NCBI RefSeq assembly: GCF_025165815.1
Contig: NZ_JAFFZE010000008.1
Location: 1-42,534, forward strand
Length of the DNA stretch: 42,534 nt
Direction: 5' to 3'
Source: Actinophytocola gossypii
GTDB taxonomy: Bacteria > Actinomycetota > Actinomycetes > Mycobacteriales > Pseudonocardiaceae
Shown: piece by piece, positions 1-42,534 of the stretch
How positions within the stretch are numbered: the first letter of the stretch is position 1
How the letters are laid out: each line of letters starts with the position of its first letter
Position numbers and translations under genes: made by a program
Notes under the pieces: model-generated
Database searches by the model: none
Seen by the model: the letters and a program-made list of their open reading frames with translations, nothing else
Told to the model about the DNA's origin: nothing

Positions 1-86
1 AAACCACCACCCCGCCGGGGGGGGCGGGGCCGGCGGTGCGGGGGGGCCCCCCCGACACCCGTGACACCCGGGGGTGCGCGAAGTCC
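1..86. other. GC-rich intergenic leader with G7C7 palindrome
   Basis: No gene is supported here. A perfect 16-bp palindrome (one C, seven G, seven C, one G) lies at 39-54, with further G and C runs at 16-30. It may be the terminator or attenuator of a gene left of the window, for example the missing peptide-binding protein of the transporter, but it is too close to the edge to decide. Confidence 0.4.
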
Positions 87-1013
87 ATGGGCCGCTACGT
101 CCTGCGGCGCCTGCTGCAGTTGATTCCGGTGTTCATCGGCACCACGTTCCTGATCTACGTGCTGGTGTGGGCGATCCCCGGAAACCCGTTCGCCGGGATG
201 TGCGGTGAGAGACCGTGCCCGGACTCGTTCATCGCCTCGATGACCGACAAGTACAACCTGAACGACCCGGTCATCGTCCAGTACCTCAAGTACATGGGGT
301 CGCTGCTGACCGGCGACTTCGGGGAGACGTACTCCGGGCTCGAGGTCGGCGAGCTCATCTCGCTGAGCTACCCGGTTTCGCTGCGGCTGGCCGTGGTCGC
401 CGTGGCCATCGAGGCGGTCATCGGCATCACCGCCGGCATCCTGACCGGCCTGCGTGGCCGGGGCTTCCTGGACAACCTGGTGCTGGTGTCCACGCTCTTC
501 CTGATCGCCATCCCGACGTTCGTCACCGGGTTCGTGATCCAGATCGTGCTCGGCTTCCAGCTGGAGATCATGACGCCCACGGTGTCCTCGGACGCCGAGT
601 GGGGCGAGCTGATCCTGCCCGGCTTCGTGCTCGGCAGCATCTCCATGGCCTACGTCTCCCGCCTCACCAGAACCTCGATCGCGGAGAACCGCCGGGCCGA
701 CTACATGCGCACCGCGCTGGCCAAGGGCCAACCGAAGCGGCGCATCGTGGGCGTGCACCTGCTGCGCAACTCCGCGATCCCGGTGCTCACCTTCATCGGC
801 ACCGACGTCGGCAGCCTGATGGGCGGTGCGATCGTCACCGAGGGCATCTTCAGCATCGACGGCGTCGGCGGCCTGGTCTACGACGCGATCCTCGGCAAGG
901 AGAACTACATCGTCACCGGTGTGGTAGTGGTGCTGGTGATCGTGTTCCTCGTGATGAACCTGATCATCGACCTGCTCTACGCCGTTCTCGACCCCAGGAT
1001 CCGCTATGACTGA
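87..1013 (+). CDS. Oligopeptide/dipeptide ABC transporter permease (DppB/OppB type)
   Basis: One of the two inner-membrane channel subunits of a peptide importer, 308 aa. The N-terminus MGRYVLRRLLQLIPVFIG is the typical first helix of DppB-family permeases, so I start at the ATG at 87 rather than at the upstream in-frame codon at 36. About six hydrophobic segments follow. The cytoplasmic EAA-type loop that docks on the ATPases is visible around residues 210-235 (MRTALAKGQPKRRI). An extracytoplasmic stretch near residues 40-50 carries two cysteines. The stop overlaps the start of the next permease by 8 nt, so the genes are co-translated. The substrate-binding protein is not in the window and probably lies to the left. 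Peptide specificity is inferred from the family only; nickel or other small solutes are possible. Confidence 0.9.
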   Translation: MGRYVLRRLLQLIPVFIGTTFLIYVLVWAIPGNPFAGMCGERPCPDSFIASMTDKYNLNDPVIVQYLKYMGSLLTGDFGETYSGLEVGELISLSYPVSLRLAVVAVAIEAVIGITAGILTGLRGRGFLDNLVLVSTLFLIAIPTFVTGFVIQIVLGFQLEIMTPTVSSDAEWGELILPGFVLGSISMAYVSRLTRTSIAENRRADYMRTALAKGQPKRRIVGVHLLRNSAIPVLTFIGTDVGSLMGGAIVTEGIFSIDGVGGLVYDAILGKENYIVTGVVVVLVIVFLVMNLIIDLLYAVLDPRIRYD

Positions 1014-1956
1014 CCCGTCGTCCGCGGCGACCGGCACGGACGCCTCGACCTACGTCACCGCGGCGGAACACGCCCAGGGCAAGTCGGGCAAGCCGCGCAG
1101 TCTCTGGTCGGACGCGTGGCGCGACCTGCGCCGTCGCCCGCTGTTCATCATCGCCGGCGCGGTGATCGTGCTGTTGGTGATCGTCGCCCTGTTCCCCGGC
1201 CTGTTCACCTCGGCCGACCCGAACCTCAAGGACCTCAGCCGGTCCCGCGAGGCGCCGTCGGGCGACGCGATCTTCGGCTACGACCTGCAGGGCCGGGACG
1301 TGTTCGCCCGGGCCATCTACGGCACCCGCTGGTCGCTGCTTGTCGGTCTCGGGGCCGCGGTCGTGACCGTGCTGCTCGGCAGCATCATCGGCCTGCTCGC
1401 CGGCTTCTACGGCGGTTGGCTGGACGGTCTGCTGTCCCGGGTCGGCGAGGTCTTCTTCGGCCTGCCGTTCGTGCTCGGCGCCATCGTCATCCTGACCATG
1501 TTCCGCAACGCCGGCGTCGACGGCGCACTACCGATCGTCGGCGTGGTGGTGCTGTCGATCTCGGTGCTGTCCTGGCCGGTGGCCATGCGGATCATGCGGT
1601 CGGCGGCCATCGCGGCCAAGCAGCAGGACTACGTGAAGGCGGCCAGGGCGCTCGGCGCGAAGTCGAGCCGGATCGTGTTCCGGCACCTGCTGCCCAACAC
1701 GCTCGCGCCGGTGCTGGTGTACGCGACGATCGCGCTCGGCGCGTTCATCGGTGCCGAGGCCACCCTGTCCTTCCTCGGCATCGGCCTGCGTGACCCGGCG
1801 GTGTCCTGGGGCGTGATGATCTCGGACTCGCGCAACTACGTCCGGGTGGCCCCGCACATGCTGCTGTTCCCCGCAGGTTTCCTGACCGTGACGGTGCTCG
1901 CGTTCGTCATGCTCGGTGACGCCGTGCGCGAGGCACTGGACCCGAAGCTGAGGTGA
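1006..1956 (+). CDS. Oligopeptide/dipeptide ABC transporter permease (DppC/OppC type)
   Basis: Second membrane subunit of the importer, 316 aa. A roughly 45-residue hydrophilic N-terminus precedes the first helix at about residues 48-68. The following conserved segment ends in GYDLQGRDVFARAIYGTR, characteristic of DppC-type permeases. The EAA loop (VKAARALGAKSSRIVFRH) lies near residues 208-226, and FLGIGLRDPAVSWGVM near the C-terminus is also family-typical. The ATG overlaps the upstream permease stop. The downstream ATPase starts 1 nt after this stop, giving a tight operon. Confidence 0.92.
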   Translation: MTDPSSAATGTDASTYVTAAEHAQGKSGKPRSLWSDAWRDLRRRPLFIIAGAVIVLLVIVALFPGLFTSADPNLKDLSRSREAPSGDAIFGYDLQGRDVFARAIYGTRWSLLVGLGAAVVTVLLGSIIGLLAGFYGGWLDGLLSRVGEVFFGLPFVLGAIVILTMFRNAGVDGALPIVGVVVLSISVLSWPVAMRIMRSAAIAAKQQDYVKAARALGAKSSRIVFRHLLPNTLAPVLVYATIALGAFIGAEATLSFLGIGLRDPAVSWGVMISDSRNYVRVAPHMLLFPAGFLTVTVLAFVMLGDAVREALDPKLR

Positions 1957-1957
1957 C

Positions 1958-2995
1958 ATGTCCGACGTAGCAACCGATCCCCAGACGAGCGGCGACACCG
2001 GTGTCGTGCCGGACGCGCCCCTGCTCGAGGTGGACGACCTGTACGTCGAGTTCCACACCCGCGACGGCGTGGCGAAGGTGCTCAACGGGGTCAGCTACCA
2101 CGTGGAGGCGGGGGAGACCCTGGCCGTGCTCGGCGAGTCCGGCTCCGGCAAGAGCGTCACGGCGCAGGCGATCATGGGGATCCTCGACGTCCCGCCGGCC
2201 GTGGTGACCGGCGGTGCGATCCGCTACCACGGCGAGGACCTGCTGGCGGTGTCCGACCAGCGGCGCTCCGACGTCCGCGCCGAGGGCATCGCGATGATCT
2301 TCCAGGACGCGTTGTCCGCGTTGAACCCGGTGTTCACCGTCGGCTTCCAGATCGAGGAGCAGCTGCGGGTGCGGCTCGGGCTGTCCCGCAAGGAGGCTCG
2401 CAAGCGCGCGATCGCCCTGCTGGACCAGGTGCGCATCCCCAACGCGGCGCGCCGGGTGCGGCAGTACCCGCACGAGTTCTCCGGCGGCATGCGGCAGCGC
2501 GCGATGATCGCGATGTCGCTGGCGCTGGACCCCGAGGTGCTGATCGCCGACGAGCCGACCACCGCGCTCGACGTCACCGTGCAGGCCCAGATCATGGACC
2601 TGCTCAAGGAGATCCAGGTCGAGCGGAAGATGGGGCTGATCCTCATCACCCACGACCTCGCGGTGGTCGCCGAGGTGGCGGACCGGATCGCGGTGATGTA
2701 CGCGGGCCGGATCGTGGAGCACTCCGACGCGGTGTCGCTGTACCGCAAGCCCGGCCACCCGTACACCGTCGGGCTGATGGAGTCGATGCCTCGGTTGGAC
2801 CAGAAGGGCACCGAGCTTCGGACGATCAAGGGCCTGCCGCCGAGCCTGCTCGCGATCCCGTCCGGCTGTCCGTTCCACCCGAGGTGCCCGATGGCCGTCG
2901 ACAAGTGCGTCACCGACGTGCCCGGCGACCACCGCCTCGGTCTCGGCCGGACGAGCAAGTGTCACTTCGCGGAGGAGCTGGTCGGCCGTGTCTGA
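1958..2995 (+). CDS. Oligopeptide ABC transporter ATP-binding protein (DppD/OppD type)
   Basis: ATPase subunit, 345 aa. Walker A GESGSGKS is at residues 59-66, the signature FSGGMRQR near 174-181, Walker B LIADEP near 195-200, and the switch histidine in LITHDLAVV. The C-terminus has the cysteine-containing oligopeptide-transporter extension ([15 protein letters not shown]) that separates Opp/Dpp ATPases from other ABC proteins. It should pair with the next ATPase as a heterodimer beneath the two permeases. Its stop overlaps the GTG of the next gene (8 nt). Confidence 0.93.
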
Positions 2996-3992
2996 TTCCG
3001 AGGCGATCCTCGAGGTACGGGACCTGGTCAAGTACTTCCCGGTGCGGGTGGGCGTGCTGTTCAAGCACACCGTCGGCCACGTCCGCGCGGTCGACGGCGT
3101 GTCGTTCGACCTGCGGCGCGGCGAGACGCTCGGCGTGGTCGGCGAGTCCGGCTGCGGGAAGTCGACGCTGGCCCAGGTGCTGATGCGGCTGGAGCCGCCG
3201 ACCAGCGGCACGGCGACGTTCGAGGGCAAGGACATGTTCGCCATGCGCGGCGCGGAGCTGCGCCGGCTGCGTCGCCAGATCCAGATCGTGCTGCAGGACC
3301 CGTACACCTCGCTGAACCCGAGGATGACCGTCGGCGACATCGTCGGCGAGCCGTACGAGATCCATCCCGAGGTCGCGCCGAAGGGGCAGCGCGCGCGGAA
3401 GGTGCAGGAGCTGCTGGAGGTGGTCGGGCTCAACCCCGAGCACCTCAACCGGTACCCGCACCAGTTCTCCGGCGGGCAGCGCCAGCGCATCGGCATCGCC
3501 CGCGCGCTCGCGCTGCGACCCTCGGTGATCATCTGCGACGAGCCGGTGTCCGCGTTGGACGTGTCGATCCAGGCGCAGGTGATGAACCTGTTGGGAGACC
3601 TGCAGTCGGAGTTCGGACTGTCCTATGTGTTCATCGCGCACGACCTGTCGGTGGTGCGCCACCTGTCCGACCGGGTCGCGGTGATGTACCTCGGCAAGAT
3701 CGTGGAGATCGGCACCGAGGACGAGATCTACTCGCACCCGACCCACCCGTACACCCAGGCCCTGCTCTCGGCGGTACCGGTGGCCGATCCCACCGTGCGC
3801 GGGCAGCGCCAGGTCATCCGCCTGGAGGGTGACGTGCCGAGCCCGGTCGACCCGCCGTCCGGGTGCCGGTTCCGCACGCGGTGCTGGAAGGCGCAGGACG
3901 TGTGTGCCGAGGAGGAGCCGGAGCTGATCACGCGTGTCGGGGGGCATCCCAGTGCGTGTCACTTCGCCGAGGAGAGATCAGTCGTCCCCTGA
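2988..3992 (+). CDS. Oligopeptide ABC transporter ATP-binding protein (DppF/OppF type)
   Basis: Second ATPase, 334 aa, starting at a GTG inside the end of the previous gene. Walker A GESGCGKS is near residues 50-57, the signature FSGGQRQR near 161-168, Walker B IICDEP follows, and the Cys-rich C-terminal extension [15 protein letters not shown] is present. Family knowledge: DppF/OppF subunits partner a DppD/OppD subunit. The secreted protease gene begins 31 nt downstream with its own strong Shine-Dalgarno. Read-through from the transporter operon into the protease is therefore likely. Confidence 0.93.
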
Positions 3993-4010
3993 CAACCAGG
4001 GGTGCGAGCG

Positions 4011-4018
4011 AGGAGGAG
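4011..4018 (+). promoter_or_regulatory. Strong ribosome binding site of the S8 protease
   Basis: AGGAGGAG ends 5 nt before the GTG at 4024 and settles the start against an in-frame codon at 3934. The upstream codon lacks such a site and would place 30 hydrophilic residues before the signal peptide. Confidence 0.8.
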
Positions 4019-4023
4019 AACGG

Positions 4024-5760
4024 GTGAAGCGAAAGTCCCTGGCGGCGTTACTGGCCGTCCCGCTGTTCGCGGGAGTCATCGCCGTAGCACCAGCAGCGGC
4101 GGAGCCGGCCGCCCAGCCGGCGCTGTCCGGCAAGACGGTGGAGTACAACGTGCTGGCGGCCGACGGCGTGTCGGTCAAGCAGGCCGAGCGCGCGGTGCGG
4201 GCCGCGGGCGGCAAGGTGGTCCGCAGCAACGCGGCCGTCGGCCTGATCACCGCGACCGCGCCGGAGAGCGGGTTCACCGCCCGGCTCGCCGACGACGACG
4301 AGGTGCTCTACACCGCGCGCAAGGCCCTGGTCGGCAAGTCGCCGAAGGCCCGCAAGCAGCGCGCGGACGACTCGGTGGTGGAGAAGGAGAACGCGCAGGG
4401 TGCGCGCAAGGCGCCCGCCCGCGAGCCGGAGCGCTCCACCGCCGGCATGGACCCCCTGGACTCCCAGCTCTGGGGCCTGACCTCGGTCCGCTCGGATCTG
4501 GCCCGCACCGAGCAGGCCGGGAACAAGAAGGTCAAGGTCGGCGTGCTGGACACCGGCGTTGACGGCAGCCACCCGGACATCGCGCCGAACTTCGACGCCG
4601 CGCTGTCCCGCAACTTCACCCGCGACATCCCGACCGACGAGCTGGGCCAGGTCGTGGACGGCCCGTGTGAGTTCCGCGGCTGTGTCGACCCGGCGAACTG
4701 GGACGACGGCGGCCACGGCACGCACGTCGCCGGCACGATCGCCGCGGCGGCCAACGGCATGGGCGTCTCCGGTGTCGCCCCGAACGTGTCGATCGTGAAC
4801 ATCCGCGGCGGCCAGGACTCGGGCTACTTCTTCCTGCAGCCCGTGGTCGACGCGATCACCTACTCGGGTGACGCGGGCCTCGACGTGGTGAACATGTCGT
4901 TCTACGTCGACCCGTGGCGGTACAACTGCCTCGACAACCCGGCCGACACCCCAGAGCAGACCGCGCAGCAGCGCACCGTGATCACCGCGATGACCCGCGC
5001 GATGAACTACGCCCACCGCAAGGGCGTCACGCAGATCGTGTCGCTCGGCAACGGCCACGAGGACACCGGCAAGCCGCAGGACGACACCGGCAGCCCGAAC
5101 TTCCCGGGCGGCATCAGCCACCCGCGTGAGATCGACAACGCCACGTGCAAGTCGATGCCGGTGGACGGCCCGAATGCGATCACCGTGTCGGCGTTCGGCC
5201 CGTCGCAGGTGAAGGCGGACTACTCGAGCTACGGCACCGAGCTGATCTCGGTGTCCGCGCCGGGCGGTTACTTCCGCGACTACTTCGGCACGCCGTGGTA
5301 CCGCACGAACGAGAACCTGATCCTGTCGACGTACCCGAAGAACGTCGCGCTGGCCGAGGGCGCCATCGACGAGGACGGCAACGTCACGCCCCACGGCGAG
5401 GCCCTCGGCGTCCAGAAGGACTGCTCGGCGGCCGGTGAGTGCGGGTACTACCAGTTCCTGCAGGGCACCTCGATGGCCTCCCCGCACGCGTCGGGCGTGG
5501 CCGCGCTGATCGTCAGCGAGTACGGCAAGTACAAGCGCGGCTCGGTGTCGATGAAGCCGGCGAAGGTGCGCAGCGTCCTCGAGGGCACCGCCTTCGAGAT
5601 CCCCTGCCCCTCCCCGAGGACGATCGACTACCTCGACGAGGGCCGCGACGCCACCTACACCGCGACGTGTGAAGGCGACCTGGAGTACAACGGCTTCTAC
5701 GGCAACGGCGCCGTCGACGCCTGGGCCGCCGTCACCCAGGGCCGCCAGTACCTGAGGTAG
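4024..5760 (+). CDS. Secreted S8 family serine protease (subtilisin-like)
   Basis: Secreted subtilase of 578 aa. The GTG at 4024 is chosen because AGGAGGAG at 4011-4018 lies just upstream and a classical signal peptide follows (KRK, a hydrophobic core, then APAAAEPA near residue 28). Residues of about 30-130 look like an inhibitor-type propeptide. The catalytic triad is complete: Asp176 (VGVLDTGVDG), His231 (GGHGTHVAGT) and Ser483 (GTSMASPHASG). Paired cysteines in the catalytic domain suggest disulfides. Codon 9 is TTA (4048-4050), a very rare codon in this DNA. Position behind a peptide importer suggests that it digests proteins outside the cell and that the importer takes up the products; this is inference. 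Confidence 0.93.
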   Translation: MKRKSLAALLAVPLFAGVIAVAPAAAEPAAQPALSGKTVEYNVLAADGVSVKQAERAVRAAGGKVVRSNAAVGLITATAPESGFTARLADDDEVLYTARKALVGKSPKARKQRADDSVVEKENAQGARKAPAREPERSTAGMDPLDSQLWGLTSVRSDLARTEQAGNKKVKVGVLDTGVDGSHPDIAPNFDAALSRNFTRDIPTDELGQVVDGPCEFRGCVDPANWDDGGHGTHVAGTIAAAANGMGVSGVAPNVSIVNIRGGQDSGYFFLQPVVDAITYSGDAGLDVVNMSFYVDPWRYNCLDNPADTPEQTAQQRTVITAMTRAMNYAHRKGVTQIVSLGNGHEDTGKPQDDTGSPNFPGGISHPREIDNATCKSMPVDGPNAITVSAFGPSQVKADYSSYGTELISVSAPGGYFRDYFGTPWYRTNENLILSTYPKNVALAEGAIDEDGNVTPHGEALGVQKDCSAAGECGYYQFLQGTSMASPHASGVAALIVSEYGKYKRGSVSMKPAKVRSVLEGTAFEIPCPSPRTIDYLDEGRDATYTATCEGDLEYNGFYGNGAVDAWAAVTQGRQYLR

Positions 5761-5766
5761 CCCAAT

Positions 5767-5819
5767 GCGATGAAGGCTCCCTTCGCTGCACTCAACGCGG
5801 TGAAGGGAGCCTTCATCGC
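5767..5819. terminator. Perfect 17-bp hairpin between convergent genes
   Basis: Arms 5767-5783 and 5803-5819 are exact reverse complements over 17 bp, around a 19-nt loop. The element sits 6 nt after the protease stop and 2 nt before the end of the minus-strand DUF397 gene. It can therefore end transcription from both sides. No T-run follows, as is common in actinobacteria. Confidence 0.75.
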
Positions 5820-5821
5820 GT

Positions 5822-5983
5822 TCAGCGGGCCTTGACCCAGCGGACGAGGGCGGGCAGGCCGGGCGCGGGCAGGGTGCGCTCGGGCGCCTTGCTGTCACGC
5901 AGCAGGTCCAGGCCGCGAGCGACCTCCACGCAGTTCTGGTTCGGGTTGCTGTAGCTGGACTTTCGGAAGTCAGCCCGAGTCAT
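5822..5983 (-). CDS. DUF397 domain small protein
   Basis: A 53-aa protein. The frame begins MTRADFRKSSYSNPNQNCVE and contains VARGLDLLRDSKAPE and a C-terminal LVRWVKAR. These are the recognisable DUF397 features: F-R-K-S-S-Y-S near the N-terminus, C-V-E in the middle, and a VRDSK-like motif. GAGGAG lies 7-8 nt upstream of the ATG. It is 25 nt downstream of the XRE/DUF5753 gene on the same strand, the standard two-gene arrangement in actinomycetes (Scr2/Scr1-like pairs). The biochemical role of DUF397 is unsettled; a partner or modulator of the adjacent regulator is the usual proposal. Confidence 0.88.
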   Translation of the reverse strand: MTRADFRKSSYSNPNQNCVEVARGLDLLRDSKAPERTLPAPGLPALVRWVKAR

Positions 5984-6008
5984 GGGTAGCTCCTCGCGGT
6001 GGGGACGG

Positions 6009-6878
6009 TCACGCGAACTCGCGTCCCACCTTACGCAGGAACTTCCTCGACTCTTCGAAGCTCAGAGCGGCGGTGGTCAGCCGGGTCCAGGCGTTGTCGT
6101 AGGCGTCCACCGCCTTCTTGTCATCCAGGTACCGGAACTCGCCCTCGCCCTCGGTGTAGGCGAGTTCGAGCGGTCCGGCGGCACCGGGCGACGGGATACG
6201 CAGGAGGGTGAACCGGTTGCCGATCGGGGTACGGCGGCCGACTGGTGCGTCAAACGGCAGCACCTGCACCATGACGTGCTCTCGCTGGCTGAGTCGAAGG
6301 AGGTAGGCGAACTGTTCACGCATCACCGCCTTGTCGCCCCACACCCGGCGTAGGCACGATTCCGAGAGCACGAAGTGCACCCGTGGCGGGCCGTCCTTCT
6401 CGTAGATGTCCTGCCTCGTCACCCGCGCCTGTACCTGGTCCTCCAGCGTCAGGCCGTTCTGGTCAGGCAGGTCGGCGTACAGCGCGCGGACGTAGGACTC
6501 GCACTGCAGGAGGCCCGGCATGATCTCGACCTCGAATTCCCGGATGCGGTCCGCGTGTTTCTCCACGTCGACGCGGAGGCGCATCTCCTCGCTGTAGGCG
6601 CGGCGGTAGCCGGTGTTCCAGTAGCCGCGTTTGTGGTTGTCGCGCCGCATCTCCCGCAGCGTTTCCAGGTACTTCTCCTCGGTGAAGCCCAGGTGCCTTG
6701 CCAGGCGTTCCACGTCGCCGACGGAGATGCTGTTCTGGCCAGCGAGCAGGCCGTTGACTCGGGACGGGCTGGTCTCCATGAACTTCGCGACCTCGACCTG
6801 GGTCGTGTCGGTCGCCTTCATCATGTTCGCGATCTCCCGGCCGAGCAGCAGCTTCTTCGCCGTACGAACGGTAGTCAT
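6009..6878 (-). CDS. XRE-type helix-turn-helix regulator with DUF5753 domain
   Basis: A 289-aa DNA-binding protein. The HTH_XRE domain spans about residues 12-65 (LGREIANMMKATDTTQ, then FMETSPSRVNGLLAGQ). The DUF5753 sensor-like domain spans about residues 105-280 and includes EFEVEIMPGLLQCESYVRALYADL and VMVQVLPFDAPVG. The ATG at 6878 is preceded by AAGGA about 11 nt upstream. An upstream open stretch to 7193 is antisense to the divergent gene and is not part of this protein. It is transcribed ahead of the DUF397 gene and divergent from two small proteins, so it may autoregulate and control both sides through the 101-bp intergenic region. The signal it senses is not known. Confidence 0.9.
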   Translation of the reverse strand: MTTVRTAKKLLLGREIANMMKATDTTQVEVAKFMETSPSRVNGLLAGQNSISVGDVERLARHLGFTEEKYLETLREMRRDNHKRGYWNTGYRRAYSEEMRLRVDVEKHADRIREFEVEIMPGLLQCESYVRALYADLPDQNGLTLEDQVQARVTRQDIYEKDGPPRVHFVLSESCLRRVWGDKAVMREQFAYLLRLSQREHVMVQVLPFDAPVGRRTPIGNRFTLLRIPSPGAAGPLELAYTEGEGEFRYLDDKKAVDAYDNAWTRLTTAALSFEESRKFLRKVGREFA

Positions 6879-6908
6879 GGGCTGATGATCCTTCGATCGG
6901 GTGTCTAT

Positions 6909-6923
6909 GGTGGAGATTCTACC
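6909..6923. promoter_or_regulatory. Candidate operator/promoter in divergent intergenic region
   Basis: An imperfect inverted repeat with arms GGTGGA and TCTACC (5 of 6 paired, 3-nt spacer). It overlaps TAGAAT on the minus strand (6916-6921), a good -10 element for the regulator gene. Repressor binding here would suit autoregulation by the XRE protein. Functional assignment is inference. Confidence 0.4.
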
Positions 6924-6949
6924 TTGGAGATGGCTAACCTGCTCGTCGT

Positions 6950-6960
6950 AAGTAGAAGTA
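6950..6960. repeat. AAGTA direct repeat upstream of the small-protein pair
   Basis: AAGTA is repeated with a 1-nt spacer (6950-6954 and 6956-6960), 20 nt before the ATG at 6980. It lies in an unusually AT-rich patch of the divergent intergenic region. It could be a protein-binding site, but there is no independent support. Confidence 0.3.
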
Positions 6961-6979
6961 CAAGACGAGGAGGGGTGCC

Positions 6980-7396
6980 ATGCCCTGGTCACCGGCCGAT
7001 CAGCCGGACATAGCTGTCTGGTTGCGGACGTTGTCCGCGGAACTGCCCGTACGGCAGCAGGTCGAGCAACTGCGCGAAGTCGCCGACCAGTGCGACCGCG
7101 AGCCCGACGAGTACGCCGGCGCGGTCGCCACCCTACTGCGCCAGGTCGCCGACGACACCCTGACGCGCGCCGCCCGCGTCGACGTCGAAGCATGGACGTC
7201 GATCACCGACATCGTGACCATGAGCTACGAGGTGGTCCCCGGCACCATCGCCGTCACGTTCGAACCACCCCCCACGGGCGGCCCGATAGTCATGATCCAA
7301 CTCCGCGACGCCGACGTCGTCCTGGACCGGGTCCTGGACCTCCTCCACCGCGCCCGAGCTGGCTACCGCGACGCCTGCCTGGCCACCCCACGATGA
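6980..7396 (+). CDS. Uncharacterised protein, divergent from the XRE/DUF5753 regulator
   Basis: A 138-aa protein I do not recognise. GAGGAGGGG just upstream supports the ATG at 6980. Residues 1-65 look helical and acidic (VEQLREVADQCDREPDEYAGAV and TLLRQVADDTLTRAAR). Residues 71-130 form a second part with a W-T, S-Y-E-V, I-Q-L-R-D pattern and a final helix VLDRVLDLLHRARAGYR. This second part resembles the next gene product nearly end to end. The stop overlaps the next start (ATGA), so the two are translated together. There is no signal peptide or membrane segment. A link to the divergent regulator is inferred from position only. Confidence 0.75.
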   Translation: MPWSPADQPDIAVWLRTLSAELPVRQQVEQLREVADQCDREPDEYAGAVATLLRQVADDTLTRAARVDVEAWTSITDIVTMSYEVVPGTIAVTFEPPPTGGPIVMIQLRDADVVLDRVLDLLHRARAGYRDACLATPR

Positions 7397-7644
7397 CCAC
7401 CGCCGACACGTGGACCGTGATCCGCGCCGAGACCCCTCTGACCTACGAGGTGGATGAGGAGTCCGACCTCGTCCACCTCGATCTCGGCCCGCGCCACAGC
7501 CCCGGCCTGACGTCGACTCGCCTACAGATCCACCGCCCCACCGAGATGCTCGACGTCCTGCTCGACCTCTTCACCCGCGCCCGCACCGACTACCAGCGCG
7601 TCACCCGCGGCGACGAGGCGTTCATCGCCTGGCCCTACCGCTGA
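7393..7644 (+). CDS. Uncharacterised small protein, paralogue of the upstream gene's C-terminal half
   Basis: An 83-aa protein starting at the ATG that overlaps the upstream stop. Residues 6-68 match residues 71-130 of the preceding protein in order and spacing: T-W-T-x-I, then T-Y-E-V, an L-x-L strand, L-Q-I-H-R against I-Q-L-R-D, and the helix MLDVLLDLFTRARTDYQ against VLDRVLDLLHRARAGYR. No known family is recognised. Overlapping translation and shared fold suggest a heterodimer or a two-subunit unit. It ends 7 bp before the convergent surface-protein gene. Confidence 0.72.
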   Translation: MTTADTWTVIRAETPLTYEVDEESDLVHLDLGPRHSPGLTSTRLQIHRPTEMLDVLLDLFTRARTDYQRVTRGDEAFIAWPYR

Positions 7645-7651
7645 CCAGCGT

Positions 7652-9394
7652 TCAGGCCCGCCGCCGGCGGCCGGCGACGAGTCCGCCGAAGCCGGCGCCG
7701 ACCGCGCCGAGGCCGGCCATCATCAGGCCCACCACGTTCACGCCGGTGTGCGCGAGGTCGCGGTCCACCGGCGCCGGGCGGCCCTGCGCGTCCGGCTGGT
7801 CGTTCTGGCCGGGCTGCCCGGGCTCGTCGGCACAGTCGGCCGGTGGGGCCGGCAGTTCCGGCGGTGCCGCGTCACCGGGTGTGACCTCCGGGGACACCGA
7901 AGCCGTGCTGTTCGCCAGCACGGACACCCCGTACGGGTACTCGCCGACGACCTGCCAGCCGTCCGGCGGCAGCACGTACAGGTCGTGGTTCCCGGTCGGG
8001 AGCCGGCGGAAGGCGTACCGGCCCTCGTCGTCGGTACGGGCCTCGGTCACCGTCGGGCACGCCGCGTCGGTCACCAGGACCACCCGCGCGTCCGGCACCC
8101 CGACACCCGGCTCGCCGTATCCGCCCGGGTAATGCGTGACGACGCCTTCGAGGCGACCGAACCCGCCGGGCACCCGCGCGTCGTCGAACGCGTTCGGGCT
8201 CCGCTCGTCCCACACGTTGCGGTAGGTGAAGCTACAGCCGACGGTGACCCGCCCGTACTCGAACGCCGCCCTGGGCACGACGTCCGTAACGGTGAGGTCA
8301 ACGGTCGAACCGGCCGGCACGGTCACCCCGCCCCCGGCCAGCGCGCCCCAACCCGTGCCGGTGCCCTGCAGGCCGGCGGAGTGCCCGCTCCCGTTGCACT
8401 GGGCGACGATGCCGGTCAGGTCGTTGGCACCGTCGTTGACCAGCTTGACCTGGACCTCGGCGTGCTCGCCCACCCGGTAGACGTCCTCGGTGAACGCGAG
8501 CGAGGCCGCGAGATCGGTCAACGGCCGGGCGCCCCGCAGCCGAAGGCCGTCGTTGGAGTCCGACAAGTCGATAGTCACGAACTGGTTACCCACCAGCCAG
8601 TCACCCGGCGCCACCGTCGACAGCATCATGCGCACGGTCGGCAGCCGCGGGAACGTGAACGAGCCGTCGGCACCGGTGGTCGCCTCGTAGGTGTCGCCGC
8701 CGTCCCAGTCGACCTGGTTGTTCGCGGTCACCACCGCCCCCGGCAGCCCCTCACCGGCGTCGAACCGGCCGTTGTCGTTCCCGTCGGCGTAGACGATGCC
8801 CGAGGCGTGCCCGAACGTCGGCGTGACCGGGACCGTGTGCCGGAACTGGCGGACACTGTTCCCGGTCGTGTCGTAGAGGTACCCGGCGAGCACGCCGCTG
8901 GTCACGTCCGGATTGCCGACGCGCCCGGTCAGGGTGACCACGTGCGAACCGCCGGCCGGGATGTCCACGCCGTCGTCGAGTTGCCCCCAGGACTCGAGGT
9001 CGACCTCGATCGCGTCCGCCGGCATGAAGTCGTAGCTGACCGTGATGTCCCGGGCCGGCTCATCCAGGAGGTTCGCCACCTCGAACCGGATCGACATCGT
9101 CTCCCCGGTCCGGTAACTCGCCTTGTCGAACTCGACCAGCACCTCGAGCTCCGCGATCCGCCTCGGCGCGACGTCGTCGCCCGCCGGCGTCTCACTCGGC
9201 ACGGTCCCGCTCGGCGTCGCCTCCGGTGTCTCGCTCGGTGTCCCCACCGGGACCGACCCGGTGGGCACGGCCGGTTCGGACGGCACGGCGTGCTCGGTCG
9301 GTTCGGCGGCCGCCGAACCGATCGCGGCGCCGACTCCGAGCACGGCCGCCGCGGCGACCAGGCCCAATCTCGGCAGGAAGGAACGCAGGATCAT
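7652..9394 (-). CDS. Sortase-anchored surface protein with LAHTG motif and CnaB/SdrD-like domains
   Basis: A 580-aa secreted, wall-anchored protein. A signal peptide (residues 1-30, ending SAAAEPT) is followed by a Pro/Ser/Thr-rich linker (about 35-72). A beta-sandwich region starts near 80, and a SdrD_B-like module containing YADGNDNGRFDAGEGLPGA spans about 195-260. More repeats of similar beta type follow, with a carboxypeptidase-regulatory-like module near 430-510. The C-terminus has LAHTG at 547-551, a hydrophobic helix and RRRR, a complete sorting signal of the LAxTG class used by class E sortases of actinomycetes. The ATG at 9394 is used, with GGGGTGAG upstream; a GTG four codons earlier is possible. 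No sortase gene is in the window. The ligand is unknown. Confidence 0.85.
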   Translation of the reverse strand: MILRSFLPRLGLVAAAAVLGVGAAIGSAAAEPTEHAVPSEPAVPTGSVPVGTPSETPEATPSGTVPSETPAGDDVAPRRIAELEVLVEFDKASYRTGETMSIRFEVANLLDEPARDITVSYDFMPADAIEVDLESWGQLDDGVDIPAGGSHVVTLTGRVGNPDVTSGVLAGYLYDTTGNSVRQFRHTVPVTPTFGHASGIVYADGNDNGRFDAGEGLPGAVVTANNQVDWDGGDTYEATTGADGSFTFPRLPTVRMMLSTVAPGDWLVGNQFVTIDLSDSNDGLRLRGARPLTDLAASLAFTEDVYRVGEHAEVQVKLVNDGANDLTGIVAQCNGSGHSAGLQGTGTGWGALAGGGVTVPAGSTVDLTVTDVVPRAAFEYGRVTVGCSFTYRNVWDERSPNAFDDARVPGGFGRLEGVVTHYPGGYGEPGVGVPDARVVLVTDAACPTVTEARTDDEGRYAFRRLPTGNHDLYVLPPDGWQVVGEYPYGVSVLANSTASVSPEVTPGDAAPPELPAPPADCADEPGQPGQNDQPDAQGRPAPVDRDLAHTGVNVVGLMMAGLGAVGAGFGGLVAGRRRRA

Positions 9395-9587
9395 GCGTGC
9401 ACTCACCCCAGTGAGTCCGGGGCGGACGTACCCGGCCAGGCGGCCCCCGCACCACGATGGCGGCACGGGTACCGACCGCCGTTCGATGTGGTGCGAGGAC
9501 ACTAACCCGCCCGACCAGTGGAGATCACCGCCGTGACCGGATCGTGCTGGAGGGGTTGGTCGAACTCCGCGGTCACCTCGAAAGAAA

Positions 9588-9619
9588 CCGCCGGCTCCGC
9601 TGTCGCGCGGGGCCGGCGG
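9588..9619 (-). terminator. Intrinsic terminator of the S10 peptidase gene
   Basis: An 11-bp stem (9588-9598 with 9609-9619, one G-T pair) around a 10-nt loop. On the minus strand it is followed by GGTTTCTTT, so it has both the GC stem and the T-rich tail. It lies 33 nt past the peptidase stop and separates this gene from the surface-protein gene. Confidence 0.75.
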
Positions 9620-9651
9620 CCAGGGTGGCGAGACCGATGGCGGTCGCGTTG

Positions 9652-11112
9652 TCAGCGGTTGGACGCCTCCGCCACGAAGTCGGCGAGGTCCTTGGACTGC
9701 TGGATCCGGGACGGCTCGTGCGCGTACATCATGTGGCCTGCCTCGTAGTAGGCCTCGGAGACGTTCGCCCGCAACTCGTCCGGGATGCGGAGGTGGGCGA
9801 GTACGTGCTCGGCGGCGTAGTACGGGGTCGCGCCGTCGAGGTAGCCGTACGCGACGTGCACCTTCAGGTGCGGGTTGGCCCGCATCGCGGCGGCCAGCTT
9901 GTCGGTGACGTTGACGTGCGCGTTCTCGAACTCCTTGAACGACCACGACTCGTTCGTGGTCATGTTCAGCACCTCGTACGGCAGGTCGTTCGGGTAGTCC
10001 AGCTCGGCCCGCAGGTAGTGGTTGAACGCCGCCGTGTACGCACCCATCAGCGCCGACGCCGACGGATCGTCGTCGAAGTGTTCGTGGGCGTAGTCCGGGG
10101 CCCAGCCGGTGAACCGCGAGTCGAGGCGGCCGACGGTCTGGCGGCGGTCGCGCAGCAGCTCGGTGAAGAAGCGCACGTGCTCGATGCGCAGGTCGACCCG
10201 GTCCACGTAGTCCTCGGACAGCCCGGTCAGCGCGGCGATCTTCGCGACCGCGTCCGCACGCTCGGCTGTGGACAGCCGGTTGCCGCGGGCGAGCGCCCAC
10301 GGGTAGTCGCGCGCGGCGAACTCCTCGGCCTCGGTCAGCACGTCGCGCAGCGGCCGGTCGCCGTGCAGGCCGTGGTAGTGCGCGATCGCCGCGTAGGTCG
10401 GCAGGAACAGCGCGTACGGCAGGTCGTTGCCGGCGGAGAAGAAGATCGTGCCGAAGTCGAGCACCGCGGAGATCAGCATGAGTCCGTTGAGGTACATGCC
10501 GTACCGGGTCTGCAGGTGGTGCGCCAGCGCGCCGGCACGCGTCGTCCCGTACGACTCCCCGGCGACGAACTTCGGCGACAGCCAGCGCCCGTTGCGCGAC
10601 GTCCACAGCCGGATCACCTCGCCGACCGACTCGATGTCGCCCTGGAACCCGAGGAACTCGCCCGGCTTCTCGCCCTTCGCCGCGCGCGAGTACCCGGTGG
10701 CGACCGGGTCGATGAACACGAGATCGCTGTGCCGCAAGAGGGTTTCCGCGTTGTCGGCCAGCCCGTACGGCGGCGGTTCGAGCGCGCCGACGTCACCGGA
10801 GACGACCCGGCGCGGCCCGAGCAGCCCGAGGTGCAGCCACACGCTGGACGACCCAGGCCCGCCGTTGAAGGCGAACGTGACCGGGCGCGTGGCCGGGTCG
10901 ACACCGTCCAGTGTGTACGCGGTGAGGAAGACCTCGGCCTTGGGCAGGTACCCGTCGAAGCGGCCGTCGGTGAGCACCTCCTTGCGCAGCACGATCCGGC
11001 CGGTGGTGGCGGTGTAGTTCAGCTTGCGGCGCTTGACCGTGATGCTGTGGGCCGTGGCGACGAGGTCGTCGGTCGGCTCGGCCGGCTTCTCCTCGGTGGT
11101 GGGCTCGTCCAT
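9652..11112 (-). CDS. S10 family serine carboxypeptidase-like protein
   Basis: A 486-aa alpha/beta-hydrolase-fold peptidase. The oxyanion motif NGGPGSS is at residues 83-89, the nucleophile Ser187 in GESYG, the acid Asp426 in GYLDGATP and the base His460 in YEAGHMMY. All key residues are present. No signal peptide or membrane anchor is visible and the N-terminus is acidic, so a cytoplasmic location is likely, unlike the vacuolar or secreted eukaryotic relatives. It may trim the C-termini of imported peptides; substrate is unproven. It is divergent from the DNA glycosylase gene with only 26 bp between starts. TAGGGT on the minus strand just upstream suggests a very short leader. Confidence 0.9.
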   Translation of the reverse strand: MDEPTTEEKPAEPTDDLVATAHSITVKRRKLNYTATTGRIVLRKEVLTDGRFDGYLPKAEVFLTAYTLDGVDPATRPVTFAFNGGPGSSSVWLHLGLLGPRRVVSGDVGALEPPPYGLADNAETLLRHSDLVFIDPVATGYSRAAKGEKPGEFLGFQGDIESVGEVIRLWTSRNGRWLSPKFVAGESYGTTRAGALAHHLQTRYGMYLNGLMLISAVLDFGTIFFSAGNDLPYALFLPTYAAIAHYHGLHGDRPLRDVLTEAEEFAARDYPWALARGNRLSTAERADAVAKIAALTGLSEDYVDRVDLRIEHVRFFTELLRDRRQTVGRLDSRFTGWAPDYAHEHFDDDPSASALMGAYTAAFNHYLRAELDYPNDLPYEVLNMTTNESWSFKEFENAHVNVTDKLAAAMRANPHLKVHVAYGYLDGATPYYAAEHVLAHLRIPDELRANVSEAYYEAGHMMYAHEPSRIQQSKDLADFVAEASNR

Positions 11113-11138
11113 GATCCTGAACCCTACGTGTTGAATGG

Positions 11139-11837
11139 ATGGCCGTGTCGGACCTGGCTTCGTTGGATCGAGAGGTGGCCTCCTGCCGCCGTTGCCCCCG
11201 CCTGGTGGCCTGGCGCGAGGAGGTCGCGCGGGTCAAACGGGCGTCCTTCGCCGACTGGACGTACTGGGGTCGTCCGGTGCCCGGCTTCGGCCCGCCGGAC
11301 GCGGCGCTGGCGATCGTCGGCCTCGCGCCGGCGGCCCACGGCGCGAACCGCACCGGCCGCATGTTCACCGGCGACCGGTCGGGTGACGTGCTCTACGCCG
11401 CGCTGCACGCCGTCGGCCTGGCCTCCCAGCCGACGTCGACACACATCGGTGACGGCCTGGAGCTGTCCGGGGTGCGGATCACCGCGCCGGTGAAGTGCGC
11501 GCCCCCGGCGAACAAGCCGACGCCGGAGGAACGGGACAACTGCCGACCGTGGCTGGCGCGGGAGCTGGAGCTGCTGACGCCGACGCTGCGGGCGGTGGTG
11601 GTGCTCGGGGCGTTCGGCTGGCAGGCGCTGCTGCCGGTGCTGTCGGCGGCGGGCTGGGAGGTGCCGAGGCCGCGCCCGAAGTTCGGCCATGGCGTCGAGG
11701 TGGAGCTGACGGGCCCGGCGCCGCTGCGCCTGTTCGGCTGCTTCCACGTCAGCCAGCAGAACACCTTCACCGGCAGACTGACCCCGGCGATGGTCGAGGA
11801 CGTCCTCGGCCGGGCCAAGGAGGCCGCGGGACTGTGA
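11139..11837 (+). CDS. Family 5 (UdgB-type) uracil-DNA glycosylase
   Basis: A 232-aa base-excision repair enzyme that removes uracil and other deaminated bases from DNA. The four cysteines expected to hold the 4Fe-4S cluster are Cys16, Cys19 (SCRRCP), Cys120 and Cys135. The active-site motif GLAPAAHGANRTGRMFTGD lies at about 61-79, and the C-terminal motif CFHVSQQNTFTGRLT follows. The alanine-rich first motif without the catalytic Asp of family 1 is typical of family 5 enzymes. The start at 11139 is chosen for length and position; a GTG two codons later is equally possible. A useful role in a high-GC genome prone to cytosine deamination is established for the family. Confidence 0.9.
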   Translation: MAVSDLASLDREVASCRRCPRLVAWREEVARVKRASFADWTYWGRPVPGFGPPDAALAIVGLAPAAHGANRTGRMFTGDRSGDVLYAALHAVGLASQPTSTHIGDGLELSGVRITAPVKCAPPANKPTPEERDNCRPWLARELELLTPTLRAVVVLGAFGWQALLPVLSAAGWEVPRPRPKFGHGVEVELTGPAPLRLFGCFHVSQQNTFTGRLTPAMVEDVLGRAKEAAGL

Positions 11838-11906
11838 GCCTTGATTCTGCTGTCAAGATGACTGCGGACGGGCGGCTCGCGCGTGCCGCGACCGCGTACT
11901 GCCGGG

Positions 11907-11935
11907 TTGAGCTCGTGGTCGGGTCACCGTAGCCT
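11907..11935 (+). promoter_or_regulatory. Sigma-70-like promoter upstream of small membrane protein gene
   Basis: -35 TTGAGC at 11907-11912, a 17-bp spacer, and -10 TAGCCT at 11930-11935. A start of transcription near 11942 would give a leader of about 66 nt to the GTG at 12008. This is one of the clearest housekeeping-type promoters in the window. Confidence 0.6.
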
Positions 11936-12007
11936 GGAATGGCGCACAGCCTGCCGCGCGAGGGGGCCGATTCGGTAACTCCGGGCAGGCATGAAGGAAT
12001 CACTGCC

Positions 12008-12226
12008 GTGACCATCGTGTCCGCACTCGTTCTGCTCATCCTGGTTCTCGCCACGGTCGTGGTACTGCTCGTCGTGCTGCGTGCCGTGCGTGCCGTGGGG
12101 CAGGGAGGTGAGTGTCTCCGTTCGGCTGTTGTGCTGGCGGGTCGACATCAGCGTGAAGTGAACCCTCGGCCCGGTACCGGGCTTCTGCTCGCCGGCGAGG
12201 TCAACCGCACGCCACCCAAGACGTAG
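12008..12226 (+). CDS. Small single-pass membrane protein
   Basis: A 72-aa hypothetical protein. The GTG at 12008 is preceded by AAGGA at 11994-11998 and, further up, by a good promoter. Residues 4-27 form one long hydrophobic helix (VSALVLLILVLATVVVLLVV), followed by a basic, polar tail. The topology is probably N-out, C-in. No family is recognised. The reading frame is also open upstream to 11939, but that extension lacks a ribosome site. It could be a membrane-bound regulator or partner of the type II NADH dehydrogenase encoded 100 nt downstream; that is speculation. Confidence 0.5.
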   Translation: MTIVSALVLLILVLATVVVLLVVLRAVRAVGQGGECLRSAVVLAGRHQREVNPRPGTGLLLAGEVNRTPPKT

Positions 12227-12326
12227 GCAGCGCTACTCGAGGCCATGGTCACGCAGCGTGCGGGCAGCGACCACTCTCACACCCCGGCGACGGGCGCCCG
12301 ACCAGCGGGAGTGGAACCATGGAGGC

Positions 12327-13646
12327 ATGGGGAGAGGAAAGACCAAGCGGATCGTGATCCTCGGCGGCGGCTACGTCGGCCTGTACACGGCACTCGGGCT
12401 GCAGCGGAAGCTGCGCGGGGCCGAGGCGTCCGTCACCGTCATCGACCCGCAGCCGCACATGACCTACCAGCCGTTCCTGCCGGAAGCCGCGGGCGGTGCG
12501 ATCGAGCCGCGGCACGTGGTCGTCCCCCTGCGCAAGACGCTCAAGCGCTGCCACGTGGTCACCGCGCGGGTCACCAACATCGAGCACGCGGCACGCAGGG
12601 TCACCATCGAGGCCCCGGACGGGCACCACGAACAGGTGGAGTACGACGTCCTGGTGGTCGCGCTCGGTTCGGTCGCCCGGCTGATGCCCATCCCGGGGCT
12701 CGCCGACCAGGGCATCGCGTTCAAGACCGTCGGCGAGGCCATCTTCCTGCGCAACCACGTGATGTCCAGGTTGGACGCGGCGAACAGCACCAACGACCCG
12801 GACCTGCGCCGCAAGTACCTCACCTTCACCTTCGTCGGCGGCGGGTTCGCCGGTATCGAGGCGCTGGCCGAACTGGAGGACATGGCCCGCTTCGCCACCC
12901 GCTACTACGACAACATCGCGCCCTCCGACCTGCGCTGGGTGCTGGTCGAGGCCGCCGGCCGCATCCTGCCCGAGGTACGCGAGCGGCTCGGCGTCTACAC
13001 CGTCCTGCAGCTGGAGCGGCGCGGCATCGAGGTCTACCTGTCCACTCTGGCCAGGTCGTTCGAGGGCGGGCACGTCGTCCTGTCCGACGGCACCGAGTTC
13101 GACAGTGACACGATCGTGTGGACCGCCGGGGTGAAGGCCAACCCGGTATTGGCCACCTCGGACCTCCCGCTCGACGAGCGCGGCCGGTTGAAGGCGGAAC
13201 CGACGCTGCGGGTGACCGGCGTCGAGGACGTGTGGACCGCGGGCGACAACGCCGCCGTGCCGGACCTGTCGCGGACCGGCGAGGACCCGAACGCGCTGTG
13301 CGCGCCGAACGCGCAGCACGCGGTGCGGCAGGCGAACCTGCTGGCCAAGAACGTGATCGCCGTGCTGCGCGGACACGAGCCAACGCCGTACTTCCACAAG
13401 AACGTCGGGTCGGTGGCGAGCCTGGGACTCCACAAGGGAGTCGCGGACGTCTACAACATCAAGGCCAAGGGCTTCGTGGCGTGGGCCATGCACCGGGGCT
13501 ACCACGTCGCCAGGGTGCCCACGTTCAACCGGAAATTCCGCGTAGTAGCCGACTGGTTACTGAGTGGACTGTTACGGCGCGAGGTCATCTCGTTGGGCCA
13601 GATCAACAATCCGCGGGCCGAGTTCGACCGGGTGTCCGGGAGCTAA
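12327..13646 (+). CDS. ndh: Type II NADH dehydrogenase (non-proton-pumping NDH-2)
   Basis: A 439-aa FAD enzyme that passes electrons from NADH to menaquinone at the membrane surface. The N-terminal FAD-binding Rossmann motif is VILGGGYVGLYTA (about 10-22). The second dinucleotide motif is FVGGGFAGIEALAELE (about 170-185). TIVWTAGVKANPVL and VWTAGDNAAVP follow. The C-terminal about 70 residues (VASLGLHKG to NNPRAEFD) are the amphipathic membrane-association region. The ATG at 12327 follows GGAGG very closely; a longer frame from 12258 lacks family similarity. Two in-frame TTA codons lie near the end (13557 and 13572, residues 411 and 416). Together with the nuo operon this gives the strain two NADH entry routes. 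Confidence 0.92.
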   Translation: MGRGKTKRIVILGGGYVGLYTALGLQRKLRGAEASVTVIDPQPHMTYQPFLPEAAGGAIEPRHVVVPLRKTLKRCHVVTARVTNIEHAARRVTIEAPDGHHEQVEYDVLVVALGSVARLMPIPGLADQGIAFKTVGEAIFLRNHVMSRLDAANSTNDPDLRRKYLTFTFVGGGFAGIEALAELEDMARFATRYYDNIAPSDLRWVLVEAAGRILPEVRERLGVYTVLQLERRGIEVYLSTLARSFEGGHVVLSDGTEFDSDTIVWTAGVKANPVLATSDLPLDERGRLKAEPTLRVTGVEDVWTAGDNAAVPDLSRTGEDPNALCAPNAQHAVRQANLLAKNVIAVLRGHEPTPYFHKNVGSVASLGLHKGVADVYNIKAKGFVAWAMHRGYHVARVPTFNRKFRVVADWLLSGLLRREVISLGQINNPRAEFDRVSGS

Positions 13647-13672
13647 TTCCCCGTTTCGGGTGGCGGGTGGCT

Positions 13673-13688
13673 CCGGTAGCCTTACCGG
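13673..13688 (+). repeat. Short inverted repeat after ndh
   Basis: CCGGTA and TACCGG with a 4-nt loop. It is adjacent to the stronger hairpin at 13695 and probably part of the same termination region. Confidence 0.4.
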
Positions 13689-13694
13689 GCCCGG

Positions 13695-13722
13695 CCGGGG
13701 TAGGGCTAATGGCCTACCCCGG
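13695..13722 (+). terminator. Hairpin terminator downstream of ndh
   Basis: Perfect 10-bp arms CCGGGGTAGG and CCTACCCCGG with an 8-nt loop, 49 nt after the ndh stop and 69 nt before the tRNA. There is no T-run. It likely isolates the tRNA from ndh transcription. Confidence 0.65.
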
Positions 13723-13790
13723 GTTGGGCCAGCGGACCCAAGTTCGCGAAAACCCGTCCGTAGCCAGGGCTTAAGACCTAGGCTGCGGCT

Positions 13791-13864
13791 GCCCCCGTAG
13801 CCCAACTGGCAGAGGCGGCCCCCTTAAAAGGGGTGGAGTGCCGGTTCGAATCCGGTCGGGGGCA
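13791..13864 (+). tRNA. tRNA-Leu (anticodon UAA) with short class I variable loop
   Basis: A 74-nt cloverleaf. The 7-bp acceptor stem pairs 13791-13797 with 13857-13863, and the discriminator is A13864. The D stem has only 3 bp (GCC/GGC), with G18G19 at 13808-13809, as in Leu and Ser tRNAs. The anticodon stem is 13818-13822 with 13830-13834, loop CTTAAAA, anticodon 13825-13827 = UAA. The variable loop is only 5 nt (13835-13839), and the T arm is normal with TTCGAAT. CCA is not fully encoded (ACC then G). Leucine tRNAs normally carry a long variable arm, which is missing. It would decode UUA, the rarest leucine codon here. The functional counterpart in Streptomyces is bldA, which has a long arm. 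Whether it is charged with leucine cannot be told from sequence alone. Confidence 0.85.
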
Positions 13865-14024
13865 CCGCGATCCGCAATTTCTCATGACGTCCCCCCGCGA
13901 CTGTTCGCACTTGATTTGACACGTAGCGTGGCCACGATTTCGCCACGCATTCGACAACCATTTCGCGCGATTGAGGATAGTGCGCTGACCAGCGCAAACC
14001 CTGCACATGGTGCGCACGTGTCCC
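13865..14024. other. Gene-free spacer after the tRNA
   Basis: This stretch is less GC-rich than its surroundings (TTGATTTGACACG, CAATTTCTCATG). It contains no supported gene on either strand and no integrase. It could be an old integration scar beside the tRNA, but no direct repeat of the tRNA 3' end is visible in the window. Confidence 0.4.
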
Positions 14025-15146
14025 TCAGTCGGCACCGCCGGCCACGGCCGGGAAGGCCCGGCGCAGCTCCGCGAACAGCACCGGGTGCCGCCCGTACCCG
14101 AACGCGACGGCCGCGTTGTGGATGGCGTCGACGGCGGCCCGCAGCGGATCGGCCTCGCGGGCGGAGAACACCGCGGGGAAAGCCATTGCCTGCTGCGAGC
14201 AGTTGTCCAGGCGCCCGTCCGGCGAGGTCACCAGCGTGCTCGGCACCCGCTCGTCGGCGAACAGGAGTTGCCAGGCCTGCTGGTCGTCGCCACCGAACGG
14301 CGCGGGCAGCGGCTCGCCCCGGTCCATCGCGGCGAGCGCGGCGTCGATCCAGTCGACGCCGGTCAGCCCGGCCTCGTCGTACGCACGACGCGTCACCCAC
14401 CGCGCGATGTCCCGCTGGGTCGCCGGGTCGGCCTCGGCGAGCGCCTCGACGTACGCGCGGTCCAGCCGGGCCACGGTCAGCGCCGAGCCGCGCAGTCGCC
14501 GGAGGCGTTCGCCGGGCAGCCGGCCGCCCCACTCGCGTTCCTCCCGGCGCAGCCGGCGGTCGGCGGCGGCTCGTGCCCGGTCGCGCCGGTCGCGGTCCTC
14601 GGCCAACGCGCGGTCCTCCGGCGTGGGCGGCGGGGGATGCTTCCGGGCGACGCCGTGCCAGTAGGCGGCCGTCGCGCTGGTCTGCCGGAGCACCTCGTCG
14701 GGTGCGGGCGGCGCGGGCCAGAACTGGAGGAGGTACCGGTCGACCTCGGGTTCCCCCTGCAGCCGGGTGTCCTGGGCGCGGGCCTGGTCCATCCCGGTCC
14801 CGCTGTAGCGCACCCGGTAGTCGGTCGCGGCGAGGTCCAGCGGCCAGCGGCCCTCGCCGCCCCAGCCGACGAGCGCGGGCGGGGCGATGGGCCGGAAGGA
14901 GACCTCGACGACGTCCTCCCAGCTCTCGTCCACCGGCGGGGCCTGCTCGTGCAACTCGGCCGCGAACCCCACCGTCCCGGTGTGCAGGCCGGTGACCAGG
15001 TACAGCGCGCCCGGCCGGGCGGCACCGCACAGCCCGTTGCGCTGCCCGCCGAGCGCCTCCCGCAGGTCGGGCACGTCGCCGTGCCCGCTCGTGACGTAGA
15101 TCTGGCTGTAGTGGACCCGCACGTCCTCGCTCATCAGCATGCGCAC
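14025..15146 (-). CDS. Uncharacterised protein of 373 aa
   Basis: A real gene by codon bias and length; its function is not recognised. The GTG at 15146 is chosen because GGAAG lies 9 nt upstream; in-frame ATGs follow at 15140 and 15134. The N-terminal part is beta-rich (VRVHYSQIYVTSG, GLCGAARPGALYLVTGLHTGTVGF). A middle segment contains WEDVVEVSFRP, DYRVRYSGTGMDQARAQD and VDRYLLQFWPAPPAP. Then a highly charged Arg/Glu/Asp segment of about 40 residues looks helical, and the C-terminal third is mostly helical. There is no signal peptide or transmembrane helix. The gene is divergent from the alpha/beta hydrolase with a 74-bp gap between starts. Confidence 0.75.
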   Translation of the reverse strand: MRMLMSEDVRVHYSQIYVTSGHGDVPDLREALGGQRNGLCGAARPGALYLVTGLHTGTVGFAAELHEQAPPVDESWEDVVEVSFRPIAPPALVGWGGEGRWPLDLAATDYRVRYSGTGMDQARAQDTRLQGEPEVDRYLLQFWPAPPAPDEVLRQTSATAAYWHGVARKHPPPPTPEDRALAEDRDRRDRARAAADRRLRREEREWGGRLPGERLRRLRGSALTVARLDRAYVEALAEADPATQRDIARWVTRRAYDEAGLTGVDWIDAALAAMDRGEPLPAPFGGDDQQAWQLLFADERVPSTLVTSPDGRLDNCSQQAMAFPAVFSAREADPLRAAVDAIHNAAVAFGYGRHPVLFAELRRAFPAVAGGAD

Positions 15147-15162
15147 GCCGTCATTCTTCCGG

Positions 15163-15192
15163 GTGACGAATACCTGTAAATCGCGGTAACAT
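15163..15192 (+). promoter_or_regulatory. Candidate promoter of the alpha/beta hydrolase gene
   Basis: -35-like GTGACG at 15163-15168, an 18-bp spacer, and -10-like TAACAT at 15187-15192. It overlaps the ATG at 15191, which argues that translation begins later, at 15221. Confidence 0.4.
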
Positions 15193-15220
15193 GTTCGCCT
15201 TTCGGAGAGAGGCGGTGCGC

Positions 15221-16002
15221 ATGGCCCGGCAGCCCATCGAGATCGCGTTCGAACGGCGGGGGCGGGGCGACCCGCTGGTGCTGCTGCACGGGATCGGGCA
15301 CCGCTGGCAGGCCTGGGAGCCCGTGCTCGACCGGCTGGCCGCCGAGCACGACGTGATCGCGGTTGACCTGCCGGGGTTCGGGCGGTCCCCGCTGCTGCCG
15401 GAGGGTCGCGGGTACGACATGCCGTCCGCGGTGCGCGCGTGTGCCGACATCTTCGAGGACCTGGGGCTGGACCGGCCGCACGTGGCCGGCAACTCGCTCG
15501 GCGGGGTGATCGGCCTGGAACTCGCCTCGCTCGGCCTGGTCTCGTCGGCGACCGCGCTCGCCCCGGCGGGTTTCTGGTCGCCGAGGGACCGGGCGTGGGC
15601 GCTGTGGGTGCTGGGGATGATCCGCCGGACCGGGCGGCTGCCCGGCGGATCGCTGATGCTGCGGTGGCGGTACTTCCGGATGCTGGCCGGTGGGTTGCTG
15701 TACGGGCGCCCGTCACGGATGACGGCGGAGGTCATGCTGGCGGACCTGGTGTCGATGGTCGGCTCGCCGGCGTTCGACCTGGTGGCGGCAGCCGGGCGGG
15801 ACTACGTGTACGCGAGTCCGGCGCCGACCGTGCCGGTGACCGTGGCGTGGGGGACCAGGGACCGGATTCTGTGGCCCCGACAGGCGCGGCGCGCGGCGGA
15901 GCTGCTGCCGAGGGCGCGGCACGTGTGGCTGCACCGCTGCGGACACGTACCGATGATCGACGAGCCAGAGCGGGTGGCGTCGGTGATCCTGTCGACGTGT
16001 GC

Positions 16003-16006
<4 letters not shown>
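15221..16006 (+). CDS. Alpha/beta fold hydrolase
   Basis: A 261-aa serine hydrolase with a complete triad: Ser92 in GNSLGG, Asp214 in TRDRILWP and His242 in CGHVPMID. The HGIG oxyanion motif lies near residue 25. The start at 15221 is chosen because GGAGAGAGG (15204-15212) is 8 nt upstream; the ATG at 15191 lies inside a likely -10 box. It has no secretion signal. The cap region between the nucleophile and Asp is short and hydrophobic, suggesting a small ester or lactone substrate, but the reaction cannot be named. The stop overlaps the -35 box of the next promoter. Confidence 0.88.
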
Positions 16007-16456
<450 letters not shown>

Positions 16457-16492
16457 CCCCACCCGCGAACATGGAACTCGCGCGACGGGTAC

Positions 16493-16521
16493 GTACGACT
16501 CGCGCGGTTCGCGAGTCGTAC
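16493..16521. terminator. 12-bp perfect hairpin after the PPOX gene
   Basis: Arms GTACGACTCGCG (16493-16504) and CGCGAGTCGTAC (16510-16521) with a 5-nt loop. The stem is made from the same core sequence as the tandem repeats that follow, so terminator and repeat belong to one element family. Confidence 0.7.
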
Positions 16522-16554
16522 GTTCCGGGTGGGTGAGTCGTACGTTCCGGGAAG
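16511..16554. repeat. Two direct copies of GAGTCGTACGTTCCGGG
   Basis: A 17-nt motif occurs twice in direct orientation (starting at about 16513 and 16535). It is the inverted form of the GTACGACTC core used in the neighbouring tandem array. Confidence 0.6.
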
Positions 16555-16661
16555 GTACGACTCGCGGGACGGGAGGGTACGACTCGCGGGACGGGAGGGT
16601 ACGACTCGCGGGACGGGAGGGGTACGACTCGCGGGACGGGAGGGTACGACTCGCGGGTCAG
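16555..16661. repeat. 22-bp tandem repeat array, four full copies and one partial
   Basis: The unit is GTACGACTCGCGGGACGGGA plus GG, 22 bp. Copies are at 16555-16576, 16577-16598, 16599-16620, 16622-16643 (one extra G before it) and a truncated copy at 16644-16661. Copies are identical over the full unit. The last copy runs into the stop codon of the minus-strand coiled-coil gene at 16658. There are no unique spacers, so this is not a CRISPR array. Confidence 0.9.
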
Positions 16662-17557
16662 CGTTTGGCGGGGTGGTGGCGTTTGGCCCGTTGCGGGGGT
16701 ACGGCGCGTTTGGTGGGGGCGTTGCCGTCGGGGGAGGGCTTGGGGTGGGCGTCCTGGTCGATGTCCTTTTCCTGGTCGGCCGGTACCAGGAGGCCGGCGC
16801 TGCGTTCGAGGAGGTCCTGGGTCTCGCGTAGGCGGGTGGTGAGGTCGGTGCGGACCTCGTTGAGGCGGTTGACCTGGTCGGTGACGGACTCGACGCGGCG
16901 TTTGGCCTCCTCGTCGGCGGCCTTGAGCTTGTCGGCGATCTCCTTGTCGCAGGCCGCGCGCAGGGAGTCGAGCTCCTGGGTGAGGGCCTTGCGCTTCTCG
17001 GTCATCGAGTCGGAGAACTCGCGGTCGATGCGGACGCGGTCGGCCTCGGCCTCGGCGTCGAGTTCGCGGCGGCGGCGTTCGGCGATCGTCGTCAGCTGCT
17101 CGCTCTGCACTTGGGCGGAGCGCAGAAGTGACTGGTGCGCCGCGCGCAGCTCCCGGTGCCGGTCGTCCAGTTCGGTCATCAGGTCGCGGTAACGATCCCG
17201 CAGCGACGTCGACGCCTGCTCGGCCTGCGTCCAGGTGTCCTCGGCGGCTGCCTTCGCCCTGGCCGTTATCTCCGCGGCCTGGGCCTTCGCCACCTCGAGC
17301 ATGCGTGCCCCGTCGGCACCTTCTGGCGACCCGAGCGTGTCCAGGCGCTCGGTCAGCGCCGTGATCTCCCGGCGCGCGATCTCCAGCTCGCCCTGCAGCT
17401 CCGCGGCCTGCGCCTGTGCCTCCACGCGCTCGGCCCGCGCTCGCTCCAGCTGTCTGGCCAGCTCGGCCATGTGCTCGCGCACGGCGTTCCGGTCATAGCC
17501 GTGGCGAGCCACGGCGAAGTTGACATCGGCTGGGTCACGTTCGTCGTCGGCGCCCAT
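16658..17557 (-). CDS. DivIVA-like coiled-coil protein
   Basis: A 299-aa protein. Residues 12-40 (VNFAVARHGYDRNAVREHM) match the DivIVA N-terminal membrane-curvature motif. From about 30 to 250 the sequence is almost continuous heptad coiled coil rich in Ala, Glu, Arg and Gln. The C-terminal about 35 residues are Pro/Lys/Arg-rich. Such proteins organise polar growth or act as cytoskeletal scaffolds in actinomycetes; the exact role here is unknown. There is no Shine-Dalgarno before the ATG, but TACGGT at 17564-17569 (minus strand) sits 6 nt upstream, so a leaderless transcript is likely. Its 3' end abuts the tandem repeat array. Confidence 0.82.
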   Translation of the reverse strand: MGADDERDPADVNFAVARHGYDRNAVREHMAELARQLERARAERVEAQAQAAELQGELEIARREITALTERLDTLGSPEGADGARMLEVAKAQAAEITARAKAAAEDTWTQAEQASTSLRDRYRDLMTELDDRHRELRAAHQSLLRSAQVQSEQLTTIAERRRRELDAEAEADRVRIDREFSDSMTEKRKALTQELDSLRAACDKEIADKLKAADEEAKRRVESVTDQVNRLNEVRTDLTTRLRETQDLLERSAGLLVPADQEKDIDQDAHPKPSPDGNAPTKRAVPPQRAKRHHPAKR

Positions 17558-17563
17558 AGATCG

Positions 17564-17591
17564 ACCGTACTCAAACCGCCACGGGCCGCAA
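17564..17591 (-). promoter_or_regulatory. Putative leaderless promoter of the DivIVA-like gene
   Basis: On the minus strand, -35-like TTGCGG (17586-17591), a 16-bp spacer and -10-like TACGGT (17564-17569). The ATG at 17557 is 6 nt further, at the expected transcription start. Confidence 0.45.
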
Positions 17592-17602
17592 CTGATCGCG
17601 CG

Positions 17603-19594
17603 CTACCAGTGGAACCCTCGGGTGAGCCGGGCCAGCGCGGTGGCCGCCGCGCCGAGGTGCCGGTCGCCCTTGCCGATCTTCATCCGGCCGGACCCGCCGG
17701 CGGCCGTCGAGTCCGGGAAGATCCGGTAGCCCTGGTAGGCGATCGCGTCGACCAGGCCGGGCGCCACCGTGTACGCGGCCGAGATCATCTGCCCGGTCGG
17801 CGTGCCGATGTGCTTGGGCCGCCGCAGCAGCGCGTCCAGCACCATGTCCGCCGCCTGCTCCGGCGACTTCGTCGGGAACGCGTCGTAGATCTTCGTCGGG
17901 CGGATCATCGGGGTCCGCACCAGTGGCATGTGGACCGTGGTGAACGTGATCCCCGCGCCGTGGGTCTCGGTCGCCACGATCCGGCTGAAGTAGTCCAGCG
18001 CCGCCTTCGACGCCACGTACGCCGAGAACCGCGGCGCGATGCCCTGCACCCCGATCGAGGACACGTTCACCACGTGCCCGAACCGCCGCTCGATCATGTG
18101 CGGCATCAGCCCCAGGATCAGCCGCACCGCGCCGAAGTAGTTGATCGCCATCGCGCGCTCGTAGTCGTGCATCCGGTCGTAGGACAGCTGCACCGACCGC
18201 CGGATCGACCGGCCCGCGTTGTTGACCAGCATGTCCACGCCCGGCTGCTCGACCAGCATCCGCTCCACGGTCTTGGCCACCGACTCGTCGTCGGTCAGGT
18301 CGCACGGGTACACGAACGCCTGCCCGCCGGCCGCCACGATCTCCGCGCGCACCTCCTCCAGCTCCGCCTCCCGGCGCGCGACCAGCAGCGGCACCCCACC
18401 GGCCGCGGCGACCTTGAGCGCGGTGGCCCGGCCGATGCCGGACGACGCCCCGGTGATCACCACCCGCCGGCCGTCGAGCGCGCCGCGCTGCCCGTGCCGG
18501 CGCGCGCGGAACGGGTCGAGGTGCTCGCGCCAGTACCGCCACAGCACGCCGGCGTACTCGGCCAGCGGCGGCACGTCGATGCCCGTTCCGGCGAGCGCGA
18601 GCCGGGTCTCGGTCGAGTCGAACCGGGGCTGGAAGGTCAGCGTGGACAGCAGGATCGGCGGGATGCCGAGCCGGTCCAGCACGGCGTCGCGGGCGATCGT
18701 CACGCCCGGCACGTGCTCGGCCAGCTTGACCAGGCCGACCAGCGGGGCGGACAGCCTGCGGTCCAGCTCGCCGGCCGCGACCGGCGCCCCGGCGGCGCGG
18801 GCGAAGGCGTTGTAGACCTCGCGCGCGGACTGCGGCGACGGGTTGACCAGGTGGAACGCGCGCCCGTCCAGCCCGGGCCGGTTGACCAGGTGCGCCATCG
18901 CGGCGGCCACGTAGTCGACCGGGACCACGTTGGTGTCGCCGATGTCGGGGAACACCAGCGGCACGCTCGGCACCGCCGCGAGCCGGCTGAGCGCGGCGAA
19001 GAAGTAGTACGGGCCGTCGATCTTGTCCATCTCGCCGGTCCGCGAGTGACCCACGACGATCGCCGGCCGGTACACCCGCCACGGCACGTCGGTCTGGGTG
19101 CGCACCAGCCGCTCGGACTCGAACTTGGTGCGGTGGTAGGCGGTGACCAGGCGCTGGCCGGTGTCGAACATCTCCTCGGTGAACCGGCCCCGGTGGTCGC
19201 CGGCGACCGCGACCGACGACACGTGGTGCAGGCAGCCCACGCCGAGGTCGGCGGCGAGCCGCAGGACGTGCCGCGTGCCGTCGACGTTCGCGGCGATGCT
19301 GGCGTCGTCGTCGGCGGCGATGTCGTAGAGCGCGGCGAGGTGCACCAGGTGGTCGACGCCGGCCAGCTCGGCGCGCTGCTCGTCGCTCACCCCGAGGTCG
19401 GGCTCCCGGACGTCACCGAGGACCGTCCGGGTCTTCTCGGCGTTCGGCCAGTCGCGGGCGGCCTCGGCCAGCTTGTCCTGCGAGCGTTCCCGGACCAGCA
19501 GCCACACCCGCTCGGTGTCCTGGCGGGCGAGCAGCTCGGCGACGAAGTGCCGGCCGATGAGACCGGTGGCGCCGGTTACCAGGTAGGTGGGCAT
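17603..19594 (-). CDS. Two-domain SDR oxidoreductase, probable fatty acyl-CoA reductase
   Basis: A 663-aa fusion of two NAD(P)-dependent domains. The N-terminal extended SDR/thioester-reductase-like domain has TGATGLIG at 7-14, SSV near 126 and the active pair Tyr153-Lys157 (YHRTK). The C-terminal classical SDR has TGASSGIG at 381-388, NNAG at 458-461, Ser512-513 and Tyr526-Lys530 (YVASK). Both active sites look intact. Length and order match the mycobacterial acyl-CoA reductase family exemplified by Rv3391 (AcrA1), which makes fatty aldehydes or alcohols for waxes. The start at 19594 puts the dinucleotide motif at the N-terminus; an ATG at 19606 is possible. The deacetylase gene ends 26 nt upstream, so the two are probably cotranscribed. 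Confidence 0.87.
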   Translation of the reverse strand: MPTYLVTGATGLIGRHFVAELLARQDTERVWLLVRERSQDKLAEAARDWPNAEKTRTVLGDVREPDLGVSDEQRAELAGVDHLVHLAALYDIAADDDASIAANVDGTRHVLRLAADLGVGCLHHVSSVAVAGDHRGRFTEEMFDTGQRLVTAYHRTKFESERLVRTQTDVPWRVYRPAIVVGHSRTGEMDKIDGPYYFFAALSRLAAVPSVPLVFPDIGDTNVVPVDYVAAAMAHLVNRPGLDGRAFHLVNPSPQSAREVYNAFARAAGAPVAAGELDRRLSAPLVGLVKLAEHVPGVTIARDAVLDRLGIPPILLSTLTFQPRFDSTETRLALAGTGIDVPPLAEYAGVLWRYWREHLDPFRARRHGQRGALDGRRVVITGASSGIGRATALKVAAAGGVPLLVARREAELEEVRAEIVAAGGQAFVYPCDLTDDESVAKTVERMLVEQPGVDMLVNNAGRSIRRSVQLSYDRMHDYERAMAINYFGAVRLILGLMPHMIERRFGHVVNVSSIGVQGIAPRFSAYVASKAALDYFSRIVATETHGAGITFTTVHMPLVRTPMIRPTKIYDAFPTKSPEQAADMVLDALLRRPKHIGTPTGQMISAAYTVAPGLVDAIAYQGYRIFPDSTAAGGSGRMKIGKGDRHLGAAATALARLTRGFHW

Positions 19595-19620
19595 GGCGCC
19601 CAGCATCCCACGGAAGACGC

Positions 19621-20733
19621 TCAGCCGACCTGCGCCGGCGGCATGTCGCGGAACCGGTCGAGCACCGCCGGGTCCTGGAGCTCCATCCACTCGACGACTC
19701 GTGAGTAGGTGGTGCAGACGGTGTCGTCGCGAACGCAGACGTCGGCCATGAACCGCTCGGTGGCTCGGCTGAAGGCGCCGCCGGACCAGTCGTTGAAGTG
19801 GGTGCCGACGGTCAGCGGTGCCCGGTTGGTGTTCTTCGCCGCCTGGTACGCCGCGCGGTAGGTGTCCAGCGTGACCGAGGTGAACTCCTCGTCCCGGGAC
19901 GGGTCCTCCTCGGCGCCGTTGAGCGCGTACCAGAGGTCGTAGTCCTGCATGACGACCTTGCGCAGGTCCAGGGCCGGCACCCGCACGATCGGCACCCGGA
20001 ACTCCCAGAGCCCCTTCTCCCGCCTCGGCCACGCGATCCCGTCGGAGGTCCGGCTGGAGTCGTAGGTCAGGCCCTGCTCGGCGAGCACCGGCGCGAACGC
20101 GGCGAACCGGCCTTCCAGGCACGGGGTCCGGCTGCCCTTGATCGACTCCCGGTCAAGGCGCAGGCCGTGCGTCGCCGCGTCCGCCACGAACGTGAAGAAC
20201 TGGTCGAGCTCGGACTCCCACTGCGCGGCGGTCCAGGACGCGGCGCTCGGCTCGTTGCCCTGGCAGAAGTGGCCGTTGAAGTGCGTGCCAAGCTCGTGGC
20301 CCGCGTCGATGGCGGCGTTCAGGTCCTCGATGCGCACGGCGACCTCGTCGTCCGACCCGCCGAAGCTGATCGCCGCGCGGCCCGGCCCGTGCCCCGGCGC
20401 GTGGTACTCCTCGCGCCTGCTCTCCGGCAGCAGGTAGATGCCGGTCAGGAACCCGGTGACGTGCGCGTCCGACTTCTCCGCGAGCGGCAGGATCCGGGCC
20501 CAGTGCGGGTGCGAACCGGCGCCGTCGAAGGTGAACAGCACGAACTGCGGCGGCTTCTCCCCGTCCCGGAGCGGACGCATCCACTCCGGCCGGTCGGCGC
20601 CCGCCGTGGGCGCCGGGTCGTCGGCCTTGTCGACCGGGCCGACGGTGCCGAGACCGACGAGGATCAGGAAGGTGAGCACGAGCGCGACCCCGAAGGCGAT
20701 CGGTTCCCAGCGACGTCCGGTCGCCGTGCTCAT
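19621..20733 (-). CDS. Membrane-anchored polysaccharide deacetylase-like protein
   Basis: A 370-aa protein with a short cytoplasmic N-terminus, one membrane helix at about 11-31 and an extracytoplasmic catalytic domain. It resembles carbohydrate esterase family 4. Motif 1 is altered to FTFDGAG (Asp70) instead of TFDD. Motif 2 HFNGH gives metal ligands His151 and His155. SRTP near 207 and later GTHFNDW correspond to further CE4-like positions. The substitution in motif 1 means that activity or metal geometry may differ from classical NodB enzymes. GGAGG precedes the ATG. A cell-envelope glycan substrate is inferred from topology. Confidence 0.82.
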   Translation of the reverse strand: MSTATGRRWEPIAFGVALVLTFLILVGLGTVGPVDKADDPAPTAGADRPEWMRPLRDGEKPPQFVLFTFDGAGSHPHWARILPLAEKSDAHVTGFLTGIYLLPESRREEYHAPGHGPGRAAISFGGSDDEVAVRIEDLNAAIDAGHELGTHFNGHFCQGNEPSAASWTAAQWESELDQFFTFVADAATHGLRLDRESIKGSRTPCLEGRFAAFAPVLAEQGLTYDSSRTSDGIAWPRREKGLWEFRVPIVRVPALDLRKVVMQDYDLWYALNGAEEDPSRDEEFTSVTLDTYRAAYQAAKNTNRAPLTVGTHFNDWSGGAFSRATERFMADVCVRDDTVCTTYSRVVEWMELQDPAVLDRFRDMPPAQVG

Positions 20734-20878
20734 CGTGCCCCTCCTGCCCGTCGCCGTGGGTAAAGGCTAGGCGAGACTAGTAGCCGGATCGGGGGACACA
20801 CGCCGGGGGAAGCGGATCACGATTTGGTGTGTCGACCCGAGAGTGCCCTCGTACCGTCTAGGGTTGGCCGCGGGTCCA

Positions 20879-20895
20879 CGCGTGACGATCACGCG
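20879..20895. promoter_or_regulatory. Perfect 7-3-7 palindrome upstream of the Bax-inhibitor-like gene
   Basis: CGCGTGA and TCACGCG flank a 3-bp centre, about 95 bp before the start at 20989, in the 255-bp divergent intergenic region. TAGGGT lies about 15 bp upstream of it. The form is typical of a dimeric repressor site; no regulator is assigned. The rest of the intergenic region shows no gene. Confidence 0.4.
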
Positions 20896-20988
20896 ATGAC
20901 GAGTAAAGTCGTTTTTACCTACCGGGAACCGACGGGCATGGTTGGTCGTTGAATCCGGTGCAGGAGCCATCAGGCCCAGGAGGAACAG

Positions 20989-21792
20989 GTGCGTTCAACC
21001 AGTAATCCCGCGTTCCGGAACCTGCCGCAGGGCGGGTTCGGCGGCGGCTACGCGGGCTTCCAGACCCAGCCGCAGGCGAACATGCCGGGATACGGCGGTT
21101 ACCAGGCGCCGCCGACCACGGGCGACCGCCCGATGACGGTCGACGACGTGGTCACCAAGACCGCGATGACCCTCGGCCTCGCGCTCGTCACCGGCATCAT
21201 CACGGCGATCGCCGTGCTCAGCGAGACCATCAGCCCGTTCCCGCCGATGATCGGCGGGATGATCGTCGGGCTCGTGCTGTCGCTGGTCGTGATCTTCAAG
21301 AAGACGCCGAGCCCGGGCCTGGTGCTGGCGTACTCGGCGGCCGAGGGCGTGTTCCTCGGCGCGATCACCGGCGTGTTCGAGATGTTCGTCGAGGGCATCG
21401 CCCTGCAGGCCATCCTCGGCACCGCGCTGGTGTTCATCACGATGCTCGTGGTCTACAAGACGGGTGCGGTCAAGGTCACCCCGAAGCTGACCAAGTGGAT
21501 CATCGGCGCCACGGTCGGCGCGGCCGGCCTGATGCTGATCAACCTGATCATGGCGATGTTCGGCGTCAACATGGGCATCCGCGACGGCAGCCCGCTGGCG
21601 ATCATCATCAGCATCGTCTTCATCGGCATCGCCGCGTTCAACTTCCTGCTCGACTTCGACATGGCGGACCAGATGATCCGCTCCGGCACGCCGTCCAAGT
21701 TCGCCTGGTACGTGGCGTTCGGCCTGATGGTCACGCTGGTGTGGCTCTACCTGGAGATCCTTCGCCTGCTCTACTACTTCCAGAGCGAGTGA
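20989..21792 (+). CDS. Bax inhibitor-1/YccA family membrane protein
   Basis: A 267-aa integral membrane protein with a Gly/Gln/Pro-rich cytoplasmic N-terminus of about 50 residues and then seven hydrophobic segments. The first comes after MTVDDVVTKTAMTLGLALVTG, and the last two include IAAFNFLLDFDMADQMI, the family's conserved Asp region. A bacterial BI-1 member acts as a pH-sensitive calcium leak channel; a similar role here is inference. The GTG at 20989 is preceded by AGGAGG (20978-20983), a strong ribosome site. A clear terminator follows the stop. Confidence 0.9.
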   Translation: MRSTSNPAFRNLPQGGFGGGYAGFQTQPQANMPGYGGYQAPPTTGDRPMTVDDVVTKTAMTLGLALVTGIITAIAVLSETISPFPPMIGGMIVGLVLSLVVIFKKTPSPGLVLAYSAAEGVFLGAITGVFEMFVEGIALQAILGTALVFITMLVVYKTGAVKVTPKLTKWIIGATVGAAGLMLINLIMAMFGVNMGIRDGSPLAIIISIVFIGIAAFNFLLDFDMADQMIRSGTPSKFAWYVAFGLMVTLVWLYLEILRLLYYFQSE

Positions 21793-21808
21793 GACCGTCC
21801 CCGTGACA

Positions 21809-21842
21809 GAGGGCGTCCGGCCATCGGCCGGGCGCCCTCTTT
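21809..21842 (+). terminator. Intrinsic terminator after the Bax-inhibitor-like gene
   Basis: A 14-bp stem (21809-21822 with 21826-21839, one T-G pair) with a 3-nt loop, followed by TTT. It isolates the nuo promoter region from upstream transcription. Confidence 0.8.
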
Positions 21843-21912
21843 CGTGCTGCGCGTAAGGGAGTCTGCCTGCGAGGGGCGGAACGGCGGGTTCTACACTTGA
21901 GACCGCACAAAT

Positions 21913-21932
21913 CTTGTGAAGCGGTTCACAAG
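21913..21932. promoter_or_regulatory. Rex operator 1 upstream of nuoA
   Basis: Perfect palindrome CTTGTGAA-N4-TTCACAAG, 119 bp before the nuoA start. It matches the known core TGTGAA-N4-TTCACA recognised by Rex, the actinobacterial repressor that releases DNA when NADH is high. Regulation of complex I by Rex is described in Streptomyces. Confidence 0.85.
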
Positions 21933-21936
21933 ATTG

Positions 21937-21956
21937 CTTGTGAAGATTTTCACAAG
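21937..21956. promoter_or_regulatory. Rex operator 2 upstream of nuoA
   Basis: A second perfect CTTGTGAA-N4-TTCACAAG, with centres 24 bp from the first. Only the 4-nt centres differ (GCGG and GATT), so the arms are under selection. Paired sites may allow cooperative repression by two Rex dimers. Confidence 0.85.
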
Positions 21957-21971
21957 CGACGGGGCAGATCA

Positions 21972-21989
21972 GGTTAGGTCCGCCTAACC
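21972..21989. promoter_or_regulatory. 7-bp inverted repeat in the nuo leader region
   Basis: GGTTAGG and CCTAACC around a 4-bp centre, 62 bp before the nuoA start. It resembles the half-sites of an iron box but with wrong spacing, so no regulator is named. It may also form a hairpin in the nuo mRNA leader if transcription starts upstream. Confidence 0.4.
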
Positions 21990-22050
21990 ACCGGTCGCGG
22001 GACGACCACCCCATAGGGTGCCCGACGAGGAGCGGGAAAGGACGGCGAAG

Positions 22051-22473
22051 GTGTCAGGACTCGCGGCTGTCAGCACATCTGTAGCACAGGGTGAGAACGT
22101 CTCAGCGGGATTGGGGAGCTATCTCCCCCTGTTCCTGCTTTTCGTGCTCGCGGCGGCGTTCGCGCTGTTCTCCGCGTTGCTCGGACCCCTGGTCGGACCA
22201 CGGCGCTACAACCGCGCCAAGCTCGAGGCGTACGAGTGCGGCATCGAGCCGTCTCCGCAGCCGATCGTGGGTGGTGGCCGCGTCCCGGTGGCGTACTACC
22301 TCACCGCGATGCTGTTCATCCTCTTCGACATCGAGATGGTCTTCCTCTACCCGTTCGCGGTCTCCGCGGACGCGCTCGGCTTCTTCGGGCTGGTGGAGAT
22401 CGTCCTGTTCATCTCGACCCTCGGCTTCGCGTACGCCTACGTCTGGCGGCGCGGCGGCCTCGACTGGAACTGA
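22051..22473 (+). CDS. nuoA: NADH-quinone oxidoreductase subunit A
   Basis: First gene of the complex I operon; a membrane-arm subunit of 140 aa with three helices. The loop [15 protein letters not shown] carries the conserved Cys near the quinone site, and the [13 protein letters not shown] acidic helix is intact. The GTG at 22051 is selected because AAAGGA is 9 nt upstream; an earlier in-frame GTG at 22018 has no ribosome site and adds a charged tail. Expression should follow the Rex sites upstream. Confidence 0.93.
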
Positions 22474-22489
22474 CGGGAGGCGGATCGGC

Positions 22490-23038
22490 ATGGGTCTCGA
22501 AGAGCGACTTCCCAACGGAATCCTGCTGGCCAGCTTGGAGAAGCTGGTGAACTGGGGCCGCAAGAACTCACTGTGGCCGGCCACCTTCGGCCTGGCCTGC
22601 TGCGCCATCGAGATGATGACCACCGGCGCGCCCCGCTACGACATCGCGCGGTTCGGCATGGAGCGGTTCGCCGCCACCCCCCGCCAGGCCGACCTGATGA
22701 TCGTCGCCGGCCGGGTGACCAACAAGATGGCCCCGGTACTGCGCCAGATCTACGACCAGATGGCCGAGCCCAAGTGGGTGCTCGCCATGGGTGTCTGCGC
22801 CTCCTCCGGCGGCATGTTCAACAACTACGCCGTCGTGCAGGGCGTCGACCACGTCGTGCCGGTCGACATCTACCTGCCCGGCTGCCCGCCCCGCCCGGAG
22901 ATGCTGCTCGACGCCATCCTCAAGCTGCACGCGAAGATCCAGGACGAGCCGATCAACGCCAAGCGCGCCGCGCTGAAGCTCGAGCGCGGCGACCGCACGC
23001 CGATGATCCCGTCCTCCGTCAAGTACGCGAAGAAGTGA
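22490..23038 (+). CDS. nuoB: NADH-quinone oxidoreductase subunit B
   Basis: A 182-aa peripheral-arm subunit that holds cluster N2, the last iron-sulfur centre before quinone. Its ligands Cys37, Cys38, Cys103 and Cys132 ([24 protein letters not shown]) are all present. The ATG at 22490 follows GGGAGG, 16 nt after the nuoA stop. Length is normal for the family. Confidence 0.95.
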
Positions 23039-23043
23039 ACGAC

Positions 23044-23868
23044 ATGGCTGACGAGAACAAGCCAGCGAACGACGAGCCGACAGCCTCCCCGGCGCCGGGC
23101 GAGCCGGGCTCGGAGGCCGAGCGCCCTGGCGACGTCGAGCTGCGCCCCGACACCGAGGACGCGCTGCCGCGGGCTCCGATCGCCTCGCGCGAGCCGCTGG
23201 TGGCCGGCAAGGAGCGGCGCGGCATGTTCAACGTCGCCGGCTCCGGCGACACCTCCGGCTTCGGTGGCCTGCGCCTGCCGGCCCACGTCGCCGCGCCGGC
23301 CGAGCGCCCCTACGGCGGCTGGTTCGACGAGTTCACCGACACCCTGCTCGCCGGCATGCGCGAGAAGGGCATTCCGACCGAATCGATCCTGCAGGTGACC
23401 GTCGACCGCGGCGAGATCACCTACTACGTCGACCCGGCGCACCTCGTCGCGCTCTGCCGCCTGCTGCGCGACGACGCGGCACTGCGCTTCGAGCTCTGCT
23501 CCTCGGTGTCCGGTGTGGACTACGGAATCGGCGTCCCGCAGCGGATGCACTCCGTCTACCACCTGACCTCGATGACCTACCGCCGCCGCATCCGCCTGGA
23601 GGTGGCCATCGACTGGTCGCCCGAGGACGGCGGCAACCCGCGCTGCCCGTCGGTCGTCGAGGTCTACCCGACCGCCGACTGGCACGAGCGCGAGGCCTGG
23701 GACATGTTCGGCATCGTCTACGACGGCCACCCGGCGCTCACCAGGATCCTCATGCCGGACGACTGGGACGGCCACCCGCAGCGCAAGGACTACCCGCTCG
23801 GCGGCATCCCCGTGGAGTACAAGGGCGCGGAGATCCCCCCACCGGATCAGCGGAGGAGTTACTCGTGA
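23044..23868 (+). CDS. nuoC: NADH-quinone oxidoreductase subunit C
   Basis: A 274-aa 30-kDa subunit of the peripheral arm. The conserved core is the C-terminal part, including [16 protein letters not shown] and [12 protein letters not shown]. The first about 75 residues are an acidic, Pro/Ala/Glu-rich extension absent from enterobacterial NuoC. The gene is separate from nuoD (not fused as in E. coli). Its TGA overlaps the nuoD GTG. Confidence 0.94.
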
Positions 23869-25229
23869 CCGAGAACATCTCGGACGTCACCTCGGGCACC
23901 CAGACCGACTCGGGTCGCGGGAACGACGCCTACGCCGTCCAGCGCGACACCACCGAGGGCCGGATCTACCACGTCACCGGCGGCGACTGGGACACCGCGC
24001 TCGAGGACGCCATCTCCGACGAGCGCATCGTCATCAACATGGGCCCGCAGCACCCGTCCACGCACGGCGTGCTGCGCCTGGTGCTCGAACTCGAGGGCGA
24101 GACCGTCACCCAGGCCCGGTCGGTGATCGGCTACCTGCACACCGGGATCGAGAAGAACACCGAGTACCGGACCTGGACCCAGGGCGTCACGTTCGTGACC
24201 CGCATGGACTACCTCTCCCCGCTGTTCAACGAGGCCGCCTACTGCCTCGGCGTGGAGAAGCTGCTCGGCATCACCGCCCCGCCGCGCGCGCAGGTGCTGC
24301 GCGTCATGCTGATGGAGATCAACCGGGTCGCCTCGCACCTGGTGGCCATCGCCACCGGCGGCATGGAGCTGGGCGCGATGACCGCGATGACCTCGGGCTT
24401 CCGCGAGCGCGAGGTCGCCCTGCACCTGCTGGAGTTCCTGACCGGCCTGCGGATGAACCACGCGTTCATCCGGCCCGGCGGGCTCGCGCAGGACATGCCG
24501 GACGGCTGGAAGCACGAGGTCACCGAGTTCGTCAAGGAGATGAACAAGCGGCTGCCCGACTACGACAAGATGCTCACCGGCCAGCCGATCTGGAAGAACC
24601 GGCTCAAGGACGTCGGCTACCTGCCGGTCGACGCGTGCCTCGCGCTCGGCATCACCGGGCCGATCCTGCGCTCGGCCGGCCTGCCCTGGGACATGCGCAA
24701 GACCGAGCCGTACCTCGGCTACGAGGACTACACCTTCGAGGTGCCCACCTCGACCGCGGCCGACTCCTACGCCCGCTACCTGCTGCGGATCGAGGAGATG
24801 CACCAGAGCCTGCGGATCATCAACCAGTGCCTCAAGCGGGTCGAGCCCGGCCCGGTGATGGTCGAGGACGCCAAGGTCGCGTGGCCGGCGCAGCTCGCCA
24901 TCGGCTCGGACGGCATGGGCAACTCCCTCGAGCACGTCCGCAAGATCATGGGTCAGTCGATGGAGTCGCTGATCCACCACTTCAAGCTGGTCACCGAGGG
25001 CTTCACCGTCCCGGCCGGGCAGGTGTACTCGGCGGTCGAGTCGCCGCGCGGCGAGCTCGGCTACCACATGGTCTCCGACGGCGGCACCAGGCCGATGCGG
25101 GTCCATGTGCGGGACCCAAGCTTCGTGAACCTGCAGTCCATGCCAGCGATGTCCGAGGGCGGCCTGGTCTCCGACGTCATCGCGTCCATCGCATCGATCG
25201 ACCCGGTGATGGGAGGAGTTGACCGGTGA
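23865..25229 (+). CDS. nuoD: NADH-quinone oxidoreductase subunit D
   Basis: A 454-aa 49-kDa subunit that forms the quinone pocket with Nuo[16 protein letters not shown] near residue 60 carries the quinone-site His. [16 protein letters not shown] and [13 protein letters not shown] follow, and the C-terminus ends DPVMGGVDR as expected. A hydrophilic N-terminal extension of about 45 residues is present. It starts at a GTG overlapping nuoC, and its own stop overlaps nuoE. Confidence 0.95.
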
Positions 25230-26127
25230 CGGAGTTCAACCAGCCGCCCAACGAGCCGCTGACCACCGGCAAGAGCTACGGCGGCTCGAACATCGGCGCG
25301 GGGGAGACCCACGTCGAGGCGGGCCCGGACGTCGACGTGGTCGCCGCGTCCGCGATCAGCGCCGAGGAGACCGAGCGGCTGGTCACCGAGACCACCCCCG
25401 ACCTGTCGGTGTTCGGCCCGGACGTCGTGGCGAAGGCCGCCGAGCAGATGGCCCGCTACCCCGAGTCGCGGTCGGCGCTGCTGCCGATGCTGCACCTGGT
25501 GCAGTCGGTCGAGGGTTACGTCAGCCAGGCCGGCATCCAGTTCTGCGCCGAGCAGCTTGGCCTGTCCAACGCCGAGGTCAGCGCGGTCGCGACGTTCTAC
25601 ACGATGTACAAGCGCAAGCCGTGCGGCGAGCACCTGGTGAGCGTGTGCACCAACACCCTGTGCGCGGTGCTCGGCGGCGACGCGATCTACCAGCGCCTCC
25701 AGCAGCACCTCGGCGAGGGCGGCCAGCCGCTCAAGCACGAGGACACCTCCGGCACCCCCGGCGAGCCCGGCTCGATCACCCTCGAGCACGCCGAGTGCCT
25801 GGCGGCCTGTGACCTCGGCCCGGTGCTCCAGGTCAACTACGAGTACTACGACAACCAGACGCCCGAGTCGGCGGTCGAGCTCGTGGACGCCCTGCGCCGG
25901 GGTGAGAAGCCCGCGCCGACCCGAGGTGCCCCGCTGACCAGCCTGCGTGACGTCGAGCTGCAGCTGGCCGGGTTCTTCCCGGAGGACGAGGCCACCTACC
26001 GGTCCCACGTGGACGGTCCGTCGGCGGCGGTGGAGACCCTGCGCGGCGCCCAGCTCGCCGCGGACCGAGGCTGGACCGCCCCGACGATGCCGGAGAAGGC
26101 ACCGGAGCTCCCGGAGGTCGAGAAGAA

Positions 26128-26131
<4 letters not shown>
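25226..26131 (+). CDS. nuoE: NADH-quinone oxidoreductase subunit E
   Basis: A 301-aa 24-kDa subunit with the N1a [2Fe-2S] ligands Cys141, Cys146, Cys191 and Cys195 (VCTNTLC and ECLAACD). It is much longer than the about 165-aa E. coli protein: about 60 residues are added at the N-terminus and about 80 at the C-terminus, the latter rich in Ala, Pro and Glu. It starts at a GTG inside the end of nuoD and overlaps nuoF by 4 nt (ATGA). Confidence 0.94.
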
Positions 26132-27441
<1,310 letters not shown>

Positions 27442-27442
27442 C

Positions 27443-29953
27443 ATGACAGCGATCGAAGAGAAGCCGGAGACGCAGGTCCCCGAGGGGCACGTGAAGCTGA
27501 CCATCGACGGGGTCGAGGTCATCGCGCCCAAGGGCGAGCTGCTGATCCGCACCGCCGAGCGGCTCGGCACCGTCATCCCCCGGTTCTGCGACCACCCGCT
27601 GCTCGACCCGGCAGGCGCCTGCCGCCAGTGCCTGGTCGAGGTCGAGATGGGTGGCCGGCCGATGCCCAAGCCGCAGGCGTCCTGCACCATGACCGTCGCC
27701 GACGGCATGGTGGTCAAGACCCAGCGCACCTCGCCGGTGGCCGACAAGGCCCAGCAGGGCGTGATGGAGCTGCTGCTCATCAACCACCCGCTGGACTGCC
27801 CGGTCTGCGACAAGGGTGGCGAGTGCCCACTGCAGAACCAGGCCATGGCGCACGGCCGCAGCGACTCCCGGTTCGTGGAGACCAAGCGGACCTTCCCCAA
27901 GCCGATCCCGGTCTCCACCCAGGTACTGCTGGACCGCGAGCGCTGCGTGCTCTGCCAGCGCTGCACCCGCTTCTCCGACCAGATCGCCGGCGACCCGTTC
28001 ATCGACCTGCTCGAGCGCGGCGCGCACCAGCAGGTCGGGATCGCGCAGGACAAGCCGTTCCAGTCCTACTTCTCCGGCAACACCATCCAGATCTGCCCGG
28101 TCGGCGCGCTCACCAGCGCCGCCTACCGGTTCCGGTCCCGGCCGTTCGACCTGGTGTCCACGCCGAGCGTCTGCGAGCACTGCTCGTCCGGCTGCGCGGA
28201 GCGCACCGACTGGCGGCGCGGCAAGGTGATGCGCAAGCTCGCCGGCGAGGACGCCGACGTCAACGAGGAGTGGATCTGCGACAAGGGCCGGTTCGCGTTC
28301 CGGTACCTGACCGCCGCCGACCGGATCACCCGGCCGATGGTCCGCGACACCGAGACCGGTGAGCTGGTCGAGGCCTCCTGGACCGACGCGCTGCGTGCCG
28401 CCGCCGACGGGCTCGCCAAGGCCCGCGACGGCAGGGGCGCGGGCGTGCTCACCGGTGGCCGGCTCACCGTCGAGGACGCCTACGCCTACGCCAAGTTCGC
28501 CCGGGTCGCGCTCGGCACCAACGACATCGACTTCCGGGCCCGCGCGCACTCCGCCGAGGAGCTGGAGTTCCTGGCCTCCCGGGTGGTCGGCACCACGCCG
28601 GACACCGGGGTGACCTTCCGCGCGATCGAGGCGGCGCCCGCGGTGCTCTGCGTGGCGCTCGACCCCGAGGAGGAGTCGCCGATCGTCTTCCTGCGGCTGC
28701 GCAAGGCGGCCCGCAAGCGCACCACCAAGGTGTTCCACATCGGACAGTGGACCTCGCCGGCGGTGCGCAAGACGATCAAGCCGCACGGCAAGGACAAGCC
28801 CTCGGTCGGCACCCTGCTCGCCTGCCCGCCCGGCGGCGAGGCCGCCGCGGTCGACGGCCTGCCGACGCACGCGCCGGACGTCTTCGAGGCGCTCGGCGGC
28901 GAAGGCGCGGTCATCCTGGTCGGCGAGCGTGCCGCCCAGGTGCCCGGCCTGCTGACCGCGCTGGTCACGCTGGCCGAGTCCAGCGGCGCCCGGCTCGCCT
29001 GGATCCCGCGCCGGGCGGGGGAGCGCGCCGCGCTGGACGCCGGTGCGGCGCCGACCCTGCTGCCCGGCGGCCGCCTGGTCACCGACGCCGACGCCCGTGC
29101 CCAGGTCGAGCGCGGCTGGGGCCTGGACGCCGGCACGCTGCCCGCCGCTCCCGGCCGGGACACCACCGGCATCCTCGCCGCCGCGGCCGCGGGTGAGCTG
29201 GACGGCCTGGTGGTCGGCGGCGTCGAGGTCGACGACCTGCCCGACCCCGCGCTGGCCGAGGAGGCGCTGGCCAAGGCCGGGTTCGTGGTCAGCCTGGAGC
29301 TGCGGGCGAGCGCGGTGACCGCGCACGCCGACGTGGTCCTCCCGGTCGCCCCGACCACGGAGAAGTCCGGCACCTTCGTCAACTGGGAGGGCCGGCTCCG
29401 CCCGTTCGGCACCACCATGGAGGGCACCGGCGCGCTGCCGGACTGCCGGGTGCTGGACACCCTCGGCGTCGAGATGGACGTCGACCTGTTCACCCAGACC
29501 CCGCAGGCCGCCGCCGCCGATCTGGCCCGACTGCCGGCCGTGGTCCGCGCCGCCGCGCCGCCCGCGGTGCCCGCCGCGTCGGCGAAGGACACCGGCGAGG
29601 GCCAGGCGGTGCTCGCGACCTGGCGGCAGCTGCTGGACAACGGCTCGCTGCAGTCCGACGAGCCGCACCTGGCCGGCACCGCCCGGCCGGTGGTCGTCCG
29701 GCTCAACCCGGCCACCGCCGAGCGGCTCGGCCTGAACGGCAACCCGACCGCGACGGTGAAGACCGTGCGCGGTTCGATCACCCTGCCGCTGGAGCACGCG
29801 GACCTGCCGGACGGGGTCGTCTGGCTGCCCGCGAACTCCGGGGCGGCCGGTGTCCGGCGGGTGCTCGGCGTCGGTCACGGCGACATCGTGTCGGTCACGG
29901 CCGAGAACCTGCTGACCGGCGTGACCACTCAACCAGGAGGCGAGTCAGCATGA
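27443..29953 (+). CDS. nuoG: NADH-quinone oxidoreductase subunit G
   Basis: An 836-aa iron-sulfur subunit. Visible ligands are [2Fe-2S] Cys49, Cys60, Cys63 and Cys81; the His-liganded [4Fe-4S] set His115, Cys119, Cys122 and Cys128; and a second [4Fe-4S] set Cys168, Cys171, Cys174 and Cys218. Cys244, Cys247, Cys251 and Cys279 have the C-x2-C-x3-C-x27-C spacing of the off-path N7 cluster, so N7 is retained. The rest is a molybdopterin-oxidoreductase-like fold without cofactor signature, rich in Ala and Pro after residue 690. Overlaps nuoH by 4 nt. Confidence 0.95.
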
Positions 29954-31263
29954 CCAGGGCTGAACTCCTCGCGGACGACCCGCTCTGGCTGATCCTGATC
30001 AAGGTCGTGGTCGTGCTCCTCATCGGGCCGCTGCTGACCGTGTTCATGATCGTCTGGGAGCGCAAGGCCATCGGCCGGCTCCAGCAGCGGCCCGGCCCGA
30101 ACCGGGTCGGCCCCGGCGGCTACTTCCAGTCCATCGCGGACGCGATCAAGCTGCCGTTCAAGGAGCAGATCATCCCGGCCACCGCGGACCGGAAGGTGTA
30201 CTTCCTCGCCCCGATGATCGCGGTGACCCCGGCGCTGCTGGCGTTCTCCGTGATGCCGATCGGCCCGCAGGTGTCGATCTTCGGCGAGCAGACCGTGCTG
30301 CAGCTGGTCGACCTGCCGGTCGGCGTGCTGGTGGTGCTGGCCTGCGCCTCGGTCGGCGTCTACGGGATCGTGCTCGCCGGCTGGTCGTCCGGCTCGCCCT
30401 ATCCGCTGCTCGGCGGGCTGCGCTCGGCCGCGCAGGTGATCTCCTACGAGATCGCGATGGGACTCTCGATCGTCGGCGTGGTGCTCTACGCGCAGTCGCT
30501 GTCCACGGGGGACATCGTCGAGGCGCAACAGAACGGGTGGTTCTTCTACCTGTTGCCGTTCAGCTTCGTGATCTACCTGATCTCGATGGTCGGCGAGACC
30601 AACCGCGCGCCGTTCGACCTGCCGGAGGCCGAGTCCGAACTGGTGGGCGGCTTCCACACCGAGTACAGCTCGATGAAGTTCGCGCTGTTCTTCCTCGCCG
30701 AGTACACCAACATGATCGTCGTCTCGGCGTTCGCCACCACGCTGTTCCTCGGCGGCTGGATGGCCCCGTGGCCGATCTCGCTGATCGGCGACAACTACTT
30801 CAACAGCGGCTGGTGGCCGATCCTCTGGTTCTTCGGCAAGATGTTCGTGCTGCTGTTCTGCTTCATCTGGCTGCGCGCGACGCTGCCGCGGTTCCGGTAC
30901 GACCAGTTCATGAAGATCGGCTGGAAGGTGCTGGTGCCGCTGAACCTGGTCTGGATCGTGCTGATCGCCGGGCTGCGCGCCATCCGCGGCGAGTCGGACG
31001 TGACGACCGGCCAGATCCTCACCTACGGCGGCATCGTCATCCTGGTGATCATCGGGCTGAGCTTCGCGTTCGACCGCGGCCGGGTCATCGAGGACGACGA
31101 CCAGGTGCCGATCACCGGTGGCGGCTACCCGGTCCCACCGCTGGACCTGGAGATACCCAAGGCCCCGAAACGCAAGGCGGTCCGCGGCCGCAACCGGCGC
31201 CGCCCGGCCGCCGTCGGCGCCGGTACGGATGCCGAGAAGGAGTCGAACGATGGGGATCTTTGA
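29950..31263 (+). CDS. nuoH: NADH-quinone oxidoreductase subunit H
   Basis: A 437-aa membrane subunit at the junction with the peripheral arm; about eight helices. The diagnostic loop [20 protein letters not shown] lies near 33-52, and [19 protein letters not shown] near 216-234 is in the quinone-channel loop. A C-terminal hydrophilic tail of about 60 residues, basic ([14 protein letters not shown]) and then acidic, is absent in E. coli. The ATG overlaps nuoG, and the last 14 nt overlap nuoI. Confidence 0.95.
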
Positions 31264-31798
31264 TCCGATCAAGGGCTTCGGTGTCACCTTCTCGACGATG
31301 TTCAAGAAGGTCGTCACCGAGGAGTACCCGGAGGCCGGTGCCCCGGCCGCGCCGAGGTACCACGGCCGCCACCAGCTCAACCGGCACCCGGACGGGCTGG
31401 AGAAGTGCGTCGGCTGCGAACTGTGCGCCTGGGCCTGTCCGGCCGACGCGATCTTCGTGGAGGGCGCGGACAACACCGAGGAGGCGCGCTACTCCCCGGG
31501 TGAGCGGTACGGCGCCGACTACCAGATCAACTACCTGCGCTGCATCGGCTGCGGCCTGTGCATCGAGGCCTGCCCGACCCGCTCGCTGACGATGATCAAC
31601 GAGTACGAGCTGGCCAACGACAACCGGCAGGACCTCATCTGGACCAAGGAGGACCTGCTCGCCCCGCTGCTGCGCGGGATGGAGCAGCCGCCGCACCCGA
31701 TGCGCCTCGGTGACACCGAGCAGGACTACTACGTCGACGCGCCGCGCCTGGCCCGCAAGTGGGGTTACCCCGACCCGGTGAAGGGGGAGGCCAAGTGA
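31250..31798 (+). CDS. nuoI: NADH-quinone oxidoreductase subunit I
   Basis: A 182-aa ferredoxin-like subunit with two [4Fe-4S] clusters, N6a and N6b. Ligand sets are Cys53, 56, 59 plus Cys108, and Cys98, 101, 104 plus Cys63 ([12 protein letters not shown] and [12 protein letters not shown]). The ATG at 31250 lies within the nuoH end and is preceded by GAAGGAG. The following start overlaps at GTGA. Confidence 0.95.
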
Positions 31799-32634
31799 TC
31801 ACGCTCGCGCAGGACGTGCAGAACACCATGTCGACGGGCGAGTCCATCGCGTTCTGGGTGCTCGGCCCGCTGGCGCTGTTCGGCGCGCTCGGCATGATCT
31901 TCGCGCGCAACGCGGTGCACTCGGCGCTGTTCCTGGTGCTGACCATGCTCAGCCTCGGCGTGACCTACATGGTGCAGCAGGCGCCGTTCCTCGGCTTCGT
32001 GCAGATCATCGTCTACACCGGCGCGGTGATGATGCTGTTCCTGTTCGTGCTGATGCTGGTCGGCAAGGACTCGTCGGACTCGGTGGTCGAGGTGCTGCGC
32101 GGGCAGCGGCTGGCCGCCACGATCCTCGGCGTCGGGCTCGCCGCGCTGATCGTCACCGCGATCGCCCGCTCGCTCACCGAGGTCACCCCGGTCGGGCTGC
32201 AGGGCGTCGAGGCCAACGGCGGCCACGGCAACGTGGAGAACCTCGGCCGGTCGATCTTCACCGACTGGCTGTTCGCGTTCGAGCTGACCTCGGCGCTGCT
32301 GATCACCGCCGCGGTCGGCGCGATGGTGCTCGGCTTCGTCGACCGGCACACCCGCGGCCGCAAGACCCAGCGCGAGCTGGTGGAGATGCGCTTCCGCGGC
32401 GAGCACGACCGCCCGTCGCCGCTGCCCGGCCCCGGCGTGTTCGCCACCTCCACCTCGGTGGCCACGCCCGCCCTGCTGCCCGACGGCTCGGTCGCGCCGG
32501 AGTCGCTGTCCCGGCTGATCGACTCGGTCGGGGCCGAGGACCTCGACGAGGAGCGCGAGGCGATCACCGGCAGCGCCCACGGCGCCGAGGCCCGGGCGCT
32601 CAACCCGTCCACCCGGGAAGGGGAGTCCTCATGA
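31795..32634 (+). CDS. nuoJ: NADH-quinone oxidoreductase subunit J
   Basis: A 279-aa membrane-arm subunit with five helices in the first about 180 residues; the pi-bulge helix region is [22 protein letters not shown] polar C-terminal tail of about 95 residues extends beyond the enterobacterial length. The GTG at 31795 sits in the nuoI stop (GTGA), with GGGGGAGG just upstream. It overlaps nuoK by 4 nt. Confidence 0.93.
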
Positions 32635-32930
32635 CCCCGACCGTCTACCTGCTGCTCTCCGCGCTGCTGTTCACCATCGGCGCGGTCGGGGTGCTGGTGC
32701 GGCGCAACGCCATCGTGGTGTTCATGTGCATCGAGCTGATGCTGAACGCGGTGAACCTGTCGCTGGTCACGTTCGCGCGGATCAACGGCTCGCTCGACGG
32801 ACAGATCATGGCGTTCTTCGTGATGGTGGTGGCCGCCGCGGAGGTCGTGGTCGGGCTCGCGATCATCATGTCGATCTTCCGAACCCGCCGCTCGGCCTCG
32901 GTCGACGACGCCAACCTGCTGAAGTACTGA
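32631..32930 (+). CDS. nuoK: NADH-quinone oxidoreductase subunit K
   Basis: A 99-aa, three-helix subunit of the proton path. Conserved membrane glutamates are visible in [16 protein letters not shown] and [13 protein letters not shown]. The length is normal. The ATG overlaps the nuoJ stop, and nuoL starts 11 nt downstream after GAGGGGAAGG. Confidence 0.95.
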
Positions 32931-32940
32931 GGGGAAGGTC

Positions 32941-34908
32941 GTGACTGGTACTCACCTGGCGGCGCAGCAGGTCGCCGAGGTCACCGAAGCCACCGGCCTC
33001 GCCGGGTCGGCCTGGCTGCTGATCCTGTTCCCGGTCGTCGGCGCGGTCGTGCTGCTGCTCGGCGGCAGGTTCACCGACGCATGGGGCCACCTGCTCGGCT
33101 GCCTGACCGTGCTCGCGTCGTTCGCCTACGGGCTGGCGCTGTTCTTCTCCTCGACCGGGATGTCCTCCTCCGAGCGGGTGCAGAACGTCTCCATGTTCGA
33201 CTGGATCCCGGTCGAACAGCTCCAGGTCGAGTTCGGACTGCGGATCGACCCGCTGTCGATCAGCTTCGTGCTGCTGATCACCGGGGTCGGCTCGCTGATC
33301 CACATCTACTCGATCGGCTACATGTCCGACGACAAGGACCGCAGGCGCTTCTTCGGGTACTTCAACCTGTTCGTCGCCGCCATGCTGATCCTGGTGCTGG
33401 GCAACGGGTTCGTGACCCTGTACCTCGGCTGGGAGGGTGTCGGCCTCGCGTCGTACCTGCTGATCGGGTGGTACACCAACCGCCCGTCGGCGGCGACCGC
33501 GGCCAAGAAGGCGTTCCTGATGAACCGGGTCGGCGACGTCGGCCTGGCGCTCGCGATCTTCATCATGTTCGCCGAGCTGGGCACCACCCAGTACACCGAG
33601 GTGTTCGCCGGCATCGACCAGCTCTCGCCGGCCACGATCACCGCGCTGACGCTGCTGCTCCTGCTCGGCGCGTGCGGCAAGTCCGGCCAGTTCCCGCTGC
33701 AGGCCTGGTTGCCCGACGCGATGGAGGGCCCGACCCCGGTCTCGGCCCTGATCCACGCGGCGACCATGGTCACCGCCGGCGTGTACCTGGTCGCCCGGGC
33801 GAACCCGATCTACATGCAGAGCGAGGACGGCCGCCTGGTCGTGGTGATCGTCGGCGCGCTCACGCTGCTGGTCGGATCGATCATCGGCTGCGCGTACGAC
33901 GACATCAAGAAGGTGCTCGCGTACTCCACGGTCAGCCAGATCGGCTACATGATGCTGGCCGTCGGCCTCGGCCCGTTCGGGTTCGCGCTCGGCATCATGC
34001 ACCTGCTCACCCACGGCTTCTTCAAGGCCGGGCTGTTCCTCGGTGCCGGGTCGGTCATGCACGGCATGAACGACGAGGTCGACATGCGCAAGTACGGCGG
34101 CCTGGCGCGGGTGATGCCGTGGACGTTCGGCACGTTCGCCCTCGGCTACCTGGCGCTGATCGGCATCCCGCCGTTCTCCGGCTTCTTCTCCAAGGACGCG
34201 ATCATCGAGGCCGCGTTCGGTGCGGAGGGCTGGCGCGGCTGGGTGTTCGGCGGCGCGGCGCTGCTCGGTGCCGGCCTGACCGCGTTCTACATGACCCGCC
34301 TGATGCTGATGACGTTCTTCGGCAAGCAGCGGTGGCGGGAGCTCAAGAGCGAGGACGGCCGGGACTTCCACCCGCACGAGGCGAAGCCCGTGATGGTCGT
34401 GCCGATGGTCGTCCTCGCGATCGGCTCGATCGGCGCCGGCTGGTTCCTCGCCGGCGGCGACCTGCTCGCCGAGTGGCTGTCCCCGTCGCTGGGTGCGTTG
34501 CAGGAGGCCGAGCACGCGGTCGTCCCGCACGCGCTGGTGCCGTGGCTGACCGTCGGCCTGTCGCTGCTCGGCGTGCTGATCGCCTGGCTGGTCGTCGGCC
34601 GCCGCGACGTCCCGGTGACCAAGCCGGAGCCGGTGTCCTTCCCGGTCCGCGCCGCGCGCCGGGACCTGTACGGCAACGCGCTGAACGAGGCGCTGATCGC
34701 CCGGCCGGGCACCTGGCTGGCCCGGGCGCTGGTCTACGTGGACAACAAGGGAGTTGACGGGCTGGTGAACGGCATCGCCGCCGCGCTCGGCGGTAGCTCC
34801 GGCAGACTCCGCCGCACCCAGACCGGCTTCGTCCGGTCCTACGCGGCGTCCATGCTCGGCGGCTCCATCCTCGTCCTGGTGGCCTTCCTGGCGGTGAGGT
34901 ACGCATGA
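32941..34908 (+). CDS. nuoL: NADH-quinone oxidoreductase subunit L
   Basis: A 655-aa antiporter-like proton-pumping subunit at the distal end of the membrane arm. It has about 15-16 helices and the long lateral helix near the C-terminus. Conserved signatures are YLGWEGVGLASYLLIG, LQAWLPDAMEGPTPVSALIHAAT and KKVLAYSTVSQIGYM. It starts at a GTG with a clear ribosome site; its stop overlaps nuoM by 4 nt. Confidence 0.95.
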   Translation: MTGTHLAAQQVAEVTEATGLAGSAWLLILFPVVGAVVLLLGGRFTDAWGHLLGCLTVLASFAYGLALFFSSTGMSSSERVQNVSMFDWIPVEQLQVEFGLRIDPLSISFVLLITGVGSLIHIYSIGYMSDDKDRRRFFGYFNLFVAAMLILVLGNGFVTLYLGWEGVGLASYLLIGWYTNRPSAATAAKKAFLMNRVGDVGLALAIFIMFAELGTTQYTEVFAGIDQLSPATITALTLLLLLGACGKSGQFPLQAWLPDAMEGPTPVSALIHAATMVTAGVYLVARANPIYMQSEDGRLVVVIVGALTLLVGSIIGCAYDDIKKVLAYSTVSQIGYMMLAVGLGPFGFALGIMHLLTHGFFKAGLFLGAGSVMHGMNDEVDMRKYGGLARVMPWTFGTFALGYLALIGIPPFSGFFSKDAIIEAAFGAEGWRGWVFGGAALLGAGLTAFYMTRLMLMTFFGKQRWRELKSEDGRDFHPHEAKPVMVVPMVVLAIGSIGAGWFLAGGDLLAEWLSPSLGALQEAEHAVVPHALVPWLTVGLSLLGVLIAWLVVGRRDVPVTKPEPVSFPVRAARRDLYGNALNEALIARPGTWLARALVYVDNKGVDGLVNGIAAALGGSSGRLRRTQTGFVRSYAASMLGGSILVLVAFLAVRYA

Positions 34909-36479
34909 CGTCCACTTCTAATGCGGCGCTGTTGATCGCGCTGCTGCTGATCCCGCTCGTCGGTGCCGTGGTGGTGGCGCTGCTGCGGGGCAACGACAAG
35001 GTCGCCAAGCAGACCGCGCTCGGCTTCTCGCTCGTCGAGCTCGGGGTCGCGGTGGCGTCCTGGCTCGCCTACGACCCGGGTGGGGCCCGGCTCCAGCAGG
35101 GCTTCTCGGTCGACTGGATCCCCGCGTTCGGCGTGCACCTGTCGTTCGGTGTGGACGGCATCGCGCTGGTGATGGTCGCGGTGATCGCGCTGCTGGTGCC
35201 GATCGTGATCGGCGCCGGCTGGGCGGACAAGCTGCCGGCCGACCGCACCGCGGGCGGGTTCTGGTCGCTGATCCTGCTCCAGCAGGCGCTCACCATCGGC
35301 GTGTTCGCGGCGACCGACGTGTTCCTGTTCTACGTGCTGTTCGAGGTCATGCTGATCCCGATGTACTTCCTCATCGGGTCCTTCGGCGGGGCGCGCAGGC
35401 AGTACGCGGCGGTGAAGTTCTTCCTGTACTCGTTCCTCGGCGGCCTGATCATGCTGGCGTCGGCCATCGGCGCCTACTCGATGGCCTCCGACGAACTGGG
35501 CCAGGGCACCTTCGACTGGGCCACCCTGGTCCAGGTGGTGTCGGACGCGCCGCTGTCCAACCAGATCTGGATCTTCCTCGGCTTCTTCCTCGCGTTCGCG
35601 GTGAAGGCGCCGCTGGTGCCGCTGCACACCTGGCTGCCGGACGCGGCCGCCGAGGCGCCGATCGGCGTCACGGTGATCCTGGTGGCGATCCTGGACAAGG
35701 TCGGCACGTTCGGCTTCCTGCGCTACCTGCTGCCGATGACGCCCGACGCGAGCGTCGAGCTGGCGCCGCTGGTGCTGGTCATGGGCGTCGCCGGCGTGCT
35801 GTACGGGGCGCTGCTGGCGGCCGGGCAGCGGGACATGAAGCGGTTCATCGCCTACGTGTCCATCGCGCACTTCGGCTTCATCGCGCTCGGCATCTTCGCG
35901 TTCACCGCCCAGGCCGAGGTCGGCGCGGTGACGTACATGGTCAACCACTCGATCTCGACCGGCATGCTGATCCTGGTGATCGGCATGGTCGTCGCCCGGG
36001 GCGGCTCGTCGCTGATCGCGGACTACGGCGGCCTGGCGAAGGTCACCCCGGCGCTGGCCGGCGTGTTCCTGGTCGCCGGCCTGGCCTCCCTGTCGCTGCC
36101 CGGCACGAACTCGTTCATCAGCGAGTTCCTGGTGCTGATCGGCGCGTTCGGGCCGGAGCCGGTGTTCACGATCCTGGCGACCGTCGGCATGATCCTCGCC
36201 GCGCTGTACGTGCTGTGGCTCTACCAGCGGGTGTTCCACGGTCCGCTGCGCGGGGACGCGCTGTTGAACGTGGCCGGTGGGCCTGGCACGGCGGTGGCGC
36301 CCGCGGTGGCGGCGCGCAAGGCCGTCGTCGACCTGACCGGCCGGGAGAAGCTGGTGCTCGCCCCGCTGCTGGTGCTCGTCATCGGCCTCGGGTTCTACCC
36401 GGCGCCGGTGCTCGACGTGGTCGGCCCGTCGGTGGAGGCGACACTCCAGTCGGTCGGTGTCACGGATGGAGGCAACTGA
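34905..36479 (+). CDS. nuoM: NADH-quinone oxidoreductase subunit M
   Basis: A 524-aa antiporter-like subunit with about 14 helices. Landmarks are LFYVLFEVMLIPMYFLIG (helix-5 Glu), HTWLPDAAAEAPIGVTVIL and MKRFIAYVSIAHFGFIALG. The C-terminal helix is followed by a short acidic tail. Overlaps nuoL at ATGA. Confidence 0.95.
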   Translation: MTSTSNAALLIALLLIPLVGAVVVALLRGNDKVAKQTALGFSLVELGVAVASWLAYDPGGARLQQGFSVDWIPAFGVHLSFGVDGIALVMVAVIALLVPIVIGAGWADKLPADRTAGGFWSLILLQQALTIGVFAATDVFLFYVLFEVMLIPMYFLIGSFGGARRQYAAVKFFLYSFLGGLIMLASAIGAYSMASDELGQGTFDWATLVQVVSDAPLSNQIWIFLGFFLAFAVKAPLVPLHTWLPDAAAEAPIGVTVILVAILDKVGTFGFLRYLLPMTPDASVELAPLVLVMGVAGVLYGALLAAGQRDMKRFIAYVSIAHFGFIALGIFAFTAQAEVGAVTYMVNHSISTGMLILVIGMVVARGGSSLIADYGGLAKVTPALAGVFLVAGLASLSLPGTNSFISEFLVLIGAFGPEPVFTILATVGMILAALYVLWLYQRVFHGPLRGDALLNVAGGPGTAVAPAVAARKAVVDLTGREKLVLAPLLVLVIGLGFYPAPVLDVVGPSVEATLQSVGVTDGGN

Positions 36480-36480
36480 G

Positions 36481-38097
36481 TTGTCCGCTCTGGTTACGGC
36501 GATCTCGCTCGCCCAGGACCCGCCGGCCAAGGAGACGCTGGCGCCGATCGACTACGGCGCCATCATGCCGATGTTGATCATCCTGGGCGCGGCGTGCCTC
36601 GGGGTGCTGTTCGAGGCGCTCCTGCCGCGGCACCAGCGCTGGTCGGCGCAGGTGGCCCTCACGCTGCTGGCACTGGTCGGCGCCGGCGTCACGATGGCGT
36701 TCTACATCGCCGACGCGCCGGCGGACGGAACGCTGACCCTGGCCGGCGCGATCGCGGTCGACCGCCCGGCGCTGTTCCTCTGGGGCACGCTGCTCGCGCT
36801 GGCGCTCGGCGCCGTGCTGATGATCGCGGACCGCACGGTCGAGCCCGGTGGTGCTTTCGTCGCCCAGGCGGCGATCCGTCCCGGCACCGTGCAGGACCGC
36901 GAGCAGCGCCTCGGCGCGCATCCCGATCGCCGGGACGGCGCCAGGTTCCAGATGCAGACCGAGGTCTTCCCGCTGACGCTGTTCGCGCTCGGCGGCATGA
37001 TGGTGTTCTGCTCGGCGAACGACCTGCTGACGATGTTCATCGCGCTCGAGGTGCTGAGCCTGCCGCTGTACCTGATGTGCGGGCTGGCGCGGCGGCGCAG
37101 GCTGCTGTCCCAGGAGGCGGCGGTCAAGTACTTCCTGCTCGGGGCGTTCGCGTCGGCGTTCTTCCTGTACGGACTCGCGCTGCTGTACGGCTACGCGGGT
37201 TCGGTGCGGCTGGCCGACATCGCCAACGCCGCCGCCGGTTCGGACCGTTCGGACACGCTGCTGTTCGGCGGCATGGCGCTGCTGATCGTCGGGTTGCTGT
37301 TCAAGGGTTCGGTCGGCCCGTTCCACGCCTGGACCCCGGACGTGTACCAGGGCGCTCCGACGCCGCTGACGGGCTTCATGGCCGCGTGCACGAAGGTCGC
37401 CGCGTTCGGCGGTATCCTGCGCGTGCTGTCGGTGGGTCTGGAAAGCACCCAGTGGGAGTGGCGCGGCATCATGTGGGGCGTCGCGATCGTGTCGATGATC
37501 ATCGGGGCGGTGCTTGGCCTGACCCAGACCGACATCAAGCGGATGATCGCGTACTCGTCGATCGCGCACGCCGGCTTCCTGCTGATCGGCGCGATCGTGC
37601 TGACCCCGGACGGCCTGTCGTCGACGCTGTTCTACCTGCTGGCCTACGGCTTCACCACGGTGGCCACGTTCGGCGTGATCTCCCTGGTCCGCGACGCCGA
37701 CGGCGAGGCGACCCACCTGTCCCAGTGGGCGGGCCTGGCGAAGCGCTCGCCACTGGTGGCGGGGGTGTTCACGTTCCTGCTGCTGGCGCTCGCCGGCATC
37801 CCGTTGACGAGTGGGTTCATCGGCAAGTTCGTGGTCTTCTCGGCGGCGCTGTCGGACGGCATGGCCCCGCTGGTCGTGATCGCCCTGATCGCGTCCGCCG
37901 TGGCGGCGTTCTTCTACCTGCGGGTGATCGTGCTGATGTACTTCAGCGAGCCAGCACCGGACGGCCCCACCGTCACCGTCCCCGGCGCCTTCACCACGGC
38001 GTCGATCACCCTGGGCGTCGTGGTCACCCTCCTGCTGGGCATCGTCCCGGCCTTCGCCCTCGACTGGGCCGACGCCGGCACCTTCGCCCTCCGGTAA
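36481..38097 (+). CDS. nuoN: NADH-quinone oxidoreductase subunit N
   Basis: A 538-aa antiporter-like subunit next to NuoK. Landmarks are FIALEVLSLPLYLMCGLARR, FHAWTPDVYQGAPTPLTGFMA and IKRMIAYSSIAHAGFLLIG. I take the TTG at 36481: GGAGG at 36468-36472 is 8 nt upstream, and the start is 1 nt after the nuoM stop. ATGs at 36466 and 36457 are in frame but lie in the nuoM end without a ribosome site. A hydrophilic Arg/Gln-rich insertion at about 122-160 separates two early helices; E. coli lacks it. Confidence 0.93.
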   Translation: MSALVTAISLAQDPPAKETLAPIDYGAIMPMLIILGAACLGVLFEALLPRHQRWSAQVALTLLALVGAGVTMAFYIADAPADGTLTLAGAIAVDRPALFLWGTLLALALGAVLMIADRTVEPGGAFVAQAAIRPGTVQDREQRLGAHPDRRDGARFQMQTEVFPLTLFALGGMMVFCSANDLLTMFIALEVLSLPLYLMCGLARRRRLLSQEAAVKYFLLGAFASAFFLYGLALLYGYAGSVRLADIANAAAGSDRSDTLLFGGMALLIVGLLFKGSVGPFHAWTPDVYQGAPTPLTGFMAACTKVAAFGGILRVLSVGLESTQWEWRGIMWGVAIVSMIIGAVLGLTQTDIKRMIAYSSIAHAGFLLIGAIVLTPDGLSSTLFYLLAYGFTTVATFGVISLVRDADGEATHLSQWAGLAKRSPLVAGVFTFLLLALAGIPLTSGFIGKFVVFSAALSDGMAPLVVIALIASAVAAFFYLRVIVLMYFSEPAPDGPTVTVPGAFTTASITLGVVVTLLLGIVPAFALDWADAGTFALR

Positions 38098-38110
38098 CGC
38101 GTTCACGGTG

Positions 38111-38148
38111 CGCCGGCCCCGGGTGAGCATCGCCACCCGGGGCCGGCG
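38111..38148 (+). terminator. Strong hairpin terminator of the nuo operon
   Basis: A perfect 15-bp GC stem (38111-38125 with 38134-38148) and an 8-nt loop, 13 nt after the nuoN stop, followed by TTGTG. It should end the 16-kb nuo transcript, with the prenyl synthase then needing its own promoter. Confidence 0.8.
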
Positions 38149-38216
38149 TTGTGACATGGGGAAGCGGCCGGACATTAGGGTGGGGTGCAGGAAGCCGAGT
38201 GGGGAGCGATGCCGAC

Positions 38217-39239
38217 GTGACAGGTGAGGAAGCCGTGCCGCGACTGCCGGCGTCGCTCGGGCTGGACCAGGCCGATCCGAAGTTGGTCGAGGACGTGAGC
38301 GCCGGGCTCGGGCAGGTCGAGGACCTGCTGCGGTCCGTGGTGCACAGTGACGTGGACTTCGTGAACGAGGCAGCCACTCACCTGGTCCGGGCCGGCGGCA
38401 AGCGGTTCCGGCCGTTGTTCACCCTGCTGTCCGCCAACGTCGCGGGCTCGGTGAACCCCGACGTCGTCACCGCGGCCGCCGCGGTCGAGCTGGTGCACCT
38501 CGCCACGCTCTACCACGACGACGTGATGGACGAGGCCACGATGCGCCGCGGCTCCGCCAGCGTCAACGCGCGCTGGGACAACACCATCGCCATCCTCACC
38601 GGTGACTTCCTGTTCGCGCACGCCTCCGGCCTGGTCGCCGACCTCGGCAGCGACGCGGCCCGGATCATCGCCGAGACCATGGGCCAGCTGGTCACCGGGC
38701 AGATGCGGGAGACCGTCGGCCCGGTGGACGGCGACGACCGGGTCACCCACTACCTCGCCGTCATCAACCAGAAGACCGGCTCGCTGATCGCCACCGCCGG
38801 CCGCTACGGCGGGATGTTCTCCGGCGCGCCCGTCGCCCACACCGACGCCCTGCACCGGTTCGGCGACCTGATCGGCACGGCGTTCCAGATCTCCGACGAC
38901 ATCATCGACATCGCCTCCCCGGCCGACGAGTCCGGCAAGACCCCGGGCACCGACCTGCGCGAGGGCGTCCTCACCCTGCCGATGCTCTACGCGCTGTCCC
39001 CCGAGCACGCCGGCGAGCCCGACCCGCGCCTGCGCGAACTCCTCGCCGGACCCGTCGCCGACGAGGACGTCGACGAGGCCCTGACGCTGCTGCGCAAGTC
39101 GCCCGGCCTGGAGCACGCGATCCGCACGCTGAACGAGTACGCCGACCGCGCCAGGGCCGAGCTGGTGTCGCTGCCCGAGGGCACCGCCCGCGACGCGCTG
39201 GACATGCTCGCCCGGTACGTGGTAGCCCGGACCCGGTAA
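38217..39239 (+). CDS. Long-chain polyprenyl diphosphate synthase
   Basis: A 340-aa trans-isoprenyl diphosphate synthase that builds the side chain of quinones by adding isopentenyl units. The first Asp-rich motif is DDVMD at 101-105 and the second DDIID at 227-231. GGKRFRP (60-66) binds the substrate diphosphate. The residues before the first motif (LATLYH) lack a large double-aromatic stop, in line with a long product. Position right behind the complex I operon suggests menaquinone synthesis. The GTG at 38217 follows GGGGAG by 10 nt; a three-residue out-of-frame ORF (ATG at 38209) ends on this start codon. Confidence 0.9.
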   Translation: MTGEEAVPRLPASLGLDQADPKLVEDVSAGLGQVEDLLRSVVHSDVDFVNEAATHLVRAGGKRFRPLFTLLSANVAGSVNPDVVTAAAAVELVHLATLYHDDVMDEATMRRGSASVNARWDNTIAILTGDFLFAHASGLVADLGSDAARIIAETMGQLVTGQMRETVGPVDGDDRVTHYLAVINQKTGSLIATAGRYGGMFSGAPVAHTDALHRFGDLIGTAFQISDDIIDIASPADESGKTPGTDLREGVLTLPMLYALSPEHAGEPDPRLRELLAGPVADEDVDEALTLLRKSPGLEHAIRTLNEYADRARAELVSLPEGTARDALDMLARYVVARTR

Positions 39240-39331
39240 GCGACATCACCCTGGTCGCGTCGACTATGACCCGTTCGCAGTAGCCTGAGCACCGCCTTGC
39301 AAGGCGCGGCGGCGCGCGGAGGGAGATGACC

Positions 39332-40852
39332 ATGCCGATCTTCGGGCAGGTCTGGTTGTGGAGTTCGTTGGCCTTCCTGCTCGGAGCGCTGCTCTGCTGG
39401 GGCCTCGTCGCGCTGCCCGCCCGCAGACGGGTCGGCGAGCTGGAGTCCGAGCTGGCCGCCCGGGCCCGCCGGCAGCCCCCCGAGCGCCCCGAGCCGCGCC
39501 GGCCCGTCCAGGACGAGCGCGACGACTACGACCCGCGCGCGCTCGTGCCCGGCCTCGAACCGGACGACGAGGTGCACAACGAGTCGCTGACCAGGGCGTA
39601 CGCACTGAGCGGCACGCGTGGTGAGACCCCGCCGCAGCCGCCGGCGGGCATCAGTGGCGCGCTGGGCGGCCTGTCGGCGCCACCGGAGACCGACACGGAG
39701 CTGTCCGACGGTCCCCGCACGTCGGCCACCCAGTACCTCAACGTCTCCGGCTCGGGCTCGCTGGATGCTCCGGCCGAGGTGCCGCCCCAGGACGAGCCGG
39801 ACCGGGGCTGGTTCGGCGGCGACGACGACAAGCCGGAGGAGCCCGTCCGGGAGGACGCTCCGCAGGTCACGACGGTCCTGCCGCAGGTGCCGGCGGAGCC
39901 GGTCGAGGACGGCCGGCTGGTCGACGACATCGACGAGGCGGACGACGCCGACGCGGGGGAGGACGGCGGCACCGTCTTCACCCAGCGCACCCACCCGATC
40001 CCCGGGGAGCTCATCCGTCAGCTCGACGAGTCGGCGCCCGAGGAGCGTGAGCCCGCTCACCGCCTCGAGGACGCGCCGGCCCACGAACTGGTCGACGACC
40101 TGGACGATGACCTGGACGGCGAGCCGGACGAGCGAACCATTCTGACCGAACCCGCGGGTTCCGGCGAGTCGAAACACCAGTTGGTGGAGGATCCGGCGGT
40201 ACCCTCGACGCAGCCGCCGGCCGAGCCGGCGCACGGTGCGCACGACCGGACGGAGGTCGTGCCCGCACACACCGCCGAGGAACAGACCGCGGTGGTGTCC
40301 GCCAGCGGGCGGCCGGGGGCCGTCGGCGATCAGAACACATCGGGTGCCGAGGAGCCCAAGATCATGCCGGGGGTCACCGTCCAAGCCGAGTCGTCGCAGA
40401 ACAAGTTACCGAAGCGCGTGCCGTCCAAGCCGCCGTCACGAACACCCTTCGGGGTGAAGACGACGTCGCCGGCGAATCCGGCCCCGGCAGCGCCGTCGGG
40501 TGCGCCCGCGCAGGCGGAGAGCGCCAACGAGGCCTCACGGTCGCTGTTCGAGCCGATCGTGCCGGCCGGCGACGGGGCACCGAAGCCGGTGCCGCCGCCT
40601 CACCGCGTGCGGGGTGCCGCCGGTGTGGGCGAGGGCGGCGGGCCGAGCAACGGCCGGGGCCCGTTCGGTCCGGGATCGGCCATGCCGCTGCCCGGCGGGG
40701 CGCCGCCGTCACCGGAGTACACGATCAAGGCGAGCGCCAGCGCGATGCGGTACTGCACGCCCGAGTCGGAGAAGTTCGGCCGCACGGTGGCCGAGGTCTG
40801 GTTCCGCACGGCGGCGGACGCGGAGCGGGTCGGGTTCCGTCCGGTCACCTGA
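39332..40852 (+). CDS. Membrane-anchored low-complexity protein with shared C-terminal domain
   Basis: A 506-aa protein. One N-terminal membrane helix (about 4-25, VWLWSSLAFLLGALLCWGLVAL) is followed by RRR and a long disordered acidic and Pro-rich region (about 30-435). A compact C-terminal domain of about 65 residues begins GPFGPGSAMPLPGG and contains EYTIKASASAMRYCTPES, VAEVWFRT and DAERVGF. The next gene product ends with the same domain, which I take to be of the type named sunset domain in actinobacterial annotation. It looks like a cysteine-poor version of the Ada-like zinc-binding fold (V-W-F-x-T, D-A-E-x-x-G-F). GGAGGGAG (39318-39325) favours the ATG at 39332 over 39326. Codon 359 is TTA. 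Function unknown. Confidence 0.78.
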   Translation: MPIFGQVWLWSSLAFLLGALLCWGLVALPARRRVGELESELAARARRQPPERPEPRRPVQDERDDYDPRALVPGLEPDDEVHNESLTRAYALSGTRGETPPQPPAGISGALGGLSAPPETDTELSDGPRTSATQYLNVSGSGSLDAPAEVPPQDEPDRGWFGGDDDKPEEPVREDAPQVTTVLPQVPAEPVEDGRLVDDIDEADDADAGEDGGTVFTQRTHPIPGELIRQLDESAPEEREPAHRLEDAPAHELVDDLDDDLDGEPDERTILTEPAGSGESKHQLVEDPAVPSTQPPAEPAHGAHDRTEVVPAHTAEEQTAVVSASGRPGAVGDQNTSGAEEPKIMPGVTVQAESSQNKLPKRVPSKPPSRTPFGVKTTSPANPAPAAPSGAPAQAESANEASRSLFEPIVPAGDGAPKPVPPPHRVRGAAGVGEGGGPSNGRGPFGPGSAMPLPGGAPPSPEYTIKASASAMRYCTPESEKFGRTVAEVWFRTAADAERVGFRPVT

Positions 40853-40916
40853 GGGTGACGCCGGGCACGGGGGCGGTGAGGGCTTGCCCTATTGTTTGCG
40901 CCAATCCGGTGATCGC

Positions 40917-40925
40917 TGACCCGTT
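40917..40925 (+). promoter_or_regulatory. TGACCCGTT motif shared upstream of both C-terminal-domain genes
   Basis: The 9-mer occurs at 40917-40925, 24 nt before the second gene, and at 39267-39275, 56 nt before the first. It may mark a common promoter element or regulator site. Two copies near paralogous genes are suggestive but not conclusive. Confidence 0.3.
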
Positions 40926-40949
40926 ACCTTGCTCTAGGAGGCAGGCACC

Positions 40950-42056
40950 GTGAAGTGGTTCAAGCGGCTGTTCGGCAGGAAGCGGGATTCGCAGACCACG
41001 TCGCCTGCCGAGACCCCGGCATCCGTGGTGGAGAAGGCGACCACACCCGCGGAACCCGAGCCCGCCGAGGAAACAAAGTCCCCCGAGACTCCCGCGGCGG
41101 ACGCGCCCCGCCCAGCCCGCGAGCCCTCCGACCCGGCGCTGAACCAGTTGGACGGTGAGCGCACCGCCGCCCAACTCCCGGAGACGCAGGACACCGCCGC
41201 CACCGAAGCGGCGGCGGACGTGTCCGCCGACCAGCCGGTAGCCGAGAAGGCCCCAGCGAAGTCCCCTGCTCCGGAGGCCCCCACCGCCGACAAGCCGGCA
41301 TCGAAGGACCCCGCTACAGAGCGGCCCGCCACCAAGGAACCCGCCACCGCGCAGTCGGCTGCCAAGGAACCCGCGGGCGCGCAGTCGGCTGCCAATGAAT
41401 CCGCCGCCGCGCAGTCGGCCGCCAAGGAGACTGCCGGGAAGCAGCCGACTGCGAAGAAGTCGGCCGCCAAGCAGGCCGCCGTCAAGGAATCCGCCGCTGA
41501 GCAGTCGGCCGCCAAGCAATCCGCCGCGAAGCGGCCTGCCGCTCAAAAGCCTGCCGCGAAGCAACCGGCGGCTAAGGACTCCGCCGCTGAGCCCGCCGCC
41601 GATGGCTTAGCCGAGAAAGCCGCCGCCGAGACGTCGGCCACCGGCGATTCAGCGGAGCAGCCGGCCGCCAACGAGGCGACCAAGAAGCCCGCCACCGCCA
41701 AGGCCGCGAAGGCCCCCGCGAAGTCCACCGGCGCGAAGTCCACCACCGCGAAGAAGACCGCGGCCGCGAAGAAGCCCGCCGATCCCGCGCCCGTCACTCC
41801 CGCGACCACCGCCGAACAGCCCGCTCCCGTCGAGGAAGGCCCCTTCGGCCCCGGCTCCGCCAAGCCCCTCGCCGACGGCGCCGCCCCGGCCGAGGAGTAC
41901 ACCGTCAAGGGCAAGCGCTCGTCGAAGCTCTTCCACACGGCCGAGTCGCCCTACTTCACCCGCACCAAGGCCGACGTCTGGTTCAAGACCCCGGCCGACG
42001 CCGAGAACGCCGGCTTCGCGGCCTGGAACCACAAGAAGAAGGCCGCCGCCAAGTAA
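40950..42056 (+). CDS. Ala/Lys-rich repeat protein with the same C-terminal domain
   Basis: A 368-aa protein starting at a GTG with AGGAGG 9 nt upstream. The N-terminus MKWFKRLFGRKRD is short, basic and amphipathic, a possible membrane-surface or nucleic-acid contact. Residues 15-130 are acidic and Pro/Thr/Glu-rich. Residues 134-213 are eight 10-residue repeats related to A-Q-S-A-A-K-E-x-A-A. A Lys/Ala-rich stretch like the tail of histone-H1-type proteins follows (about 240-280). The C-terminal domain from GPFGPGSAKPLADG includes KLFHTAESPYFTRTKADVWFKT and matches the end of the upstream protein. Codon 220 is TTA. A DNA- or envelope-associated scaffold is possible; function is not known. Confidence 0.78.
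   Translation: MKWFKRLFGRKRDSQTTSPAETPASVVEKATTPAEPEPAEETKSPETPAADAPRPAREPSDPALNQLDGERTAAQLPETQDTAATEAAADVSADQPVAEKAPAKSPAPEAPTADKPASKDPATERPATKEPATAQSAAKEPAGAQSAANESAAAQSAAKETAGKQPTAKKSAAKQAAVKESAAEQSAAKQSAAKRPAAQKPAAKQPAAKDSAAEPAADGLAEKAAAETSATGDSAEQPAANEATKKPATAKAAKAPAKSTGAKSTTAKKTAAAKKPADPAPVTPATTAEQPAPVEEGPFGPGSAKPLADGAAPAEEYTVKGKRSSKLFHTAESPYFTRTKADVWFKTPADAENAGFAAWNHKKKAAAK
41349..41588 (+). repeat. Eight tandem 30-bp coding repeats
   Basis: Eight units of 30 bp encode decapeptides such as AQSAAKEPAG, AQSAANESAA, EQSAAKQSAA and KQPAAKDSAA. The first three are nearly identical at DNA level and the later ones are more diverged. The array is likely to vary in copy number between strains. 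Confidence 0.85.
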
Positions 42057-42066
42057 GCCCTGAGAA

Positions 42067-42103
42067 GGTGACCTTCGAGACGCCCAGCGTCCCGAAGGTC
42101 ACC
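42067..42103. terminator. Bidirectional hairpin between convergent genes
   Basis: GGTGACCTTCG pairs with CGAAGGTCACC. After one A/C mismatch, GACGC pairs with GCGTC around a 3-nt loop. The stem therefore spans 17 positions with one mismatch. It lies 10 nt after one stop and 3 nt from the other, on opposite strands. Confidence 0.8.
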
Positions 42104-42106
42104 ATT

Positions 42107-42534
42107 TCAGCCCACCGTCCAGGTGTCGTTCCCGTTGAGCAGCGCCTGCAGGTCGGCCGGCTTGGCCTCCTTCGCCGCCGCGACCTGGTGCCGCGCCTGG
42201 TCGTCGTAGGTCGGCCGGTCGACGCTCCGGTACACCCCGGTCACCACGTGCCCGAGGTCCTGCGTCGACAGCCGGGACAGCGCGAACGCGTAGGACGGGT
42301 CGTCCACGGTCGCGTCGTGCACCACGATCTCCGACTCCGCCACGTCGGCGGTCTTCGCGATGTCCAGCCCGTACTCGGTCCGCACCACCGCGTGCTCCCC
42401 GTCCGCCCCGAACACGATGGGTTTGCCGTGTTGGACGGGGATGAGGCGTTGTTCCTTCTGTCCTGGTTCTTTGAGTACGTCGAAGGCGCCGTCGTTGAAG
42501 ATCGGGCAGTTCTGGTAGATCTCGACCAGGGCTG
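42107..42534 (-). CDS. 2-oxoacid:ferredoxin oxidoreductase beta subunit, C-terminal part (KorB type)
   Basis: Partial gene cut by the right edge; about 141 C-terminal residues are visible. The segment begins ALVEIYQNCPIFNDGAF, with the conserved Cys of the beta subunit's last motif. It goes on to PVQHGKPIVFGAD, YAFALSRLSTQDLGH and the characteristic end ALLNGNDTWTV. This matches the KorB end of CoA-dependent 2-oxoglutarate:ferredoxin oxidoreductases in mycobacteria and relatives. The TPP-binding region lies outside the window. KorA would be expected upstream on the same strand, beyond the edge. Confidence 0.85.
   Translation of the reverse strand, partial: ALVEIYQNCPIFNDGAFDVLKEPGQKEQRLIPVQHGKPIVFGADGEHAVVRTEYGLDIAKTADVAESEIVVHDATVDDPSYAFALSRLSTQDLGHVVTGVYRSVDRPTYDDQARHQVAAAKEAKPADLQALLNGNDTWTVG

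Follow-up and report, generated by a model that had tools for sequence, protein, structure and literature searches.

A probable leucine tRNA for UUA without a long variable arm in Actinophytocola gossypii, and its counterparts in other Actinobacteria

The window, that is, the whole stretch of 42,534 nucleotides of Actinophytocola gossypii DNA analysed here, carries a 74-nt tRNA gene on the + strand at 13791-13864. When run on the window, ARAGORN returned a single tRNA, tRNA-Leu (taa), at 13791-13866 on the + strand, and the Rfam model RF00005 covered 13791-13864, scoring 58 bits (gathering score 29, E 4.3e-10). The stems are complete (7/3/5/5 bp), U33 is at 13824, and the anticodon UAA, which reads UUA, occupies 13825-13827 (ARAGORN); CCA is not encoded. 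The D arm (13800-13816, + strand), GCC-CAACUGGCAGA-GGC, has a 3-bp stem, a C13/A22 mismatch, A14, A15, G18G19 and A20a, and its leucine-type loop, AACUGGCAGA, resembles the D loop of the class II leucine tRNAs of the same genome. A 5-nt variable loop, GGAGU (13835-13839, + strand), replaces the long variable arm, so the molecule does not have the class II fold. U48 would pair with A15, and the discriminator is A73 (13864, + strand). The acceptor branch is of the normal 7/5 kind, with a 7-bp acceptor stem and a 5-bp T stem, and not 8/4 or 9/3. The clean 74-nt cloverleaf with U33, UAA, A73, a 3-bp D stem and a 5-nt loop that a preliminary description had read from the sequence was thus confirmed by ARAGORN, by Rfam and by our reading of the stems. 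All of the leucine determinants reported for E. coli (A73, A15-U48, G18G19 and A20a) are present.

The assignment as a class I tRNA-Leu(UAA) is also supported by covariation. In a set of 52 equally long class I UAA sequences that includes the window gene, 99.6% of cells were paired and double-sided changes occurred at 16 of the 20 pairs. Such changes amounted to 196 cells, compared with a mean of 50 in shuffled alignments and 22-40 when the partner was slid. The three D-stem pairs are invariant in this set because the search pattern fixed those bases.

The tRNA gene is adjoined upstream by a gene for an NDH-2-like NADH dehydrogenase (12258-13646, + strand; Pfam PF07992), at a distance of 148 bp. 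The window's next gene upstream is a UDG gene, and complex I genes lie further downstream of the tRNA.

Rfam marks 46 tRNA places in the genome (7.38 Mb in 53 contigs, 99.0% complete), and ARAGORN, run on all of them, gave 45 distinct genes. The preliminary description had called for a listing of every tRNA with anticodon UAA; the window gene was the only one found among the 45, and no second UAA gene, of class II, was found in the genome, of which about 1% is missing. Of the five leucine isoacceptors, the three with anticodons UAA, CAA and UAG are class I with 5-nt loops, and the remaining two, Leu(CAG) and Leu(GAG), have class II arms of 15 and 16 nt. The Leu(UAG) sequence is identical to a copy from Actinophytocola xinjiangensis (L168). 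Within this genome, a motif on the 3' side of the D arm, GGNAGANGC, occurs in the five leucine tRNAs only. The combination of A73, A14 and A15-U48 is also found in Ala(UGC) and in both Lys tRNAs, so specificity needs something more, perhaps the D-loop motif. A profile search found one leuS above the cut-off in this genome.

How common the short form is among other genomes was assessed with relaxed UAA patterns that admit either class and leave positions 9, 12, 13 and 23 free; the lack of a match to them is not evidence of absence. Two samples were used, one of 31 relatives (this genome, its genus, its family and its order) and one of 108 genomes drawn evenly from the class, which share a few genomes. 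Among the relatives, the UAA tRNA was class I in 26 and class II in three (G022, G028, G030); one further genome (G006) had a match of class I length that failed the stem check, and one had no match. In the class sample the UAA tRNA was class I in 50 genomes and class II in 16; in two the match failed the stem check, and 39 gave none. Class I was the commoner form where a UAA tRNA was found (50 of 67 genomes). Short loops, present in 51 class-sample genomes, measured 5 nt in 43, 6 nt in seven and 8 nt in one. One class-sample genome (G050) gave a second, long match besides its class I match, the former probably by chance. In all five same-genus genomes the class I gene was near-identical over the matched stretch and was the sole UAA match.

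The stem check dropped rows with fewer than four of the five anticodon-stem pairs, two among the relatives and nine in the class sample, at least two of which (G006, G040) may be real. Stricter patterns that fix the D arm overlook class I genes whose D arm deviates slightly; they gave matches in 26 of the 31 relatives and in 43 of the 108 class-sample genomes. A separate class II pattern served solely to choose the later patterns. The 39 class-sample genomes that the relaxed pattern left without a UAA match of either class include members of two families (f25 and f28).

In one genus all eight UAA matches were class II. This genus is probably Streptomyces: all 13 plasmid records that match the tRNA of one of its loci (L221) are from Streptomyces, with 79-88% identity in the best 12 of the 13. 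This locus and a second one (L222) are thus probably from Streptomyces, and we refer to them as Streptomyces-like.

The surroundings of the UAA gene were compared over about 16 kb in 18 other selected genomes, six with a class II and 12 with a class I gene (one stretch was shorter). In three of the six class II loci (L218, L219 and L233) NDH-2 preceded the tRNA gene on the same strand by less than 2.5 kb (139, 188 and 357 bp); in the two Streptomyces-like loci it also preceded the tRNA gene on that strand, at distances of 5.3 and 5.9 kb, and the sixth (L220) had no NDH-2 match and a UDG gene at 66 bp. Five of the 12 class I loci likewise had NDH-2 ahead of the tRNA gene, on its strand and no more than 2.5 kb away. 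Among the other seven, it was 2.6 kb upstream in one and 84 bp downstream on the other strand in another, and five had no match. The sole same-genus genome fetched (L223) has its UAA gene at this locus. Of the 73 class I UAA genes in the named loci listed, 22 had NDH-2 on their own strand no more than 2.5 kb upstream and three had it elsewhere nearby; 48 had no NDH-2 match, 12 of these with less than 2 kb of upstream sequence. None of 58 other leucine tRNAs in the listed named loci had NDH-2 nearby. A Microcoleus class II UAA gene (L140, from a cyanobacterium and with no NDH-2 match) was left out of the locus count.

Since NDH-2 lies upstream of the class I gene here and of several class II genes, these genes appear to be positional counterparts, with one locus holding either class, and from these arrangements we infer a change of class at the UAA locus. 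The distance of 5.3-5.9 kb in the Streptomyces-like loci makes the likeness weaker for bldA itself than for the three close class II loci.

The two classes also differ in their core. In the stem-checked rows base 23 was G in every class I case (51 of 51 in the class sample, 26 of 26 in the relatives) and C in every class II case (16 of 16 and three of three). Among 134 distinct leucine tRNAs, A9, C12-G23 and C13/A22 were found together in 121 of 124 full class I sequences, a count that is biased for class I because most were found with a pattern fixing positions 8 to 15. Three class I exceptions have G9, one of them with G12-C23. Nine of the ten full class II sequences have G9, G12-C23 and G13/A22, and the tenth has U12. 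Absence of the arm is accompanied by an altered core: G23 takes the place of C23, and A9, C12 and C13 usually take the place of G9, G12 and G13.

As to its origin, the class I UAA gene may have overwritten an older class II gene, having been copied from a different leucine tRNA of class I, Leu(CAA) for instance, instead of losing its arm in place. The UAA and CAA tRNAs of this genome share an identical acceptor stem and have nearly the same D arm, the base at position 23 distinguishes the classes throughout the stem-checked rows, and none of the six class II UAA genes that were fetched has the acceptor stem of the window gene. On the other hand, the anticodon and T stems of the two tRNAs differ, and molecules as short as tRNAs do not yield a firm tree. 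We hold this origin as a tentative proposal at a little under even odds; it is compatible with the gene being an ordinary leucine tRNA. One possible advantage of the short form is that it would evade toxins which recognise the long arm.

The preliminary description had offered two alternatives: either the leucyl-tRNA synthetase (LeuRS) of this organism accepts a class I leucine tRNA, or the gene is a specialised or misacylated decoder, which would read UUA while being charged with another amino acid or would serve a regulatory use. The second alternative draws on the atypical architecture and on the use of UUA, which is rare in Streptomyces and very rare here: a 442.5-kb sample of the genome contains it 25 times among 115,476 codons, in 22 of the 276 genes predicted in that sample by a simple GC3 rule. 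A regulatory use is possible. The NDH-2 gene beside the tRNA has two UUA codons, 434 and 439, neither of them strictly leucine among 35 homologues: at codon 439 we counted L 16, F 13, M 3, A 2 and T 1, and at codon 434 T 12, I 8, L 5, V 3, W 3, F 2, S 1 and A 1. Alignments with solved structures, read by eye, gave V and L at codon 219 of one gene (L211) and F and I at codon 137 of another (L208). Three further UUA sites either lay outside the aligned part (two) or were weakly aligned there (one). The residues at UUA sites are mostly hydrophobic, and leucine is not singled out.

In the same sample, seven of the 25 UUA codons fall within the 42.5-kb window (3934-42056), about three times its share. 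Some of those in the window are near predicted gene starts, which the simple ORF rule may misplace.

Against a specialised decoder stands the distribution of the tRNA body itself. We searched a collection of named genomes with a class I body pattern in which the D arm, U33 and a portion of the T arm are set, and the anticodon, A73 and U48 are free; it therefore speaks to class I bodies with this D arm and does not show the use of such bodies with other D arms. There were at least 122 matches in at least 119 loci. All of the 122 matches listed have a leucine anticodon (UAA 72, CAA 31, UAG 15, CAG 3, GAG 1) and no other anticodon occurs among them. A73 is present in all 122 and U48 in 121, and the acceptor stem has seven pairs in 119 and six in three. 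Most of the loci carry actinobacterial names. The genera include Mycobacterium, Mycolicibacterium, Nocardia, Rhodococcus and Gordonia, in each of which a class I Leu(UAA) is present, as well as Corynebacterium, Arthrobacter, Microbacterium, Bifidobacterium, Amycolatopsis, Pseudonocardia, Micromonospora, Thermobifida and Streptosporangium. With the same body carrying every one of the five leucine anticodons, with A73 and U48 conserved, with the window gene being the sole UAA tRNA found and class I the commoner form in the class sample, and with no second LeuRS above the cut-off in this genome, a specialised or misacylated decoder has no direct support and is very improbable. Acceptance of class I tRNAs by LeuRS is the better supported of the two alternatives, because three of the five isoacceptors are class I, one leuS was found and the determinants are kept.

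About a dozen of the listed loci stand under other names, for example Planctomycetota, Acidobacteria, Chloroflexi and Cyanobacteria; almost all of these are metagenome bins. A class I leucine tRNA sharing this D arm was seen in ten such records (L088, L092, L115, L117, L118, L140, L146, L163, L176, L187), named Planctomycetota, Rokuibacteriota, Chloracidobacterium, Chloroflexaceae, Deltaproteobacteria, Cyanobacteria (Microcoleus, Moorena), Acidobacteria and Thermoanaerobacterales. Nine of the ten are metagenome bins, the exception being Moorena (L163), and the Microcoleus record (L140) carries a class II Leu(UAA) as well.

Similar tRNA genes were also found in 23 phage records, of which two were checked and proved to hold class I leucine tRNAs, and in 14 plasmid records, of which the one checked is a Nonomuraea record of 11.85 Mb. 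These would fit a recently acquired mobile or phage tRNA. Yet the gene sits in chromosomal, housekeeping-like surroundings, with NDH-2 upstream and complex I genes further downstream, that are partly common to relatives; the same-genus genome that was fetched has the gene at this locus; and the phage matches are 73.6-82.7% identical (best 20 of 23), so that we give recent acquisition hardly any credence. Equally hard to credit is a pseudogene, a decayed or silent copy with a working UAA tRNA elsewhere: the genome is a draft of 53 contigs with about 1% missing, but the stems are complete, compensatory changes run through the 52 sequences, and neither this genome nor the five others of the genus gave another UAA gene.

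The two phages that were checked are actinophages. Phage Kykar has a class I UAA tRNA annotated as tRNA-Leu, and phage Genie2 has a class I CAA tRNA beside a class II GAG tRNA, both annotated as tRNA-Leu. Genie2 being a Streptomyces phage, class I bodies would seem to be accepted in Streptomyces too, where the native UAA tRNA is class II. Separately, we noted a class II, bldA-like tRNA-Leu(UAA) (L238:2505-2588) on a 399-kb linear plasmid of Streptomyces sp. MMBL 11-1 (NZ_CP117710.1), where it adjoins a gene annotated as a ScbR-family autoregulator. The PLSDB entry of this plasmid shows no tRNA, and the PLSDB table omits RNA genes.

Taken together, the leucine-only anticodons, the kept determinants, the one leuS and the covariation make an ordinary leucine tRNA for UUA the most likely identity of the window gene. 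We put at about 0.9 the probability that it is the sole such tRNA of this genome and that the single LeuRS charges it with no need of the long arm, leucylation and expression being predicted from sequence. The synthetase would read A73, the corner of the D and T loops (G18G19, A20a) and A15-U48, and would presumably treat both classes alike. Biochemical work on other systems is consistent with such a mode of recognition. As described in a recent review, leucylation in E. coli depends on A73, A15-U48, G18G19 and A20a, the long arm is not crucial, variants lacking both the anticodon arm and the long arm remain active, and human mitochondrial LeuRS charges a tRNALeu that has no long arm (PMC9976931). 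In an Agrobacterium LeuRS complex, according to a structural paper, a shorter variable loop makes a single contact, and the C-terminal domain of E. coli LeuRS touches the variable arm at several places (PMC5059758). Given these contacts in E. coli, absence of the arm might cost something.

A link between the type of LeuRS and the class of the tRNA was considered and rejected, as class I UAA genes occur with both types of leuS profile match. In most relatives this match is split near position 142 by an apparent insertion, and in five (G007, G023, G024, G026, G027) it is unsplit. Four of the five (G007, G024, G026, G027) have a class I UAA gene, and the three relatives with a class II UAA gene (G022, G028, G030) have the split type. 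Two same-genus genomes (G002, G005) have two leuS genes each, one with and one without the apparent insertion near profile position 142; our guess is that the second LeuRS might serve self-resistance to an inhibitor.

Beyond the single gene, it is likely that the class of leucine tRNAs is evolutionarily loose in Actinobacteria, the UAA gene of the NDH-2 locus having the class I form in many lineages and the class II form in some, with a set change in the core and with one LeuRS charging both. The window gene belongs to a class I tRNALeu body type that is widespread in the phylum. Genomes that combine both classes with one LeuRS provide a natural test of what LeuRS, the elongation factor and arm-reading toxins need of the arm, and it is the wider pattern across Actinobacteria, rather than this gene, that merits attention. 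ARAGORN and the phage records already name such genes tRNA-Leu, and we therefore regard the window gene as a typical representative of a variant that is widespread but has received little notice. We found no paper stating a rule for class I leucine tRNAs in the open-licence literature, so a description elsewhere is quite possible.

Short-armed leucine tRNAs have surfaced in the literature on mycobacteria. One paper reports a Leu(TAG) with a short variable loop in a mycobacterial tRNA cluster (PMC6582537), and another names Leu-2, 3 and 5 of M. tuberculosis as having long loops (PMC11541572), from which short loops in others of the leucine tRNAs of that species would follow. In the passages concerned the short loop is mentioned in passing and not as a rule for the group, and in one of the two papers the larger loop of the other Leu(TAG) is called the expected one. 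According to the recent review, tRNALeu is long-armed everywhere except in animal mitochondria (PMC9976931), a universal that the sequences of many Actinobacteria, well-known genera included, contradict. The animal mitochondrial class I tRNALeu likewise lacks the long arm, and A73 and A14 matter for its leucylation (PMC9976931). It is, however, organellar, with a partly unfolded anticodon branch, whereas the window tRNA forms a full GC-rich cloverleaf and stands beside class II isoacceptors. The allo-tRNAs, with their 8/4 or 9/3 acceptor branches (PMC7609411), are also bacterial tRNAs off the usual mould, from which the window tRNA differs in its normal 7/5 branch.

The closest comparison is with the UAA tRNA of Streptomyces. 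There the bldA gene is the textbook developmental switch, and the preliminary description had suggested that an altered version of it in another lineage would matter. The comparison is apt, because class II UAA genes occupy the same locus in some other lineages; 'altered version' does not fit, since the class I UAA tRNA is a lineage-wide form and not one altered gene. The bldA-type gene and the window gene both have the UAA anticodon, a leucine-type D loop and A73. Both have NDH-2 upstream on the same strand, the greater distance of the two Streptomyces-like loci notwithstanding, and the window gene, as with the bldA type, is the sole UAA tRNA found in its genome (about 1% missing). They differ in the variable region, where the Streptomyces-like UAA genes have an arm of 16-17 nt and the window gene a loop of 5 nt, and in the core, where the two Streptomyces-like genes available in full have G9, G12-C23 and G13/A22 in contrast to A9, C12-G23 and C13/A22 in the window gene. 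The window gene thus appears to be the positional counterpart of the class II, bldA-type UAA genes of other lineages, which would place the bldA-type and the class I genes in one positional family.
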